Source of the DNA: a bacterium
Lineage (GTDB): Bacteria > Desulfobacterota > Desulfocorpusculales > Desulfocorpusculum
Length of the DNA stretch: 64,000 bases
Direction of reading: 5' to 3'
NCBI GenBank assembly: GCA_037481695.1
Contig: JBBFLE010000017.1
Coordinates: forward strand, 1 to 64,000
Part shown: piece after piece, positions 1-64,000 of the stretch
Layout of the letters: every line of letters begins with the position of its first letter
How positions within the stretch are numbered: the stretch's first letter is position 1
Program-made: the position numbers and the translations under genes
The notes under the pieces: model-generated
The model's database searches: none
Told to the model about the DNA's origin: nothing
What the model saw: only the letters and a program-made list of their open reading frames with translations

Positions 1-1
1 T

Positions 2-55
2 CTCAAGGCCTTGGGCTTCCAGATCAAAGACAATAGGGTCGTACAGGTGAGTTGA
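2..55 (+). CDS. C-terminal fragment of an unidentified gene
   Basis: An open frame enters from the left edge and stops at TGA 53-55, giving only 17 residues (ending QIKDNRVVQVS). The codons look like those of the other + strand genes. It is too short to assign to a family. Its 5' part lies outside the window. Confidence 0.5.
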   Translation, partial: LKALGFQIKDNRVVQVS

Positions 56-611
56 CCCGATTATTACCTGATATCAACTGGATATCCCTCTTCGGCCAAT
101 GCTAACTTGTAAAGTCCTGGATAGTCCTGTGCATACAAAGGGATTGTCATGGGGGAAAAAACAAAAAGCACAACTAGCCTTAAGGTGTTTTTCACTATCA
201 GGACCATCACCTTTTCTTGTATTTGGATCCCCAGGGCCAAAGGAATAGTCTAATTTTCTAAGTACCCTGTCAACAAAAAAATAATCTGATGTATGGCCAC
301 AGGGAATTTGACCGGAGAGGATCTTGCCTAGCCCCAATTATTCCCAAGGATCGCTTAACTTCAGGGGAAGCCTTTCAATACCCAGTGCCTGAACCCATAT
401 TTTCAGGCCTAGACCAGTAAGGACCGTGCAGACGGCATCTGAGTGTGGATCAGTTCTTCAAAGCATATCAGCTAGTTAGCTTTTATTTCTCGGTGGCCCT
501 TATTGTTGCGGGCTATGGGCTTCAAGCCAAGAGCTTTTCATGCGATAAATGGAAGAAATAGACTTCAGCCATGGGAAGCCAATTCGTGTCAGGAAAGGAA
601 GGAATAAGAGA
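56..611. other. Gene-poor stretch before the PhzF-like gene
   Basis: About 550 bases with no gene I can support. The sequence is more AT-rich than the flanks. A minus-strand open frame of 87 codons (74-337) exists, but it has no recognisable domain and no convincing ribosome binding site, so I do not call it. I see no tRNA and no clear promoter. Confidence 0.4.
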
Positions 612-1397
612 ATGAAGATTCCATTGTTTCAAGTGGATGCTTTTGCCACAGAGGTTTTTCGTGGGAATCCGGCTGCGGTTTGCATACTGGATAAATGGCT
701 TAAGGACGATCTGCTCCAATCCATAGCAGAAGAGAACAACCTCTCGGAGACAGCCTTTGTGGTTTTAAAGCCTCAGGGTGTTGAGCTCAGGTGGTTCACC
801 CCTTGCACAGAGGTGGACTTGTGCGGACATGCCACCTTGGCCGCAGGCTTTGTCTTGTTTGAATATGGCCAGCACCCGGCTGGTACCATAGATTTCGAGA
901 CTCGCAAGAGCGGAACCTTGACTGTGCTCAGGAAGGGAGATCTTCTGGAGATGGACTTCCCGGCAAGACCAGTCATGGCCCAGACAAACCCATCTGAGCT
1001 CCAAGATGCGCTGAGGATGACCCCTTCTGCCAGCTTTGTCTCCCAAGAGGATCTGCTGGTGGTCTTGGACTCCGAGGCCTCTGTGAGGGAGTGCAAACCT
1101 GATTTCAAGGCCCTGGAGAAGATAGAGTGCAGGGGTGTGATAATAACAGCCTCGGGGGAAAAGAGTGATTTTGTCTCGAGGTTCTTTGCACCCAAAGTGG
1201 GCATCCCCGAAGATCCTGTGACCGGTTCGGCCCATTGTGTTTTGGCTCCATACTGGGCACAGCGCTTGGGGAAAAGTGATCTCCATGCTTTTCAGGTCTC
1301 CAAACGCGGTGGAGAGCTTTTTTGCCGTTACGAGGGTGAGCGCGTAAAGATCTCAGGCAAGGCGGTTTTGTACTTCAAAGGCATCATAGAGATCTGA
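612..1397 (+). CDS. PhzF family isomerase/epimerase
   Basis: A 261-residue protein of the PhzF (diaminopimelate-epimerase-like) fold. Family hallmarks visible are the N-terminal MKIPLFQVDAFATEVFRGNP, the catalytic glutamate in NNLSETAF (Glu46), the GHATLAAG turn near residue 75, and the C-terminal DPVTGSAHCVLAPYW. PhzF proteins catalyse proton shifts or epimerisation of small acids; the substrate here cannot be told. The open frame extends 21 codons upstream, but ATG 612 is chosen because homologues start with this motif and an AGGAAAGGAAGGAA purine run precedes it. It stands alone, with about 140 bases to the next gene, so it gives no pathway context. The family call is firm; the function is open. 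Confidence 0.9.
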   Translation: MKIPLFQVDAFATEVFRGNPAAVCILDKWLKDDLLQSIAEENNLSETAFVVLKPQGVELRWFTPCTEVDLCGHATLAAGFVLFEYGQHPAGTIDFETRKSGTLTVLRKGDLLEMDFPARPVMAQTNPSELQDALRMTPSASFVSQEDLLVVLDSEASVRECKPDFKALEKIECRGVIITASGEKSDFVSRFFAPKVGIPEDPVTGSAHCVLAPYWAQRLGKSDLHAFQVSKRGGELFCRYEGERVKISGKAVLYFKGIIEI

Positions 1398-1541
1398 ACT
1401 TTGAAGCCCTGGTGTGTTCTGCCCCGGGCTGCCGAGGATGTGGGAAAGGCCTAAATGGCCTGAGTTTCTATGGAGGAAGCCCAGGCCTTAGACAGGATCC
1501 TGGGGCCATTTATTGGGCTGTTGCCCGAGGAGGTGTCAGCC

Positions 1542-1889
1542 ATGACAGAGCAAGAGATGCTGGAGAAGAAGAAAAGCTCCAAGAAAGCCTCTGAGAAAAA
1601 GCCCAAGAAGTCCCAAGGCAAGACAAAGGATCTTCGCAAGGTGGAGCTGATCTTTCAGGCCCAGGAAGCCGAGCAGGTCTTTGTGGCTGGAGATTTCAAT
1701 GGCTGGGATCCCACGGCCACTCCCATGAAGAAACACAAGGAGGGGTACTGGAAGGCCAAGTTGAGGCTCAGGCCAGGTCGATACGAGTACAAATTCCTGG
1801 CAGATGGGCAGTGGGTAAACTATGTAAGAGGGGTGGAGAGGGTCCCCAATCCCTTTGGCACCGAAAACATGGTGCTCTGGGTGGACTGA
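1542..1889 (+). CDS. Small glycogen-binding (CBM48/AMPK-beta-like) protein
   Basis: A 115-residue protein. The first ~35 residues are a lysine/serine-rich, probably disordered tail. The rest is one CBM48-type beta-sandwich: VFVAGDFNGWDP, then GYWKAKLRLRPGRYEYKFLADG, then VPNPFGTENMVLWV. The aromatic and glycine pattern is that of the AMPK glycogen-binding domain. There is no catalytic domain, so it probably tethers something to a glucan or acts as a scaffold. ATG 1542 is chosen over ATG 1470 because GAGGAGGTG lies just upstream. The next gene is a cobalamin adenosyltransferase 75 bases on, with no obvious functional link. Confidence 0.8.
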   Translation: MTEQEMLEKKKSSKKASEKKPKKSQGKTKDLRKVELIFQAQEAEQVFVAGDFNGWDPTATPMKKHKEGYWKAKLRLRPGRYEYKFLADGQWVNYVRGVERVPNPFGTENMVLWVD

Positions 1890-1964
1890 GCTTGGGCCAC
1901 GCCCTTGCCCATGAACTGAGGGGGCTCTCCCCCTTGGAAAAAAACAGGGGAGGAATTCCTAAGG

Positions 1965-2522
1965 GTGGATATCACGCGTCTTAAACCTAAGGAGCCCAGA
2001 GGCCTTGTGGTGGTCTTAACGGGCCATGGAAAGGGCAAGACCACTTCTGCCTTGGGCATGGCCTTGAGAGCCTGTGGTCATGGGATGAAGGTATGCATGA
2101 TTCAATTCATGAAAGGGGATCTGTATTCCGGAGAGTGGGATGGGCTTCGCAAGCTGGACTGCTCGGTGGAGATTATTTCCACGGGCAAGGGGTTTTGCGG
2201 GATTCAGGGGAATCCGTACCCTTTCAGGGAACACAGGCAGAACGCCCAGTCAGCCGTGGAGCTGGTTCGAACCAAGTTGGCCCAGGCAGACATGGACCTT
2301 CTCATTTTGGATGAGATAAATAATGCCCTGCATCTGGGTCTGGTGGATCTGGAACAGGTCCTAGACATAATAAAGAACAAACCGCCGCGGCTCCACCTGA
2401 TTCTGACAGGCAGAAACGCCCATGAGCAGGTGGTGGAGCTTGCCGACACCGTAAGCGAAATAAGAGAAATCAAGCATGCCTTCAGAGCCGGGCTGGAACC
2501 TCAACCCGGCATAGATTACTGA
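1965..2522 (+). CDS. cobO: ATP:corrinoid adenosyltransferase (CobO/BtuR type)
   Basis: A 185-residue cytoplasmic enzyme that adenosylates cob(I)alamin or cobyrinic acid diamide, making the cofactor form of B12. The P-loop GHGKGKTTSALG (about residues 20-31), the CMIQFMKG strand and LLILDEINNAL are diagnostic of CobO/BtuR. The length is slightly below the ~195 usual. It starts with GTG behind AGGGGAGGAATT. It is not in a cob operon here; the B12-binding radical-SAM gene at 16.8-18.4 kb is another sign that the cell uses corrinoids. Confidence 0.93.
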   Translation: MDITRLKPKEPRGLVVVLTGHGKGKTTSALGMALRACGHGMKVCMIQFMKGDLYSGEWDGLRKLDCSVEIISTGKGFCGIQGNPYPFREHRQNAQSAVELVRTKLAQADMDLLILDEINNALHLGLVDLEQVLDIIKNKPPRLHLILTGRNAHEQVVELADTVSEIREIKHAFRAGLEPQPGIDY

Positions 2523-2620
2523 GAAATATAAATGGAATGAGACCCTTGGGGCGGGTACAAAGCTGTGTCCTGGGAGAGCATAAAGGCAAGGAGTCCTTGC
2601 TGGATGGGTGAGGAGGATCA

Positions 2621-3850
2621 TTGGAGCACAAGACCAACTCCGTACTTAAAAATCACTCGAGTAAAGGCCTGGGAGATGCTCTGGGGACCATACTTCTTCT
2701 GACAGCAGTATTTTTCTTGAACTTCGTCTCCAGAATCATACTGGGCCCCATGCTGCCGGTCATAGAGCAAGAGATGGGGCTTGGCCACGGCCAGGCAGGC
2801 TCGCTCTTTCTTTTGATCTCAGCCGGATACTGCTTGGTCATCTCTTTGTCCGGGTTTGTGTCAGCCAGGTTGGGTCATAGATGGACCGTGGTGCTCTCCT
2901 CCTGGAGCCTGGCTGCCGCTTTGTGGCTGGTGGCCTTTTCCTGGGATCTGGAAACTTTGAGAGTGGGGCTTTTCCTGCTGGGCTCAGCCGCTGGCCTGTA
3001 CCTTCCCTCTGGTATGGCCACCATGACCTCCTTGGTGGACAGGAAGCTCTGGGGCAGGGCCATAGCCGTGCACGAACTGGCCCCGAATCTGGGCTTTGTG
3101 GGAGCTCCATTCTTGGCAGAGCTTCTTTGTGGTGTGGTGTCCTGGAGGGGGGTCATGGTTCTCATCGGGATCTTTTCGGCTCTGGTGGGAACGGCTTTCC
3201 TGCGCTGGGGCAAAGGGGGAAAGCTCAAGGGCACTGCCCCCAGCCCATCTTCCTTGAAGACCCTGGCAAGGGAAAGGGATTTCTGGCTCATGATGGGCAT
3301 ATTCGGCCTTGGGGTCGGAGGCAGCCTGGGCGTGTACGCCATGCTACCCCTTTTTCTGGTGGCAGATAGATCCTTTGATTTGGTTGCTGCCAATTCTTTG
3401 ACAGGCCTCTCCAGGATATCTTCCATGGGCATGGCCTTTGTGGGTGGATGGGCCACAGACCGCTTCGGCCCCCAGAAGACCATGGCTGGAGGTCTCATCT
3501 TCAGCGGTGTGGTGACCTGCTTTTTGGGATGGACATCTGGTGCAATGTTGGTGGTGGCTGTTTTCTTGCAACCCGCCCTGGCAGTTTGCTTTTTCCCTCC
3601 TGCTCTTGCGGCCTTGTCCAGAATAGGTCCTGAGCACATGAGAAGTCTGAGCATGTCTCTGGTGGTGCCCGTTGGCTTTCTTCTGGGAGGAGGTGGTATA
3701 CCGGCCTTCATAGGGTTAATGGGTGAGCTGGATCGCTTTCCCCTGGGCATCTCAATAGTGGGGCTGGCCATGATCCTGAGTGGGACTGGCACGCGCTGGC
3801 TGGGCTTGGTGGAGAGAATACAGGAGAAAGGCTCCAAAAACATTGACTGA
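2621..3850 (+). CDS. MFS family transporter
   Basis: A 409-residue, very hydrophobic inner-membrane protein with about 12 membrane segments in two halves of six, separated by a charged loop around residues 190-215 (WGKGGKLKG...). The loop SARLGHRWTVV between helices 2 and 3, and WATDRFGPQKT in the second half, match the MFS motif-A positions. No substrate is predictable; the neighbours do not help. Translation starts at TTG 2621, four bases after AGGAGG. The 3' end carries the promoter of the mla operon (-35 overlaps the stop codon). Confidence 0.85.
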   Translation: MEHKTNSVLKNHSSKGLGDALGTILLLTAVFFLNFVSRIILGPMLPVIEQEMGLGHGQAGSLFLLISAGYCLVISLSGFVSARLGHRWTVVLSSWSLAAALWLVAFSWDLETLRVGLFLLGSAAGLYLPSGMATMTSLVDRKLWGRAIAVHELAPNLGFVGAPFLAELLCGVVSWRGVMVLIGIFSALVGTAFLRWGKGGKLKGTAPSPSSLKTLARERDFWLMMGIFGLGVGGSLGVYAMLPLFLVADRSFDLVAANSLTGLSRISSMGMAFVGGWATDRFGPQKTMAGGLIFSGVVTCFLGWTSGAMLVVAVFLQPALAVCFFPPALAALSRIGPEHMRSLSMSLVVPVGFLLGGGGIPAFIGLMGELDRFPLGISIVGLAMILSGTGTRWLGLVERIQEKGSKNID

Positions 3851-3870
3851 GGGGGGGGGTGAGGTATAAT
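3843..3870 (+). promoter_or_regulatory. Sigma70-type promoter of the mla operon
   Basis: TTGACT (3843-3848), 16 bases, TATAAT (3865-3870). The -35 overlaps the stop codon of the MFS gene. The spacer is almost pure G (a run of nine). The expected leader before mlaE is about 60 bases. The boxes and spacing are identical to the carD promoter at 27031. Confidence 0.7.
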
Positions 3871-3939
3871 GAGCGGAATTCACGGCCTTCTTGGGGTTGG
3901 GAGGGGCCGTGAGAATCCCATGACTGCTTGCCAGGTACC

Positions 3940-4731
3940 ATGAACCGGACAAACAGCTTGCCCTGGGAACCTGTGCGATGGTTGGGCCGGGGCTTTATTG
4001 GAACAATTAGAACTGCTGGTCAGATGGGCATCTTTTTGGCCCACACCATCATTCTGTGCTTTTTCCCTCCCTATCGCTGGCGAAGGGTGCTGGAGAGGAT
4101 CCATTTTCTGGGCGTCAAGACCCTCTTTGTGATATTGCTTACAGGGGCTTTCAGCGGCATGGTGTTGGGCTTGCAGGTTTTTTACACCCTGCGCAAGTTC
4201 GGGGCAGAAGCTCTTTTGGGACCGGCGGTGGCCCTTTCCTTGGTCAGGGAGCTGGGGCCTGTGCTGTCGGCCCTAATGATAACGGGGCGGGCAGGCTCGG
4301 CCTTGACCGCAGAGTTGGGAGTGATGCGCATAACCGAACAGATAGACGCCCTGGACATGATGGCAATTCATCCGGTCCAGTACCTGATAGTGCCCAACCT
4401 GCTGGCTGCTGTGTTAGTCTTTCCGGTGCTTTCCTGGTTTTTTGACGTGATCGGTATCCTGGGAGGATATCTGGTGGGTGTAGAGCTCTTGGGGCTGGCC
4501 CACGGAACATATTTCGGGGAGATTCATACCTTCCTGGGTGTTCAGGATGTTCTGGACGGACTTTACAAGTCTCTTTGTTTCGGGGTGCTGGTGGTTTGGA
4601 TTTGCTGTTTCAAGGGTTTCTTCTCGGGGTACGGGGCAGAGGGTGTCAGCCGCGCCACTACCGAAGCAGTGGTGCTCTCGTCGGTTTCTGTGCTCTTGTG
4701 GGACTACCTGATGGGCTCTTTTCTGTTTTGA
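3940..4731 (+). CDS. mlaE: MlaE-type ABC transporter permease (phospholipid transport)
   Basis: A 263-residue inner-membrane permease of the Mla/MCE system that moves phospholipids between the inner and outer membrane in Gram-negative cells. The family core is clear: GPAVALSLVRELGPVLSALM, ITGRAGSALTAELGVMRI, TEQIDALDMM, then several membrane helices. ATG 3940 is used; an in-frame TTG lies four codons upstream. It is first in a tight operon, with mlaF nine bases downstream. No mlaB (STAS) gene is present in the cluster, as in several non-enteric Mla loci. Confidence 0.93.
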   Translation: MNRTNSLPWEPVRWLGRGFIGTIRTAGQMGIFLAHTIILCFFPPYRWRRVLERIHFLGVKTLFVILLTGAFSGMVLGLQVFYTLRKFGAEALLGPAVALSLVRELGPVLSALMITGRAGSALTAELGVMRITEQIDALDMMAIHPVQYLIVPNLLAAVLVFPVLSWFFDVIGILGGYLVGVELLGLAHGTYFGEIHTFLGVQDVLDGLYKSLCFGVLVVWICCFKGFFSGYGAEGVSRATTEAVVLSSVSVLLWDYLMGSFLF

Positions 4732-4740
4732 AACTCAGCC

Positions 4741-5487
4741 ATGATCCAGACCGAGAACCTTCATAAGTCATTCAATGGCCAGCCGGTGCTCCGGGGGGTG
4801 GACTTACAGGTAAGAGAAGGGGAAATGCTCGCTCTCATAGGCAGAAGCGGGGCGGGCAAATCGGTCTTGCTCAGGCATCTCATGGGTCTAGTCAGGCCGG
4901 ACAAGGGACGTGTTCTCATAGAAGGAATAGATCTGCACCGTAGCTCCTCTTCCCAACGAAAGGCCTTGAAGGAGCGCTTTGGAGTGCTCTTTCAAGGAGG
5001 AGCGCTTTTTGATTCCATGACAGTGTTCGAGAATGTGGCTTTTCCTTTAAAGGAGAAATCCGCTTTGGGGGAAGAAGAGATAAGACAGAGGGTGCTCAAG
5101 GAGCTGGCTTTGGTGGAACTCCAAGGAGCAGAAGAAAAATACCCTGCGGAAATAAGCGGTGGAATGAAGAAGAGGGTGGCATTGGCCAGGGCCATAATCC
5201 ATAATCCTAAAATAGTCTTTTTCGATGAGCCTACAACAGGTTTGGATCCCATCACGGCCCGCTCCATCCACCAACTCATTCATTCCACTCACAGGAGACT
5301 TCGCTTCACGGGAGTCATAGTAACCCACGAGACCTGGGGAATCTTCTCCATAGTGGATCGTGTGGCCCTCTTACATGAAGGAAGGATCATGGCAATGGGC
5401 ACCCCAGAGGAGATCCTGGATTGTGGGGAGCCCATTGTGAGGGATTTTTTGGAGCCGCACCGAAGCCTCAGAGGCATTGCCGGGTAG
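4741..5487 (+). CDS. mlaF: MlaF-type ABC ATPase
   Basis: A 248-residue ATPase that energises the MlaE permease. Walker A GRSGAGKSVLL, signature ISGGMKKRVALARA and Walker B IVFFDEPTTGLDP are intact, and the H-loop is in VIVTHE. The SGGMKKR form of the signature is typical of MlaF. ATG 4741 follows directly after the mlaE stop. The C-terminal ~25 residues end in RSLRGIAG. It lies between mlaE and mlaD, the canonical order. Confidence 0.95.
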   Translation: MIQTENLHKSFNGQPVLRGVDLQVREGEMLALIGRSGAGKSVLLRHLMGLVRPDKGRVLIEGIDLHRSSSSQRKALKERFGVLFQGGALFDSMTVFENVAFPLKEKSALGEEEIRQRVLKELALVELQGAEEKYPAEISGGMKKRVALARAIIHNPKIVFFDEPTTGLDPITARSIHQLIHSTHRRLRFTGVIVTHETWGIFSIVDRVALLHEGRIMAMGTPEEILDCGEPIVRDFLEPHRSLRGIAG

Positions 5488-5495
5488 GAGGGGCC

Positions 5496-5939
5496 ATGAG
5501 AAAACGCTGGGACGTGGAGATGACTGTGGGGATCTTTCTCCTGTTGGGACTTCTGGCCTTGGGCTATCTCTCCATACACCTGGCCCGCATGGAAGTGGTT
5601 GGCCAAGGGGGGTATACTATCTTCGCCCGTTTTTCATCTGTGGAGGGGCTAAAAACAGGGACCTTGGTGGAGATAGCCGGTGTAGAGGTGGGCAGGGTAA
5701 AGAACATAGAGCTGCAAAATTATAGAGCCAGGGTAGCCTTCTCCATCAAAAGCGATGTAAAGATTCCGGAGGACACAATAGCCTCCATAAGGACAAAGGG
5801 CCTCCTGGGGGAAAAATACGTCAGACTCAGCCCAGGGGGATCTGATCAGATGCTCAAGCCCGGAGGGGAGCTTTTCGAGACAGAGGCCCCCATCAACTTG
5901 GAAGAATTGATCGCCAATTTTGTCTTCGGGAAGATCTAA
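5496..5939 (+). CDS. mlaD: MlaD-type MCE domain protein
   Basis: A 147-residue protein with one N-terminal membrane helix (about residues 9-28, VGIFLLLGLLALGYLSIHLA) followed by one MCE domain (VEGLKTGTLVEIAGVEVGRV to LGEKYVRLSPGG). MlaD forms the periplasmic hexameric ring that passes lipid between permease and MlaC. ATG 5496 is chosen over an upstream in-frame start inside mlaF because GGAGGGG lies directly before it and the membrane segment begins there. The length is normal for single-MCE proteins. Confidence 0.93.
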   Translation: MRKRWDVEMTVGIFLLLGLLALGYLSIHLARMEVVGQGGYTIFARFSSVEGLKTGTLVEIAGVEVGRVKNIELQNYRARVAFSIKSDVKIPEDTIASIRTKGLLGEKYVRLSPGGSDQMLKPGGELFETEAPINLEELIANFVFGKI

Positions 5940-5988
5940 AGCTTTTTCTAGTTTTCAGGAAGAGGCGAAAAGGAAAGGAGATGACGGG

Positions 5989-6603
5989 ATGAGGTGTTTT
6001 TCTGGAATCTGCTCTTTGGTATTGCTCTTGAGCACCAGCTTAGCTGCCGTGGCAGGGGAACCCATGGATGTTATCAGGCAGTCCACGGACAAGGTGATAG
6101 AGATCCTGAAAGATCCTGCCCTGAGGGAGAATCCGGAGCTCAGGGAAAGCAGGATCTGGGAAATAGTATCAGTGAGGTTCGATTTCGAGGAGATGGCCAG
6201 AAGGGCCCTGGCAGTTCACTGGAGAGACCGCACGGTGCAGGAGCAAAAGGAGTTCGTTGATCTGTTCGGGAGGCTATTACAGAGATCTTACTCGGGCAAG
6301 CTGGCCCAATACACCGACGAAAAGGTAGAGTATCTTGGAGAGGAAATAGAAGGCTCCAGGGCCGAGGTAAGGACCAAGTTGGTTAGCAAGTCCATGGAGA
6401 TTCCCATAGATTACAGGATGCTCAAGAAATCCAATGAATGGAGGGTTTATGATGTTGTCATAGAGGGGGTAAGCCTTGTCAACAACTACCGGAATCAATT
6501 CAACCGTATAGTTGTCTCCTCTGGGTACAAGGAACTGGTGCAGAGGATGCGAAACAAGTGGGAGGACTTGATCCGGGAATCCGAAAAGAAAAAGAGCACC
6601 TAA
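5989..6603 (+). CDS. mlaC: MlaC-type periplasmic lipid-binding protein
   Basis: A 204-residue secreted protein: signal peptide (hydrophobic ICSLVLLLSTSLAAVAG, cleavage probably near residue 23) and an ABC_tol2/MlaC domain (RFDFEEMARRAL, FVDLFGRLLQRSYSGKL, YRMLKKSNEWRVYDVVIEGVSLVNNYRNQF). MlaC shuttles phospholipids across the periplasm. The start is ATG 5989 after AAAGGAG. It completes an E-F-D-C operon; no MlaA lipoprotein is seen in the window. ppdK follows 53 bases later and may be co-transcribed. Confidence 0.93.
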   Translation: MRCFSGICSLVLLLSTSLAAVAGEPMDVIRQSTDKVIEILKDPALRENPELRESRIWEIVSVRFDFEEMARRALAVHWRDRTVQEQKEFVDLFGRLLQRSYSGKLAQYTDEKVEYLGEEIEGSRAEVRTKLVSKSMEIPIDYRMLKKSNEWRVYDVVIEGVSLVNNYRNQFNRIVVSSGYKELVQRMRNKWEDLIRESEKKKST

Positions 6604-6656
6604 GCACAGCTGAGGCTGAAGAACTAGTAGCTGGAGCGAGAAGGGAGGAATTACAG

Positions 6657-9368
6657 ATGGCAGAAAGATATGTTTACACATTCGGAGGTGAACGCGCCGA
6701 CGGCGGGGAGGCCCTTCGTAACCTCTTGGGAGGCAAGGGTGCAGGGCTGGCGGAGATGACCAATCTGGGTATACCGGTGCCACCTGGGTTCACCATAACC
6801 ACAGAGGTCTGCACTTATTATTATGCCCACAACAGGAGCTATCCCCCTGGACTCCAGGAGCAGGTGCAGGAGGCCATGGCCCACGTGGAGAGGCTCATGA
6901 AGGCCAAGTTCGGAGACCCCCAAAATCCGCTTTTGGTATCGGTGCGCTCTGGGGCCAGGAGATCCATGCCAGGCATGATGGAAACAGTCCTCAACGTGGG
7001 GCTCACCAGCAAGACCTTGCCCGGACTCATTCGCAAGACCAACAACGAGAGGTTTGCTTACGATGCGTATAGAAGGCTGATAATGATGTACTCAGACGTG
7101 GTCATGGAGAAGGCTCAGGGCATCGAGCCTCCCGAGGGTCAGGGGATCCGCCAGATCTTGGAAAGGGAAATGGATCACCTAAAGGAGAAAAGAGGCGTCA
7201 AACTCGACACTGAGCTGACAGCAGAAGACCTCAAGGAGCTGGTGGAGATATTTCTCAAGAAGGTGAAAGAGGTGATGGGAAAGCCCTTCCCAGATGACCC
7301 CCAAGAGCAGCTTTGGGGAGGAATCGGGGCTGTTTTCCAATCCTGGAACGGCAAGAGGGCTGTTTCTTACAGGCGGATCGAGGGAATCCCGGACGACTGG
7401 GGAACAGCAGTGAACGTGCAGGCCATGGTCTTTGGAAACACGGGGGAGAGGTCAGCCACCGGGGTGGCCTTCACCAGAAATCCGGCCACAGGGGAAAATC
7501 TTTTCTATGGAGAGTGGCTGCCCAATGCCCAGGGCGAGGATGTGGTGGCGGGGATTCGGACTCCTCTGCCTTTGAACAGGGCCACCAAGAGCGGGGAGGC
7601 AGCCTCCTTGCCTTCTCTGGAGGAGGTTATGCCAGAACTTTACCAGCAGCTGGACACCATACAGCGCAAGCTAGAGACCTACTTTCGGGATATGCAGGAC
7701 ATAGAGTTCACTATCCAGGACGGAACCCTATGGATGCTTCAGACCCGCACAGGCAAGCGAAACGGTACTGCGGCCATTAGAATGGCTGTGGAGATGTGCA
7801 AGGAGGGTCTAATAAGCAAGGAGGAGGCTCTTTTGAGGGTGCAGCCATCTCAGTTGGATGAGCTATTGCATCCCATGCTGGATCCTGTGGAGGAGAAAAA
7901 GGCCAGGCCGCTTGCCAAAGGGCTTCCTGCAGGGCCTGGGGGGGCAGTGGGGCAGGTGGTGTTTACAGCCGATGACGCAGAACAGTGGGCCAAGAAGGGC
8001 AAGAAGGTGGTCCTGGTCAGGGCCGAAACCTCTCCGGAGGATGTTCATGGAATGCATGCTGCCCAGGCCATCCTGACCTCCAAAGGAGGCATGACCAGCC
8101 ATGCAGCCCTCGTGGCCAGGGGGTGGGGTAAGTGCTGCATAGTGGGTTGTGGTGCCTTGGACATTGATGTGGAGTCAAGGACCGTAAGAGTTGAGGGGGA
8201 GGTGCTCAGGGAGGGGGACTGGGTAACCCTCAATGGCACAAAAGGTGTGTTGTACAAGGGTCAGATGAAACTTCTTCCAGCAGACCCAGAGGGAAACCCC
8301 TGGTACAAGGAACTCATGGTATGGGCGGACCAGGTGAGGCGCCTGGGCATCAGGACCAATGCCGACACTCCCTCAGATGCCGCTCTGGCCAGATCCTTTG
8401 GAGCTGAGGGCATTGGGCTTTGCCGCACCGAGCACATGTTCTTTGATCCGCAGCGCATCATGGCCATGAGGGAGATGATAGTTGCTGAGACCGAGGAGGA
8501 CAGGCGCAAGGCCGTGATGAAGCTACTGCCTTACCAGAGGGAGGATTTCCTGGGCATTTTCAGGGCAATGGAAGGCCTGCCTGTGACCATAAGGACCTTG
8601 GACCCGCCTCTGCACGAGTTCGTGAATCTGAGTGCCGAACAGGTAAAAGATCTGGCAGCACAAATGGGCATCCCGGTGGAGAGGCTTCAGGCTAGAATCG
8701 ACCAGCTCCACGAGCTGAACCCCATGTTGGGCCACAGGGGATGCCGTCTGGGAATAACCTATCCTGAAATAACCGAAATGCAGGCTAGGGCCATCTTCGA
8801 GGCCGCGGCCCAGATGGCCCAGGAAGGCAAAGAGGTTTTTCCGGAGGTCATGATCCCACTGGTGGGAAGTCTGAAGGAACTGGATCACCAACAGGAAATA
8901 GTGGAGAGAGTGGCCAAGGAAGTGCAGGCCCAGAAGGGGGTCAAATTTCCCTACCTGGTGGGCACCATGATAGAGATCCCCAGGGCCTGTCTTGTGGCAG
9001 ACCAGATAGCCAGCAGAGCCCAGTTCTTCTCCTTTGGAACCAATGACCTGACCCAGACCACTTTCGGCTTTTCCAGGGATGATGTGGGTTCTTTCCTGCC
9101 AGTTTATCTGGAAAAGAAGATACTGCCATCAGATCCTTTCCAGACCCTTGACCAGGAAGGTGTGGGACAGTTGATCCGCATGGGCGTGGAAAAAGGTAGA
9201 TCAGCCAGAAAGGACCTCAAGGTGGGGATATGTGGAGAGCATGGAGGAGATCCCGCATCTGTGGAATTCTGCCACAGGGTGGGAATGAACTACGTAAGCT
9301 GCTCACCTTACAGAGTCCCCATAGCCAGACTGGCTGCCGCTCATGCAGCAGTAAAGGATAAGGGCTGA
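6657..9368 (+). CDS. ppdK: Pyruvate, phosphate dikinase
   Basis: A 903-residue enzyme interconverting pyruvate + ATP + Pi and phosphoenolpyruvate + AMP + PPi, used for gluconeogenesis from pyruvate or PPi-linked glycolysis in anaerobes. The N-terminal ATP-binding domain begins YVYTFGGERADGGEALRNLL. The swivelling phosphohistidine domain has GGMTSHAALVARGWGK (His482). The C-terminal TIM barrel ends with the catalytic loop GICGEHGGDP (Cys859). The order and length are standard. ATG 6657 follows GGGAGGAATTACAG; the open frame continues upstream into mlaC, but homologues begin here. Confidence 0.97.
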   Translation: MAERYVYTFGGERADGGEALRNLLGGKGAGLAEMTNLGIPVPPGFTITTEVCTYYYAHNRSYPPGLQEQVQEAMAHVERLMKAKFGDPQNPLLVSVRSGARRSMPGMMETVLNVGLTSKTLPGLIRKTNNERFAYDAYRRLIMMYSDVVMEKAQGIEPPEGQGIRQILEREMDHLKEKRGVKLDTELTAEDLKELVEIFLKKVKEVMGKPFPDDPQEQLWGGIGAVFQSWNGKRAVSYRRIEGIPDDWGTAVNVQAMVFGNTGERSATGVAFTRNPATGENLFYGEWLPNAQGEDVVAGIRTPLPLNRATKSGEAASLPSLEEVMPELYQQLDTIQRKLETYFRDMQDIEFTIQDGTLWMLQTRTGKRNGTAAIRMAVEMCKEGLISKEEALLRVQPSQLDELLHPMLDPVEEKKARPLAKGLPAGPGGAVGQVVFTADDAEQWAKKGKKVVLVRAETSPEDVHGMHAAQAILTSKGGMTSHAALVARGWGKCCIVGCGALDIDVESRTVRVEGEVLREGDWVTLNGTKGVLYKGQMKLLPADPEGNPWYKELMVWADQVRRLGIRTNADTPSDAALARSFGAEGIGLCRTEHMFFDPQRIMAMREMIVAETEEDRRKAVMKLLPYQREDFLGIFRAMEGLPVTIRTLDPPLHEFVNLSAEQVKDLAAQMGIPVERLQARIDQLHELNPMLGHRGCRLGITYPEITEMQARAIFEAAAQMAQEGKEVFPEVMIPLVGSLKELDHQQEIVERVAKEVQAQKGVKFPYLVGTMIEIPRACLVADQIASRAQFFSFGTNDLTQTTFGFSRDDVGSFLPVYLEKKILPSDPFQTLDQEGVGQLIRMGVEKGRSARKDLKVGICGEHGGDPASVEFCHRVGMNYVSCSPYRVPIARLAAAHAAVKDKG

Positions 9369-9379
9369 CATAAGAAGGG

Positions 9380-9411
9380 GGGGGACGGGTTGGACAATGG
9401 ACCTGTCCCCC
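9380..9411 (+). terminator. Strong hairpin after ppdK
   Basis: An 11-bp stem (one G-U pair) made by GGGGGACGGGT and ACCTGTCCCCC with a 10-base loop, 11 bases after the ppdK stop. No U-tract follows, so it may be a transcript-stabilising end rather than an intrinsic terminator. Confidence 0.5.
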
Positions 9412-9483
9412 AGCCCAAATCTTCCAAAGCATACCAAATATTGTGGCCTACCTAATATCGGACACATCTTGTTGTGAATTTGC

Positions 9484-9512
9484 TTTACATGGCCTTACCA
9501 GCCAAATATAAT
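9484..9512 (+). promoter_or_regulatory. Near-consensus sigma70 promoter upstream of smc
   Basis: TTTACA (9484-9489), 17 bases, TATAAT (9507-9512). It is the best-spaced promoter in the window. It starts transcription about 230 bases before smc, into the non-coding structured stretch described next. Confidence 0.7.
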
Positions 9513-9518
9513 GATGTC

Positions 9519-9592
9519 CGCAGTCAGACTAGTAGCTATGGGCTGAAATTGTAGGCCTGTTAGCGCATGTGGGTGGGAAAGCCCACTTTTTT
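9519..9592 (+). ncRNA. Candidate small RNA or attenuated leader
   Basis: From the expected start (~9519) of the strong promoter, the RNA runs about 70 bases with no start codon behind a ribosome site and ends in a hairpin followed by six Ts. It matches no RNA class I recognise. It could be a free-standing small RNA or a terminated leader of smc. It is inferred only from promoter plus terminator. Confidence 0.4.
9568..9592 (+). terminator. Intrinsic terminator-like hairpin with U-tract
   Basis: The stem GTGGGT/GCCCAC (9569-9574 with 9581-9586, one G-U pair) has loop GGGAAA and is followed by TTTTTT (9587-9592). It lies 56 bases after the TATAAT box and ahead of smc. Confidence 0.55.
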
Positions 9593-9607
9593 GAATTCCT
9601 TTTTGGG

Positions 9608-9681
9608 GCTGTGGCCTCAGCAAGAGGTTTCCGGAGAAACCTCTGGGGGGAAATACCGGGAGATGACCGAGTTGTTCCCGG
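9608..9681 (+). other. Tandem perfect hairpins in the smc leader
   Basis: Three consecutive stem-loops: GCTG/CAGC (9608-9621); a perfect 9-bp stem AGAGGTTTC/GAAACCTCT with a 4-base loop (9623-9644); and CCGGGA/TCCCGG with a 14-base loop (9656-9681). A near-palindrome centred on CCATGG follows. There is no coding frame. I could not match it to a known riboswitch. Confidence 0.45.
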
Positions 9682-9748
9682 CTGGGCATCCATGGTGCTG
9701 GCTGCAAAGAAAAATCTGGGCATATAAAAGGGTGGACGGAAGGAATAG

Positions 9749-12700
9749 ATGAGGCTTAAGAAGGTGGAGATCAGTGGTTTTAAGTCCTTCAGGGAAAAAA
9801 CGGTCCTCATGTTCCAGGAGGGAGTCACGGCCATTGTAGGGCCTAATGGATGCGGGAAAAGCAACATAGTGGATGCCATCAGGTGGGCCATGGGCGAGGC
9901 CAGTGCCAGGGCTCTTAGGGGTCAGGGCATGGAGGATGTGATCTTTCATGGTACTGATCAACAGGGTCCTTTGGGAATGGCCGAGGTGAGTCTTACCTTT
10001 GAAAACGTAAACGGGAATGCCCCTGCCCACCTTTCAGGCTGTTCAGAGATAGAGGTCACCCGAAGGCTGTTTCGTTCGGGGGAAAGTGAATACTGCATAA
10101 ACAGGGTGCCCTGCCGTAGAAAGGATGTGTGGGAGCTTTTTATGGATACGGGGCTGGGCAACAGATCCTATGCCATAGTTGAGCAGGATCGGGTCTCCCA
10201 CATCATATCGGCCCGGCCAGAGGAGCGAAGGGTAGTAGTGGAGGAGGTGGCTGGCATCAGCCGCTACAAGAGCCGCAGGGAGGCGGCCCAGCGAAAGATG
10301 GAGGCCACAGGTCAAAATCTGGAGCGCATAAAAGACATCTGCCGTGAGGTGGGTCAGCAGATCCATAGCCTGGAAAGACAGGCCAGAAAGGCCGAGCGTT
10401 ACAGGAGTCTCAGAGCCCAGATCCTGGAGCTGGAGCGGAACTCTGTTCTCAGGAAGTGGGCCCTTCTGGATCGGGAGAGATCATCGCTCCAGGAGCGCCT
10501 CAAGCAATTAAGGTGGGAGAGGGATGGGCTGAACTCAGCCATGGAAGCAGGGGAAATGGAATTGGAAAGGCAAAAGGTGCTTCTCCTGGAGATGGAAAAA
10601 GGGCTCTTGGAGGCTCAGGAAGAGCTTCACAGACGGGAGAAGGCCTTGGCCGAGCTGGAAAACAGAATCAGGCGGGAATCAGAAGAGGAAAAAAACCTGG
10701 AGTCCTCCAGGAGCCTATGGGAGAAGGATATTGCCAGGCTGGAAGCCCGCCTGGGATCTGTGCGGGAAAGGATTTTTTCTCTTGCCTCAGAAAAAGAGGC
10801 CATCAGAAAACAGCAGCAGCACACAGAATCCAGACTGGAAGAACTCACGGGCTTGTTGAAAAAGGGGATGGAAAAGGAGCGGGTGCTCAAGGCCGCCTTG
10901 GAGGAAAACAGGCTGGAGCTTGTGGAATGGATGGGGGAGAGGGCCAGGCTCAAAAATGGGATTCAGCACAATTGCCGAAGGTCCGAGGAGTTGAAGAAAC
11001 TCATTGAAAAGGCAAAAGGGGAACAAGAAGGCCTGGAGAAGAAATTGGAAGAGATGAGCCTGGCAGGCTCTTCCCTTGAAGGTGGGATCCGGGATCTAGA
11101 AGAGGCCTTGGCCAAGCTCAAGGCCAGAAGGGATGAAATCAAGGAAGAGCTCTCGTCTCTTCAGGCCCAAAGAGAGCAGATGAGATCCAAGCTTAAGAAC
11201 CTTGAGAGCTCCATACAGGCTATGGGATCCAGAATAAAGGCCTTGCAAGGGCTGCAGGAGGATCTGGCAGGCTTCTCCGAGGGAATTCGGGCCCTCAGGG
11301 AGGCCATTCAAAAAGGCCAGCTCAGCCTCGGGATCTCATCCCCCAGGGTGGTGGCAGAGGTTGTGGATGTCCCGGATGGAGTGGATGCAGCTGTGGCAGG
11401 GCTCCTGGGAGAGCGAATGCAGTACCTCATGGTGGAAAACTGGGAACAGGCCCTGAAGGCCCTGGCCTTTGTGAAGGAAAAAGGGCTGGGGCGGGTGGGA
11501 ATTGTGGCCCTTGAGGCATGCGGAAAAGAAGGCCCTGAGCCTTTTTGCACGGATCAGACGGATCTGGGTCTTTCCTGGGAGTCTGGATTTGGTTCTGTGG
11601 GTGAGCTGCTCCTTGGAGAGGTGAGGCTGGCAAAGAATCTGGAAGAAGCCATCCATGGAGGGCTCTGCCAAGGTCAAGGCCGGTGGGTCACCCTGCAAGG
11701 CGATGTGCTGGATCCCAGAGGGCTCGTGGAAGGAGGCGATGCCAGGGATCCTTCCAAGGGGTATTTGGCCAGAAGAAGAGAGCTCAAGGAGTTGAAAGAG
11801 AGGCTGGAGAAGCTGGAAGCCGAAAGCCGGCTGCAGTGGGATCAGCAAAGAGAGTTATCGCAAAAGATATCTGTTCTCTCCTCTGAAGCAGACAACTTGC
11901 TGGAGCTCATTCACGCCAAGGAATTGAGACTTGCAGAGTGTCGAAGGGACTTTCTCTCTTCCAGGGAAGCGGCAGGCAGCTTGAGACAAAGGCTAGAGGC
12001 CTTGAAATGGCAACTTGGGTTACACAAGGAAGAACTGGGATCTGTGGGAACAGCCCTGGAGGAGGACTCCATTCGACTAGAGGGATTGGAAAAGAGCATT
12101 GATAACAGGGAGCATAACCTCAAAGATCTGGAGCAAGAGCATTCAGAGGCAGTGGCCGAGCTGGAGGGACTTAGGGAGGAAGTAACCAGGGTGCAGGTGG
12201 CTGTGGCTTCTCTTGCAGAACGCTTGAATGCTTCCCATAGGGAGATGCAGGGCCTGGAGGTACAAAGCGCAGAGCTCTCCCAGGAACTTTCCAGGAAGCA
12301 GGTACAGAGGCAAAGGGGGCTCAAGAGGTTGGAAGAGCTCAGGGCCTCTCTGGCTGAGCTTCGCAAGGAGTTGAGCCGTCTCATGGAAGGTCACAGGGTG
12401 GCGGCCCAAGACCTGCAAAGGGCCAAGAGTGAAGCGCAGCAGAACAGAGAAAGCCTTCTTGAGATGGAAGCATGCCAGCAGGCCAGGAGGCAAAGAGTTC
12501 GTGCCCTGGAGCGAGAGTTACAGCAGATGGAACTGCAGGAGAGGGAGCTGGCCTTGCGCATGGAGCACTCTCAAGGGGAACTCCAGGGAAGGCTGGAGAT
12601 GAAAGCAGAGGAAATCCCTTTGGCAGCAGCCGGGGCAGTGCTTCAAGATCTATCCCAAGCTGAGGCTCAGATATCCTCCTTGAAGGAGGCCCTGGAGCGC

Positions 12701-13294
12701 CTTGGAGATGTGAACCTGGCAGCTGCCGAGCAATACAGGGAACTCAAGGACAGGTATGATAGTCTGAACGCTCAAAAGGAGGACCTGGAAAACTCTGTTG
12801 CCTTGCTCAAGAAGGCCATCCAGAGGATAGACAGAACCTCCCGCAAGAGATTCAGAGAAGCCTTTGAAAGGCTGGATCAGGAATTCAGAAAGGTTTTTCC
12901 CATACTCTTTGAGGGAGGGGAGGCCCACCTGGCCCTGACAGAGGCAGAAGACATATTGGATGCGGGAGTGGAGATAATCGCCAGACCCCCTGGAAAAAAG
13001 CTCCAGAGTATCTCTCTCCTGTCAGGAGGGGAAAAGGCTTTGGCTGCAGTAGCCCTGATCTTTGCCATGATCAGAATCAAAGAGACGCCCTTTTGCCTTT
13101 TCGACGAGGTGGACGCCCCGCTGGATGATGCCAACATAGATCGCTTCAACAAGATGGTAAGGGAGCTTTCCCACAAGTCCCAGTTCATCTTGGTCACCCA
13201 CAGCAAACGCACCATGGAAATTGCCGATGTGCTCTATGGGGTCACCATGGAGACCCCTGGAATCTCCAAGATGATTTCGGTGAGGCTTCAGTGA
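9749..13294 (+). CDS. smc: Chromosome segregation ATPase SMC
   Basis: A 1181-residue SMC protein, the motor of the SMC-ScpAB condensin that compacts and segregates the chromosome. The N-terminal head has MRLKKVEISGFKSFREKT and Walker A GPNGCGKSNIVDAI. Two long coiled coils flank a hinge around residues 500-670 (GERMQYLMVENWEQAL lies within it). The C-terminal head has signature LLSGGEKALAAVALIFA and Walker B FCLFDEVDAPLDD. The length is typical. ATG 9749 follows GGAAGGAATAG. Its partner scpA begins at the far end of the window, not beside it. ftsY is next, a pairing seen in many bacteria. Confidence 0.97.
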   Translation: MRLKKVEISGFKSFREKTVLMFQEGVTAIVGPNGCGKSNIVDAIRWAMGEASARALRGQGMEDVIFHGTDQQGPLGMAEVSLTFENVNGNAPAHLSGCSEIEVTRRLFRSGESEYCINRVPCRRKDVWELFMDTGLGNRSYAIVEQDRVSHIISARPEERRVVVEEVAGISRYKSRREAAQRKMEATGQNLERIKDICREVGQQIHSLERQARKAERYRSLRAQILELERNSVLRKWALLDRERSSLQERLKQLRWERDGLNSAMEAGEMELERQKVLLLEMEKGLLEAQEELHRREKALAELENRIRRESEEEKNLESSRSLWEKDIARLEARLGSVRERIFSLASEKEAIRKQQQHTESRLEELTGLLKKGMEKERVLKAALEENRLELVEWMGERARLKNGIQHNCRRSEELKKLIEKAKGEQEGLEKKLEEMSLAGSSLEGGIRDLEEALAKLKARRDEIKEELSSLQAQREQMRSKLKNLESSIQAMGSRIKALQGLQEDLAGFSEGIRALREAIQKGQLSLGISSPRVVAEVVDVPDGVDAAVAGLLGERMQYLMVENWEQALKALAFVKEKGLGRVGIVALEACGKEGPEPFCTDQTDLGLSWESGFGSVGELLLGEVRLAKNLEEAIHGGLCQGQGRWVTLQGDVLDPRGLVEGGDARDPSKGYLARRRELKELKERLEKLEAESRLQWDQQRELSQKISVLSSEADNLLELIHAKELRLAECRRDFLSSREAAGSLRQRLEALKWQLGLHKEELGSVGTALEEDSIRLEGLEKSIDNREHNLKDLEQEHSEAVAELEGLREEVTRVQVAVASLAERLNASHREMQGLEVQSAELSQELSRKQVQRQRGLKRLEELRASLAELRKELSRLMEGHRVAAQDLQRAKSEAQQNRESLLEMEACQQARRQRVRALERELQQMELQERELALRMEHSQGELQGRLEMKAEEIPLAAAGAVLQDLSQAEAQISSLKEALERLGDVNLAAAEQYRELKDRYDSLNAQKEDLENSVALLKKAIQRIDRTSRKRFREAFERLDQEFRKVFPILFEGGEAHLALTEAEDILDAGVEIIARPPGKKLQSISLLSGGEKALAAVALIFAMIRIKETPFCLFDEVDAPLDDANIDRFNKMVRELSHKSQFILVTHSKRTMEIADVLYGVTMETPGISKMISVRLQ

Positions 13295-13339
13295 GATGTT
13301 TTGCAAATTCTTCCTTAGCTCAAGAAGGGGTAACCTTGG

Positions 13340-14290
13340 ATGGAACAACAGGAAGGCAAGAAAAGGGGTTTTCTAAGCGGCCTCAAAGAGGGGCTCAGAA
13401 AGACCAGGGACGGGTTCATAAAAAAGCTGGACCGGCTTCTCATGGGCAAGGTGAGATTGGATGCCCAGACTCTGGAGGAGTTCGAGGAGCTTCTGATCAC
13501 AGCAGATCTTGGCGTGGCCACCACTGCCAGGCTCATCAGAGATGTTGAGGCCCGCATCAGCCGCTCTGAGGCCCAAAACCCGGATTTGCTGAGGCGATGT
13601 GTGCAGGAGGCCATAACCGAGATCCTCTTGCCCAGGGAAGTTCCTCTGGAGCCTGGATCCCATAGGCCCTTCGTGGTCATGGTCATAGGAGTAAACGGGG
13701 TCGGCAAGACCACCACCATTGCCAAGCTGGGTTGGCTATGGAAAACACAAGGCCGAAAAGTCATGCTGGTGGCAGGGGATACCTTTAGGGCAGCAGCCAT
13801 AGAACAGCTCCAGAGCTGGGCTGAGAGGATAGGTGTGGAAGTTACAAGACAGCAGCACGGCGCAGATCCCTCCGCCGTGGTCTTTGATGCATTGCAATCT
13901 GCCAAGGCCAGGTCAACAGATGTGGTCATCCTAGATACTGCGGGCAGGCTCCACACCAAGGTGAACCTGATGGAGGAACTAAAGAAGATCCAGCGGGTCA
14001 CGGCCAGGGTGGTTCCTGGTGCCCCCCATGAGGTACTGCTTGTCTTGGATGCCACCACAGGTCAGAACGCCATTTCCCAAGCCCGCCTGTTTCATCAGGC
14101 AGTGGGAGTCACGGGCATTGTCATGACCAAGCTGGACGGCACAGCTAAGGGCGGGATCCTGGTGGCAGTGGCATCGGAGTTCGAGATTCCCATTCGATTC
14201 GTGGGTATTGGGGAAAAGATGGAGGATCTTCAGAGGTTCGATGCCCGGGGTTTTGTGGCAGCTCTTTTCGGTGAAGGAGAGGAGCTTTGA
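13340..14290 (+). CDS. ftsY: Signal recognition particle receptor FtsY
   Basis: A 316-residue SRP-receptor GTPase that docks ribosome-SRP complexes at the inner membrane. It has a short basic N-terminus (GKKRGFLSGLKEGLRKTRDGF), the helical N domain, then the G domain: GVNGVGKTTTIAKLG (G1), DTFRAAAIEQL, VILDTAGRLHTK (G3) and TKLDGTAKGGILV (G4/closing loop). It lacks the long acidic A domain of the E. coli protein. ATG 13340 follows AAGAAGGGG. The next ORF begins at the base after its stop. Confidence 0.96.
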   Translation: MEQQEGKKRGFLSGLKEGLRKTRDGFIKKLDRLLMGKVRLDAQTLEEFEELLITADLGVATTARLIRDVEARISRSEAQNPDLLRRCVQEAITEILLPREVPLEPGSHRPFVVMVIGVNGVGKTTTIAKLGWLWKTQGRKVMLVAGDTFRAAAIEQLQSWAERIGVEVTRQQHGADPSAVVFDALQSAKARSTDVVILDTAGRLHTKVNLMEELKKIQRVTARVVPGAPHEVLLVLDATTGQNAISQARLFHQAVGVTGIVMTKLDGTAKGGILVAVASEFEIPIRFVGIGEKMEDLQRFDARGFVAALFGEGEEL

Positions 14291-14566
14291 ATGGATCTCC
14301 TGGATATGGGCCGTGAGTGTGTCTGGTGTGCTCACAAACAGTGCTGGGTGCACAGGCAGATATGTCGCCGAAAGGCTTTCACCTTGGGTGAAAAGAAATG
14401 CGTGATGTGCCTGCAGCTTAGCTTGTGGCCCAGAAAGGCAACCCTCTCCAAAAGCTGCAGCAAGGGGGAAGTTACCAAACCCATGCCGGCCAAAGAGGAA
14501 TCGGTGATTACCAGGAGGCCTCGGCAGCTCCTTCTGCCCTGCATGCATGCAGACCAGGAGTCATAA
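14291..14566 (+). CDS. Small Cys-rich protein, unknown function
   Basis: A 91-residue basic protein I do not recognise. The N-terminal half has CVWCAHKQC, then a His/Cys pair in VHRQIC, then CVMC, a spacing that could bind zinc. The C-terminal half is Lys/Arg-rich without motifs. ATG 14291 immediately follows the ftsY stop and is preceded by GGAGAGGAG, so translational coupling is likely. It ends three bases before recD2. The position in the operon and the ribosome site favour a real gene, but the tail beyond residue 45 looks poorly constrained. Confidence 0.55.
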   Translation: MDLLDMGRECVWCAHKQCWVHRQICRRKAFTLGEKKCVMCLQLSLWPRKATLSKSCSKGEVTKPMPAKEESVITRRPRQLLLPCMHADQES

Positions 14567-14569
14567 GAA

Positions 14570-16762
14570 GTGACGGCCGTAGATTCCATGGTTCTGGAAG
14601 GGAACCTGGACAAGGTAGTTTACGAGGACCGGGATGGCACCTTTGTGGTGGCCCGGGTAAGCCTCGAGGGTGGTGAGGAGATCACTGCTGTGGGCTCATT
14701 TTCTGCCATACCGGGCACCAGGGTGACGCTGAGGGGCAGATGGACCAAGAGCCCTCGTTACGGCCTGCAGTTTCAGGTGGACAGTGCGGAGATTCATCCA
14801 CCCAGCGATCTGGACGGGCTCATCCAGTATCTTTCCTCGGGAGTGGTGCCAGGGGTAGGGCCTGTGATGGCCAGAAGGCTTGTGGAGCATTTTGGAAAAG
14901 AGATCCTCAGAGTGCTGGACAGGGAATCCCAGAGGCTCTCTGAGGTGCCGGGCATAGGCCCTGCCCGTGTGGCCAGCATCTGTCAGGCCTGGGAAGCCCA
15001 AAGGGGTGTGCGGGAGGTGATGGTCTTTCTTCAGGGCCATGGGGTGAGCCCTGCCTTTGCTCACAAGATATATAAGATCCACGGTAGGGAAACCATTGCA
15101 AGGGTCTCAGAGAATCCCTACAGGCTGATCAGAGAAGTGGTGGGTATAGGGTTCAAGAAGGCCGATGCCATTGCCATGCGAATGGGGCTATCTCCTACCA
15201 GTATGGCTCGCTGCAGGGCTGGAATCATTCATGTTCTGCAGACAATGGGGGAGGAGGGACATGTCTTTTGCCCCAAAGGAGAACTTATGGCCTCAGCCCG
15301 CGAGTTACTGGAAGTCCCCATGGAGTGCCTGGAGGAGGCCCTGAAGCGTTCTGCCCTGGATGGTGATGTTATGGTGGAAGAAAGGGGGGAAGAGGAACCC
15401 AGGGTGTACCTGAGATGGCTTTACGAGGCGGAAGTGGAGACAGCCAAGGCTCTAGCCAGAATAAGAGGGAAAAAGGGGCTGGAAAGGGAAGGCGAGGAAG
15501 TCCAGTTGGGGCAAGCTGGTGGGCAAGGCCAGGTGGAATTGAATCGGGAACAGAGGGAGATAATCAGGCTGGGCTTGAAGGAGCCTTTGCTTGTGGTCAC
15601 CGGTGGTCCGGGCACGGGTAAGACCACAGCCATGAGGGCATTGCTGGAAACAGCCCAAAGACAGGGCAAGAGGGTTGTTTTGGCAGCTCCCACTGGCAGG
15701 GCAGCCAAGAGGCTTTCTGAGGCTACAGGTCACGAGGCTAGAACCATCCACAGGCTCCTGGAATTCCAACCTGGCACCAGAAGATTCCTGCGTAACCGAC
15801 AAAGACCCATCCAGGCAGATCTGATACTGGTGGATGAGGCCTCCATGATAGACCTACCCCTCATGTATCATCTTACCCAGGCAGTGCCTTCTTCAGCCTC
15901 CTTGATCCTTGTGGGAGACGTGGACCAGCTGCCCTCGGTGGGGCCCGGCAATGTGCTGCGCGACATAATCGCATCGGGCAGGGCGCGGGTGGTAGTCCTG
16001 CAAGAGGTCTTCAGGCAGTCGGCGCGCAGTCAGATAGTGCTCAATGCCCACAAGATAAACAAAGGAGAGATGCCCCAGTGGTCCTGGGAAGGAAAAGAGG
16101 AGCTCTCGGACTTTTACTTCATTTCTCAATCCGATCCCGTCCAGATCCAGAAGACCATAATGACCTTGTGCCTGGATAGAATTCCCATGCGATTCGGCCT
16201 GGATCCAAGGAAACAGATTCAAGTTCTAACCCCCATGCACAAAGGTCCCCTGGGCACAGAAGAACTCAATAGGCTCCTGCAAGAACGTCTCAATCCAGGG
16301 CGAAAGGGGATACCCAGGGGAGCACAGGTCCTAGCCGAAGGGGACAGGGTCATGCAAATTCGCAACAACTATGAAAAAGAAGTCTTCAATGGCGACATAG
16401 GCACGGTCACCAGAGTGGATAGAAGCGCAGGCAGACTATGGGTTCTGTTCGAGGACCTGGAAGTGCAGTACGGCCCTGGGGACATGGATGAGCTTGCATT
16501 GGCCTATGCCGTATCTGTACACAAATCCCAGGGAAGCGAATATCCGGCAGTGGTGCTACCTGTGGTGACTCAACACTACCTGATGCTCCAGAGGAATCTC
16601 ATCTATACAGGCATAACCAGGGCTAGGCAGTTGGTGGTCCTGGTGGGTAGCATCAAGGCCCTGGCAATAGCCGTCAAGAATGACCAGATTCGTCACCGCC
16701 ACACAGGCCTGAAGGAGCGCCTGCAGCAGGCCATTCAAGAACGGGAAACACTCACCGGGTAG
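14570..16762 (+). CDS. recD2: RecD2-type ATP-dependent DNA helicase
   Basis: A 730-residue superfamily 1B 5'-3' helicase. The N-terminal part has the RecD2 OB-like region (GNLDKVVYEDRDGTFVVARV) and helix-hairpin-helix repeats (SEVPGIGPARVASI, REVVGIGFKKADAI). The motor follows with Walker A VTGGPGTGKTTAMRALL (about residue 345), motif II ILVDEAS, GDVDQLPSVGPGNVLRDI, and the C-terminal VHKSQGSEYPAVV and YTGITRARQLVVLVG. It is the RecD2 form that acts without RecBC. GTG 14570 lies 9 bases after AGGAG. Its last 11 bases overlap the convergent radical-SAM gene. Confidence 0.94.
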   Translation: MTAVDSMVLEGNLDKVVYEDRDGTFVVARVSLEGGEEITAVGSFSAIPGTRVTLRGRWTKSPRYGLQFQVDSAEIHPPSDLDGLIQYLSSGVVPGVGPVMARRLVEHFGKEILRVLDRESQRLSEVPGIGPARVASICQAWEAQRGVREVMVFLQGHGVSPAFAHKIYKIHGRETIARVSENPYRLIREVVGIGFKKADAIAMRMGLSPTSMARCRAGIIHVLQTMGEEGHVFCPKGELMASARELLEVPMECLEEALKRSALDGDVMVEERGEEEPRVYLRWLYEAEVETAKALARIRGKKGLEREGEEVQLGQAGGQGQVELNREQREIIRLGLKEPLLVVTGGPGTGKTTAMRALLETAQRQGKRVVLAAPTGRAAKRLSEATGHEARTIHRLLEFQPGTRRFLRNRQRPIQADLILVDEASMIDLPLMYHLTQAVPSSASLILVGDVDQLPSVGPGNVLRDIIASGRARVVVLQEVFRQSARSQIVLNAHKINKGEMPQWSWEGKEELSDFYFISQSDPVQIQKTIMTLCLDRIPMRFGLDPRKQIQVLTPMHKGPLGTEELNRLLQERLNPGRKGIPRGAQVLAEGDRVMQIRNNYEKEVFNGDIGTVTRVDRSAGRLWVLFEDLEVQYGPGDMDELALAYAVSVHKSQGSEYPAVVLPVVTQHYLMLQRNLIYTGITRARQLVVLVGSIKALAIAVKNDQIRHRHTGLKERLQQAIQERETLTG

Positions 16763-18380
16763 TGAATTGGGGTGCTCTCTCTGGCCTGTCTTGATGCTTT
16801 TGGATCAATTCTTCATTGGTGGCCCAGCGCCAAAGCCATCCACCGTTTTTGGGCTGACTTCTGAGCAGGCCTTGCTCAGCCCATTTCTCCATGGCCTCCC
16901 TGACTTGGGCAAAGGAGTATGAAAGTTTCTGACTCAGACGAAGACAGACTTCCAAGAAGGCCTCGGTCCTCGGGATGGGCTCTTGGATATGGCCTGACTT
17001 CTCCAGTAGGTCCTGTCTCAGAAGATCCCACGCCAGAGGCCTCAGGGTGCGCTTCTGGACCTCCCTGATTTCCTCCATGGAGGCCTTTCCCAGGGCCACC
17101 TTCTGCTCCTGGATTTGGCAATACCTCTGTATTCCCTCATCATATTCGGCCAGAATGGCCTCCACATCCTCGGCTCTGATGTCTCCTGTCAATGTGACCA
17201 CCCTGTTGGCATCATAGTGATCCCATCTCTCTGTGAGGATGGTTATGCCCATGGCCTGTGCCTTTTCCCAAATGCGGGTTCCTGGGAAGGGTGATAGGAC
17301 GTGGAACCCATACTGGCAGCCCAGGGAGCGGGCGAACTCCGCAGTGGCCCTGAGGCTCTGCCTCGTCTCACCTGGGAGCCCCAGCACAAAAGAAGCAAAA
17401 ATCCTGATGCCAGCCTCTTGTCCCATTTTTACTGCATCTCTCACCTGGCCCAGGGTTATGCCTTTGCCTATCTTGTCAAGGACCTCCTGGGAGCCGCTTT
17501 CAACACCATACAGAAGGTCCGTGCAGCCGGCTTCTGACATGACCTTTAGGATTTCCGGGTTCACGGTGTCCACCCTTGCAAAGGCGTGCCAGGTAATGGG
17601 AAGCTTTCTGGACAGGATCTCCCTGCAGACTTCCAGGGCATGGCTTTTCTTCAGGGTGAAGAGATCGTCGTCTATACCTATGGAGCCAAAGCCTCTGAGG
17701 GCCAACCACTCCATCTCGTCCACTACCTTCTCAGGGCTACGGAATCTTCCCTTGCGCCCCACCATCCTCTGACCAACGCAGAACACGCAACCATATGGGC
17801 AGCCCCGGCTGGAAAGCACCCCTACCTTGCCTTGCAGGACCCTGTATCTGGCCAGGGGAAGAAGATCCCAGGCAGGCTGCGGCAATTGATCCAGATCCTC
17901 CACCAGCGGCCTCGGGGGAGTGGAAACCACCTCTGATTTTTCCCTGAAGGTGATCCCTCGCACCATACGCAGATCTGAACCCTTTTCCAGGCTCTCCAGC
18001 AGTTCCAGGAGCGTGTTTTCGCCTTCGCCTCTTACCACCAGATCGGCTTGGGGACATTCCTGCAGACTTCGCTCAGGGACAAAACTCACATGGGGTCCGC
18101 CCAAGGCGATGATTGCATCTGGTCTTGCACCTCTTACCCATGAGGCTATGCGGCAGGCCATGGGGAAGGTCATGGTAACTGAGGTTATCCCCACCAGCTG
18201 TGGGCTGAAGCTGGCCAGGGCCTGCTTCACCTTGTCCTCCCTAGGCTCTGACACAAGCAAGTCCAGCACCTGAACCTGATGGCCTTGGCTTCTTAGGACT
18301 GCGGCCAAATAGACCGAGCCAGTGGCCAGGGCCGGATACTCCTCTATGGGATAGGGCGGCACTATGAATAAGACTCTCAA
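16752..18380 (-). CDS. B12-binding domain radical SAM protein
   Basis: A 542-residue class B radical-SAM enzyme. Residues 1-~140 are a cobalamin-binding Rossmann domain (LFIVPPYPIEEYPALATG, LGGPHVSFVP). The radical-SAM barrel has the 4Fe-4S motif C194-PYG-C198-VF-C201, then GFGSIGIDDDLF and DLLYGVESGSQEVLDKIGKG. A ~120-residue helical C-terminal extension follows. Such proteins are often methylases or act on tetrapyrroles or hopanoids; the substrate cannot be read here. The start is TTG 18380, preceded on the minus strand by AAAGGAG. It is monocistronic and convergent with recD2. Confidence 0.9.
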   Translation of the reverse strand: MRVLFIVPPYPIEEYPALATGSVYLAAVLRSQGHQVQVLDLLVSEPREDKVKQALASFSPQLVGITSVTMTFPMACRIASWVRGARPDAIIALGGPHVSFVPERSLQECPQADLVVRGEGENTLLELLESLEKGSDLRMVRGITFREKSEVVSTPPRPLVEDLDQLPQPAWDLLPLARYRVLQGKVGVLSSRGCPYGCVFCVGQRMVGRKGRFRSPEKVVDEMEWLALRGFGSIGIDDDLFTLKKSHALEVCREILSRKLPITWHAFARVDTVNPEILKVMSEAGCTDLLYGVESGSQEVLDKIGKGITLGQVRDAVKMGQEAGIRIFASFVLGLPGETRQSLRATAEFARSLGCQYGFHVLSPFPGTRIWEKAQAMGITILTERWDHYDANRVVTLTGDIRAEDVEAILAEYDEGIQRYCQIQEQKVALGKASMEEIREVQKRTLRPLAWDLLRQDLLEKSGHIQEPIPRTEAFLEVCLRLSQKLSYSFAQVREAMEKWAEQGLLRSQPKNGGWLWRWATNEELIQKHQDRPERAPQFTTR

Positions 18381-18419
18381 GATGGAAGACTCCTTTCACC
18401 TGGAAATTTCAGGGGGGAT

Positions 18420-18448
18420 TGTGTACGGAAAAAGCATTGGGTTGTCAA
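18420..18448 (-). promoter_or_regulatory. Possible promoter of the radical-SAM gene
   Basis: On the minus strand TTGACA (18448-18443), 17 bases, TACACA (18425-18420). The -35 is perfect and the -10 is weak. It lies 40 bases before the TTG start. Confidence 0.4.
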
Positions 18449-18573
18449 TATACCGGAACAAGTTTTGCCGAGCATAGAGTCAACACAGCGGGATTTTGGA
18501 GTATTATCAGATAAGCCAGCTCTGGGAAGGGATGGAGCGGCCCTGAAATCCAAGAGAGAGAGGCTTCAAGAGC

Positions 18574-18771
18574 ATGTGGGAAGAGGCAAAGGCCATGGTG
18601 GAGGAAAATTCAACTTACTTTGCCCTGGGAGTCCTGGCAATAGTGGGATTGGGTCTTCTTTGGCGATGGCTCAACAAGCCGGGAAAACAAGAGAGCGAGC
18701 ATGAAAAGAGATTCCAGCGCTTGAAGGAACACTCCAAAGAGAAGTATAGGCATATGCGGCCCTTGAAATGA
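18574..18771 (+). CDS. Small single-pass membrane protein, unknown
   Basis: A 65-residue protein: an acidic N-terminus, one membrane helix (about residues 15-33, TYFALGVLAIVGLGLLWRW), then a charged tail rich in Lys, Glu and His (EHEKRFQRLKEHSKEKYRHM). That layout is typical of small inner-membrane anchors. I do not recognise a family. It is weakly preceded by AAGAG. Its stop overlaps the next start (ATGA). Confidence 0.5.
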   Translation: MWEEAKAMVEENSTYFALGVLAIVGLGLLWRWLNKPGKQESEHEKRFQRLKEHSKEKYRHMRPLK

Positions 18772-19040
18772 GCCTTAAGAGGTGTAGCCCAGGCCTACCT
18801 TCTTGTGGAATGGTGATTTGGGCCTTGAGCTTAGCCCTCTTGTTACCAGGGCCGGCCAGCATGTTTTCTGAGCCTGATCTGACCCTGGGGACACCTCGAG
18901 GTTGCCCAAAGAACAGAGGCTGTATAGAATCCACTTCAGGCATCCTTAGGGGGATGGGTCATTTTCACGAAAAGCAGGTGTGTTATATGTGTAAGAAAAC
19001 AACCTTTGGAGTGAGCCATTCCCCTGAAAACATACAATGA
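18768..19040 (+). CDS. Doubtful small ORF with a signal-peptide-like start
   Basis: A 90-codon frame. Residues 13-31 are hydrophobic (CGMVIWALSLALLLPGPAS), resembling a signal peptide. The rest has cysteines, including CYMC, but no known motif. It overlaps the previous stop and the next start by ATGA, which could mean coupling or chance. There is no strong ribosome site. It may be decayed sequence at the edge of the accessory region. Confidence 0.3.
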   Translation: MSLKRCSPGLPSCGMVIWALSLALLLPGPASMFSEPDLTLGTPRGCPKNRGCIESTSGILRGMGHFHEKQVCYMCKKTTFGVSHSPENIQ

Positions 19041-19447
19041 AGCCCTCTGAGAGACTTGAGGCGGTTGTCACCAAGAGGCGTCCGGATCGGGTCCAAGTAG
19101 CCACTTTTGTCAGGGGCTACGCGGCTAGGCTTTGCGGGTTTAGCCTCAAGACTTTCTATACAGACATGGAGGTCTGCGTAAAGGCGCAGATCCTGGCTCA
19201 GGAGCTTCACGGCTACGATCAGTCGCCTAGCTTCGGTTGGGTAGACTGGGGAGGGTGGGAGTTTGGGGGTGGGGTGCGCTTTCCAGAGTCAGACGAAGAA
19301 GGGGCGCCTAGGACCCTCATGCATCCTGTGGAGAGGCCCTCTGACCTGGAGCGTCTTGATTCCTTTTCCTGCCAACATCTCCAGCCAAGCGAAACGGTTT
19401 TTCTAGGTCAGCGGTCTTATTCCTCGGGAGCCCCGGGAGGAAGGTGA
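19037..19447 (+). pseudogene. Truncated uroporphyrinogen-decarboxylase-family (corrinoid methyltransferase-like) gene
   Basis: The first ~108 residues match the N-terminus of the URO-D/MtaA-type methyltransferase family: MKPSERLEAVVTKRRPDRV, FVRGYAARLCGFSLKTFYTD, AQILAQELHGYDQSPSFGWV and the GGGVRFPESDEEGAPRTL region. Full proteins are about 350-400 residues. Here the similarity stops near residue 108, and ~28 unrelated codons run to a stop at 19447, with no continuation downstream in any frame I read. It is therefore a 3'-truncated remnant. MtaA-like proteins transfer methyl groups from corrinoid proteins, so the intact gene may have belonged to a methyl-metabolism locus. Confidence 0.7.
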
Positions 19448-20298
19448 GTTGCCGGGTAACCGGAATTCAAGAGATCGTGAAGCAAAAGGGGGCACCCTTT
19501 GCAAGGAGGCGGTAGCCCTCACATCAAATCCTTCTCAATGGTCCTGCGTTCGCATAATTGAACCGGAATTTCGGTCCTGCTCAGACTTGGGGGCCACATG
19601 CCCCGAGATGGGTGTAGATCGCAGGGTATTGAGCATTCCCTACTTTGTTTGCTTAGCTAATGGGAAAACTCCACTTCCAGCCCATGGGGGAACGGTTAGT
19701 GCTCCTGGCGAGAAGGGCAATGGCGCTCCCCAAGGCCGTGGAGAGGCCTGCAGCTGCTGTCAGGGCGAAGGCGACCACTGTCTGCTGGGTCCAGTCCATG
19801 GGGGTGCAGGCCCTGACCTCCTTGGGGCGTCCTTGGCCTGAGTGTACAAAGGAGAGAAAGGCCTTCCCAGGCCTTGCTCCCTTTCAAACCACCGGGCAAC
19901 AGGTGATTAAAGGGAAAATACAACAGATGCGACATGGGGGCAATCACTGAGAGGTCAGCCAATTCCAGCCACCTACAGCCCCCTAGTTGACTTTCGGACT
20001 CGCGTGCCCATACGATGATAACCGAGTGTAGGGTGAGTAGTGTTGGTGCGGGTGAAGAAGGGCGAAGGGCGTTGTCAGTGGGGGTTCTTCCCATGTTATG
20101 AGAAAGCTCCATGGCAATCTCTCATTGGGGGCGGCATTACCTCCCTTCGGTTTGAGTCCTCGCCAAGGCCCTGAGGGAAACTACCCCATCTTGAAATGGC
20201 TTACACTCGATGCCTGGGATTTGCCATATCTCCCGGGCTGATTCGGCCGCAAGGCGTTTCTCAAGGACAATGGGCATTGCTCAAAGGAGGTGAGCACA
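19448..20298. other. Non-coding or decayed stretch between the truncated gene and DUF302
   Basis: About 850 bases with no gene I can support. Open frames exist on both strands (for example 19660-19950 + and 19696-20112 -) but show no domain. The stretch probably contains the breakpoint that removed the 3' part of the gene before it. Part of it may be a mobile-element remnant, but I found no terminal repeats or transposase motif to prove this. Confidence 0.4.
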
Positions 20299-20682
20299 AT
20301 GATCTTGGAGATGAAGAGCAAAAAAGGGCTTGACGAAACCTGCCGCGATCTCGAGAAGGCCGTGACCGACCATGGCTTCAACGTCATGGCCGTGCACGAT
20401 CTCAAGAAGAGCATGGAGAAGCACGGGCTTACCTTCGACAGAGAGTGCCGGATCTTAGAGATCTGCAACGCCCGCAAGGCCCGGGAGGTCCTGTATGGGG
20501 ACATGCGGATATCCATGGCCCTGCCTTGCCGCATATCGGTCTTCGAGGCCGGGGGGGAGGTGACGTTGGCCAGCCTTAGTCCCACGGTCATGCTGGCGCA
20601 GTTTAACACCCCTGCGCTCCAAGGGGTGGCCCAGGAGGTCGAGGAGGCCATCTCCAAAATCATGAAGGTTGCAGCGGGTTAG
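20299..20682 (+). CDS. DUF302 domain protein
   Basis: A 127-residue cytoplasmic protein of the DUF302 family (TT1751-like fold). Visible are LDETCRDLEKAVTDHGFNVMAVHDL, then KHGLTFDRECRILEICNARKA, ISMALPCRISVFEAGGEVTL and the C-terminal LSPTVMLAQF. The biochemical role of the family is not established. ATG 20299 is chosen because AAAGGAGG lies eight bases upstream; the in-frame GTG at 20290 is part of that ribosome site. It stands alone and ends at a hairpin shared with the convergent giant gene. Confidence 0.9.
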   Translation: MILEMKSKKGLDETCRDLEKAVTDHGFNVMAVHDLKKSMEKHGLTFDRECRILEICNARKAREVLYGDMRISMALPCRISVFEAGGEVTLASLSPTVMLAQFNTPALQGVAQEVEEAISKIMKVAAG

Positions 20683-20716
20683 AAGGCCCATGAGGTCCCA
20701 AGCTCCTCAGGGCCTT
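20683..20716. terminator. Bidirectional hairpin between DUF302 and the giant secreted protein gene
   Basis: AAGGCCC-A-TGAGG pairs with CCTCA-GGGCCTT across a 9-base loop: 12 bp with one bulged A. It starts directly at the DUF302 stop and 19 bases from the end of the convergent gene. There is no clear U-tract on either strand. Confidence 0.5.
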
Positions 20717-20734
20717 CCCAGAATTCACTGCTCT

Positions 20735-23700
20735 TTATGGTATGAGGGGAGAGGAGACTTGGTTGTTCACCTCGCTCACTTCCTGGATTGTCCCTAGGCT
20801 GTCGAGCACGGCTATGACGTACTTGCCCGAGGCAGTCTCGCCTTCAGGGAGGGTCGCCATGAACCTCTTGGTTTTCTGTGCCCCAGGCTTTATCTTTCCG
20901 ACGCCCTTCTCCTTCAAGAATCGGTCTTGGCCATCCAATACCTCATCCGAGGACAGGTAGAATGCCACTTGAGTCCTGTGACCAGTGCTCATGGCACCTT
21001 GATTTTGTACAGTCAAGAGACCTTTGAGCCGGCACTTGATTGGGGATCTATCTACTCGGCAAACTTGCTCTAACCAGATCCAATTTCCCGAAAGGTCAGG
21101 CCCCGAAGAAAGCAGTTCGAAAGAGGCCGTACAAGCCTTATCGCTATTCATGGTCACTATGCCGTCGAGGCAGTCTGGGTCTCCTTCCCAACCGGCGAAG
21201 ACCGAACCAGCGCTGGGGTTGGCGCTCAGGCGCACCTGGGTCCCCACCAGATAGACCTCGGCGCAGTCCCCTGGACATGCCACCCCCTCAGGGCTACTCG
21301 TCACCGTGCCCATCCCTTGCCCCGTCACCTGAACCCCAAGGGTGTGAGCTTGGGGCTCAGAGGATGTGCCGGTCCCCTGGATCTGCCCTGTCAGGTGGAG
21401 ATCCGGATTGCTCACTCCGCCCGGTACCTCGAGGCTTGCCCTCTTGGCCCCTTGGGATTGGGGCACGAACCGCACATCCACCGGGCACTGGCTCATCCCG
21501 GCGATGAGGGAATTGGAGCACTGGGTATCTAGGACGAAGTCCTGGGGATTTTCTCCTGTAATTTCTATTTCTCCCAAGGCGAGAGCATCCACGCCCTGGT
21601 TGACGATCCAGAATCGCTTCGCAGACGCGGCCGTTCCAATTTCCACGGCCCCGCAGTCCACGGCCAGGGGCTCTAAGCGCGCGGATGTGTGTGCCCAGGT
21701 CCGGAACGTCCAACTGTAGGCTTGGGTCATTGCGTTGGCCGACATGTCCGCAACCCCAGGCTGGACAGTAACCGTGTAGGCTGTGTCGTACGCCAAGGGC
21801 TCCTGTGGGAACATGGAGACACACATGGTCGCATCGTCGTAGTAGAGGATGCAGGGTAGGAAGCTCTGGCCGCTAGACAGGGTAAAAGTAGCTGGCAGCA
21901 CCGTCGTGGGATCGAGCCTCTCTTCGAAGCAGGCCTTGATGAGGGGAAGATACAAGATGGGGTCCTGGGAAAAGGGCTCTGTGGAAACCTGGACCCTGGC
22001 CCCGTCCTCAGGCACCACCCTTTCCACAGAAGGAGCTTGATTGTCCGACTGAGAAGGTTCAACTCTGATCCTTACCATTGCCGAAGGGCTGGTCCTAGCT
22101 GCGCTTGTGACCGTGAAGGTGAAGGAGTCTTCCCCGTCAAAGTCGGGGGCAGGGGTGTAGGTCACCTGGGGAGGTTGCCCTGAGAGTGTCCCGTTCATAG
22201 GGCCTGTGTCTATGGCGAATTCCAGACCTCCTTGTCCGCCTGCCCCCTCCAATGTGATGTCCACAGGCGTGTTTTCCGAGGTCTCCACCTGTTGTGGGAA
22301 GGCCACCACCTCGGCAACCACATTCACCACGGGATTGGTTGGGGTGATCTCGGGCACGCTCGGGAAATAGACCTGTGCCATATTCACCATGACCGTCCCG
22401 GCAGGTGTATCACCTTTTACCCTTGCCCGAAACCTCACTGCCCCTTGCCCTCCCGCAGGAAGGTCCCCTATACCCCAAATGATGGCCGGGACGCCTTTTA
22501 TGAGGATTCCGGAGTCAAGCACTTCAACGGTGTCCAGGTCCAGCCACTGATCCAGTTCGTCCAACACGTAGACCCCGTATGCAGTGTCTTGCCCGGTATT
22601 TTCGTAAGTGATGAGATATTCGAGGAGCTGCCCCGGGACCACCTGGCCCTCGACGCCGAATTTGGCATTGGGGTCGTGGGCTGTTCGCACTTCACCTGAG
22701 AAACAGCCGCTTTGCGGTCTGTCGCAGTCCATGCAGCCGCACTGATTGTCGACACAGGTTGACACCTGTCCGAAACCGCAAGGGATGATAACCCTGCAAT
22801 CAACATGCTCGGGAGGACCCCACTCGTATATTCCCAGGCCAGGGTTACAACGCCTCCTCTTCAGGACCGCGGTCCTTCCCATGAGCTCCTGTTCCCACCA
22901 CGTAGGCTTGGAACAGGCAACTGCGTCCTCAGTGCAGACATGGGAGCTGGGATTATTCTGACAGTCATAGATACATTCCCCAAGCGCCATCCCTATATCT
23001 ATAGCTGGTATGTTCTTTATGTTTTCCGGTAAGGCCTCTCCTAGTTTGGAAAAGAGTTGCTTTGCCGTGTCCTCACCGAGGCTGTAACATGCGTTCCAAT
23101 CGTTGTTGTGTTTGCACTGATACCAGTTTTCCACATAATTGTTGGCTGTGATGAGTTGACCAACCACCGGGAATAGGTTGGTTATGACCATCTCTGGGAG
23201 TTTTTCGATCATGCAGTTGACCGTACAGTGGGCCTTGGAAGGGCTGGACATGACACTCCACCGGCCCCACGATCTGAATGTGGAGCTGGAGGAATATGAG
23301 AGGCCTCCTGCCTGGTCGAAGATCTCCAGGATCTCGGGGGATATGCGCTCTACAAAGGCCGCATTTTCAGATCCGTTTAGGTCCAAGACATTGATGAGAA
23401 CAGGGGAGGGATCAGTGGGATGCACGAGGAAGAGAAATGTGAGAGTCTTTTCCGCATCGACCACCACCGATCTTGTCACTTGATAGAACCCATAGCCTTG
23501 TGCTTGGAGCCATTGGAGCAGGGCTGCTGCCTGATCATGGGACTGGAGAAATGAGTCGATCTCGCCAGGCCCCAGTGCCCTCGAGGATTGGGGGACCGTG
23601 GGTTCCCACTCCAGGTAATCTTGCACCTCGAAGGGATTCTCCGAGATATTGGTTCCTCCCCAGGCCGCCCAGAACTCGTAGGGAGTGTGGGGAGGAATGC

Positions 23701-25414
23701 CCCATCGATATCGAACTTGGGCAGGGAGCAACAGCCTCTCTCCAACAGGAATTTCACCCAGTTTCCAGACAACCTGATGTCTTCCGGGCCAATAGGCCCC
23801 CTCCTGCGAAGCCCAGACAAACTCAGCATGAGGCGGAAGGTCCATGACGACCACCGCGTCATGGACCGCATCCCCCTCCATGTTCCCAACCCGAAGGATG
23901 TAATCCGCCATGTTTCCTGTGCCCACTACGTGTGGCCCGTAGATCCTTATGAATGAGCTCATGGTGCCGTCGAAGATGACTCGGTTACCGTAGATGTTGC
24001 CGTCATCCACATAGAAGACCACAGCCCCGCCTGATTGATCCGGAGCAGCAACGAAAGGAGACGGTGCCCATGGATCCTCGCTCACCTTCACCCCATCTGG
24101 ATCCCACATGGCATAGCCAGTGGGTGTGAGCCTCTGGGCCCGCAGGTAATCCATTCCTGAACCACCTATGCCATCATCATCTCTCCAGACAACGATGAAG
24201 TAGTTGTCAGAAGTTCTAAGGATTTGAGGCTCTGTCCCGCGGGCTGAGCTTATGAGGAGACCGTTTGTATCCCAGAGGATCTGTCCGTTGGTGTCTACCC
24301 TTTGGCCATATACCTGTTGTGGGGAGGTCCTCTCATCCTGCCAGACCACGATGACACCCCCTTCTCCATCGGAGACCATCTGAGGACGCCTCTGGTCTCC
24401 CGGGGCGTTGCACAGAGTGATACCGTATTGTCCCAGGAGCTCTGTCCCATCGTAAGAGATATGCTGCAGAAAGATGTCCGAGTTGCCGTTTCGCCTGTCG
24501 CTCCAGACGATCCAAAGGCCTCCCGATCCGTCGGCCAGCATGCTGTAATTCTCATCAACGGTCACACCAGGAGAGACCTGAAGCTCCCCGCCCCAGAAGT
24601 CCTGGAGCTCATCCACTCCACCCCCCGGGTATTGTATCTCTGGATCCAGGAGCTTTCTCAACATCAGGGGGCCGAATCCCGCGCCCCCAAGACGGGCCAC
24701 AAAGAGCAAGTCTTTGCCTTCAGGGGATACCGAGCTCATCAGTCGCATGGTGTGGCCCCTTTGACCAAGGTCCTGGGATTGGGCGCGGAGGTTTCCCTGA
24801 AGATCGTAGCGATGGACAAAGATATTTGACCACAGCCCTAAGGAGAAGCCCGCAAAGGCGCCTCCTTCTGAATCCGGAGTCGCTCCCCAGCCTTGGGGCA
24901 TGGTCCCGTCCTGCCCGGCTACGAGAACTCCTGTGTCGGTTCCCTGTAAAGGAAGCCCAGGGTTGCCCCAGCTGACCACTCCATCCGCATGGAGGCGGGT
25001 CGCCCAGACATTATCATTGTTGCCCCACGATGGATTCGAGTCTGTCCAAAGCAATATGGCGCTGCCACCTGTTGAAGGGGCCAAGAAAGGTCGAGCCTGG
25101 TGGTTGTTCACAAGACTCGCTGTTGCGGCCAGGGCTGCAATGCGACCCTGGTCCTGCCAGAGGATGTTTCCTCCTCTGTCGACCTTCTGAACGTAGATGT
25201 CGGTGTAAGAGGAGCCCCGCCTCTGGTCTGTCCAGGCCAGTATGTAGCCGTCCTCTACGGGGGCCATCCGCAGATCCCCCTGAGCGCCCGTCTGTGTGCA
25301 GATCTCCAGTCGGGACGCGGGCTCAGAGGGCCAGGCTCCCCATGCGACAGAAACACAAAGCAGGTAAACGACGGCCGCAACAGCGACACTGTAACGAAAT
25401 AGAATTCCTCCCAT
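20735..25414 (-). CDS. Giant secreted multidomain surface protein
   Basis: About 1559 residues from M at 25414 (GGGAGGT five bases upstream; an in-frame ATG lies 27 codons further out). A signal peptide comes first (VAVAAVVYLLCVSVAWGAW). Residues ~25-490 hold irregular W/D-rich repeats (ILAWTDQRRGSSYTDIYVQ, IVWSDRRNGNSDIFLQHIS), propeller-like. Then come a DUF11-like segment, a Cys-rich stretch (~750-920), a DUF11/DUF7619-like domain (HDPNAKFGVEGQVVPGQLLE), a cadherin-like domain (TYTPAPDFDGEDSFTFTV), a Big_5-type domain, a choice-of-anchor-D domain, a bacterial repeat (LSANPSAGSVFAGWEGD) and a C-terminal CARDB domain. No sorting signal is seen. Probably an extracellular adhesin- or matrix-like protein. 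It stands alone in accessory DNA. Confidence 0.88.
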   Translation of the reverse strand: MGGILFRYSVAVAAVVYLLCVSVAWGAWPSEPASRLEICTQTGAQGDLRMAPVEDGYILAWTDQRRGSSYTDIYVQKVDRGGNILWQDQGRIAALAATASLVNNHQARPFLAPSTGGSAILLWTDSNPSWGNNDNVWATRLHADGVVSWGNPGLPLQGTDTGVLVAGQDGTMPQGWGATPDSEGGAFAGFSLGLWSNIFVHRYDLQGNLRAQSQDLGQRGHTMRLMSSVSPEGKDLLFVARLGGAGFGPLMLRKLLDPEIQYPGGGVDELQDFWGGELQVSPGVTVDENYSMLADGSGGLWIVWSDRRNGNSDIFLQHISYDGTELLGQYGITLCNAPGDQRRPQMVSDGEGGVIVVWQDERTSPQQVYGQRVDTNGQILWDTNGLLISSARGTEPQILRTSDNYFIVVWRDDDGIGGSGMDYLRAQRLTPTGYAMWDPDGVKVSEDPWAPSPFVAAPDQSGGAVVFYVDDGNIYGNRVIFDGTMSSFIRIYGPHVVGTGNMADYILRVGNMEGDAVHDAVVVMDLPPHAEFVWASQEGAYWPGRHQVVWKLGEIPVGERLLLPAQVRYRWGIPPHTPYEFWAAWGGTNISENPFEVQDYLEWEPTVPQSSRALGPGEIDSFLQSHDQAAALLQWLQAQGYGFYQVTRSVVVDAEKTLTFLFLVHPTDPSPVLINVLDLNGSENAAFVERISPEILEIFDQAGGLSYSSSSTFRSWGRWSVMSSPSKAHCTVNCMIEKLPEMVITNLFPVVGQLITANNYVENWYQCKHNNDWNACYSLGEDTAKQLFSKLGEALPENIKNIPAIDIGMALGECIYDCQNNPSSHVCTEDAVACSKPTWWEQELMGRTAVLKRRRCNPGLGIYEWGPPEHVDCRVIIPCGFGQVSTCVDNQCGCMDCDRPQSGCFSGEVRTAHDPNAKFGVEGQVVPGQLLEYLITYENTGQDTAYGVYVLDELDQWLDLDTVEVLDSGILIKGVPAIIWGIGDLPAGGQGAVRFRARVKGDTPAGTVMVNMAQVYFPSVPEITPTNPVVNVVAEVVAFPQQVETSENTPVDITLEGAGGQGGLEFAIDTGPMNGTLSGQPPQVTYTPAPDFDGEDSFTFTVTSAARTSPSAMVRIRVEPSQSDNQAPSVERVVPEDGARVQVSTEPFSQDPILYLPLIKACFEERLDPTTVLPATFTLSSGQSFLPCILYYDDATMCVSMFPQEPLAYDTAYTVTVQPGVADMSANAMTQAYSWTFRTWAHTSARLEPLAVDCGAVEIGTAASAKRFWIVNQGVDALALGEIEITGENPQDFVLDTQCSNSLIAGMSQCPVDVRFVPQSQGAKRASLEVPGGVSNPDLHLTGQIQGTGTSSEPQAHTLGVQVTGQGMGTVTSSPEGVACPGDCAEVYLVGTQVRLSANPSAGSVFAGWEGDPDCLDGIVTMNSDKACTASFELLSSGPDLSGNWIWLEQVCRVDRSPIKCRLKGLLTVQNQGAMSTGHRTQVAFYLSSDEVLDGQDRFLKEKGVGKIKPGAQKTKRFMATLPEGETASGKYVIAVLDSLGTIQEVSEVNNQVSSPLIP

Positions 25415-25740
25415 CGCGACCTCCCGGACCAAAGAAGTTTGGAGATCTTCGAAGCTGGGCCTCCTTGCCTCCACAACATCTTTTCGGCACATCATCTCAA
25501 GACTTGATTACTACATTTTCCCATGGTTTCTCTAAGAGGAGCCGGAGGGCTCCCCGCTGGGGGCGGAGGAGACATTCGGGCTTCCGGGTCTCATGCTGGT
25601 CTAGAGGTCTTCCCATCCAGGGTTCATATGGAGGGAAGGTTCTATCTCCTCCGCGCCTTTGTGGATGTTTGTCGTTGGCCGGGTGAGGTCATAAGTGTGT
25701 AGCAAACCAGCAAGATCGAAAAATACTGGAGGTAAGAATT
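25415..25740. other. Upstream region of the giant secreted protein
   Basis: About 325 bases between the giant gene and the DUF2283 remnant. No gene is supported. I found no convincing promoter for the minus-strand gene. A purine-rich ribosome site (GGAGGT, 25728-25733) belongs to the DUF2283 remnant. Confidence 0.4.
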
Positions 25741-25922
25741 ATAAAGGTTACCTATGATTCAAAGACAGATACTTGACGGTGATCCTCAAAGGCCACACGC
25801 CGGTAGAGGAAAGTGACGAAGACGAGCCTGGCGTGATTGTAGACTATGATGCGGCCTGAGACCTCGTGTGGCTGGAAGTGCTGGATGCATCCATGCGTGT
25901 TGCCGAAGTCGACAAAATCTAG
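25741..25922 (+). pseudogene. Broken DUF2283 gene
   Basis: The frame reads I-KVTYDSKTD, then after a one-base deletion near 25771-25773 LTVILKGHTPVEESDEDEPG, VIVDYDAA, stop (TGA 25857), DLVWLEVLDASMRVAEVDKI, stop (TAG 25920). This is a DUF2283 (YuzE-like) protein of ~60 residues. A good ribosome site GGAGGT (25728) stands at the right distance, but the start codon is ATA, not ATG. So it has four lesions: lost start, frameshift and two stops. DUF2283 proteins often pair with DUF4258 toxin-like partners; none is present. Confidence 0.75.
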
Positions 25923-25945
25923 TTTCAGGCAATGGGTGGGGAGAG

Positions 25946-26123
25946 ATGACCCAAATGCTCAAACCCTGGTGTGCCGTTGCAACCCCCCATGCGGACATCC
26001 GCCAAGGATGCCTGGCCGAGGCTGTCTTTTCCATGAACGTGTGGACAGTCCTGCAGGGCAAGGCCCCCGGAAGTGTACCCCGAGCCTGAGAAGATCTTCC
26101 GTAAGACCTACCTGGCCACTTGA
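25946..26123 (+). pseudogene. Broken N-terminal remnant of a DUF499 ATPase gene
   Basis: MTQMLKPWCAVATPHADIRQ GCLAEAVFSMNVWTVLQGKAP is the start of a DUF499 (COG1483, AAA-like ATPase) protein, whose members run to about 1000 residues. After a one-base insertion near 26070 the frame continues VYPEPEKIFRKTYLAT and stops at 26123. Nothing of the large remainder is found. DUF499 genes sit in defence-type loci with DUF1156 methyltransferases, so this is a relic of such a locus. GGGGAG precedes the ATG. Confidence 0.65.
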
Positions 26124-26689
26124 GTGTGCAGTGTGCTCAGGAGGGTCCAAGTAGAGGTTGAAGCAAAGGTTTGAAGCTTTAAAGACCAGGAAAAAGGCAA
26201 GAAGCTGGTCCTTCAGGCCGTGAAGGCCATGAGCAGCAGCTGTGGCAGGAGCACAAGCCTCAGTCATGCCCTCACGGGATACTTGGGCTACTACCAAGGC
26301 AAAACCAACTGCCACTAAGGGTCGCCTCAGCCTACCCAAATCAGCTCAAAGCTGTTTTAGGTAAATTCTGGGGAACCGGGCCCCATTTTTACCCAAATCA
26401 GCTCAAAGCAGATTTGGGTAAAATTTCTGGTTTTCCCATTGGGATTCTGAGGCCGTTTTTATGGGAAGCTCCATTTTGGATTCCACATGCCCCTTCCCAC
26501 TGAAGCCAGGGTAGGAGAAGAGACGATGGTGAGACCTCCGGCTTTGCTCTGGGCATGGTCATTACCAGATTTCTAGGTACAGGCACGGTACAACTTAAAG
26601 TTGCCTGAAGAAGGCCTGATTTTATTGGAGACCAACGGAATTCGTGGTGGTGTCCATGGAATTGCTTTTCTTTTTTGTAGGATGAGCCA
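26124..26689. other. Decayed stretch downstream of the DUF499 remnant
   Basis: No gene is supported in these ~570 bases. A short Lys/Gln-rich frame around 26170-26318 has no recognisable match. The stretch contains the palindromic direct repeat at 26333-26423. Confidence 0.4.
26333..26423. repeat. Two copies of a 20-bp direct repeat, each within a hairpin
   Basis: TACCCAAATCAGCTCAAAGC occurs at 26333-26352 and again at 26390-26409, 57 bases apart. The second copy sits in a perfect 13-bp inverted repeat (TTTTACCCAAATC/GATTTGGGTAAAA, 26387-26423, 11-base loop). The first forms an imperfect hairpin (26333-26363) with compensating changes. It could be a small repeat element or an attachment/target site; no family is recognised. 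Confidence 0.7.
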
Positions 26690-26899
26690 TCAATCTTTTT
26701 CATTGGCACGAATCAGCTCCTGGCGCCTGATTAGCAGGTCCTTTATGGCTCCATCCAAGAGCTCCAGGGTGAGCTCCCGCACAGCCATCTGCTTGCGGTT
26801 CAGGCCTTCACCCTTTTCCCACCTCTTCTTGATGATCTCGAGGTTTCGGATCTGTTGGTCCAGCTCTTGCAATCTGGAAGCCGCTTTCTTTGTCACCAC
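26690..26899 (-). CDS. Small helical protein, unknown
   Basis: About 69 residues, highly charged and predicted all-helical/coiled coil (SRLQELDQQIRNLEIIKKRW, AVRELTLELLDGAIKDLLIR). I do not recognise a family. The start is one of two adjacent GTG codons (26899 or 26896), which follow GGGGGGAG on the minus strand; an in-frame TTG is at 26914. Its regular heptad-like pattern and codon use suggest a real gene. It is divergent from carD. Confidence 0.5.
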   Translation of the reverse strand: MVTKKAASRLQELDQQIRNLEIIKKRWEKGEGLNRKQMAVRELTLELLDGAIKDLLIRRQELIRANEKD

Positions 26900-27030
26900 A
26901 GAAGCTCCCCCCAAGATGCATTCACAAGTTTCTTATAGGCCCTCGGATGAACCAGGGTCAAGTCATTTTCATTCTGTTCGGCTGCTTAACACCTTGGCTG
27001 GTGCATGGGGTGAGGGGAGCTGGTTTCACC

Positions 27031-27058
27031 TTGACTGAGCTGAAGCTGGGATTATAAT
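27031..27058 (+). promoter_or_regulatory. Sigma70-type promoter of the carD operon
   Basis: TTGACT (27031-27036), 16 bases, TATAAT (27053-27058), about 35 bases of leader before carD. The boxes and spacing are the same as at 3843. Confidence 0.75.
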
Positions 27059-27100
27059 CTACCCAATATATAAGGTCTTTGGCAGGGGAGGTCGTGCGGC

Positions 27101-27583
27101 ATGTTCAAGGTGGGGGACTTGGCCGTTTACCCCGCCCATGGCGTGGGCGTGATCGAATCCATAGAGCAGAGGGAGATATCGGGCAATCAACAAAAGTTTT
27201 ATGTGATAAGAATTCTGGACAATGGAATGACCATCATGATCCCCACACAGAATGTCGAGAGTGTGGGTCTCAGGAGCGTCATAGATCCGGAGGAGGTCCC
27301 CAAGGTCTATGAAATATTGCAGGAAAGAGACCTGCAGCCGGGCCTCCAGAGCTGGAACCGCAGATACCGTGAATATGCGGAGAAGATAAAGACTGGAAGT
27401 GTTTATGAGATCGCAGAGGTCCTGAGGGATCTGGTCCTGTTGAAATATGACAAGACTCTCTCCTTTGGAGAGAGGAAGATGCTGGATCTGGCCAGGAGCC
27501 TACTGGTAAAGGAGATCTCCATAGCAAGAAAAACAGAGGAGGTCGTGGTGGAACAGGAGATCCATCGCCTGTTCGAGATGTGA
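27101..27583 (+). CDS. carD: CarD family transcription regulator
   Basis: A 160-residue CarD/CdnL protein that binds RNA polymerase beta and stabilises open promoter complexes. The N-terminal Tudor-like RNAP-interacting domain is plain: MFKVGDLAVYPAHGVGVIES through FYVIRILDNGMTIMIPTQNV. The helical DNA-binding C-terminal domain contains VLRDLVLLKYDKTLSFGERKML. ATG 27101 follows GGGGAGGT. It leads a gene run with the PIN-TRAM protein, ispD and ispF, an order shared with many Firmicutes and Desulfobacterota. Confidence 0.95.
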   Translation: MFKVGDLAVYPAHGVGVIESIEQREISGNQQKFYVIRILDNGMTIMIPTQNVESVGLRSVIDPEEVPKVYEILQERDLQPGLQSWNRRYREYAEKIKTGSVYEIAEVLRDLVLLKYDKTLSFGERKMLDLARSLLVKEISIARKTEEVVVEQEIHRLFEM

Positions 27584-28632
27584 GAAACGGACTCCACATG
27601 TCCTCGCTCATTGCCCGCATTTTGTGGATTCTTTTGGGAGGCTGGTGCGGATATCTGCTGGCCCAATCGCTTGGTCCCCGATTTCAAACTCACATATTAG
27701 GAGCAATGTTGGGCAGCCTGCTGGCCGGCCTTGCGGTCTTTTTGGAAAGGTTACTGAAACGTTATCCCCTCTGGGCCCTGGTGGGCGGTGCCAGCGGTTT
27801 GACTCTGGGTCTGCTCCTGGGTAGGCTCATAGGCTCCAGTGTGGCCTCTACAGGAGCTTTGCAAGGGGCTGAGGCATCCCTGTGGAGCGTGGCCGCCATG
27901 GGTTTCCTGGGGTCGCTGGGATGGGCTCTCGGATTCCGCAAGGGCTTGGATTGGCCTCTGAGGGGGGATGCTCGCATTTTGAGGCCTGATATTTCAGACA
28001 ACCGTCTGCTTCTTGTGGACACAAGCGTCATCATAGACGGCCGCATAGTGGATGTGTGCGCCAGCGGCTTTCTGGGGGGTGCTCTGGTCATTCCCCAGTT
28101 TGTGCTCAAGGAACTCCAAAAGATAGCGGATTCCTCAGATCCTCTTAAGAGGGCCAGGGGAAGAAGAGGTCTGGATGTTTTGAGAGCCCTGCAGGAACAG
28201 CAGAAGATTCATGTGCGTGTTGTGGACCGAGAGCCTTCCTCGGGAAACAGCGGGGATGTGGATAGCCTTCTGGTGGAGTTGGCCAAGGAGCTGGGTTGCT
28301 CCTTGCTGACCAATGACCTAAACATGCACAAGGTGGCAGAGCTGCAGGGGGTCAAAGTGCTCAACTTGAACCAATTGGCCCATGCCCTTAAGCCAGTGGT
28401 TCTGCCAGGGGAAGATCTGAGGGTGAGGGTCATCAAGGAGGGCCGGGAGGAAGGCCAGGGTATAGGTTACCTGGAAGACGGAACAATGGTGGTAGTGGAC
28501 AATGGAAAGCGTTTCCTGGGTAGAAACGTGGATGCAGTGGTAACAAGCGTCATACAAACCTCTGCGGGCCGGATGATCTTTACCTCCCCCAGGGAGGATC
28601 AGGATGCGCATGTGCAAAATGGACGCGGGTAG
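27580..28632 (+). CDS. PIN-TRAM membrane protein (YacL type)
   Basis: About 350 residues. Four membrane helices (residues ~10-130) anchor a cytoplasmic PIN nuclease-like domain with acidic residues in LLVDTSVIIDGRI, SGNSGDVDSLL and LLTNDLNMHKVAE, followed by a C-terminal TRAM domain (GEDLRVRVIKEGREEGQGIG...). PIN plus TRAM suggests RNA binding and cleavage; the cellular substrate is not known. GTG 27580 overlaps the carD stop (GTGA); ATG 27598 is an alternative. It lies between carD and ispD, the standard place for yacL. Confidence 0.9.
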   Translation: MRNGLHMSSLIARILWILLGGWCGYLLAQSLGPRFQTHILGAMLGSLLAGLAVFLERLLKRYPLWALVGGASGLTLGLLLGRLIGSSVASTGALQGAEASLWSVAAMGFLGSLGWALGFRKGLDWPLRGDARILRPDISDNRLLLVDTSVIIDGRIVDVCASGFLGGALVIPQFVLKELQKIADSSDPLKRARGRRGLDVLRALQEQQKIHVRVVDREPSSGNSGDVDSLLVELAKELGCSLLTNDLNMHKVAELQGVKVLNLNQLAHALKPVVLPGEDLRVRVIKEGREEGQGIGYLEDGTMVVVDNGKRFLGRNVDAVVTSVIQTSAGRMIFTSPREDQDAHVQNGRG

Positions 28633-28661
28633 CAACCCTCCCCCTCCTGCAGCTTGAACCT

Positions 28662-29378
28662 ATGGAGACTCTTGCCGGGCGGGTGGCAGCTATCATACCG
28701 GCCGCAGGGGAAGGCCGGCGCATGGGAGCTCCGCTGGAGAAACAGTTCCTCCAGCTGGAAGGTATGCCCATCTTATTGCACACCCTCAAGGCCTTTGAAT
28801 CCAGCTCCCATGTTCATGGCATAGTGGTGGTGGTCCCAAGTGCTCGCCTGGAGCTGGTCAGGGAAACAATCCTGAAGCAGTGCAAGATATCCAAGCTGAA
28901 GGCCCTTGTGGCAGGGGGCCCTCATAGGCAGGATTCGGTGCGATTGGGTCTGGAGGCTTTGGGACCTGAATGGGACATGGTTGTGGTGCACGATGGTGCT
29001 CGTCCCTTGGTGGAGCAGGACCTTATAGCCAGATGTGTGGAGGCGGCTGCTGTGCATGGAGCTGCTATTGCAGCAGTGCCGGCCACGGACACGGTCAAAG
29101 AAGTGGACTCAGATGGATTCGTTGTGAGGACCCTTCCCAGGAACAGGCTCTGGATGGTACAGACCCCACAGGTTTTTCGTTACACCTGGATCTTGAGGGC
29201 TCACCAGGAGGCCCAAAAAAACGGTTTTTTGGGAACTGACGATGCCTCCCTGGTGGAAAGGCTGGGACACAAGGTAAAGATCGTCCAGGGCTCCTACGAG
29301 AATATCAAGGTCACCACCAAGGCAGATCTAAAAGTGGCAGGCGATATCCTGGCTTCAAAGGGGGGCGCTAGGCCGTGA
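28662..29378 (+). CDS. ispD: 2-C-methyl-D-erythritol 4-phosphate cytidylyltransferase
   Basis: A 238-residue enzyme for step three of the MEP isoprenoid pathway: MEP + CTP to CDP-ME. The nucleotide-binding start [21 protein letters not shown], the [11 protein letters not shown] motif, [10 protein letters not shown] and [22 protein letters not shown] are family landmarks. The ribosome site is weak before ATG 28662. Its stop overlaps the ispF start. Confidence 0.96.
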
Positions 29379-29863
29379 AGTACCGTGTAGGTCAGGGTTA
29401 TGACGTCCATCCCTGGGCAGAGGGAAGACCCCTGGTACTGGGAGGAGTGGAGATTCCCCATGATCATGGTCTCAAGGGCCACTCGGATGCAGACGTGTTG
29501 TTGCATGCCGTTTGTGACGCCCTCTTGGGGGCCATGGCCATGGGCGACATAGGCACGCATTTTCCTGACAAAGATCCTGCTTATAAGGGAATATCCAGCC
29601 TGCTTCTGCTCGAGAAGGTGGCCAGAATGCTTAAAGACGCAGGCTGGAGGGTGAGCAACCTGGATGCCACCGTGGTGGCTGAACGCCCCAGGCTGGCCCC
29701 GTACATACCCCTCATGAGGGAGCGAATTGCAGAAGTTTTGGGCATAGAAGTGGACAGGGTTAGTGTCAAGGCCACAACCAGCGAGAGGCTGGGCTTCGTG
29801 GGGAGGCAAGAGGGGGCGGCTTCACAGGCAGTGGTTCTTCTGGAGCAAGACGGTGAGATCTGA
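29375..29863 (+). CDS. ispF: 2-C-methyl-D-erythritol 2,4-cyclodiphosphate synthase
   Basis: A 162-residue MEP-pathway enzyme that cyclises CDP-ME 2-phosphate. Zinc and substrate motifs are present: [37 protein letters not shown] and the C-terminal [19 protein letters not shown] 29375 overlaps the ispD stop (GTGA), so the two are translationally coupled. The next gene starts inside the last codons of ispF. Confidence 0.97.
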
Positions 29864-31208
29864 CAGGCACAAGAATCCAAAGAGGACAGTCATAATGGGA
29901 GCGGCCGGTAGGGACTTTCACAACTTCCTGGTCTGCTTCAAGGATGATCCCACAGTGGAGGTGGTGGCTTTCACGGCCACTCAGATACCAGGGATAGCGG
30001 GCAGGCTCTATCCTGCGGAGCTGGCAGGCCCTCTTTATCCCAAAGGAATTCCCATTCTTCCTGAGGAATCTCTGGAGCAGCTCATAAGAGATGAAGGGAT
30101 CGAACAGGTGGTTTTTGCGTACAGCGATCTTTCTCACCTGGAGGTGATGCACAAGGCTTCAAAGGCGCTGGCCGCAGGGGCTGATTTCTGTCTGCTGGGT
30201 CCGCAAAGCACCATGTTGCGCTCCAGGGTTCCATGCATATCCGTCTGCGCAGTCCGGACGGGCTGCGGCAAAAGCGGTGTAATAGAAAGGATATGGGAGA
30301 TCCTGAATCTGGCCGGGATACATGCAGTGGTGCTAAGACATCCCATGCCTTATTCAGAGCTTTCTCGAAAGAGAGTGGAACGTTTTCAGACCCTGGAGGA
30401 TCTGGACAGGGGAACCCTCTCCCTGGAAGAGAGGGAAGAATACGAACATTTGGTGGCCAAGGGGATCGTGGTTTACGCAGGGGTGGACTACTCGGAGATT
30501 CTTGATGCCGCGGAGAAAGAAGCTCAGGTGATTCTCTGGGACGGAGGAAACAATGACTTTCCTTTCATATCTCCAGACTTGGAGATAACGGTTCTGGATC
30601 CCCACAGGCCAGGGCATGAAAGAACTTATCACCCAGGAGAGGTGAATCTGCTAAGGGCTCATGTGCTCATAGTGAACAAGGTGGATACAGCATCCCCTGA
30701 GGCAGTCCAAAGAGTCTTGGCCTCGGCAACACAGATGAATCCTAAAGCCAGGATCATCCAAACCGCTTCCAGAATAGAGGTGCATGATGGCCAAAAGATT
30801 CGAGGCAAGAACGTGCTGGTTGTGGAAGACGGCCCCACAGTGACCCATGGAGAGATGGGCTACGGGGCAGGGGTGTTGGCCGCTAGAGCTCATGGGGCCA
30901 AGAGCCTGGTAGACCCCAGGCCTCATGCCAAGGGATCACTCAAAGAGGTGTTCATGGCGTACCCGCACCTGGACAAGGTCCTGCCAGCCCAGGGTTACTT
31001 CCCTGAGCAGTTGAGGGATCTTGAGGCCACCATCGAGGCCACCCCTTGTGATCTGGTGACGGTGGCCACACCCATTGACCTAAGCCGTTTGATAAGGATT
31101 TCAAGGCCGGTGGCCCGTGTAACCTACAAGGTGGAGGAGGTGGGTCCTCCTGGCCTGGAGCCAGTAATAAGAGAGTTTCTTCGAGAAAAAGGGCTCTTGG
31201 AGTCTTAG
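29853..31208 (+). CDS. Cyclic 2,3-diphosphoglycerate synthetase-like P-loop protein
   Basis: About 451 residues. The start [19 protein letters not shown], the Rossmann-like N-terminal part, the P-loop [14 protein letters not shown] (~residue 135) and [20 protein letters not shown] match proteins annotated as cyclic 2,3-diphosphoglycerate synthetase or GTPase. The archaeal enzyme makes a thermoprotectant; bacterial relatives have no established role. GTG 29853 overlaps the end of ispF and follows TGGAGC; the open frame extends upstream but in the shadow of ispF. The overlap with ispF ties it to the operon. Confidence 0.85.
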
Positions 31209-31283
31209 GCTGGCCCTTGAAGAGGGCTTTATGAAACCAGATGCTTACTGGCAAAGGAATTCTGAGAGGAAAGGGTCTTTTCC

Positions 31284-32645
31284 ATGGACAGAGACAAAGC
31301 AACACCCTGTATAAAGGTCGTGCCCCCTGGGCCCAATGCCAGAAAATGGGCTTCTTTCCATCAGCGTCACGCAAGCCATTCAACCTATTTCTATGACTTT
31401 GTATGGGACCGCTCCAAGCCGGCAATCGGCCCTTTCTGCACTGATGTGGACGGCAATGTGATAATGGATTTTGTGAGTCATGTGGCCAGCAGCCCCTTGG
31501 GATACAATCACCCTGAACTCCTGGAACTCACCAGAATGCTCTCATCCGTGGAGCCAGACAGGTATGCAGGCACCGACTTTGTGGGCGGATTCGGAGAGGA
31601 CCCCGAGAAGAGCCCGGTTCCCACACCCTCCCACCTTCATTACAAGCTGATGGAGATCACCAAGCCCTTTGGTTTTGACACGGCTTTCCTGAGCAATTCA
31701 GGTGCCGAAGCCGTGGAGAATGCGGTGAAGATTTGCTACCAGCACAGAAAGAACTTCGGATACGGGTTTTGTTTCAGCGGAGCCTTCCACGGCAGAACCC
31801 TGGGGGCTCTTTCCTTGAACAGAAGCAAGAGGGCGCATCGCAATTGGTTTCCTGAGATTCCCAAGATATTGGAGCTGCCCTTTTGCCGCTGCGGCTCCGT
31901 GTGCGATTGCGGCTGGCTTCTGACCACCATCAGACGCAAAGGCCGAATGAGTAAGCTGGCCCAGGTTCTGGATCCTGAGATCGGCATAATCGCCCCGGAG
32001 GAGGTAGCCTTCATCATAGTGGAGCCCATACTTGGGGAAGGCGGTTATGATCTGCCCAGCAATGGGTTTCTTGAGGAAGTGGCCAGGGTGGCCAAGCTTT
32101 ATCAGATCCCCCTCATCTGTGACGAGATCCAGACCGGGCTTGGCCGTACAGGGAGGTGGTGGGCCTGTGAGCACTTTGGAATAGTCCCCGACATAATCAC
32201 CTCGGCCAAGGCTCTGAAGGTGGGAGCCACCTTGGGCCGTAGAGAGCTCTTCCCACAGGAACCATTGCGGATCTCCAGTACTTGGGGGGAGGGCAATGCC
32301 ATCAGCTCGGCTGTGGGCTACCGGACCATAGAGATCATAGAAAGGGACGGACTGCTGGAAAACGCCAGGTTGATGGGAGAGTATTTTCTAGGGGGGCTGA
32401 GGGAACTTTCCTCACGCTATCCCTTCATGTTCCATCCAAGGGGTCTGGGCCTCATGCTGGCCTTCTCTGTGGAAAAAGAGGAATGGAGAAACCAGATCCT
32501 GCGAAGGGCCTTCCAAAAAGGGCTTCTTCTCATAGGGTGCGGGTTCGAATCAATACGGATTCTGCCGCCGATGGATGTTAGAAAAAGGGAGATAGATCTT
32601 GCCCTTGAGATATTGGAATCTGTCCTGGCAGAGGTGGTCCTGTGA
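31284..32645 (+). CDS. Class III aminotransferase with a Cys4 insertion
   Basis: A 453-residue PLP enzyme of fold type I, class III (acetylornithine/GABA/lysine aminotransferase group). Present are FLSNSGAEAVENAVKIC, FSGAFHGRTLGALSLNRSK, ICDEIQTGLGRTG and the PLP lysine in ITSAKALKVGATLG (Lys309). Unusual for the family is a segment FCRCGSVCDCGW with cysteines 201, 203, 207 and 209, which could bind a metal. The amino donor is not predictable. ATG 31284 follows GAGAGGAAAGGG. The preceding gene encodes the P-loop protein, and the PilZ gene overlaps its stop. Confidence 0.9.
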   Translation: MDRDKATPCIKVVPPGPNARKWASFHQRHASHSTYFYDFVWDRSKPAIGPFCTDVDGNVIMDFVSHVASSPLGYNHPELLELTRMLSSVEPDRYAGTDFVGGFGEDPEKSPVPTPSHLHYKLMEITKPFGFDTAFLSNSGAEAVENAVKICYQHRKNFGYGFCFSGAFHGRTLGALSLNRSKRAHRNWFPEIPKILELPFCRCGSVCDCGWLLTTIRRKGRMSKLAQVLDPEIGIIAPEEVAFIIVEPILGEGGYDLPSNGFLEEVARVAKLYQIPLICDEIQTGLGRTGRWWACEHFGIVPDIITSAKALKVGATLGRRELFPQEPLRISSTWGEGNAISSAVGYRTIEIIERDGLLENARLMGEYFLGGLRELSSRYPFMFHPRGLGLMLAFSVEKEEWRNQILRRAFQKGLLLIGCGFESIRILPPMDVRKREIDLALEILESVLAEVVL

Positions 32646-32980
32646 GCCAAAACAAAGACAGAAGGCGTCATCCCAGGAAAGCCTGTAGGCTCAGGGTGCG
32701 GATGGCTGGAAGCAATGAATTGAGGGAACACTATATCAGCAATCTGGGGGAAGGAGGTGTCTTTGTGGAGACCCTTTATCCCCTGCGCATAGGTTCCCTG
32801 GTGGAGCTGGACCTGCTGGTGGGAAATGATCCAGTGCCATTGAAGATCCAGGGGGAGGTCGTGTGGGTGAGGCCCCGGGAAAGAGGTACAGAGTCGGGAA
32901 TGGGCGTACGCTTCTTAAAGCTACAAGCTAATACCCTAGAGCGTCTAAAGCTTCTGCTGGCCAGCCAGACAAAGGGGTAA
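32642..32980 (+). CDS. PilZ domain protein
   Basis: A 112-residue, single-domain PilZ protein, a probable cyclic-di-GMP receptor. The RRRHPRKACRLRV arginine segment and YISNLGEGGVFVE (the DxSxxG-like motif, with Asn in the first position) are visible, followed by a beta-barrel ending in GMGVRFLKL. GTG 32642 overlaps the aminotransferase stop (GTGA). What it controls is unknown; a second PilZ gene is at 48467. Confidence 0.88.
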   Translation: MSQNKDRRRHPRKACRLRVRMAGSNELREHYISNLGEGGVFVETLYPLRIGSLVELDLLVGNDPVPLKIQGEVVWVRPRERGTESGMGVRFLKLQANTLERLKLLLASQTKG

Positions 32981-33053
32981 GGTGGCTGAAAAACAAGGCC
33001 TCATCTGCAATGACACATATCCCAGTTCTCTTTGACACTTGGGGTCAGGACGC

Positions 33054-33105
33054 TTGGACTCTCATGGGGGAGAGCCCCCAAGAATCAAGCTTTTGTGAGA
33101 GCCAA
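33054..33105. other. Nested hairpin between convergent genes
   Basis: The outer stem TTGG-A-CTCTCA (33054-33064) pairs with TGAGAGCCAA (33096-33105), 10 bp with one bulge. Inside is a GGGGG/CCCCC hairpin with loop AGAG (33066-33079). It lies between the PilZ gene and the convergent ParB-like gene, so it may end both transcripts, though there is no U-tract. Confidence 0.45.
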
Positions 33106-33167
33106 CCATTTCAGCTCGGGCTGGGAGCCTGGCCCTTGACTCGGCCAATCCTGGGGAAAAGTTCTGG

Positions 33168-34166
33168 CTAGGTATTTTCACCCGAAAGATGGCAGGGAAA
33201 GCCTGTAGCCTCAAACAGGTCTCTTATGGCATCCTCTTTTTGGGATGCCTCCCAAAGCCTTGCGGCCATCTGGTAAAAATCCACCGGGGACCTGGCGGTG
33301 AATCTCACGGTGACTCCCATGGATTCAAAAAACTCACTGTGTTGAATGGAGACCTGGGGTGGGAGCCCTAGAGCTTTCCTGGCCTGGTCAAAGGCCTCCA
33401 CCATGGAGCTAAGATGAGGCATGCGGATTTTCCGAAGATGTTGGCGTAGCACAGAGGTGCGCTGGGGACGGTCCTGGCCTCTTTCATCCATGGCTTGCAG
33501 GAGCCTGGGGTCAGAAAGGATCTGAGAGGGTCTTAGCCCGTCTCTCAATTGTATTTCCCAAAGGAGCTCCAAGACTTCCCGTAGCAGGTTTTCACCCAGA
33601 TGGAGGCTTGGCAGGAGCTCCACCAATGCCTCCTGATCACATGGTTCCAGGCGGCTGAATCTGAGGGCATTGGCCAGGGAGCAACCATGGCGTAGCAGGG
33701 CCCTTCGCAGATCATCTCGGATGGAAGCAGCTCTGAGGTGCTCTTCCAGAATCTTGGGGCTGGATGGTAGCCCCATGGCGGGCAGGACCTCTGTCAATAT
33801 CCAAGTCCTGGATACCTCCCACTGTTGCAGGAGCCTCTCCAGGACCCAAGTCCGCTCTGCCCAAGTGAAACCCCTTGTGAGGTTGTTCTCGTGCAGGCAA
33901 GCCAACAGGATTGTCAAAGGCTCCCTGTTTTCCAGAAGTTCTGCAGGCAGGCTTTTCAGGCCCAAAACCAGTGCTGCCTCGGCCCTCAGGAAGCCGCTTA
34001 CTATGCGAAGTCCATCCGGAGAGGTTTGCACCCTAAGGGGTACCAGCAGCCCTACCTTTCCCATAGACTCAGCCAAGGCCTTGGAGTTGCGCTCCAGGCT
34101 GGAGCGAAATGTGAGATCCTCAATCAAGAGCTCTCGGGTGGGCACATCCAAGAAGGATCGCTTCAA
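33168..34166 (-). CDS. ParB/Srx-fold nuclease-domain protein
   Basis: A 332-residue protein whose first ~100 residues look like a ParB N-terminal domain: LERNSKALAESMGKVGLLVP, LRIVSGFLRAEAALVLGLKS and CLHENNLTRGFTWAERTWVL. The rest is helical with no motif I recognise. Chromosomal ParB normally sits with parA near the origin; here there is no parA, so another role (accessory partition, gene regulation) is likely. The start is TTG 34166 behind CAGGGGG. It is followed at the 5' side by the glycosyltransferase gene on the same strand. Confidence 0.7.
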   Translation of the reverse strand: MKRSFLDVPTRELLIEDLTFRSSLERNSKALAESMGKVGLLVPLRVQTSPDGLRIVSGFLRAEAALVLGLKSLPAELLENREPLTILLACLHENNLTRGFTWAERTWVLERLLQQWEVSRTWILTEVLPAMGLPSSPKILEEHLRAASIRDDLRRALLRHGCSLANALRFSRLEPCDQEALVELLPSLHLGENLLREVLELLWEIQLRDGLRPSQILSDPRLLQAMDERGQDRPQRTSVLRQHLRKIRMPHLSSMVEAFDQARKALGLPPQVSIQHSEFFESMGVTVRFTARSPVDFYQMAARLWEASQKEDAIRDLFEATGFPCHLSGENT

Positions 34167-34236
34167 TTCTTGCCCCCTGCAAAAAGGTTTCTAAGTGGCT
34201 AGATGAAATATGGCATTTGTTTTTCCAAAAGAGAAC

Positions 34237-35091
34237 TCAGAAAAAAAGAGGCCATCTTTCGAGATCTGTTTCAAAGGGTTTGGATGCCAGCCTCTCGTAA
34301 AAATCAGCCTCGTCCCCTCTACCCCTCTTGCGGGCGCCATGAGCATAGATGGCACACTTCTTCTTAAGCTCCAGCAAAGCGCATTTTCTGTTTTCCTCCC
34401 CCAAGGTGGGGTCTTGGAGGAGCTTTACCAGGACTCTTATGCGGAAACGATCCATGCCCCAATAGCTCCTGGAGAGCTGGTCCTGGTGGCCTCCCCGTTT
34501 GAGGATGAGTTTTTCTTGCAGAAACAGCACATGATACCTGGAGGTCAACCTGAGCCAGAGGTCATAATCCTCGCAGACCGGGAGCTGCTCATCGAATCCC
34601 CCCAGTTCCTCCAGGATCTCTTTGCGAATCAAGGCCGAGGAAGGGCTGATGATGCACCTGGGAAGGCAATTCTGGAAGATCCAACCAGAGTACTTAGCGT
34701 GGTGTTTGCAAGGATTGACCCTCTTGCCGTGGCGGATCCATATCTCGTCTGTGTAACAAAGCGGTATTTCGGGGCACTGTGCCAAGGCCTTCATTTGCCG
34801 CTCCAGCTTGTTGGGGAGCCAAAGGTCGTCTGAATCCAAAAAGGCTATCCATTCACCTTCAGCACAACGCCATCCCTTGTTTCGTGCACTGCTTACACCA
34901 CGGTTGGGTCCTTTCAAGTAGCGTATTTTGTTGCCGAAAGAACTGAGGATCTCTGGCGTCAGGTCTGTGGAGCCGTCATCCACAACCAGTATCTCCGCGG
35001 GCTCAAGGCTCTGGCCCAGAGCTGACTCCACAGCTTCCCCGAGCATATGAGCCCTGTTGTATGTGGGTATGACCACAGAGATTCTGTTCAT
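34237..35091 (-). CDS. Family 2 glycosyltransferase
   Basis: A 284-residue GT-A fold enzyme transferring a sugar from a nucleotide donor to a glycan. ISVVIPTYNRAHMLGEAVES, ILVVDDGSTDLT, GVSSARNKGWRCA and the metal-binding WIAFLDSDDLW are intact, then GFDEQLPVCEDYDLWLRL. The C-terminus is basic (KKKCAIYAHGARKRGRG). There is no membrane segment, so it is cytosolic or peripheral. The acceptor is unknown, and no other polysaccharide gene is nearby. ATG 35091 follows AAAGG. Confidence 0.92.
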   Translation of the reverse strand: MNRISVVIPTYNRAHMLGEAVESALGQSLEPAEILVVDDGSTDLTPEILSSFGNKIRYLKGPNRGVSSARNKGWRCAEGEWIAFLDSDDLWLPNKLERQMKALAQCPEIPLCYTDEIWIRHGKRVNPCKHHAKYSGWIFQNCLPRCIISPSSALIRKEILEELGGFDEQLPVCEDYDLWLRLTSRYHVLFLQEKLILKRGGHQDQLSRSYWGMDRFRIRVLVKLLQDPTLGEENRKCALLELKKKCAIYAHGARKRGRGDEADFYERLASKPFETDLERWPLFF

Positions 35092-35180
35092 GTAAGACGG
35101 CCTTTCAACTTTGAGAATTCCAATGATAGCCGGCCAAACCTTGGTATTCTATTCTCAATGGAGTCATTTCTCTTTGCAAC

Positions 35181-35208
35181 TTGACAGCCCCCTAGACCCG
35201 GTTATCCT
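35181..35208 (+). promoter_or_regulatory. Promoter of the ferritin-like gene
   Basis: TTGACA (35181-35186), 16 bases, TATCCT (35203-35208). The perfect -35 and weaker -10 lie about 70 bases before ATG 35278. Confidence 0.55.
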
Positions 35209-35277
35209 GTATGAAAATGACTCAGGTCAGCTTCACCCGCATGGGAGAGGCTGCAATTCCAAGACAGGGAGGATCCC

Positions 35278-35736
35278 ATGACCTTCGAGAGCTTAAAAGA
35301 TGTGATCCAATTTGCCATTCGCAAAGAGCACGATGCCAGGGAGCTGTATCTCATGTTCAAGAACATGGTCAAGGATCCAGGAGCCAAGACCCTTTTGCAG
35401 GAACTGGCAGACCAGGAGCTGGGGCACAGAAACCTGCTCCAGAAAGCCCTTGATGAAGGAGGAATCGAGAACCTGGTGGGCAGGCAATCGGTGCAGGATC
35501 TGGGCATAAGCGACGCCTTTGTGGCAGATCCCATAGGCCCCCAGAGCTCTCCTCAGGACATAATGATTTTTGCCATGAAAAACGAGCAGGCCTCTTACTA
35601 TCTTTACAGGGTCATGGGAGACAACTACGGTGGGACCCCTCTGGCTTCCCTTTTCTCGAGGCTGGCCCAGGAAGAGTTGCATCACAAACAGACCTTGGAG
35701 CGCCAGTACGAGGAGCACTTCATGCAGTGGATGTAA
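35278..35736 (+). CDS. Ferritin-like di-iron (rubrerythrin-domain) protein
   Basis: A 152-residue four-helix protein with the carboxylate/His pattern of the ferritin-like superfamily: FAIRKEHDARELYLMF, LADQELGHRNLL, FAMKNEQASYYLYRVM and LAQEELHHKQTLE. It has no rubredoxin domain, so it is a minimal erythrin. Such proteins in anaerobes reduce peroxide or handle iron. ATG 35278 follows GGGAGGATCCC. It lies near a second ferritin-like gene (37578) and a rubredoxin gene on the other strand. Confidence 0.88.
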   Translation: MTFESLKDVIQFAIRKEHDARELYLMFKNMVKDPGAKTLLQELADQELGHRNLLQKALDEGGIENLVGRQSVQDLGISDAFVADPIGPQSSPQDIMIFAMKNEQASYYLYRVMGDNYGGTPLASLFSRLAQEELHHKQTLERQYEEHFMQWM

Positions 35737-35847
35737 GAGGGTGGGCTTTGATCCAGGGCTAAGTTTCAGGTAATTGCAAGCACAATGGGGCCCAGAAGGA
35801 TTGCGTGTGGGAGCTTCTGGGCCCTTTTCTCAATTGCTGGCCCAAGA

Positions 35848-37038
35848 CTACTTAAGCTCCTTTAGAACAGAGCCCTTGGTCAGCCCCAAGAGGCTACCTT
35901 CTTGGATGGCAGCAAGAATCTTTTTGTGACCCGAGAGGTCCCCCAAGAGGATTGCTCCTACGATCCTGTCTCCATCGTACACTATCTTCCTGTACACATT
36001 CCTGGCTGGATCAGACATGACCTCTGATTCCAGCAGGCCTTCTGGGTCGATTTCCCCTGCTGCCAAAAGATCTATGCCCAGTACCTTTAGCTGGTTGCTG
36101 ATGAGGGTTCCGGTATAAGAGGCCTGTCCGCCGGCCATATTTGTGCCAGCCACATGACCTTGCTGCTCTGCTGCCGGCCAGATTCCATAATAAACTCCTC
36201 GATGCTGCACACAGTCACCCGCTGCGTATATGCATGGGATGGAAGTCTCCATCCTGTCATTGACCAGAATCGCTTTGTCCGTTGAGATACCGGCATTCTT
36301 GGCCAGCTCTAGCCTAGGTCTGACTCCTGCGGAAATCAGGAACATGTCTGCTTCCAGGCATTGCCCATCTGCCAGCAAAAGGGCAGAGGCTTTTCCACCC
36401 TCTCCCAGGATCTCCTTGGGCTGAACTCCCAGGTAGAATCTGAAGCCCATGTCTTCCATGCTCATCTTAAGTATTTCAGAGGCCTTGGGATCAGTTTGCC
36501 TGGGCAGAAGCCTTTGAAAAACCTCCACCACAGCAACCTGCACGCCCCTTAACCTGAGGGCGTTTCCCAGTTCCAAACCCAAGACTCCTCCTCCTATGAG
36601 CAAGGCCTTCTTGGCCATGGAAGCCTGGGTACGAATACTTATGGCGTCGGCCATGGTGCGCAGACAGAAGACTCCCATGAGCTGGGCACCCGGTATAGGG
36701 GGAACAAAGCTATAGCCTCCGGTGGCCAGCAGAACCTTGTCAGCCGGATAATCCCCCTTGTGGGAGATTACCCTAAGAGGACTCAGGCTAATCTGCTGGA
36801 CTGCTTCTCCTGGGTGAAAATGGATCCTCTTCTCTTCCAGCCAGGCTGATCCCTTGAGAATCAAACGCTCGGGCTCTACCTTGGCGGACACCACTTCGGG
36901 AAGCCTCATGCGGCTGTAAAATGGATAGGTTTCCTCCGTAAAAAGCAATATTTCCCCATCCCCATCCATCTCTCGAATGGCCTGGCAGGCTGTGGCTCCG
37001 GCCACTCCGGCTCCTACTATTACATATCTTTTGCTCAT
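35848..37038 (-). CDS. FAD-dependent NAD(P)H oxidoreductase (rubredoxin reductase-like)
   Basis: A 396-residue pyridine-nucleotide-disulphide-type flavoprotein. Two dinucleotide sites are seen, YVIVGAGVAGATACQAI for FAD and ALLIGGGVLGLELGNALRLR for NAD(P)H, plus SIPCIYAAGDC near the FAD ribityl. There is no redox-active CxxC, so it belongs with NADH:rubredoxin or ferredoxin reductases. The likely acceptor is the rubredoxin encoded 344 bases upstream on the same strand. ATG 37038 follows AGGAGAAGCAA; a start 12 codons earlier lacks this site. Confidence 0.85.
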   Translation of the reverse strand: MSKRYVIVGAGVAGATACQAIREMDGDGEILLFTEETYPFYSRMRLPEVVSAKVEPERLILKGSAWLEEKRIHFHPGEAVQQISLSPLRVISHKGDYPADKVLLATGGYSFVPPIPGAQLMGVFCLRTMADAISIRTQASMAKKALLIGGGVLGLELGNALRLRGVQVAVVEVFQRLLPRQTDPKASEILKMSMEDMGFRFYLGVQPKEILGEGGKASALLLADGQCLEADMFLISAGVRPRLELAKNAGISTDKAILVNDRMETSIPCIYAAGDCVQHRGVYYGIWPAAEQQGHVAGTNMAGGQASYTGTLISNQLKVLGIDLLAAGEIDPEGLLESEVMSDPARNVYRKIVYDGDRIVGAILLGDLSGHKKILAAIQEGSLLGLTKGSVLKELK

Positions 37039-37382
37039 TTGCTTCTCCTGTGCACGGATAAGCGCTTTACCCAATTGCAGATCTAACCAGTAGCTCCTTC
37101 CAAGAACCCTCCTGCTTCAAAGGCTCAGGCTCTGGCCCTCGAGGGACTCACCATCATGTTTTCTCCCCAGAGGACTTCTCTTGGGTCATGGTTGCATCAT
37201 TCATTTTTCAGAAATGTGCCATGACCCAAGTTGACCAGAAGAGATCCTCCATCCATCCCATTTCCCCAAATATGCTCAAAAAAGCTTTTTTCTTCTTTGG
37301 TGCGAGATTCAGTGGAGTCACAAAACGAGTTCCTTGGGCTTGAGGGCCAGGCCCCCAAGCCTCATGGATGAGCCCTTTGCTC
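37039..37382. other. Structured spacer between rubredoxin and its likely reductase
   Basis: There is no gene in these 344 bases. They hold a 12-bp perfect inverted repeat (CTTGGGTCATGG 37180-37191, CCATGACCCAAG 37219-37230), a 14-bp palindrome of six A, GC, six T (37278-37291) and a GC-rich hairpin right after rubredoxin (37337-37361). They may contain the end of the rubredoxin transcript and a separate promoter for the reductase. Confidence 0.5.
37337..37361 (-). terminator. GC-rich hairpin after rubredoxin
   Basis: GGCTTG-A-GGGCC pairs imperfectly with GGCCC-CC-AAGCC about 20 bases beyond the rubredoxin stop on the minus strand. There is no U-tract. It may protect the 3' end or attenuate read-through to the reductase gene. 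Confidence 0.4.
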
Positions 37383-37541
37383 TTAAGCTTTTTGAAATTG
37401 GTCCTTTGCGGCACCGCAGACGGGACATACCCAATCTGTTGGAAGGTTTTCGAAGGGTGTGCCAGGGGCGACTCCGTTCTCAGGATCCCCTACCGCCGGG
37501 TCATACACATAGCCACAAACCTGACACTCATACTTGTCCAT
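37383..37541 (-). CDS. Rubredoxin
   Basis: A 52-residue electron carrier with one Fe(SCys)4 centre. The two knuckles are [20 protein letters not shown] and [14 protein letters not shown], so all four cysteines (6, 9, 39, 42) are in place. ATG 37541 is preceded on the minus strand by AAGGAGGT six bases away, an ideal site. It follows the ferritin-like gene by 36 bases and precedes the flavoprotein, giving an NAD(P)H - flavoprotein - rubredoxin - di-iron protein chain typical of oxygen or peroxide reduction in anaerobes. Confidence 0.97.
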
Positions 37542-37577
37542 AGATGACCTCCTTAATCATTGATCTTGATACTTGTC

Positions 37578-38072
37578 TCAAGATCTGGTTTTGGCTTTTC
37601 CCGTAAGCTGCCACTTGAGCCGTACCAGCTCCACCAGATGTTGCCTTTCCCAATCCAGAAGCTTGTCCACTACTTTTGTGTCTTCCTTCCTAACTATGCT
37701 TCTCAAGCCCTCCATGAATAGCAGGGTGTCTTTCTCGAAGCGGATACCCAATTCCACTGCCGCCAGATCTTCGGTCACCTCCTGAGCTGCCTTGTCCCCT
37801 GAACCATCCTTTCCAAATACGTGAGAATCGGCCAGCTCGGCCATGTACATGGAAAATTCCTCTCTTTCCCAGGTCTCGGGTGGGTCTGCCAAGCTTTCTG
37901 CTATTTCCCTCAGCTGGGCCAGGTGTTGCTGTTCCTGACGGGCCAGACTTTGGAACACCTCAAGGGCAGGTGTGCCCTTGGCCCTTTGCCCCATGAGTTC
38001 ATAGAAACGTTGACCATTTTTTTCAACCTGAACAGCCGCCTCCAAGATCTCTTTGGCGAAAAAAGCTCCCAT
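37578..38072 (-). CDS. Ferritin-like (erythrin) di-iron protein
   Basis: A 164-residue helical protein. VQVEKNGQRFYELM, LARQEQQHLAQL, LGIRFEKDTLLFMEGL and LLDWERQHLVELV give the repeated Glu...ExxH ligand pattern of rubrerythrin-type di-iron sites. It lacks its own rubredoxin domain, and the separate rubredoxin gene directly downstream probably supplies electrons. ATG 38072 follows GAGGAGGAACCC. It is first of the minus-strand group 38072-35848. Confidence 0.9.
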   Translation of the reverse strand: MGAFFAKEILEAAVQVEKNGQRFYELMGQRAKGTPALEVFQSLARQEQQHLAQLREIAESLADPPETWEREEFSMYMAELADSHVFGKDGSGDKAAQEVTEDLAAVELGIRFEKDTLLFMEGLRSIVRKEDTKVVDKLLDWERQHLVELVRLKWQLTGKAKTRS

Positions 38073-38354
38073 GGGTTCCTCCTCACCTCTTGGGTTTACT
38101 CCGACTCCTTGTGTGCACCAGGGCCTAAATACCAGCTCCGCTGCGGCAAAGAAGCGCCAGCTCCTGTTGATTGCTTTTCAAACATTCATGAGAGGATGCA
38201 TCCAGCTCCTGAAACAAGCTCCAGCCCATGCCAAACCTATAAAAAGCCAGCCGATTTCATCAGGTCTTCTCTGGATCCTTGTGCCTTGTAAGAGATACCT
38301 GGGCTTTGCATGGAGGAAGCCTTCAAGGGCTTGCTCCCTCTGTTTCCAGGAGAC

Positions 38355-38765
38355 TCAAGGGGAATCCCTCTCCACGTAATAGCGAAGCACATCGGTCTCT
38401 GTCAGCAAGCCTACCATACGGCCGTCTTGGATAACTGGCAGACAACCTATCTTGTGTTGGAGCATGAGCCTGCCAGCCTCTCTTATTTCCGCCTCTGGAG
38501 CTATGGTGACCAGCTCTGTTTTCATGACCTCCCGGATCACCACTGTCTTCATATAGCTTTTCTTTACGTGGGGATCGTAATCTATGGCCGAAGCCAGTGA
38601 AGCCTTGTATAGATCCCGCTCGCTTATGATTCCTCTCAGTACTTCTCCCTCCATTACCGGCAGGTGGCGGATGCGACCCAAATGCATTATGTCCTCAGCC
38701 AGACTCAGTTCGTCGTCCACCCTCAGGGTGGCCACTTCTTTGGCCATTATGTCCTTTACTTTCAT
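38355..38765 (-). CDS. Tandem CBS domain protein
   Basis: A 136-residue protein made of two CBS motifs (KVKDIMAKEVATLRVDDELS...LPVMEGEVLRGIISERDL and REVMKTELVTIAPEAEIREA...LPVIQDGRMVGLLTETDVLR). CBS pairs bind adenine nucleotides and sense energy state. There is no attached effector domain, so it must act on a partner. It lies 21 bases after the zinc-ribbon gene on the same strand, so the two are probably co-transcribed. Confidence 0.92.
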   Translation of the reverse strand: MKVKDIMAKEVATLRVDDELSLAEDIMHLGRIRHLPVMEGEVLRGIISERDLYKASLASAIDYDPHVKKSYMKTVVIREVMKTELVTIAPEAEIREAGRLMLQHKIGCLPVIQDGRMVGLLTETDVLRYYVERDSP

Positions 38766-38786
38766 GGAAACCTTCCTTGCTTGATA

Positions 38787-39176
38787 TCAGCTTCCCTTTA
38801 GCTCTTCCATGAGCCTTCGGAACTCATCAGAGATCTGGTATCGGCCAAGGGCGTCCTGGTAATGCATCCAGGCCTTCCAGACCTCCATCCATTCCCTGTT
38901 GTACCAATAAAATTGCGGATCTCCACGTCCATGGAGCCTCTCCAAGAACTCCATGTACTCTTCTTTGCAGCTCTGGCAGAAACGATAGGGAAAGCTGGGG
39001 TCTGAATCATCGGCGCTGACCAATTCCATTTGGCTGCCGCATTTCATGCACTTCATGTTGCAGCGGGAGCATTGGAACATGTGAAGGACCGCCTCTATCT
39101 TTCTGGATCGTTCCAAGGCGGCTTTACGGTGCTGATCCTTTTTTTTCTTGGCTTCCAGGTCAATGACCTCGGCCAT
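38787..39176 (-). CDS. Zinc-ribbon-containing protein, unknown
   Basis: 129 residues. A charged helix (VIDLEAKKKKDQHRKAALER) leads to a cysteine cluster CSRCNMKCMKCG with a second pair FCQSC about 25 residues on, a probable zinc ribbon. A Trp/Tyr-rich helical tail follows (FYWYNREWMEVWKAWMHYQD). I cannot name the family. ATG 39176 follows GGGAGG; a GTG is directly before it. It is probably in an operon with the CBS gene. Confidence 0.75.
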   Translation of the reverse strand: MAEVIDLEAKKKKDQHRKAALERSRKIEAVLHMFQCSRCNMKCMKCGSQMELVSADDSDPSFPYRFCQSCKEEYMEFLERLHGRGDPQFYWYNREWMEVWKAWMHYQDALGRYQISDEFRRLMEELKGS

Positions 39177-39348
39177 CACGCTCCCTCCCTTTGATTACTG
39201 TGCGTTGAGACAGCCTAAAAGCACTGTATCCAAAACCAGCATCAAGGTCAACGCAAACTCATCTTTGCCCCTTTTTCTTGAACCTGGTGCTGTGTTGTGG
39301 CATATTCTGGAATCGCCCTGGGAGAAAAAGCCCATATTAGGAGGCATC

Positions 39349-40248
39349 ATGAAGCAATTCCATGGAGTGGCTCCCCCTGTGGCCACCCCCTTCAGAGGGG
39401 AAGAGCTGGCAGAGGACTGGTTGGCTGAAAACCTGGTGCGCTATAGCGCTACAGGCCTTTCAGGTGTGGTGGTTTTGGGCTCCAATGGTGAGGCGGTGCA
39501 CTTGAGTAAGGAGGAAAAGCTAAGGGTCATAGAGATAGCTCGGGAGAATCTGGCCCAACACATGTGGCTGATGGTGGGGGCAGGGGAGGCCACCACCCAT
39601 GCTACTGTGAAGATGGCCAAGGATGCGGGATCCATTGGAGCCGATGCTGTGCTGGTGGCCCCACCTTTTTACTACAAGGAGTCTATGAAGACCCAGGTCT
39701 TGCAGGAGCACTACAAGACAGTGGCTGATGAGTCCCCCATCCCGGTGTTTCTGTACAATGTGCCTCAGTTCACAGGATTGAACATGGAACCCTCTTTGGT
39801 GGCTGCCCTGGCCGAGCATCCCAATATCAAGGGAATAAAGGATTCCTCAGGCAACATATCTCAGTTGACAGAGATCTTGAGGTGCAGCCCAGAGGGCTTC
39901 AGCGTATTTGTAGGCTCTGCATTGGTTTTTTTGCCTGCCCTTAGCATTGGGGCCCACGGGGGCATACTGGCTGCAGCCAATGTTCTTCCAGGGCCTTTCG
40001 TGGAGCTTCGAGAGAAGTTTCTCAAGGGGCAACTGGAGCAGGCCCGCAAACTTCAATGGTCTCTGATGGCCATCTCCAGGGCTGTCACTGGTGGCTACGG
40101 CATAGGGGGCCTGAAAGCGGCCATGGACATAGTGGGTTACCGAGGTGGAGATCCACGCCTTCCCCTAAAGAGGCCTGGGATGGATGGCATCACACATCTC
40201 AGGGAACTGTTGAGACCATGGCTGGAGGCTCAAGAGAAAAAACTGTAG
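39349..40248 (+). CDS. DHDPS-family aldolase, HOGA1-like
   Basis: A 299-residue (beta/alpha)8 class I aldolase of the DapA/NanA family. The Schiff-base lysine is in NIKGIKDSSGN and the tyrosine in VFLYNVP. The substrate loop reads VVVLGSNGEAVHLS rather than the GTTGE of true DapA; GSNGE and the segment ISRAVTGGYGIGGLKAAMDI resemble 4-hydroxy-2-oxoglutarate aldolase (HOGA1). So a retro-aldol on a hydroxy-oxoacid is more likely than lysine synthesis. ATG 39349 follows TTAGGAGG. The gene is solitary; the open frame extends 67 codons upstream but homologues start here. Confidence 0.88.
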   Translation: MKQFHGVAPPVATPFRGEELAEDWLAENLVRYSATGLSGVVVLGSNGEAVHLSKEEKLRVIEIARENLAQHMWLMVGAGEATTHATVKMAKDAGSIGADAVLVAPPFYYKESMKTQVLQEHYKTVADESPIPVFLYNVPQFTGLNMEPSLVAALAEHPNIKGIKDSSGNISQLTEILRCSPEGFSVFVGSALVFLPALSIGAHGGILAAANVLPGPFVELREKFLKGQLEQARKLQWSLMAISRAVTGGYGIGGLKAAMDIVGYRGGDPRLPLKRPGMDGITHLRELLRPWLEAQEKKL

Positions 40249-40585
40249 GCTTTTCGAATCTGGATGACTAAGAGTCCAGCCCTCTGAAGCATTGCATGAG
40301 TGTGCCCGCCACTGGCGGATCTGCCCAGAGGGGCGTACTACCGCATTGCCAGAAATGCTAAGCCATCTCAAGGCTCCAGCCAGGCCCTGCACCAGCATGG
40401 ATGCCTCTGGCATCAAAGGGCTCCTGGTGGCATATGCCAAAGCTTCCAGGCATGTGGGCAATCATTCTCAAGACCTTATTATTGCAGGGGTAAGGTCCTC
40501 TTTTCTTGGCAACATTTGGAGCCTATTGTGGGGCTTTGCCACAGTCCCCTTGTGCAAGAAACCTCCTGGAGGATTCATGTGTGGC
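40249..40585. other. Spacer between convergent aldolase and rlmN genes
   Basis: About 340 bases without a supported gene. A weak inverted repeat (GACCTTA...TAAGGTC near 40470-40497) and a TGTGG/CCACA hairpin near 40537 are possible 3' ends of the two convergent transcripts. Confidence 0.4.
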
Positions 40586-41632
40586 TTAAAAACTCTTGCC
40601 AGCAAGTTGCCCACAGGCGGCCCAGATGTCGCTACCATGACTCCAGCGGATGGGACAGGTCAGGCCATGCTCAGAGAGGATTTTCTGGAAGGCCAGGATC
40701 CTTTCATCAGAGGGGCGCTTGAAGGCAGATCCAGGGTACGAATTGTGGGGAATCAAGTTCACCTTGCATCTGATACCCTTTAGCAGTTTGACCAGCCTTC
40801 CGGCATCTTCCAGGGAGTCGTTCACCCTGTCCAGTAACACATACTCGAAGGTGATCCTGTTTCTGGGAGGCAGGGGCAGATCTCTACAGGTTTCAAGCAG
40901 ATGTGCCAGAGAGTATTTCCTGTTGATGGGCATCAACATGTTTCTTTGAGCCTCGGTGGTGGCATTGAGGGAGATGGCAAGCCCTATGCCCAGGCCCTCT
41001 GCAACCAGTTTCTTCAGCTCCGGAATCAATCCGCAGGTAGAGAGGGTTACACGCCTCTTGGACAGATCCAGTGCCTTGGGCTCCAGCATGATCTTGATTG
41101 CCTTGAGGACTGCCTCGTAGTTGGCCAAAGGCTCACCCATTCCCATGAGAACCACATTACGGATGCGGCCCTGTTCCATAAGTCTTCTACCTGTTACAAC
41201 CTGATCCACTATCTCCCATGTCCTGAGGTGGCGTCTTAGGCGGAGGCTGGATGTCCTGCAAAAAACACATCCCATGTTGCAGCCCACTTGCGTGGAGACA
41301 CACTGGGTAAAATGGTCCTCCTCGGGGATTATGACCGTCTCAATGCTGAGGCCGTCTTGAAGCTCCAAGAGCAATTTTTGAGTACCATCCGAGGCCAGGG
41401 TTCTTTCCAACACCCTCAGACTGCCTATCTCGCAGCTTTTTGCCAAGGCAGCCCTGTCAGCCTTTGAGATGTCGCTCATTTCCTGGAAATCCGTGGCATT
41501 GCGCACATAAATCCACTTGAGGATCTGCTCTGCCCTGAAAGACTTAAATCCCCAACCCACAAGCAGATCCTTTAATTCCCCAGGGAGAAGCTCCTTCAAG
41601 ATGACAGGTTCCTTTGGGTCTAGATGATCCAT
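40586..41632 (-). CDS. rlmN: 23S rRNA (A2503-C2) / tRNA methyltransferase RlmN
   Basis: A radical-SAM methyltransferase of ~348 residues that methylates C2 of A2503 in 23S rRNA. The start region LKELLPGELKDLLVGWGFKSFRAEQILKWIY is standard, the iron-sulphur motif is CNMGCVFC, then VLMGMGEPLANYEAVLKAIK and RVTLSTCGLIPELKKL. The conserved catalytic cysteine is in STCG, and a second lies in the C-terminal tail. ATG 41632 with AAGGAAGGG upstream fits family length; ATG 41692 is an alternative adding 20 residues. Confidence 0.95.
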   Translation of the reverse strand: MDHLDPKEPVILKELLPGELKDLLVGWGFKSFRAEQILKWIYVRNATDFQEMSDISKADRAALAKSCEIGSLRVLERTLASDGTQKLLLELQDGLSIETVIIPEEDHFTQCVSTQVGCNMGCVFCRTSSLRLRRHLRTWEIVDQVVTGRRLMEQGRIRNVVLMGMGEPLANYEAVLKAIKIMLEPKALDLSKRRVTLSTCGLIPELKKLVAEGLGIGLAISLNATTEAQRNMLMPINRKYSLAHLLETCRDLPLPPRNRITFEYVLLDRVNDSLEDAGRLVKLLKGIRCKVNLIPHNSYPGSAFKRPSDERILAFQKILSEHGLTCPIRWSHGSDIWAACGQLAGKSF

Positions 41633-41892
41633 GCTGAGGGCCCTTCCTTGGGCCATTTTGGCCAAGATCAAGAGTTGGCTTGCGTCATCCACGCAATCCT
41701 TAACAAGGGGCTATTCTTAACTCAATGAAACTCTTTGGAAACCACGAAACTTTTTCTCCAATTTCTGTGGAGAAAGCTGTCAGATCATCATGGGATTTTA
41801 GCCTCCAAAGCCCCTTTAGTTCTCATTTAGTGCAGGCTGGTAGGGATTTCAACAGGGCAGTTGTGAGGGAGACTATCTTGGACAGCGGCTGA

Positions 41893-41910
41893 CCCCGGCC
41901 TTGGCCGGGG
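41893..41910 (-). terminator. GC hairpin after the biotin-carrier gene
   Basis: CCCCGGC pairs with GCCGGGG over a 4-base loop (41893-41910), 12 bases past the biotin-carrier stop on the minus strand. No U-tract is seen. Confidence 0.4.
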
Positions 41911-41921
41911 CCGGTTGCATA

Positions 41922-42137
41922 TCAATCTAGAACAGCCAGCACCTGGTCGCCTTCCACGGCCTGGCCAGCCTCCACCTTTATCTCCTTTACCGTGCCCCCT
42001 GATGTGGCCACTATGGGCATTTCCATTTTCATGGCCTCCAGGGTGAAAAGCTCATCATCCTCCTGGACCGAATCCCCTACCTTGACCTTTACCTCGATGA
42101 TCTTGCCCGCCATGGGTGCAGTAATCTCAGTGCTCAA
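41922..42137 (-). CDS. Biotin carboxyl carrier protein (GcdC-like, minimal)
   Basis: 71 residues, essentially a bare biotinyl domain: ITAPMAGKIIEVKVKVGDSV, then the biotinylation site TLEAMKMEM (Lys37) and GTVKEIKVEAGQAVEGDQVL. It should carry CO2 between the carboxyltransferase encoded upstream and a decarboxylase. Usual GcdC proteins have an Ala/Pro-rich linker before this domain, which is missing. The start is TTG 42137 because AGGAAGGAGG lies eight bases before; an in-frame GTG seven codons earlier overlaps that site. Confidence 0.88.
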   Translation of the reverse strand: MSTEITAPMAGKIIEVKVKVGDSVQEDDELFTLEAMKMEMPIVATSGGTVKEIKVEAGQAVEGDQVLAVLD

Positions 42138-42207
42138 ACCCGTTTCCTCCTTCCTCACTTCGAGATATTATCCATTGGTCTGTCTTACCCTTGCAGCGGC
42201 TTTGTCT

Positions 42208-43941
42208 TTAGCCCTTTATTATCCTGGGCAGCATCATGTGGTGATGAGGGCAGAACGACTTGGGATTCTGGTACGCACAACCTGTAAAAGCCACCATGTA
42301 CCTGCGGATATCCGCAAAGGACACCACCTCGTCCACAAATCCCATCTTGGCGCAATAAGCAGGGCGTGATTTTTCATAATAATGCCTGGCCAGCTCGTTC
42401 ATCTTCTCAATTATAGGCTCCAGGGGCCTGCCTGCGTCTTTCTCCTTGACCAGCCGCCTGGAATAACTGGCCACAGCAGCAGTTTCGCCATGCATCACGT
42501 AGATTTCTGTGGTAGGGGTGCCCAGGGTGAAGGCATTGTGATTGTTGGCATTGGGACCTCCCATTATATAGTGCGCGGCAGCTGTACCCTTTCTCAAGAC
42601 CACAAGCATCATGGGCACATCGGTCTGCTCTATGGAATATATGAGGGACTGTCCTAATCCCAGCAGCTCGGCTTTCTCGGCAAGGTCTCCCACATCTATT
42701 CCGCTTGTGTCTTGAAACCATATGATGGGGATCCTGTCCCTTCCACACAGGGTCACAAACTCATTCATTTTTATCAAACCCTGGCGGTAGAGCTTTCCTC
42801 CTATGCCGGGATAAGGTGCGTACTCCGGGTATCCTTTGGGCAGGAATCCCTGGCGATTTCCTATGAGTCCCACCAGGTAGCCATCCACCTTGGCCAGCCC
42901 GGTATATACCTCGGGGCCGTAATCGGGTCTGAACTCCATGTGTTCGCTGTTGTCCGTGAGCCTTGCCAGCACCTCTTCCAGGCTGTAAGCAGCCTTCTGA
43001 TTGAAAGGGACTATGTGCTGAATCTCTTCAGGGGAAAACCTGGGCTCAGCCGGCTCGGCAACCCTGAAAAAACGAGGATTATAAGCGGGCATATCCCTCA
43101 TGTGCTCCTTTAGGGCATCCAGGACTCCCTCTTCGGTGTCGTACACTTCCCTAAAAAAACCTGTGGCGCCATGATGGATTTCTACCCTGCCTGGGGGCAC
43201 CTCTTTGTACTTGCGGGTGGCCTCTATGATTTGCTCGGCCCCCTCCAGGTCAAAGAAGCCCTTGGGGCTCATGCCGCTTACTATGCCGCCTCCTCCAACG
43301 GCTATATTGGCGTTTTTGTGTGCAATGAGGTAAGTGGGGCTGATGCCCTGATAGCCGCCTCCAGCCGGGTTGGTGCCCCAGATTCCTGCCAGCACAGGGA
43401 TGCCCATCTTTTCTAGCTCGGCATGGCGGAAAAAAGGAGTGCCGTTTCCCCTTCTGTTGGCATAAACCTTTTCTTGTTCTGGAAGCTTGACTCCGCTACA
43501 GTTGACCAACCACACAAGGGGTACATGAAGACGCTTGGCCAGATCCGTGACCCTTAGGATGTTCTCAGCCTGCCCGGCTATCCAGGCCCCTGCCCAGACC
43601 TTGTTGTCAAAGCCTATTACCACAGCCCACTTGCCGCTGATCTTGCCAAGTCCGTCCACCACTCCGGTGGTGCCGGATTCTTCGTCCATGGGATCAAAGA
43701 GAGTGTGCAGGGGGCACCAGGTGCCTGGATCAAGAAGATAATCCAGACGCTGGTAAACCGTCCATTCGCCTCGTGCATTGAGCTTTTCCGCTGGCAGTCC
43801 CGCCTCTTTGACCCTTTGAATCCTCTGGGCAAGATCCTTCTCCACCTCTTTTATCTGCCTGACGCTTTCCTCGCTCTTTCTGATCTGAGCCTCGCTAAGA
43901 GGTTTGCCAAACTCAGACATCTTTTCAAAATAAGGCCGCAT
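42208..43941 (-). CDS. gcdA: Glutaconyl-CoA decarboxylase carboxyltransferase subunit
   Basis: A 577-residue carboxyltransferase with two crotonase-type halves. N-terminal: GTTGVVDGLGKISGKWAVVI and IWGTNPAGGGYQGISPTYLI. C-terminal: GGKLYRQGLIKMNEFVTLC, WFQDTSGIDVGDLAEKAEL and HYIMGGPNANNHNAFTLGTP. Length and motifs match GcdA, which moves the carboxyl of glutaconyl-CoA to biotin, giving crotonyl-CoA. The acyl-CoA dehydrogenase upstream and the biotin carrier 70 bases downstream support this. The membrane beta subunit (GcdB, sodium pump) is not in the window. ATG 43941 follows AAGGAGGAGGG. Confidence 0.92.
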   Translation of the reverse strand: MRPYFEKMSEFGKPLSEAQIRKSEESVRQIKEVEKDLAQRIQRVKEAGLPAEKLNARGEWTVYQRLDYLLDPGTWCPLHTLFDPMDEESGTTGVVDGLGKISGKWAVVIGFDNKVWAGAWIAGQAENILRVTDLAKRLHVPLVWLVNCSGVKLPEQEKVYANRRGNGTPFFRHAELEKMGIPVLAGIWGTNPAGGGYQGISPTYLIAHKNANIAVGGGGIVSGMSPKGFFDLEGAEQIIEATRKYKEVPPGRVEIHHGATGFFREVYDTEEGVLDALKEHMRDMPAYNPRFFRVAEPAEPRFSPEEIQHIVPFNQKAAYSLEEVLARLTDNSEHMEFRPDYGPEVYTGLAKVDGYLVGLIGNRQGFLPKGYPEYAPYPGIGGKLYRQGLIKMNEFVTLCGRDRIPIIWFQDTSGIDVGDLAEKAELLGLGQSLIYSIEQTDVPMMLVVLRKGTAAAHYIMGGPNANNHNAFTLGTPTTEIYVMHGETAAVASYSRRLVKEKDAGRPLEPIIEKMNELARHYYEKSRPAYCAKMGFVDEVVSFADIRRYMVAFTGCAYQNPKSFCPHHHMMLPRIIKG

Positions 43942-44009
43942 CCAACCCTCCTCCTTGAGACCATCTGACCCAATTTGCACTGAGATCGTGCCAGGGGTCC
44001 AATTTATCG

Positions 44010-44038
44010 ATATTAAAAGCTAAGGGCTCTCATGTCCA
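44010..44038 (-). promoter_or_regulatory. gcdA promoter with shared acd/gcdA element
   Basis: On the minus strand TGGACA (44038-44033), 17 bases, TAATAT (44015-44010). The -35 and following bases (44038-44021) are 15/18 identical to the acyl-CoA dehydrogenase promoter. Directly upstream lies an inverted repeat ACTAAGG/CCTTAGT with a 5-base loop (44041-44059), a possible operator. Confidence 0.6.
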
Positions 44039-44157
44039 TTACTAAGGCGACTCCTTAGTGGTTACTGCTAGAAACCTGTTGGCACAACTATGAGGCCCAT
44101 ATTACCGGGTGGATCAAGCCCCCGCAGAAATGGGCTTGGAAGAAACCCAAGACCCGG

Positions 44158-45318
44158 CTATTTGTTGGCCTTTCTTATGCCCAGCCGGTCCAAAGCTATG
44201 ATCATCTTCTGTACATTGGCGGTTCCCTCCACTATCTGGTAAAGCACAGCATCCCTGTAAAAGCGGGCCACCGGATATTCTGTGGAGTAACCGTATGCTC
44301 CAAGAATCTTCATGGCCGAGTGGGCTGCCCTTACCACCACTTCCCCTGCAAAGTACTTGGCATAAGAGGTCTCCAGAGTGTTGCCTAGCTGCCCCTGATC
44401 CTTTTGCCATGCGGCTTTGTAAGTAAGGAGTCTGGCGGCCTCCACCTCCACTGCCATGTTGGCTATCATCTCCTGATTCATCTGGAACTGTCCCACAGGC
44501 TGGCCGAACTGTTCCCTCTCACCACAATACTTGATAGCAGCCTCCAGGCAAGCCTGTGCAAGCCCCACCCCTCCTGCTGCACAGGAAAGACGAGTTTGAT
44601 TCAAGGAGGAGAATACTATTTTTACCCCATCTCCCAGATTCCCCAAGAGGTTCTCCTTAGGCACCCTCACATCCTCCAGGATGATCTCCCCTGTGGGAGA
44701 AGAGCGAGTTCCCATCTTGTCCAGGGGCCGGGTGGTAACCCCCTTGGAGTTCTTGAGCTCCACCACCAGGGCCGAGAGGCCCTTGCTTCCTGCATCCCTA
44801 TCATGATAGGCGTAAAGTATGCAGACATCAGCCACATGGGCATTGGTTATCCAGGTCTTGGAGCCGTTGACCAGGAAATGATCGCCTTTGTCAATGGCCG
44901 TGGTCTTCATGGCCAGCACATCAGAGCCGGCATTGGGTTCTGTTATGCCGAAACAGCCCAGCCATTCTCCGGATATGAGCTTTTCTATATACTTCTTCTT
45001 GAGCAATTCGCTGCCATATCTGTAAATGGTGTAGGCTGTTCCACAGCTTTGCATGTTGAAGGTAACCCTAAGGGAGCTGCTGGCGCGGGCAATTTCCTCT
45101 GTAATTATGCTCATGGCCAGAAACCCTGAATTGGTGCCTCCGTATTCCTCAGGTATTATGCAGCCGTAAAAACCCAGTTCTCCCATCTTGAGAACCAGAT
45201 CCCTGGGGAAGAAATGCTCTTCGTCCCATTTGTCTGCAAAAGGGGCTATCTCGGTCTCCGCAAACTTACGGGCCATTTCCTGAATCGCTCGGTGCTCCTC
45301 GCTGAGTTGAAAATCCAT
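44158..45318 (-). CDS. Acyl-CoA dehydrogenase, probably non-decarboxylating glutaryl-CoA dehydrogenase
   Basis: A 386-residue FAD enzyme oxidising an acyl-CoA to the 2,3-enoyl-CoA. ACAD landmarks: CFGITEPNAGSDVLAM, GSKTWITNAHVADV, REQFGQPVGQFQMNQ, GAYGYSTEYPVARFYRDA and the catalytic base in YQIVEGTANVQ (Glu364). From memory, the overall sequence resembles the glutaryl-CoA dehydrogenase of Desulfococcus, including the LRV segment after EEIARASS, which oxidises without decarboxylating. The gcdA and biotin-carrier genes downstream would then complete glutaryl-CoA to crotonyl-CoA. ATG 45318 follows AGGAGG. The substrate assignment is inference. Confidence 0.82.
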   Translation of the reverse strand: MDFQLSEEHRAIQEMARKFAETEIAPFADKWDEEHFFPRDLVLKMGELGFYGCIIPEEYGGTNSGFLAMSIITEEIARASSSLRVTFNMQSCGTAYTIYRYGSELLKKKYIEKLISGEWLGCFGITEPNAGSDVLAMKTTAIDKGDHFLVNGSKTWITNAHVADVCILYAYHDRDAGSKGLSALVVELKNSKGVTTRPLDKMGTRSSPTGEIILEDVRVPKENLLGNLGDGVKIVFSSLNQTRLSCAAGGVGLAQACLEAAIKYCGEREQFGQPVGQFQMNQEMIANMAVEVEAARLLTYKAAWQKDQGQLGNTLETSYAKYFAGEVVVRAAHSAMKILGAYGYSTEYPVARFYRDAVLYQIVEGTANVQKMIIALDRLGIRKANK

Positions 45319-45382
45319 AACTAGGGCCTCCTGCTGTTTCTCCTCTCTCTCTAGAAGAGGGCTGAGCGAAGCATATCGCTTG

Positions 45383-45412
45383 CTTATACCCGCTTGAGGG
45401 CTCCCATGTCAA
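45383..45412 (-). promoter_or_regulatory. Promoter of the acyl-CoA dehydrogenase gene with shared element
   Basis: On the minus strand TTGACA (45412-45407), 18 bases, TATAAG (45388-45383), about 60 bases before ATG 45318. The 18 bases from the -35 inwards (45412-45395) match the gcdA promoter at 15 positions. Confidence 0.65.
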
Positions 45413-45506
45413 TACGTGGCTGGCTACTCACTGTGCCCTCCTGGGTGAGGGATCAGAGCAGCCTCGAGGTATTGGTTCTGGAGAATTTGAGCAAAGAACT
45501 CTTGGC

Positions 45507-45547
45507 TTGACTTATGTCAATGAAGCCTTGAGTTCCTGGAGCACAAT
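45507..45547 (+). promoter_or_regulatory. FNR/DNR-family operator and -10 box of the moaD-like/norB operon
   Basis: TTGAC-TTAT-GTCAA (45507-45520) is a perfect 5-4-5 palindrome of the CRP/FNR superfamily type used by FNR, DNR and NnrR regulators. A -10-like CACAAT (45542-45547) follows. If transcription starts near 45554, the palindrome is centred at about -41, the classic class II activator position. This suggests induction of the nitric oxide reductase by a nitric-oxide- or oxygen-responsive regulator. Confidence 0.65.
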
Positions 45548-45590
45548 GGGGCTTACAATCAAAAGAATCACTCTTCAAAAGGAGGCTCAG

Positions 45591-45857
45591 ATGGGCCATC
45601 CCGTGCAGGTATGCCTCTTTGGATCTCTCAGAGAGCTCTTTCAGGACAGAGCCGAATCAATCCATCTGCACTGCTCAGAGCCTTTGCCCTTGCAAGAAGT
45701 CTTGCAAAGGCTTGGCCTGGAGAGTTCCTACATTCAACTGGCCATGGCCAACCACAAGGCCTTGGGTTTAGGGGAAATGGTCAAGCCCGGGGATCGGCTG
45801 GCTCTTTTTCCCAAGGAGTACGCGATCTTTGTGGATTGGAAGGACTTCAGGACATGA
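45591..45857 (+). CDS. MoaD/ThiS-like beta-grasp protein
   Basis: 88 residues with a ubiquitin-like MoaD/ThiS pattern: VQVCLFGSLRELF, PLPLQEVLQRLGL, LAMANHKALGLGEMVKPGDRLALFP. Sulphur-carrier members end in Gly-Gly, but this one ends KDFRT, so it cannot be adenylated in the usual way and may be a structural or regulatory relative. ATG 45591 follows AAAAGGAGG; earlier in-frame starts lack such a site. It is 103 bases before norB behind the same operator. Confidence 0.75.
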   Translation: MGHPVQVCLFGSLRELFQDRAESIHLHCSEPLPLQEVLQRLGLESSYIQLAMANHKALGLGEMVKPGDRLALFPKEYAIFVDWKDFRT

Positions 45858-45960
45858 CCGGGCTGAATCACTTGCCAAAGGAGTAGCTCTGCAAAGAGTA
45901 AGAACCATGAGGTGCAAGAGGCCTTGAGAACAGGCTACAAAAAATTCAAGGAGGTGGGCC

Positions 45961-48237
45961 ATGTCCTTGGGCAAACTCAAGTGGGCGGCTATTCTTAGTT
46001 TCTTGGTGGGCATGGTGGTTCTTTTGGCCGGAGGGTTCGCGGCCAGAGAGGAGCTTCCACCCTATCCCGGAAAGGTGGTGGGGCCGGATGGAAATATGCT
46101 GTTCCAAAAGAAAGACATCCTGGAAGGACAAGATGTGTATCAACGCTATGGTTTGATGGACCATGGCAGCGTCTGGGGGCACGGGTCACAAAGAGGTCCC
46201 GAGTTCTCTGCCCTCAGCCTCAAGCTGATAGGCGATGCAGCCAGGGATCTGATCTCCGGCAATGAGTATGGCAAGCCTTATGAGAAACTGGAACCCTCCC
46301 AGAGGGAACTGGTGGATGTGAAGGTGACCCAGGATATCAAGCTCAACAGGTACGACGCGGCCAAGGACACCTTGACCCTGACAGAGGCGCAACTCCAAGG
46401 CCTCAGGCTCTTGGAAAGGTATTGGGAAAAAACCTTCAAAGAAGGTGAGAAGGGCTACGGCATCTTGCCAGGCACCATACCCACAGAAAAAGAAAGGCTC
46501 CAGATCTCCAGGTTCTTTTTCTGGACCGCCTGGGTGGCATCCACCTTGAGACCGGACAAACAGTACACCTATACCAACAACTGGCCCCCTGACAGAAGCG
46601 TGGGCAATGTGGCCACAACCCAGACCTACTTCTGGTCCATAGGAGGAGTCTTCTCCCTGTTTGTGGTCTTAGGGCTTTTCATCTTTCTTGTTCACCATTA
46701 TGGACTTTGGTACGGACCCACCAAAGGAGTCGCCCTTTCGGAGAGACTCATGGAAATGCCCCTGGCTCCAAGCCAGGTGAAGGCTGCCAAGTTTTTTCTC
46801 GTGGTGGTTCTCTTGCTCTTGCTGCAAACTTGTATGGGCGGACTCTTGGCTCATTACACTGTGCACCCTGGCAGCTTTTGGTTACAGTGGGTCGCCACAC
46901 TCATTCCATATAGCTGGGCCAAGAGCTGGCATTTGCAACTGGCAGTTTTTTGGATAGCCACAACCTGGGTGGCTTCGGCCATCTACCTGGCTCCCATCAT
47001 AGGTGGCAAGGAGCCAAAGGCTCAAGGAGCCTTGGTACAGCTCTTGTTCGTGGCTGTATTGATAGTTGCTCTGGGGAGCCTGCTGGGACAGGTGGCCGGC
47101 ATCAAAGGCATGCTGGGAGACCTGTGGTTCTGGTTGGGCCATCAGGGATGGGAGTACTTGGAGTTGGGCAGGCTCTGGCAGATTCTACTGCTGGTGGGAC
47201 TTGTCTTCTGGTTGCTGGTGGTGTACCGAGCCGTGGCACATCACCTGAGTCTGGGCCACAAAGATGAGTTTACATCCCTCATCTGGTTTTACCTGTTCAG
47301 TGCGGTCCTGGTGGTGGGATTCTTCTCCTTCGGGCTCTTCTATGGAAAGGGTTCTCATCTCACTCTGGCTGATTACTGGAGATGGTTTGTTGTGCATATC
47401 TGGGTGGAGAGCATATTCGAATTCTTCGGTGTGGCTGCCATTTCCCTCTTACTGGTGGCCATGGGTCTGGCCTCTGCCAGGGCTGCCCTTACTGTGGCCT
47501 ACTTCACCGCGGCCTTGGTTTTCATAACAGGCATTATCGGCACCGCTCATCACTACTTCTGGTACGGCGGTCCCTCCCTTTGGTTGGGCTGGGGCGCAAT
47601 CTTCTCTTCCATGGAGCCTGTTCCCCTGTTCGGACTGGTGGTCAGATCCATGATGGAATACAAGAGCATAAGGCGGCAGGGTAAGGAATTTCCCTACAGA
47701 TGGCCTTTGTACTTCCTGGTGGCTTCCTCTTTCTGGAACTTCGTGGGGGCAGGGTTGTTTGGCTTCCTGATCAACCTGCCCATAGTCAACTACTACGAGC
47801 ACGGCACGTATCTTACCATGAACCACGGTCACACGGCCCTTTTCGGCACCTACGGCATGCTCTCCATAGCCTTGTTGCTCTTTTCCTGGAGGGGGCTTGT
47901 GGAAAAGGCCCACTGGAATGACGGATTGCTGAAACTGTCCTTCTTCGGCCTCAATGGAGGGCTTGCGCTCATGGCCTTGGGAACACTGCTTCCAGTGGGT
48001 GCCATACAGGCTTGGACAAGTTTCAAGGAAGGCCTTTGGATGGCCAGGGACGCCTCCTTCTTCCAAAAGGGAGCTGTGTCTCTTTTGGGAAACCTAAGAA
48101 TCATCCCTGACCTGGTGATCATAATCTTGGGAGTTTTCCCCCTGGCCTGGTTTCTGTTCAAGACCTATCCGAGACTCAAACCAGTAGGCATAAGAGAGGG
48201 GGAGTCGGTCTGGGAAAAACTGGGAATTCAACTGTGA
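45961..48237 (+). CDS. norB: Quinol-dependent nitric oxide reductase (qNOR)
   Basis: A 758-residue heme-copper-superfamily membrane enzyme reducing NO to N2O with quinol electrons. The N-terminal periplasmic domain is cytochrome-c-like in fold but heme-free (LEGQDVYQRYGLMDHGSVWGHG), as in qNOR. About 14 helices follow. Metal ligands are in place: HIWVESIFEFF (FeB His479, Glu483), TAHHYFWYGG (His530, His531) and NHGHTALFGTYG (heme ligands His622, His624). Intact ligands argue for NO reduction rather than dismutation. In an anaerobe it is most likely NO detoxification. ATG 45961 follows AAGGAGGTGG. Confidence 0.95.
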   Translation: MSLGKLKWAAILSFLVGMVVLLAGGFAAREELPPYPGKVVGPDGNMLFQKKDILEGQDVYQRYGLMDHGSVWGHGSQRGPEFSALSLKLIGDAARDLISGNEYGKPYEKLEPSQRELVDVKVTQDIKLNRYDAAKDTLTLTEAQLQGLRLLERYWEKTFKEGEKGYGILPGTIPTEKERLQISRFFFWTAWVASTLRPDKQYTYTNNWPPDRSVGNVATTQTYFWSIGGVFSLFVVLGLFIFLVHHYGLWYGPTKGVALSERLMEMPLAPSQVKAAKFFLVVVLLLLLQTCMGGLLAHYTVHPGSFWLQWVATLIPYSWAKSWHLQLAVFWIATTWVASAIYLAPIIGGKEPKAQGALVQLLFVAVLIVALGSLLGQVAGIKGMLGDLWFWLGHQGWEYLELGRLWQILLLVGLVFWLLVVYRAVAHHLSLGHKDEFTSLIWFYLFSAVLVVGFFSFGLFYGKGSHLTLADYWRWFVVHIWVESIFEFFGVAAISLLLVAMGLASARAALTVAYFTAALVFITGIIGTAHHYFWYGGPSLWLGWGAIFSSMEPVPLFGLVVRSMMEYKSIRRQGKEFPYRWPLYFLVASSFWNFVGAGLFGFLINLPIVNYYEHGTYLTMNHGHTALFGTYGMLSIALLLFSWRGLVEKAHWNDGLLKLSFFGLNGGLALMALGTLLPVGAIQAWTSFKEGLWMARDASFFQKGAVSLLGNLRIIPDLVIIILGVFPLAWFLFKTYPRLKPVGIREGESVWEKLGIQL

Positions 48238-48246
48238 TTTCATTAA

Positions 48247-48274
48247 AAAGGCCGGCCTGCCCTAGCCGGCCTTT
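48247..48274 (+). terminator. Terminator of the norB operon
   Basis: A perfect 10-bp stem AAAGGCCGGC/GCCGGCCTTT with an 8-base loop starts nine bases after the norB stop. The stem's 3' arm ends in TTT and is followed by CCCTCT. Confidence 0.7.
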
Positions 48275-48383
48275 CCCTCTGAGATTGCATCAAGAATCCC
48301 TTTTGGCTGCAGCATTGAGAAATCAGATCAGGTAAGATCCCCGGTATGGGGGCATTCCATTGGCTCCATTTTAAAAAAGCATA

Positions 48384-48411
48384 TTGACAATGAAGAGTTG
48401 TCTGATAAGAT
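48384..48411 (+). promoter_or_regulatory. Promoter of the second PilZ gene
   Basis: TTGACA (48384-48389), 16 bases, TAAGAT (48406-48411), about 50 bases of leader before ATG 48467. Confidence 0.65.
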
Positions 48412-48466
48412 AACAGCCGATTTTCTAGTCCAGTCATGGGCATTGTCCACCACTTCTAGAGGACAG

Positions 48467-48817
48467 ATGACCAACTCAGCTTCCGAGAAGAGGCGCTTTC
48501 CGCGGTTGGACTCCGTTCACTTAGTGTCTTACACCCAGCTGGATGAAGACCAAAACACAGTGGACATGGGTATTTGCAAGAGCCTGGATCTAAGCCTTGG
48601 AGGGGTGACCATCCAAACCCACCGGCCCTTTCCAGTAAATGCCCTCTTGGAGATGGTCATCGCCATAGAAGAGAGGCTTGTGAAACTGAAGGGAAGGGTG
48701 ATCCATATTCGAAAGGCTGGTAAAGGAAGGCACGAAATGGGAGTCTGTTTCACGGAGGTGGACGAGAAGGATCGCGCCGGGATACAGAATTTTTTTCAAA
48801 AAATCTCCTGTGCTTGA
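48467..48817 (+). CDS. PilZ domain protein
   Basis: A 116-residue single PilZ domain, a likely cyclic-di-GMP receptor. SEKRRFPRLDSVHLVSY carries the RxxxR-type arginines and CKSLDLSLGGVTIQTH the DxSxxG motif, which is better conserved than in the PilZ protein at 32642. It ends GVCFTEVDEKDRAGIQNFF. ATG 48467 follows AGAGGACAG. It has its own promoter, and cmk starts 68 bases later. Confidence 0.9.
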   Translation: MTNSASEKRRFPRLDSVHLVSYTQLDEDQNTVDMGICKSLDLSLGGVTIQTHRPFPVNALLEMVIAIEERLVKLKGRVIHIRKAGKGRHEMGVCFTEVDEKDRAGIQNFFQKISCA

Positions 48818-48885
48818 TCGGGTGATGCTTCCACGGTGTAAAAGTTGTTTGAATCCCGGCCATTGACTGATCTCCAGAGGGGAAG

Positions 48886-49578
48886 GTGGATCTAAGAGGG
48901 TTTATTGTTACCGTGGATGGGCCAAGCGGGGCAGGCAAGAGCACCTTGGCTCGCATGCTGGCAAAAGAGCTGGGATTCAAGTATGTGGATACCGGAGCCT
49001 TGTACAGAGCCGTGGGCTGGTGGGTCAAAAAAAAAGGCCTGGATCCGGATTCTGAGGAGGACTTGAGAAAAGCATGTGAAGGGATCCAGCTTTGGGTTGA
49101 TTGGGACCCCAGCGGATGCATGCGGGTCTTGTGCAACGGACAAGACATTACAGATGAGCTAAGGGGTGAGGCCATGGGTATGGTGGCCTCCAAGGTTTCG
49201 GCAAAAGGGGTGGTTCGGGAGTATCTCTGGCGGCTCCAGCGTGAGCTGGGAGACAATGGTTCCATGGTCTTCGAGGGGCGAGACATGGGCACGCAGGTTT
49301 TCCCCCATGCCCCGGTCCGCTTTTTCCTGACAGCCAGCTTGAAGGAGAGAGCCCGAAGGCGCTGGCTGGAGACGAGTGCCAGGTCAGATACGCTTAGCCT
49401 GGAGAAGGTCCTGGAGGAAATGCAAAAAAGGGATGAGCAGGACAGCAGCCGTGAGTTGGCGCCCCTTAGGATTCCACCAGGAGCGGTGATTCTGGATACC
49501 ACTTCTCTTACCCCAGAAGAGGTATTGGAGAGGATGCTAAGAGAGGTCAGAGTCCACCTGAGGGGTTTGGAAGCATGA
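48886..49578 (+). CDS. cmk: Cytidylate kinase
   Basis: A 230-residue enzyme phosphorylating CMP/dCMP. The P-loop VDGPSGAGKSTLARML, YVDTGALYRAVGWW, DITDELRGEAMGMVASKVSA and VFEGRDMGTQVFPHAPVRFFLTA are canonical. GTG 48886 follows AGAGGGGAAG. The cmk-rpsA order is widely conserved. Confidence 0.96.
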   Translation: MDLRGFIVTVDGPSGAGKSTLARMLAKELGFKYVDTGALYRAVGWWVKKKGLDPDSEEDLRKACEGIQLWVDWDPSGCMRVLCNGQDITDELRGEAMGMVASKVSAKGVVREYLWRLQRELGDNGSMVFEGRDMGTQVFPHAPVRFFLTASLKERARRRWLETSARSDTLSLEKVLEEMQKRDEQDSSRELAPLRIPPGAVILDTTSLTPEEVLERMLREVRVHLRGLEA

Positions 49579-49605
49579 TCCAGGGATTATTTCCTCATCA
49601 TTTCC

Positions 49606-49633
49606 TTGCATTTCGAGCAAGAGATGTTAAGAT
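49606..49633 (+). promoter_or_regulatory. Promoter of rpsA
   Basis: TTGCAT (49606-49611), 16 bases, TAAGAT (49628-49633), about 60 bases of leader before ATG 49702. Confidence 0.5.
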
Positions 49634-49701
49634 AACCGCGCTTTTTGGCAAAGCAGCCTTGTGAGGCGGCTGTAATATGGAGATATCAGGGGGAACGGTA
49701 T

Positions 49702-51507
49702 ATGCAAGAGGAAGGGATAGTGACCTCGGGAAAAGCATCGGGCTCAGCAATGGAGAACCTGGAGGTTCAGCCCGAGGTGCCGGGGGCGGAACGTAAGGAG
49801 GAATTTGAGAATCTGTTTGAGGAATCCCTAAACCAGCTCCAGGAAGGAGACCTGGTACAGGGTCGCGTTGTGCAGGTTGGCAAGGAACATGTGATGGTGG
49901 ATGTGGGTTACAAGTGCGAAGGACAGATCCCCATTCAGGAGTTCCAAGGTGAGGACGGTAAGGTCACGGTCCGAGAGGGTGACACCATCGAGGTGCTGCT
50001 GGAGTCCCGGGACGACGAGGAAGGGGTTATAGTTCTATCCAAGGCCAAAGCCGACAAGATCAAGGTCTGGGAGGAGGTGCGCCGGGCTTATGAGGCAGGA
50101 GGATCGGTGGAGGGCCGGATAGTTGGGAGGGTCAGGGGAGGCCTTTCTGTTGACATAGGAGTCTTGGCCTTTCTGCCGGGTTCCCAGGTGGACATCAGGC
50201 CTGTGAGGAACCTGGAGCGTTTCATAGGACAGACTTGCCGGTTCAGGGTGCTCAAGTACAACAGACGAAGAAGCAACATAGTGCTCTCCAGGCGTGCTCT
50301 TTTGGAAGAAGAAAGAGCTCAGACAAGGGAAAAGACCCTATCTACCCTCGAGGAAGGTATGCTGGTCCGAGGGGTGGTGAAGAACATAACTGAATATGGG
50401 GCCTTCGTTGATTTGGGGGGCGTGGACGGACTCTTACACATAACAGACATGTCCTGGGGAAGGGTCAAGCATCCTTCTGAGGTGGTGCAGGTTGGTCAGG
50501 AATTGGAGGTAAAGGTTCTGCAATTTGACAAGGAAAAGGAAAGGGTGTCCCTTGGCTTGAAGCAGACCATGGAGGATCCCTGGAGCCGCGTGGAGGAGCG
50601 CTATGGCGTAGGCAGCAGGCATCAGGGCAGGGTGGTCAGCATTGCCGATTACGGGGCCTTCGTGGAGTTGGAAAAAGGCGTTGAGGGGCTTGTGCATGTG
50701 TCCGAGATGAGCTGGACCAAGAGGCTTCGCCATCCCTCCAAGGTTGTAAGTGTGGGTGATGAGGTGGATGTGGTGGTGCTGGGGGTGGATCCAGGCCGAA
50801 GAAGGATATCTCTTGGGATGAAGCAGCTCAAGCCCAATCCTTGGGTTACAGTGGCAGAGAAGTACCCGGTGGGAACAATTCTCCAGGGCAGAATAAGAAA
50901 CATCACAGAGTTTGGAATCTTCATAGGCCTGGATGAAGGAATAGATGGAATGGTTCATGTCTCTGATATCTCCTGGACCAAGAGGATCAAGCATCCAGGC
51001 GAGATCTTCAAGAAGGGCCAGGAGGTGCAGGCCATAGTGCTTCACATAGATCAGGAAAACGAGAGATTCTCCCTGGGCATCAAGCAGTTGGAGCCTGATC
51101 CGTGGGATTCCATCCCCCTGAAATACCCTGTGGGAAGCAAGGTCAGGGGGAAAGTAACCAGCGTGACCGATTTCGGGGTTTTCCTGGAAATCGAGGAGGG
51201 TATCGAAGGGCTCATACACATATCAGAGCTCAAGAAAGAAAAGGTAAAGAGCGCCTCCGAGGTCTGTAAAGAAGGAGACGAGCTGGAGGCTCTTGTGATT
51301 CACTTGGATCCCAGGGAAAGAAAGATAGGTTTGAGTCTCAAGGCTCTTCAAAGAAGGGAAGAAGAGGCGGATGTGAGAGGATACCTGAGCGCTCAGCGCG
51401 GGTACACGCCCACCATAGGGGCCCTATTGAGGGACGAGATGTTGAAGAAGGCCAGAGAGTCGCAACAGAACGACTCCCTCGAGGACAAGGCCTCCCCCGA
51501 GGAGTAG
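49702..51507 (+). CDS. rpsA: 30S ribosomal protein S1
   Basis: A 601-residue RNA-binding protein with six S1 (OB-fold) repeats that recruits mRNA to the 30S subunit. Repeats are visible as LVQGRVVQVGKEHVMVDVGY, SVEGRIVGRVRGGLSVDIG, LVRGVVKNITEYGAFVDLGG, RHQGRVVSIADYGAFVELEK, ILQGRIRNITEFGIFIGLDE and KVRGKVTSVTDFGVFLEIEE. The acidic N-terminal leader of ~50 residues is normal. ATG 49702 follows CAGGGGGAACGG. Confidence 0.97.
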   Translation: MQEEGIVTSGKASGSAMENLEVQPEVPGAERKEEFENLFEESLNQLQEGDLVQGRVVQVGKEHVMVDVGYKCEGQIPIQEFQGEDGKVTVREGDTIEVLLESRDDEEGVIVLSKAKADKIKVWEEVRRAYEAGGSVEGRIVGRVRGGLSVDIGVLAFLPGSQVDIRPVRNLERFIGQTCRFRVLKYNRRRSNIVLSRRALLEEERAQTREKTLSTLEEGMLVRGVVKNITEYGAFVDLGGVDGLLHITDMSWGRVKHPSEVVQVGQELEVKVLQFDKEKERVSLGLKQTMEDPWSRVEERYGVGSRHQGRVVSIADYGAFVELEKGVEGLVHVSEMSWTKRLRHPSKVVSVGDEVDVVVLGVDPGRRRISLGMKQLKPNPWVTVAEKYPVGTILQGRIRNITEFGIFIGLDEGIDGMVHVSDISWTKRIKHPGEIFKKGQEVQAIVLHIDQENERFSLGIKQLEPDPWDSIPLKYPVGSKVRGKVTSVTDFGVFLEIEEGIEGLIHISELKKEKVKSASEVCKEGDELEALVIHLDPRERKIGLSLKALQRREEEADVRGYLSAQRGYTPTIGALLRDEMLKKARESQQNDSLEDKASPEE

Positions 51508-51591
51508 CTAAGCTGGGCTGCTTGCTTGCGGATGATTCCCATGACCCCTCGGGCCAAGAAACCCGCGGGGTCTGCTATTTGGAGCACTGTA

Positions 51592-52476
51592 ATGAGGAAG
51601 AGAACTCCCTGGTTGCTGAAGCTTCTGCTGTTGGCAGGAGTAAGCTGTGTGCTGGTCATAGTGGTAGGCCTAGTGCTTAGCTGGTTTCAGGGCTCCGGTG
51701 GCTTGAGCCTTAGGGACAGAATTGCGGTGGTTAGGCTCGAAGGAGTCATAAGCGATGTACGGGGGGTGCTGGAATCCTTGGACAAGCAGGGCAAAGATCC
51801 CAGGGTGAAGGCCCTGGTTATCAGAGTGGATAGCCCTGGGGGTGCTGTTGCGCCCACCCAGGAGGTTTTCCAAGCCCTGAAATCTTGGAGTCAGAGCAAG
51901 AAGGTAGTGGCCTCCCTCGGATCCATTGCCACATCCGGAGGTTATTATGTGGCCTGTGCAGCGCATCGCGTGGTGGCAAATCCAGGTACCATAACGGGTT
52001 CCATAGGTGTGGTGGTCCAAATGGCAAGCCTGGAAAACCTCCTGGAAAAGCTGGGGATCAAGAGCCAGGTCATAAAGAGTGGACAGCACAAGGACATGGG
52101 TTCCATGTTCAGATCCCTGAGCGAGGAAGAAAAAGGCCTGTTGCAGAAGGTGGTGGACGATGTTCATGAGCAGTTCGTGACAGACGTTGCCAGTTCCCGA
52201 GGCCTTGGCATGGAAAAGGTAAGAAGCATGGCGGATGGGCGCATCTTCTCAGGCAGACAGGCCAAGGACCTGGGCCTGGTGGATGAGTTGGGAGGCCTGA
52301 GGGAGGCAATCCAGGTGGCTGCCCGATTGGCAGAGATAAAGGGGGAACCTGTTGTGGTGGAAGAACCAAAGGAACGATTCTCCATATGGAAACTGATTCT
52401 TGGAGAGTCCAGGTTCAACGCCCTGTGGCAGTCCTTTATTAGTCCTCATCCTATAACATTTCTTTTCCATCCCTGA
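51592..52476 (+). CDS. sppA: Signal peptide peptidase SppA (short form)
   Basis: A 294-residue inner-membrane serine protease that degrades cleaved signal peptides. One N-terminal membrane helix (about residues 8-30), then the crotonase-like core: LVIRVDSPGGAVAPTQE, the catalytic serine in IATSGGYYVACAA (Ser115) and the lysine in KSGQHKDMGS (Lys167), with GSIGVV between. This is the single-domain SppA36K form. ATG 51592 is preferred for the GGAG site and because the signal anchor starts there; ATG 51532 and 51541 are possible. Confidence 0.92.
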   Translation: MRKRTPWLLKLLLLAGVSCVLVIVVGLVLSWFQGSGGLSLRDRIAVVRLEGVISDVRGVLESLDKQGKDPRVKALVIRVDSPGGAVAPTQEVFQALKSWSQSKKVVASLGSIATSGGYYVACAAHRVVANPGTITGSIGVVVQMASLENLLEKLGIKSQVIKSGQHKDMGSMFRSLSEEEKGLLQKVVDDVHEQFVTDVASSRGLGMEKVRSMADGRIFSGRQAKDLGLVDELGGLREAIQVAARLAEIKGEPVVVEEPKERFSIWKLILGESRFNALWQSFISPHPITFLFHP

Positions 52477-52818
52477 ATGGGTTTGCATCCTTCTTTCCAC
52501 GAGGGTCCTTGGGGGCCGCAACAAAGAATTTGACTGGCTGGGCTGGTTTGCTTCAAGCCTCTGGGGCCAACCCCCAGATCCTGCCCAGACTCAGGGCTTT
52601 GCCCCTGGGGTCTTGGGGAGCAATGGGGGTAAAAAATACCTTAGTCTTTGGGCACAGTGTCATTCATGAAAATCAATGAAAACAAAATGATGCAGTACTC
52701 AACCATGATCCAGGTCAAATCTTGAGCCTTGAGATCATGGCATCAGGAGGAAGAGCTGGCCTTCTTGAAAACAACCTCGCTATTTGGTAACTTTTCAACA
52801 ATATCTTGTGGCGGGAAC
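52477..52818. other. Spacer between sppA and the Ppx/GppA gene
   Basis: About 340 bases. There is no gene. A CTGGGG/CCCCAG hairpin (52561-52577) and a CAGGG/CCCTG hairpin near 52590-52610 may end the rpsA-sppA transcript. The AT-rich second half (52630-52720) may hold the next promoter, but I see no good pair of boxes. Confidence 0.4.
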
Positions 52819-53775
52819 ATGACCTCACCTACGCTTCGTGTGGGCTCCATAGATATAGGCAGCAACAGCGTAAGGTTGCTCGTGGCACAGCTGGGGGGTT
52901 CCAACGGCCTCAAAAGGCTTTTGGGCCAAAGAGCCATGCCCAGGCTAGGCACAGGTGTCAGGTCCACTGGCATGTTGAGGGAACAGGCCATAGAGCACAC
53001 TGTGCTCATCGTCAAAGAGTTCCTGGAGCTGGCTCGTGCCATGGGAGTAAAAAAAATTCTGGCTGCAGGCACCAGTGCTGTCAGGGAGGCATGCAACAGG
53101 GATCTGCTGCTGCAAAGGCTTGAGCAGGCCACAGGCATACGAGTTCGTGTGCTCAGCGGAGAGGAAGAAGCGCTCTGGGCAGTGGAGGGCATCCGATGGG
53201 TCTGGAGCAGCCCTCCCGAGAGGTGGCTGGCAGTGGATATCGGGGGAGGAAGCAGTGAGTTGGCACTGGTAGAGGGCCATGGGGTCGTGGGTGTGCTGAG
53301 CGTGCCCTTGGGAATGGTGAAATTGACAGAAGAATATCTGAAGGAGGATCTCCCTTCCCAAAAGGCCTTGAAGAACTGCAGAGATGAAGTCCGAAGTGTA
53401 CTTAAAGAGGCATTTTTACATCTGGGTTTGGATGGGATCAAAGGGCTTGCGGTGGCAGGCACTGCCGGAACCATAACCACCCTGGCGGCCCTGGAAAAAG
53501 CAATGAAGAATTATGACGGTGATGTCATTCACGGCACAAAACTTGAGAAAACCGCTGTTGAGAAATGGCTTTCCAGGCTCTCGGCCATGGAATCGAGGCA
53601 CAGGAGGTTGCTGCCTGGCATGGAGCCTGGCAGAGAGGATGTCATAGTGGCGGGAGCAGTAATTGTGGATGAGTTCCTGGAACTTGCCCGCGCAGAGGCC
53701 ATGATGGTGAGCGATCACGGTTTGCTTGAGGGCATGGCCAGGATGGCTCCCGAGTGGGGCCAGGCTTTGGTTTGA
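52819..53775 (+). CDS. ppx: Ppx/GppA family exopolyphosphatase/guanosine pentaphosphatase
   Basis: A 318-residue ASKHA-fold phosphatase acting on polyphosphate or pppGpp. [58 protein letters not shown] and [12 protein letters not shown] are the family motifs. It is the short form without the C-terminal HD domain, so polyphosphate versus pppGpp cannot be decided. ATG 52819 is preceded by a weak GGCGGG; the frame extends 30 codons upstream without homology. Confidence 0.93.
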
Positions 53776-53813
53776 ATGGGCCTAGCAAAGAGGCTCTGGA
53801 GAAATCTAGATAA

Positions 53814-55310
<1,497 letters not shown>

Positions 55311-55337
55311 TCCTTTTTCTGCCCTGGAGGAGCCCCG

Positions 55338-56888
55338 TTGAAAGCGGACATACATTCCCAAAGAGTACTGATCCTGGATTTTGGTTCCCAGTACACCCAG
55401 CTGATAGCCCGAAGGATAAGGGAGTGCAAGGTTTATTGCGAGATTCATCCATACAGTGTGCCGCTGGAGTGGATCAGAGAGTTTTCCCCCAAAGGAATAG
55501 TTCTATCCGGGGGGCCGGCCAGCGTGTATGATCCTGGAGCCCCTGTGGTTTCGCAGCAGATCTTCCGGCTGGGAATCCCGGTGCTTGGCATTTGCTACGG
55601 TATGCAGCTCATGGCCCATCTCATGGGCGGAAAAGTGCAGAAAGCCCATTCCAGGGAATATGGCAGGGCAGAACTGGAAATTCTGGAGACCGACCCCCTC
55701 TTTCATGGGCTGGGAAACCGCCAGACCGTCTGGATGAGCCATGGTGACCGCATCGAGGCTGTACCGCCTGGTTTCCGTGTCATAGGTACTTCGAGCAATT
55801 CTCCTGTGGCTGCCTTTTCGGATCAGGCGGGCCAGATCTATGGAGTCCAATTCCATCCCGAGGTGGTACATACCCCCAAGGGAAAGACCATGATACGCAA
55901 TTTCCTGAGGCTGATCTGCAGGTGCAGCTCTACATGGACCATGCGTTCCTTTGTGGAGGCCACCACCATGAATCTCCGCCAGCAGGTGGGGGATCAGAAG
56001 GTGATCTGCGCTCTTAGCGGCGGGGTGGACTCTGCAGTGACGGCTGCACTGCTTTACAAAGCCGTGGGAACCCAACTTCATTGCATCTTCGTGGACAATG
56101 GACTGCTCAGACAGGGGGAAGCTCAAGAAGTCAGGAGCACCTTTGGGGAGCGCTTCGGTAAGAACTTCCATCACGTGGAAGCAGGGGAACTGTTCCTGAG
56201 ACGCCTTGAGGGTGTTGTGGATCCAGAGGCCAAACGAAAGGCCATAGGTGAGGAGTTCATCAGGCTCTTTGAGAAGGAGGCCAGAAAATTAGGCAAGGTG
56301 CGTTTCTTGGCCCAAGGCACCTTGTATCCGGATGTGATAGAGAGCGTATCCTTTAAGGGGCCCTCTGCCACCATCAAGAGCCACCATAATGTGGGGGGGC
56401 TCCCTCAGGTCATGGACCTAGAGCTTATCGAGCCCCTCAGAGAGCTCTTCAAGGATGAGGTCCGGGTTCTAGGCAGGGAGCTGGGATTGCCAAGCAACAT
56501 AGTAGAAAGACAACCCTTCCCGGGTCCGGGTCTGGCCATCAGGATCGTGGGAGAGGTAACCCGGAGCCGACTGGACACACTCAGAAAGGCCGATGCCATA
56601 GTGCTGGAGGAAATAAGGCGGGCGGGGCTTTACAGCAAGCTGTGGCAGTCATTTGCAGTGTACATTCCCGTTCGTTCTGTGGGAGTGATGGGGGATGAAC
56701 GCACGTATGAGGAGGTAGTGGCTGTAAGGGCTGTCACCAGCCAGGACGGAATGACCGCGGATTGGGCTGATATTCCGGCCCAGGTGTTAAGAAACATATC
56801 AAACCGGATCATAAACGAGGTCAAAGGGATTAACAGGGTCGTGTACGATATTTCCTCCAAGCCTCCCAGTACCATCGAATGGGAGTGA
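55338..56888 (+). CDS. guaA: GMP synthase (glutamine-hydrolysing)
   Basis: A 516-residue enzyme converting XMP to GMP with ATP and glutamine. The class I amidotransferase domain has [17 protein letters not shown] and the nucleophile in [10 protein letters not shown] (Cys86). The PP-loop ATPase has [15 protein letters not shown] (residues 225-239). The dimerisation domain carries [12 protein letters not shown] and ends in the usual [10 protein letters not shown]. The start is TTG 55338 behind TGGAGGAG. Confidence 0.97.
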
Positions 56889-56959
56889 AAGACCCCTGTT
56901 GAGGCTTCTTGCCTCAGCAGCTGCAACAAGATGATCCTTATCAAAGGGTAGAACAAAGC

Positions 56960-59900
56960 ATGAAGGGATCTTCATTCGTGCATTTGCACGTACACAGCGA
57001 ATACAGTCTTTTGGACGGTGCCATACGCTTTTCCCAGGCCTTGGAAGCTGCCAGGGCTTACAAGATGCCGGCTTTGGCCATAACAGACCATGGGAACCTC
57101 TTTGGAGCCGTGTCTTTCTATCAGGAGGCCACCAAGGCCGGTGTAAAACCAGTCATAGGCTGTGAGCTCTACATGGCCTCTGGCAGCAGATGGGATCGTA
57201 CATCTGCCAAGGGCATGGAGGGGAATCACCACCTGCTGGTGCTGGCGCGCAACTCCCTGGGCTACAGGAATCTTCTGAAGCTTGTGAGCAAGGGCTATCT
57301 GGAGGGCTTTTACTACAAGCCCAGAATCGATAGGGAGCTTCTGGCCATGCACTCGGAAGGCCTGGTGGGCATGAGCGCATGCCTGCACGGTGAGATTCCC
57401 CACTGGATTCTCCAAGGGCAATGGGAGCGGGCGGTCCAGACAGCACAATGGTACAGGGATACCTTCAAGGGCAACTTCTTCTTGGAACTGATGCACAACG
57501 GGATACCTGAACAAGACAAAGTAAACGAGGGACTGTTGAGACTGGCCAAGGAGCTGGGGCTGGGAGTAGTTGCCACCAATGACTGCCACTATCTAAAGAG
57601 AGAGGAGGCCAGGTCCCATGACGTTTTGCTGTGCATTCAGACGGGCAAGACACTGGAGAGTTCTTCCAGGCTGAAGTTCCAAACAGATCAGTTTTACTTC
57701 AAGAGCCCGGAAGAAATGGCCTGTTCTTTTTCCCATGTTCCAGAGGCCCTTTCCAATACCCTTAAGATAGCCCAGGAGTGTGAGCTGGAGCTGGAGCTGG
57801 GCAAGTATTTTTTCCCCAGTTTTCCGCTTCCTGAGGGTGAGACCCTGGAGAGTCGTCTCGAGGCCCTGGCCAGGCAGGGCTTCCAGGAGAGAATGGCTCA
57901 AATACAGGCCCATTCCCCCCAATGGTTCCAGCAGAGGGTATCCCAGTATACTAGCAGGCTTGAGCATGAGCTCAGAGTCATCCAAGAGATGGGTTTTGCA
58001 GGGTATTTCTTGATTGTTGCGGATTTCATCCAATATGCCAGGGATGAGGGCATACCTGTGGGACCTGGCCGGGGCTCGGCTGCAGGAAGCCTGGTGGCTT
58101 ACTGTCTCAGGATTACTGACATAGATCCCATTCGATACAACCTCCTGTTTGAGCGCTTTTTGAACCCTGAAAGAAAAAGCATGCCTGACATAGACATAGA
58201 TTTCTGCAAGCTGGGCAGAGATCGGGTCATCAGGTACGTGGCACAACGCTACGGCCAGGAAAACGTGGCTCAGATAACGACCTTCGGCCGCATGGAGGCA
58301 AGGGCAGTTGTGCGGGATGTAGGGCGGGTCTTGGGAATGCCTTATGAGGAGGTGGACAGGCTGGCAAAACTTATCCCCAAGGGGCCTGGGATGGACCTGG
58401 GCAAGGCCATGCTCAAGGAGCCGAAACTAAAGGAACTGGCCCAAAGCAACCCTCAGGTAAAAGACCTCCTGGAGGTGGCTCTTTCCCTGGAAGGCCTGGT
58501 GCGGCATGCCTCAACTCACGCAGCAGGAGTCGTGATATCAGACCGTCCCATAGTGGAGCACCTGCCCCTGTATAGAAGCCAAGAAGGGGAACTGGTAACC
58601 CAATACGACATGAAGGCCGTGGAGGCCATAGGGCTGGTGAAGTTTGATTTCCTGGGTCTTCGAACCCTCACCATGATGGATGATGCCTTAAAGCTCATAG
58701 CCAAGAGCGGCACCAAAGTGGATCTTAGAAGCATTCCCCTGGATGATCCTGCCACCTATCATCTGCTCTCCAGTGGGGACACAGACGGGGTGTTCCAGCT
58801 CGAGAGTTCTGGGATGAGGGAGCTTCTGGTGCGCATGAAGCCTACTGTTTTCGAGGACCTCATAGCCTTGGTGGCTCTTTATAGACCAGGCCCTCTGGGC
58901 AGCGGAATGGTGGAGGAGTTCATAGAGAGAAAGCAGGGAAAGGTTGCCATCCGTTACGAACTGCCCCAGCTGGAACCCATCTTAAAGGATACTTATGGAA
59001 TCATTGTTTATCAGGAACAGGTCATGCAGATAGCGGTGGAACTGGCCGGCTACACCATGGGACAGGCCGATGTGTTACGAAAGGCCATGGGTAAGAAGAT
59101 AGCCAGGGTAATGGAAGAGCAAAGGCAGGTATTCCTAAATGGGGCTCGCAAAAACGGAGTCCCTGAGGATGTGGCCTCCAGGATCTTTGACCTCATGGCC
59201 AAGTTCGGTGAATATGGATTCAACAAGTCCCACAGCGCGGCCTATGCCATGGTGGCTTACCAGACAGCTTATCTGAAGACCCATTTCCCGGTGGAGTTTA
59301 TGGCCGCCCTTCTCACAAGCGAGAAGGATAGGACCGACAAGATCATCCGTTACATCTCCTCTTGTAAAGAACGCTCCATAGAGGTTCTGCCTCCGGACGT
59401 GAATGAAAGCGACTACGACTTTTCTGTGAGCGACGGCAAGATTCGTTTCGGGCTGGGAGGGGTGAAGAACGTGGGCCGAAAGGCCATAGATGCTATTTTG
59501 CAGGCCCGCAAGAAAGGCCCGTTCAAATCCTTGCGGGATTTTTGCTCCAGGGTGGACACCCAGAAGGTAAACAAAAGGGTCATGGAAAGTCTGATAAAGT
59601 GTGGAGCCTTTGACTCCTTTGGGGGACACAGAGCTCAATACATGGCCGGATTGGATCAGGTCATGGAAGAGGCTCAGAGGCTTCACAGAGCCAGAGCCAG
59701 GGGCCAGATGAGCATGTTCGGGGAGGTTTCCAATTTTTCACTCCCAGGAGATCTCCTGCCAGAAGTAGAGCCCTGGGAAGAATCCAGGCGTCTGGAACAC
59801 GAAAAGGAAAGCCTTGGATTCTACGTGACCGGGCACCCCATGGAAAGGATAACAGACGAGGTATCCTCCTGGTGCAATGCCAACACCGAGACCCTTGCCT

Positions 59901-60415
59901 CCATGGCCGACAAGGCCGAGGTGCGCATGGTGGGGGTCAAGAGAAGCTGTAAGGAGGTAGCCACCAAGAAGGGGGAGCGTATGGGGTTTCTGACCTTAGA
60001 AGACCTTCACGGTTCAGTGGAGGTGGTCTGTTTCCCTGAGGCTTACAGGCAGGCTTTGCCTCTTATCCAGAAAGACCTTCCTTTGTGTGTCAGGGGTGTT
60101 CTGGAACATGGAGAGGACTCCCATAAGCTGGTGGCCTCCGAGGTCCTCAGCGTTGAAAATGCCAAGGCCTTGATGGCTTCGCCCTTAGAGGTAGTGGTTC
60201 CAGCATCTTCCATCCAGGAGAGGGACTTACTGAACCTGAAGGAGTTGCTCCGCAGCTATCCAGGTTACAGGGCCATGAGGATTCATATGGTCCTGGAGGG
60301 AGGGGAAGTGGCGGTGTTGGAACTACCGGAAACCCTGAGGGTAAATCTGGAAGATGGTTTTTTGGCCAGACTCAGGGAAACAATGGGAGGTCGGGTTGAG
60401 ATACTGAGTGTTTAA
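56960..60415 (+). CDS. dnaE: DNA polymerase III alpha subunit
   Basis: A 1151-residue replicative polymerase (DnaE1 type). The PHP domain begins FVHLHVHSEYSLLDGAIRF. The palm has GPGRGSAAGSLVAYCL and the catalytic aspartates in MPDIDIDF. The fingers show FGEYGFNKSHSAAYAMVAYQ. Then come helix-hairpin-helix, OB (MVGVKRSCKEVATKKGERM) and a short C-terminal domain. ATG 56960 is chosen from the conserved start; an upstream in-frame start at 56909 adds 17 residues. Confidence 0.97.
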   Translation: MKGSSFVHLHVHSEYSLLDGAIRFSQALEAARAYKMPALAITDHGNLFGAVSFYQEATKAGVKPVIGCELYMASGSRWDRTSAKGMEGNHHLLVLARNSLGYRNLLKLVSKGYLEGFYYKPRIDRELLAMHSEGLVGMSACLHGEIPHWILQGQWERAVQTAQWYRDTFKGNFFLELMHNGIPEQDKVNEGLLRLAKELGLGVVATNDCHYLKREEARSHDVLLCIQTGKTLESSSRLKFQTDQFYFKSPEEMACSFSHVPEALSNTLKIAQECELELELGKYFFPSFPLPEGETLESRLEALARQGFQERMAQIQAHSPQWFQQRVSQYTSRLEHELRVIQEMGFAGYFLIVADFIQYARDEGIPVGPGRGSAAGSLVAYCLRITDIDPIRYNLLFERFLNPERKSMPDIDIDFCKLGRDRVIRYVAQRYGQENVAQITTFGRMEARAVVRDVGRVLGMPYEEVDRLAKLIPKGPGMDLGKAMLKEPKLKELAQSNPQVKDLLEVALSLEGLVRHASTHAAGVVISDRPIVEHLPLYRSQEGELVTQYDMKAVEAIGLVKFDFLGLRTLTMMDDALKLIAKSGTKVDLRSIPLDDPATYHLLSSGDTDGVFQLESSGMRELLVRMKPTVFEDLIALVALYRPGPLGSGMVEEFIERKQGKVAIRYELPQLEPILKDTYGIIVYQEQVMQIAVELAGYTMGQADVLRKAMGKKIARVMEEQRQVFLNGARKNGVPEDVASRIFDLMAKFGEYGFNKSHSAAYAMVAYQTAYLKTHFPVEFMAALLTSEKDRTDKIIRYISSCKERSIEVLPPDVNESDYDFSVSDGKIRFGLGGVKNVGRKAIDAILQARKKGPFKSLRDFCSRVDTQKVNKRVMESLIKCGAFDSFGGHRAQYMAGLDQVMEEAQRLHRARARGQMSMFGEVSNFSLPGDLLPEVEPWEESRRLEHEKESLGFYVTGHPMERITDEVSSWCNANTETLASMADKAEVRMVGVKRSCKEVATKKGERMGFLTLEDLHGSVEVVCFPEAYRQALPLIQKDLPLCVRGVLEHGEDSHKLVASEVLSVENAKALMASPLEVVVPASSIQERDLLNLKELLRSYPGYRAMRIHMVLEGGEVAVLELPETLRVNLEDGFLARLRETMGGRVEILSV

Positions 60416-60637
60416 GAGTGGGGGCACTGGGCGCACGCTTCGCCCGCGGCTTCCAAAACAACAAGAAGCCTTCGGTTCTTCTTTTGGCCTGCCTGAATAG
60501 CAGGAAAAAGTGGAATCATATGGGTGTGGAGATGGTCCCCATGCTAATTCATGGCATGGGGCCCGCAGCACAGGGAATTGGATCCCAGAAGGCACCTGCC
60601 TGGCAGAGTGATTGAGTCTAAGAATCCGGTGGATGAA

Positions 60638-61603
60638 ATGGCGGTTTTGGATTTTGAAAAGCCCTTGGTGGAGCTGGAAAAGAAGGTAGCGGCCCTTAGG
60701 GTGAAGGTGCATCTGGGAGAGGCCTCTCAAGGGGAGCTAGAGAAGCTGGAACGCAAGCTTGAAAAGCTCAGGATCAAGGTGCTAGAGGGGCTTACACCTT
60801 GGCAGAGGGTTCAGCTTGCCCGACACATGGACCGTCCCCACACCTGGGATTTTCTCCAGGCAATGCTGGAGGAATTCGTGGAGCTCAAAGGGGATAGGAT
60901 GGGCTACGAGGATCCGGCTGTGATCTGCGGATTGGGAAGGCTAAGAGGTATGCCCCTTGTGGTCATGGGACACGAGAAGGGAAGGACCCCCAGGGAAAGG
61001 ATGGCACGCCGCTTCGGGATGCCTCATCCTGAAGGCTACAGAAAGGCCTGCAGGATGATGGATCTGGCTGAGCGTTTTCAAAGGCCGGTGCTCTCACTGG
61101 TGGATACCCCAGGAGCTTACCCTGGAGTGGATGCCGAAGCCAGGGGACAGGCAGGTGCCATTGCCCAGAATCTGCTTAGGTGGGCCAACCTTGGGGTGCC
61201 CTCTGTGGCAGTTGTGATCGGGGAGGGAGGCAGCGGTGGCGCCCTGGCCCTGGCCATGGCAGACAGGGTGCTCATGATGGAAAACTCTGTTTACTCGGTG
61301 ATCTCTCCCGAGGGCTGTGCAGCCATACTCTGGAGAGATGAAGCCAAGAAAGAGGATGCTGCCCAGGTCTTGAAGCTTACTGCCAAAGATGCCATGGCCT
61401 TGGGTATAATTCACGAGATCGTGAAGGAGCCTCCGGGAGGAGCCCACAAGGATCCTGCGGCAGCTATCAGGTCCGTGGCCGAGGCATGTCAGAGACACTT
61501 GGAGGAGTTGATTCGTATGCCCCAGGAAGAGAGAAAGGCTCTCAGGGCAAGAAACTACAGACGAATGGGAATCGTTGAGGTACAAGAGGCAAGGAGCAGG
61601 TGA
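60638..61603 (+). CDS. accA: Acetyl-CoA carboxylase carboxyltransferase subunit alpha
   Basis: A 321-residue subunit that, with AccD, transfers carboxyl from biotin to acetyl-CoA for fatty acid synthesis. LDFEKPLVELEKKVAAL, VQLARHMDRPHTWDFLQ, KGRTPRERMARRFGMPHPEG, LVDTPGAYPGVDAEARGQAG and IGEGGSGGALALAMADRV are canonical. accD is not in the window. ATG 60638 has only a weak GGTGG site; GTG 60629 is an alternative. The dnaE-accA neighbourhood is common. Confidence 0.96.
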   Translation: MAVLDFEKPLVELEKKVAALRVKVHLGEASQGELEKLERKLEKLRIKVLEGLTPWQRVQLARHMDRPHTWDFLQAMLEEFVELKGDRMGYEDPAVICGLGRLRGMPLVVMGHEKGRTPRERMARRFGMPHPEGYRKACRMMDLAERFQRPVLSLVDTPGAYPGVDAEARGQAGAIAQNLLRWANLGVPSVAVVIGEGGSGGALALAMADRVLMMENSVYSVISPEGCAAILWRDEAKKEDAAQVLKLTAKDAMALGIIHEIVKEPPGGAHKDPAAAIRSVAEACQRHLEELIRMPQEERKALRARNYRRMGIVEVQEARSR

Positions 61604-62244
61604 TGCCTTTTTGGGGGATGCTGATAAGAATTCCGGCCATACTCTTGGCCTTGACGGTCCACGAGTACTGCCATGCCAGGGTTGCTCGGGCCATGGGGGA
61701 TCCCACGGCAAGCAGCCAAGGGCGAATGACCCTTAATCCTTTGAGTCACATTGATCCCATGGGCTTTCTGTGCCTCCTGCTGGTTGGATTCGGATGGGCC
61801 AAGCCAGTGCCAGTTAATCCGTTTTTCTTTCCCAACCCCAGAAGGGGAATGATGTGGTCATCAGCAGCAGGCCCCTTGGCCAACCTGGCGGCTGCAGTTG
61901 TCTGTGCAGGCATTTTCAGGGGCCTAGGCAGCCCAGAAGGGTTCTTGGGAGGACTTCTGGCAATGAGCATTTTCTACAACATAACCCTGGCCCTTTTCAA
62001 TCTTCTACCCATCTATCCATTGGACGGGTCTCATGTGCTCAAGGGCCTTGTGAGCCCAAAGGCTGCCTATGTGCTTGGCAGATATGACAGGGTGTTCATG
62101 TATGGGCTTTTTGGAGTGATTCTCTTGGACGCTCTTTTTGACACACGCTTGATGGGAAGGCTCTTGATGCAGCCCGTGTTGGAGATCTTTGCCTTGCTGG
62201 GAGGCAAAGAGGCCTTGGTGGCGCTGGTCAAGATTTTCCGTTGA
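61603..62244 (+). CDS. Site-2-protease-like M50 metalloprotease
   Basis: A 213-residue intramembrane zinc protease of the short, PDZ-less M50B group. The HExxH motif is TVHEYCHARVAR (His20, Glu21, His24) and the third ligand motif is NLLPIYPLDGSHVL. About five membrane helices are seen. ATG 61603 overlaps the accA stop and lies after AAGGAGCAGG. Followed by trpS and scpA, an arrangement frequent in Firmicutes and Desulfobacterota. The substrate is unknown. Confidence 0.93.
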   Translation: MPFWGMLIRIPAILLALTVHEYCHARVARAMGDPTASSQGRMTLNPLSHIDPMGFLCLLLVGFGWAKPVPVNPFFFPNPRRGMMWSSAAGPLANLAAAVVCAGIFRGLGSPEGFLGGLLAMSIFYNITLALFNLLPIYPLDGSHVLKGLVSPKAAYVLGRYDRVFMYGLFGVILLDALFDTRLMGRLLMQPVLEIFALLGGKEALVALVKIFR

Positions 62245-62282
62245 GTCGAGAAAATCTGGCTTAAGAATCAGGAGGGAAATCT

Positions 62283-63272
62283 GTGAAGCGGGTCTTCAGC
62301 GGCATACAACCAACAGGAGAGATCCATCTGGGTAACTATCTGGGGGCAATCAGGGAATGGGTCAGGCTGCTGGATGAATATGACTGCATTTACTGCATAG
62401 TTGACTACCACGCCATGACCATTCCTTACGATCCAAAACATATGGCCGAAAGAGCCTTGGATGCAGCCTTGGTGAACATTGCTTGCGGTTTGGACCCTGG
62501 TAAATGCACCTTGTTCGTGCAGTCTCATGTGCCTCAGCACACAGAGTTGGCGTGGGTTTTCAACTGCGTGACCCCTCTGGGAGATCTGGAGCGTATGACC
62601 CAGTTCAAGCAGAAATCGCAGCAGCACCGGGAAAACGTCAGCGCCGGGCTCTTGGACTACCCGGTATTGCAGGCAGCTGACATCTTGCTTTACAAGGCTG
62701 GTTTTGTACCAGTAGGGGTGGACCAAGTCCAACATGTGGAGTTGACCAGGGAGATAGCCAGGCGGTTCAACCAGAGATTTGGAGAGGTCTTCCCAGAGCC
62801 CAGGGCCTTGGTGTCCACCACTCCAAAGGTGCTTGGCCTAGACGGCAAGGCAAAGATGTCCAAGAGCCTGAACAACTACATAGGGCTTCTGGAACCTCCT
62901 GAGCAGATTTGGGAGAAGCTGCGCACAGCAGCTACGGATGTGCACAGAGTTCGGCGCTCTGATCCCGGACACCCCGAGGAATGCAATATTTTCACCATGC
63001 ACAGGGCCCTCAGCCCGCAAGAGAGGGTAGAGTGGTCCAAACAAGGCTGTGAGACGGCCAGCATAGGTTGCATTGATTGCAAGAAGGAACTCTTCATCCA
63101 CATGAAAGAAGAGCTGCAACCCATTCAGGAAAGAGCCATGGCTCTAAGGGCCAATCCCCAGAAGGTAAAAGACGCCTTGAGGACAGGAGCCCAAAGATGC
63201 AGACAGATTGCCAGCGAGGTCATGGAAGAGGTCAGGAGGAAAACCGGTCTGCTCTCGATCTCTGATCTGTAA
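62283..63272 (+). CDS. trpS: Tryptophanyl-tRNA synthetase
   Basis: A 329-residue class I synthetase. The ATP-binding HIGH-like motif is PTGEIHLGNYLGA (residues 11-23), the KMSKS loop is AKMSKSLNNY (~residue 195), and GVDQVQHVELTREIA contacts substrate. The length is that of the bacterial TrpRS. GTG 62283 follows CAGGAGGG. The neighbour downstream is scpA, a conserved pair. Confidence 0.97.
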   Translation: MKRVFSGIQPTGEIHLGNYLGAIREWVRLLDEYDCIYCIVDYHAMTIPYDPKHMAERALDAALVNIACGLDPGKCTLFVQSHVPQHTELAWVFNCVTPLGDLERMTQFKQKSQQHRENVSAGLLDYPVLQAADILLYKAGFVPVGVDQVQHVELTREIARRFNQRFGEVFPEPRALVSTTPKVLGLDGKAKMSKSLNNYIGLLEPPEQIWEKLRTAATDVHRVRRSDPGHPEECNIFTMHRALSPQERVEWSKQGCETASIGCIDCKKELFIHMKEELQPIQERAMALRANPQKVKDALRTGAQRCRQIASEVMEEVRRKTGLLSISDL

Positions 63273-63277
63273 GCCAG

Positions 63278-64000
63278 ATGTGGGAGGGTGGGGTGGAGTG
63301 CACGGTTAAACTGGAGGTGTTCGAGGGCCCCCTTGATCTGCTGCTTCATCTCATTCGCAAGAACCAGTTGGACATTCACGATATTCCCATGGCCCTAATA
63401 ACTGAGCAGTACCTGGAATATCTGAGCCTGATGCGCTCTTTGAACCTGGATCTGGCAAGCGATTATCTGGTTATGGCAGCCACCTTGGTTCACATAAAGA
63501 GCAGGATGCTGCTGCCCCAAACAGAGGAGAATCCAGAGGCAGAAGAGAACAAGGAGACCGAGGATCCCAGGGCTGAGTTGGTGAGAAGGCTTCTGGAATA
63601 TGAAAAATACAAGGAGGCAGCACGGGGGCTTGGGATTCGCTCCATGCTGGGCAGGGATGTGTTCTCCAGGCCGGAAAAAGCCCTGGAGGAATTGCAAGGG
63701 CAGGCAGACCCCCTTGAGGAAATGGAGGTGGGGATATTCGAGCTGGTGGAAGCCTTTGGACGGGTCATGGCAGCTAGAAGATGGGATGGAAGCGCCCTGG
63801 ATCTGGATGTGGAAAGGCTTAGCCTGGCCGATCGCATAAGACAAATGGCCGAGATTCTCATGGCAAGGCCACAAGGGATCTTCTTTGAAGAGCTATTTGA
63901 GGGGAATCCCACCCGAACAGAGCTTGTGATCAGCTTTCTTGCCCTCCTGGAGATGTTGAAGCTCAGAATGGTCAGAGCATACCAGGCTGTGGGATTTGGA
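63278..64000 (+). CDS. scpA: Segregation and condensation protein A (3' end outside window)
   Basis: The kleisin subunit of the SMC-ScpAB complex, 241 residues visible and still open at 64000. The N-terminal SMC-neck-binding part is VKLEVFEGPLDLLLHLIRKN, IHDIPMALITEQYLEYL, then LVMAATLVHIKSRMLLP. A Glu-rich linker follows, and the C-terminal winged helix is beginning (TELVISFLALLEMLKLRMVR). ATG 63278 is used; GTG 63293, four bases after GGGAGGG, is a serious alternative. Its SMC partner is at 9749. scpB presumably follows outside. Confidence 0.94.
   Translation, partial: MWEGGVECTVKLEVFEGPLDLLLHLIRKNQLDIHDIPMALITEQYLEYLSLMRSLNLDLASDYLVMAATLVHIKSRMLLPQTEENPEAEENKETEDPRAELVRRLLEYEKYKEAARGLGIRSMLGRDVFSRPEKALEELQGQADPLEEMEVGIFELVEAFGRVMAARRWDGSALDLDVERLSLADRIRQMAEILMARPQGIFFEELFEGNPTRTELVISFLALLEMLKLRMVRAYQAVGFG

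Follow-up and report, generated by a model that had tools for sequence, protein, structure and literature searches.

A TTTACA promoter kept before smc across the phylum, and a probable lineage-specific leader with an early terminator behind it

The smc gene of the window (the whole 64,000-nucleotide stretch of DNA analysed here) is preceded by a promoter that, judged by sequence comparison, is the ancestral smc promoter kept across the phylum, and behind it lies what is probably a long leader peculiar to this lineage, in which an intrinsic terminator comes early (Table 1). The phylum-wide TTTACA promoter is the more solid and durable of these two results. TTTACA-N17-TATAAT had been reported upstream of smc in the preliminary description and is present exactly as claimed there; promoter scoring of the sequence gives it 11/12 with a spacing of 17, and, like its counterpart in the sister genus, it has the two near-TTGACA/TATAAT hexamers, 16–18 nt apart, of a sigma-70-type promoter. 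With both strands of the 4.1-Mb genome counted, TTKACA-N16-18-TATAAT occurs 11 times, this promoter among them (reversed control, 1). The promoter scan found no second site of at least 9/12, and the nearest alternative -10 before smc, TATAAA at 9723, lacks a fitting -35.

Table 1. Features of the ppdK-smc region (window positions)
Feature	Position	Strand	Basis or remark
ppdK (pyruvate phosphate dikinase), gene upstream	6657..9368	+	gene order common to sister genus
strong hairpin 3' of ppdK stop codon, GGGGGACGGGT/ACCTGTCCCCC, without T run	9380..9411	+	fold
upstream arm of smc promoter	9471..9483	+	resembles phylum consensus TTGTATTTTTnnC weakly (13.7 bits, TTTACA included)
smc promoter TTTACA-N17-TATAAT	9484..9512	+	sequence; hexamers and spacing identical in sister genus, 86 bp before smc
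terminated leader RNA, ~74 nt	9519..9592	+	predicted: start from promoter, end from T run
first leader stem-loop	9535..9564	+	fold
intrinsic terminator, 6-bp stem GTGGGT/GCCCAC (9569-9586), then TTTTTT (9587-9592)	9569..9592	+	fold, -8.9 kcal/mol
AUUCCUU, complement of 9740-9746 in smc ribosome site, which it might sequester	9595..9601	+	predicted
leader stem-loop, 6 bp, weaker	9604..9619	+	fold
leader stem-loop, perfect 9 bp, without T run	9623..9644	+	sequence
leader stem-loop, 6 bp CCGGGA/TCCCGG, weaker; competing pairings in fold	9656..9681	+	sequence, fold
smc ribosome-binding site GGAAGGAAT	9738..9746	+	sequence
smc, 1181 aa (SMC_N, SMC_hinge)	9749..13294	+	domain matches

The nearest relative with smc (G001) belongs to another genus of the same family and has the gene order of the window, with mla transport genes, ppdK, smc and ftsY. 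Its promoter is the same in both hexamers and in spacing, and its short smc leader contains no terminator and no comparable hairpins. Between the two genera the stretch from ppdK to smc has been rearranged, and only G001 has a DUF3553-like open reading frame there; this small gene (79 aa, L034:6297-6536) lies between ppdK and smc and is missing at that place in the window. In the window's genome the 79-aa protein has just one weak possible relative, located elsewhere (E 0.009). A decayed DUF3553 gene within the leader was considered and rejected, as the G001 protein gives no match in this region. A second SMC-like protein is found in the genome of the window (L033:1501-2004, open frame 329 aa), with 35% identity to the smc N-terminus.

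To sample the phylum, 110 smc loci were collected out of as many as 148 genomes, and 92 to 96 of these loci had a usable start. TTTACA-N16-18-TANNWT is present in 30 of 92 smc upstream regions versus 0.34 expected, at spacings of 16, 17 and 18 in 4, 22 and 4 cases (0.17, 0.10 and 0.07 in dinucleotide shuffles); the shuffles ignore relatedness and some of the genomes are sisters, which is countered by the number of families, about 19 for the strict form (loci matched to genome handles by hand), and by conservation of flanking bases that were not selected for. Thus the base before TTTACA is C in 26 of 26 aligned sites, although C was no part of the search, and the aligned promoters carry a T-rich arm upstream with the consensus TTGTATTTTTnnCTTTACA; such an arm (TTGTATTTTTnnC) usually accompanies the promoter in the smc upstream regions of the phylum. 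TTGACA under the same spacing and -10 rule occurs in 0 of the 92; the L170 smc upstream reads TTGACA-N17-TATAAA. The exact element GTATTTTTNNCTTTACA has 17 sites genome-wide in the 148 genomes, 12 of which sit 32–171 bp before smc, so that the same promoter stands before orthologous smc genes by both measures. The loci L168-L197 and L206-L285 include the smc upstreams that show TTTACA behind the T-rich arm and never TTGACA by that rule.

The standard sigma-70 promoter, TTGACA-N17-TATAAT, has its -10 hexamer and spacing in common with this smc promoter and differs from it in the -35, which in the phylum's smc promoter is TTTACA, usually behind the T-rich arm. A related TTGACA form was counted by hand at 31 occurrences in the 148 genomes, never at mapped smc positions, and those sites that were inspected lie before unrelated genes. 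Since TTTACA is kept before smc whereas the TTGACA form precedes unrelated genes, TTTACA characterises the phylum's smc promoter and the T-rich arm belongs to promoters in general; the distribution suggests that the arm is a general strong-promoter feature of the phylum. For the same reason we rejected the idea that the arm serves as an operator specific to smc: T-rich arms like it also precede TTGACA promoters of unrelated genes, and the arm looks UP-type. We note that GTATTTTTNNCTTGACA is found about 31 times across the 148 genomes; the genes that follow it are unrelated and include TetR- and GntR-like regulators (L287, L292, L296, L298, L310, L321-L327).

Behind the promoter, the hairpin with six Ts that had been described 56 bases downstream is indeed there, a G+C-rich stem-loop with the T run directly after it, as in an intrinsic terminator. 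When the leader was shuffled 500 times, a terminator of equal quality turned up in 3 cases, so its presence exceeds chance, and the 64-kb window holds three such sites on both strands, this one included; strict T-run terminators are thus rare in the window. The three further stem-loops said to precede the smc ribosome site were also recovered, and the perfect 9-bp stem among them is above chance, one being present in 9 of 500 (1.8%) intergenic shuffles. Taken whole, the 230-nt leader is more stably folded than its shuffled versions (z about -2.6, p about 0.012), and the first 76 nt alone fold no better than shuffles (z -0.2), so that the folding of the short RNA is unremarkable except for its terminator.

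This leader is peculiar to the genome under study. Among 48 smc upstream regions with CTTTACA-N15-19-TA, the smc start lies a median of 102 bp from the -35 (range 37–265 bp), the window having the longest such distance, and a terminator-like site lies between promoter and smc in one of the 48, that of the window. No homologue of the leader RNA was found in 39 genomes of relatives, sister genus and family members included, and no second copy in its own genome; the longest leader, the only terminator of 48 and the lack of an RNA homologue together indicate that the leader was added in this lineage to an older promoter. The preliminary description had named missing conservation of the stems among relatives, along with a missing transcript, as what would refute it: the stems have no counterpart in the sister genus or among the rest of the relatives searched, unlike those of a conserved structured RNA, which would be kept with compensatory changes, but the promoter is conserved in both the sister genus and the phylum. 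A contig search with smc found no relatives, and a contig search with ppdK gave 80 distant loci, with smc beside ppdK in none of those kept. The leader RNA is single copy, and a repeat element was rejected on that ground.

The sister genus and the wider phylum have the same promoter before smc, which places the terminator within the transcription unit of smc; if the terminator works, it must cut smc transcription and release a ~74-nt RNA. Comparison thus assigns the promoter to smc and the terminator specifically to this genome, and we infer that the terminator works. RNA polymerase would start about 7 nt past TATAAT, near 9519, and some 70 nt downstream part of the transcripts, perhaps most, would stop as the ~74-nt RNA; the remainder would pass three more hairpins into smc, and the net effect would be a lower, possibly adjustable, smc output. 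Most likely, then, the hairpin leader throttles smc rather than making a known kind of regulatory RNA. Against this stands a stem of just 6 bp with -8.9 kcal/mol, and termination may be weak. Little is on record about the control of smc dosage, and we found no literature on attenuation in an smc leader or on a conserved smc promoter. The conserved TTTACA promoter would be a concrete, testable element in many families, and the terminated leader a candidate for lineage-specific throttling of the condensin gene.

A hairpin that arose by chance or terminates inefficiently, in a leader that is no more than a neutral and slowly changing insertion downstream of the smc promoter, is possible if unlikely. 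The absence of the terminator from all other smc leaders examined and the rearrangement of the intergenic region between the two genera would agree with such an insertion, and selection on the terminator and hairpins cannot be shown, as both are absent from the sister genus and the other 47 promoter-bearing smc leaders have no terminator. The rarity of so good a terminator in shuffles, and of canonical terminators in the window, argues against it.

The region had been described as either an abundant small RNA or an attenuating smc leader, and the comparisons favour the second: the occurrence of the promoter upstream of smc in sister genus and phylum alike speaks for a leader of smc, and the absence of a homologue from the 39 genomes speaks against a stand-alone RNA. 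An independent, trans-acting ~74-nt small RNA gene, with smc transcribed from elsewhere (by read-through from ppdK or from a weak proximal promoter), would fit the strong promoter, the 56-nt gap, the good terminator and the lack of a notable open reading frame in the first 50 nt. We consider such a gene unlikely, and an independent abundant small RNA less likely than the terminated smc leader, as the promoter is the one conserved for smc, the RNA has no relative among the genomes searched, second genome copy or Rfam match, and it folds no better than its shuffles. That no known RNA family is recognisable was borne out: Rfam gave no match in the window at the gathering score, and when relaxed to E up to 10 it gave chance matches only (riboswitches, T-box, 6S and SRP were not matched). 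6S RNA, suggested by a possible 5'/3' closing helix of about 186 nt, was rejected since three genomes of the class give no 6S match and the terminator lies mid-way; SRP RNA was rejected because it is found elsewhere.

A regulated leader is unlikely, though the predicted folds offer one form of it. Here 9520-9527 would pair with 9697-9704 and leave the smc ribosome site free, and masking or loss of this 5' segment would let AUUCCUU block the site, besides any control of termination. Folding of the read-through RNA predicts an openness of 0.86 for the ribosome site when the 5' segment is included (equalled in 4.7% of shuffles) and of 0.04 when everything up to 9592 is deleted (as low in 1.3%), and the better-than-shuffled fold of the whole leader points the same way, so that as a hypothesis from modelled folds the 5' segment may control how accessible the site is. 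However, the arrangement was found after looking, an energy gap of about 6 kcal/mol favours the open form, and there is no homologue for covariation and no ligand, leader peptide or family match. An antiterminator, mutually exclusive with the terminator and of comparable stability, was not found: the only competing pairing found, 9539-9544 with 9580-9585, gives -11.5 versus -21.2 kcal/mol and is thus ~10 kcal/mol weaker than the terminator fold. Before the terminator the RNA has only a 2-codon ATG frame and no short open reading frame with a ribosome site. The smc leader therefore resembles the classical attenuators (trp-type, T-box, riboswitches) in having a terminator between promoter and gene, and differs from them in its lack of a leader peptide, Rfam match or relatives and in its weak competing antiterminator. 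It would be very improbable that both levels, early termination and a ribosome-site sequestration released by the 5' segment, act behind a phylum-wide, smc-specific TTTACA promoter under common regulation.

Early 3' ends in bacterial 5' UTRs are known from 3' end mapping in E. coli (PMC7815308). With the E. coli leader terminators that yield short stable RNAs, the smc leader shares a promoter, a short leader ending upstream of the gene and possibly a stable by-product RNA, but there the 3' ends have been mapped, whereas that of the smc leader is predicted from sequence, and a regulator, uORF or function for it would be hypothetical.

That the hairpins belong to a small protein gene instead of a leader RNA, of 61 aa (9567-9752, ending in an ATGA overlap with smc) or 52 aa (9569-9727), is most improbable: both open frames do span the region, but neither has a homologue beyond chance level in the 148 genomes or a clear ribosome site before its start, and the 61-aa frame has no Pfam match and a coding score at the 4th percentile of real genes.

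Two structures near these promoters may be added. The hairpin just past ppdK has an 11-bp stem preceded by a run of Gs, with no T run, and is probably the 3' end structure of the ppdK mRNA. Palindromic GTATAC motifs (such as TGTATACA) occur just downstream of strong promoters, in the smc leaders L177 and L184 and also at L133, L137 and L138, and are perhaps a repressor operator.
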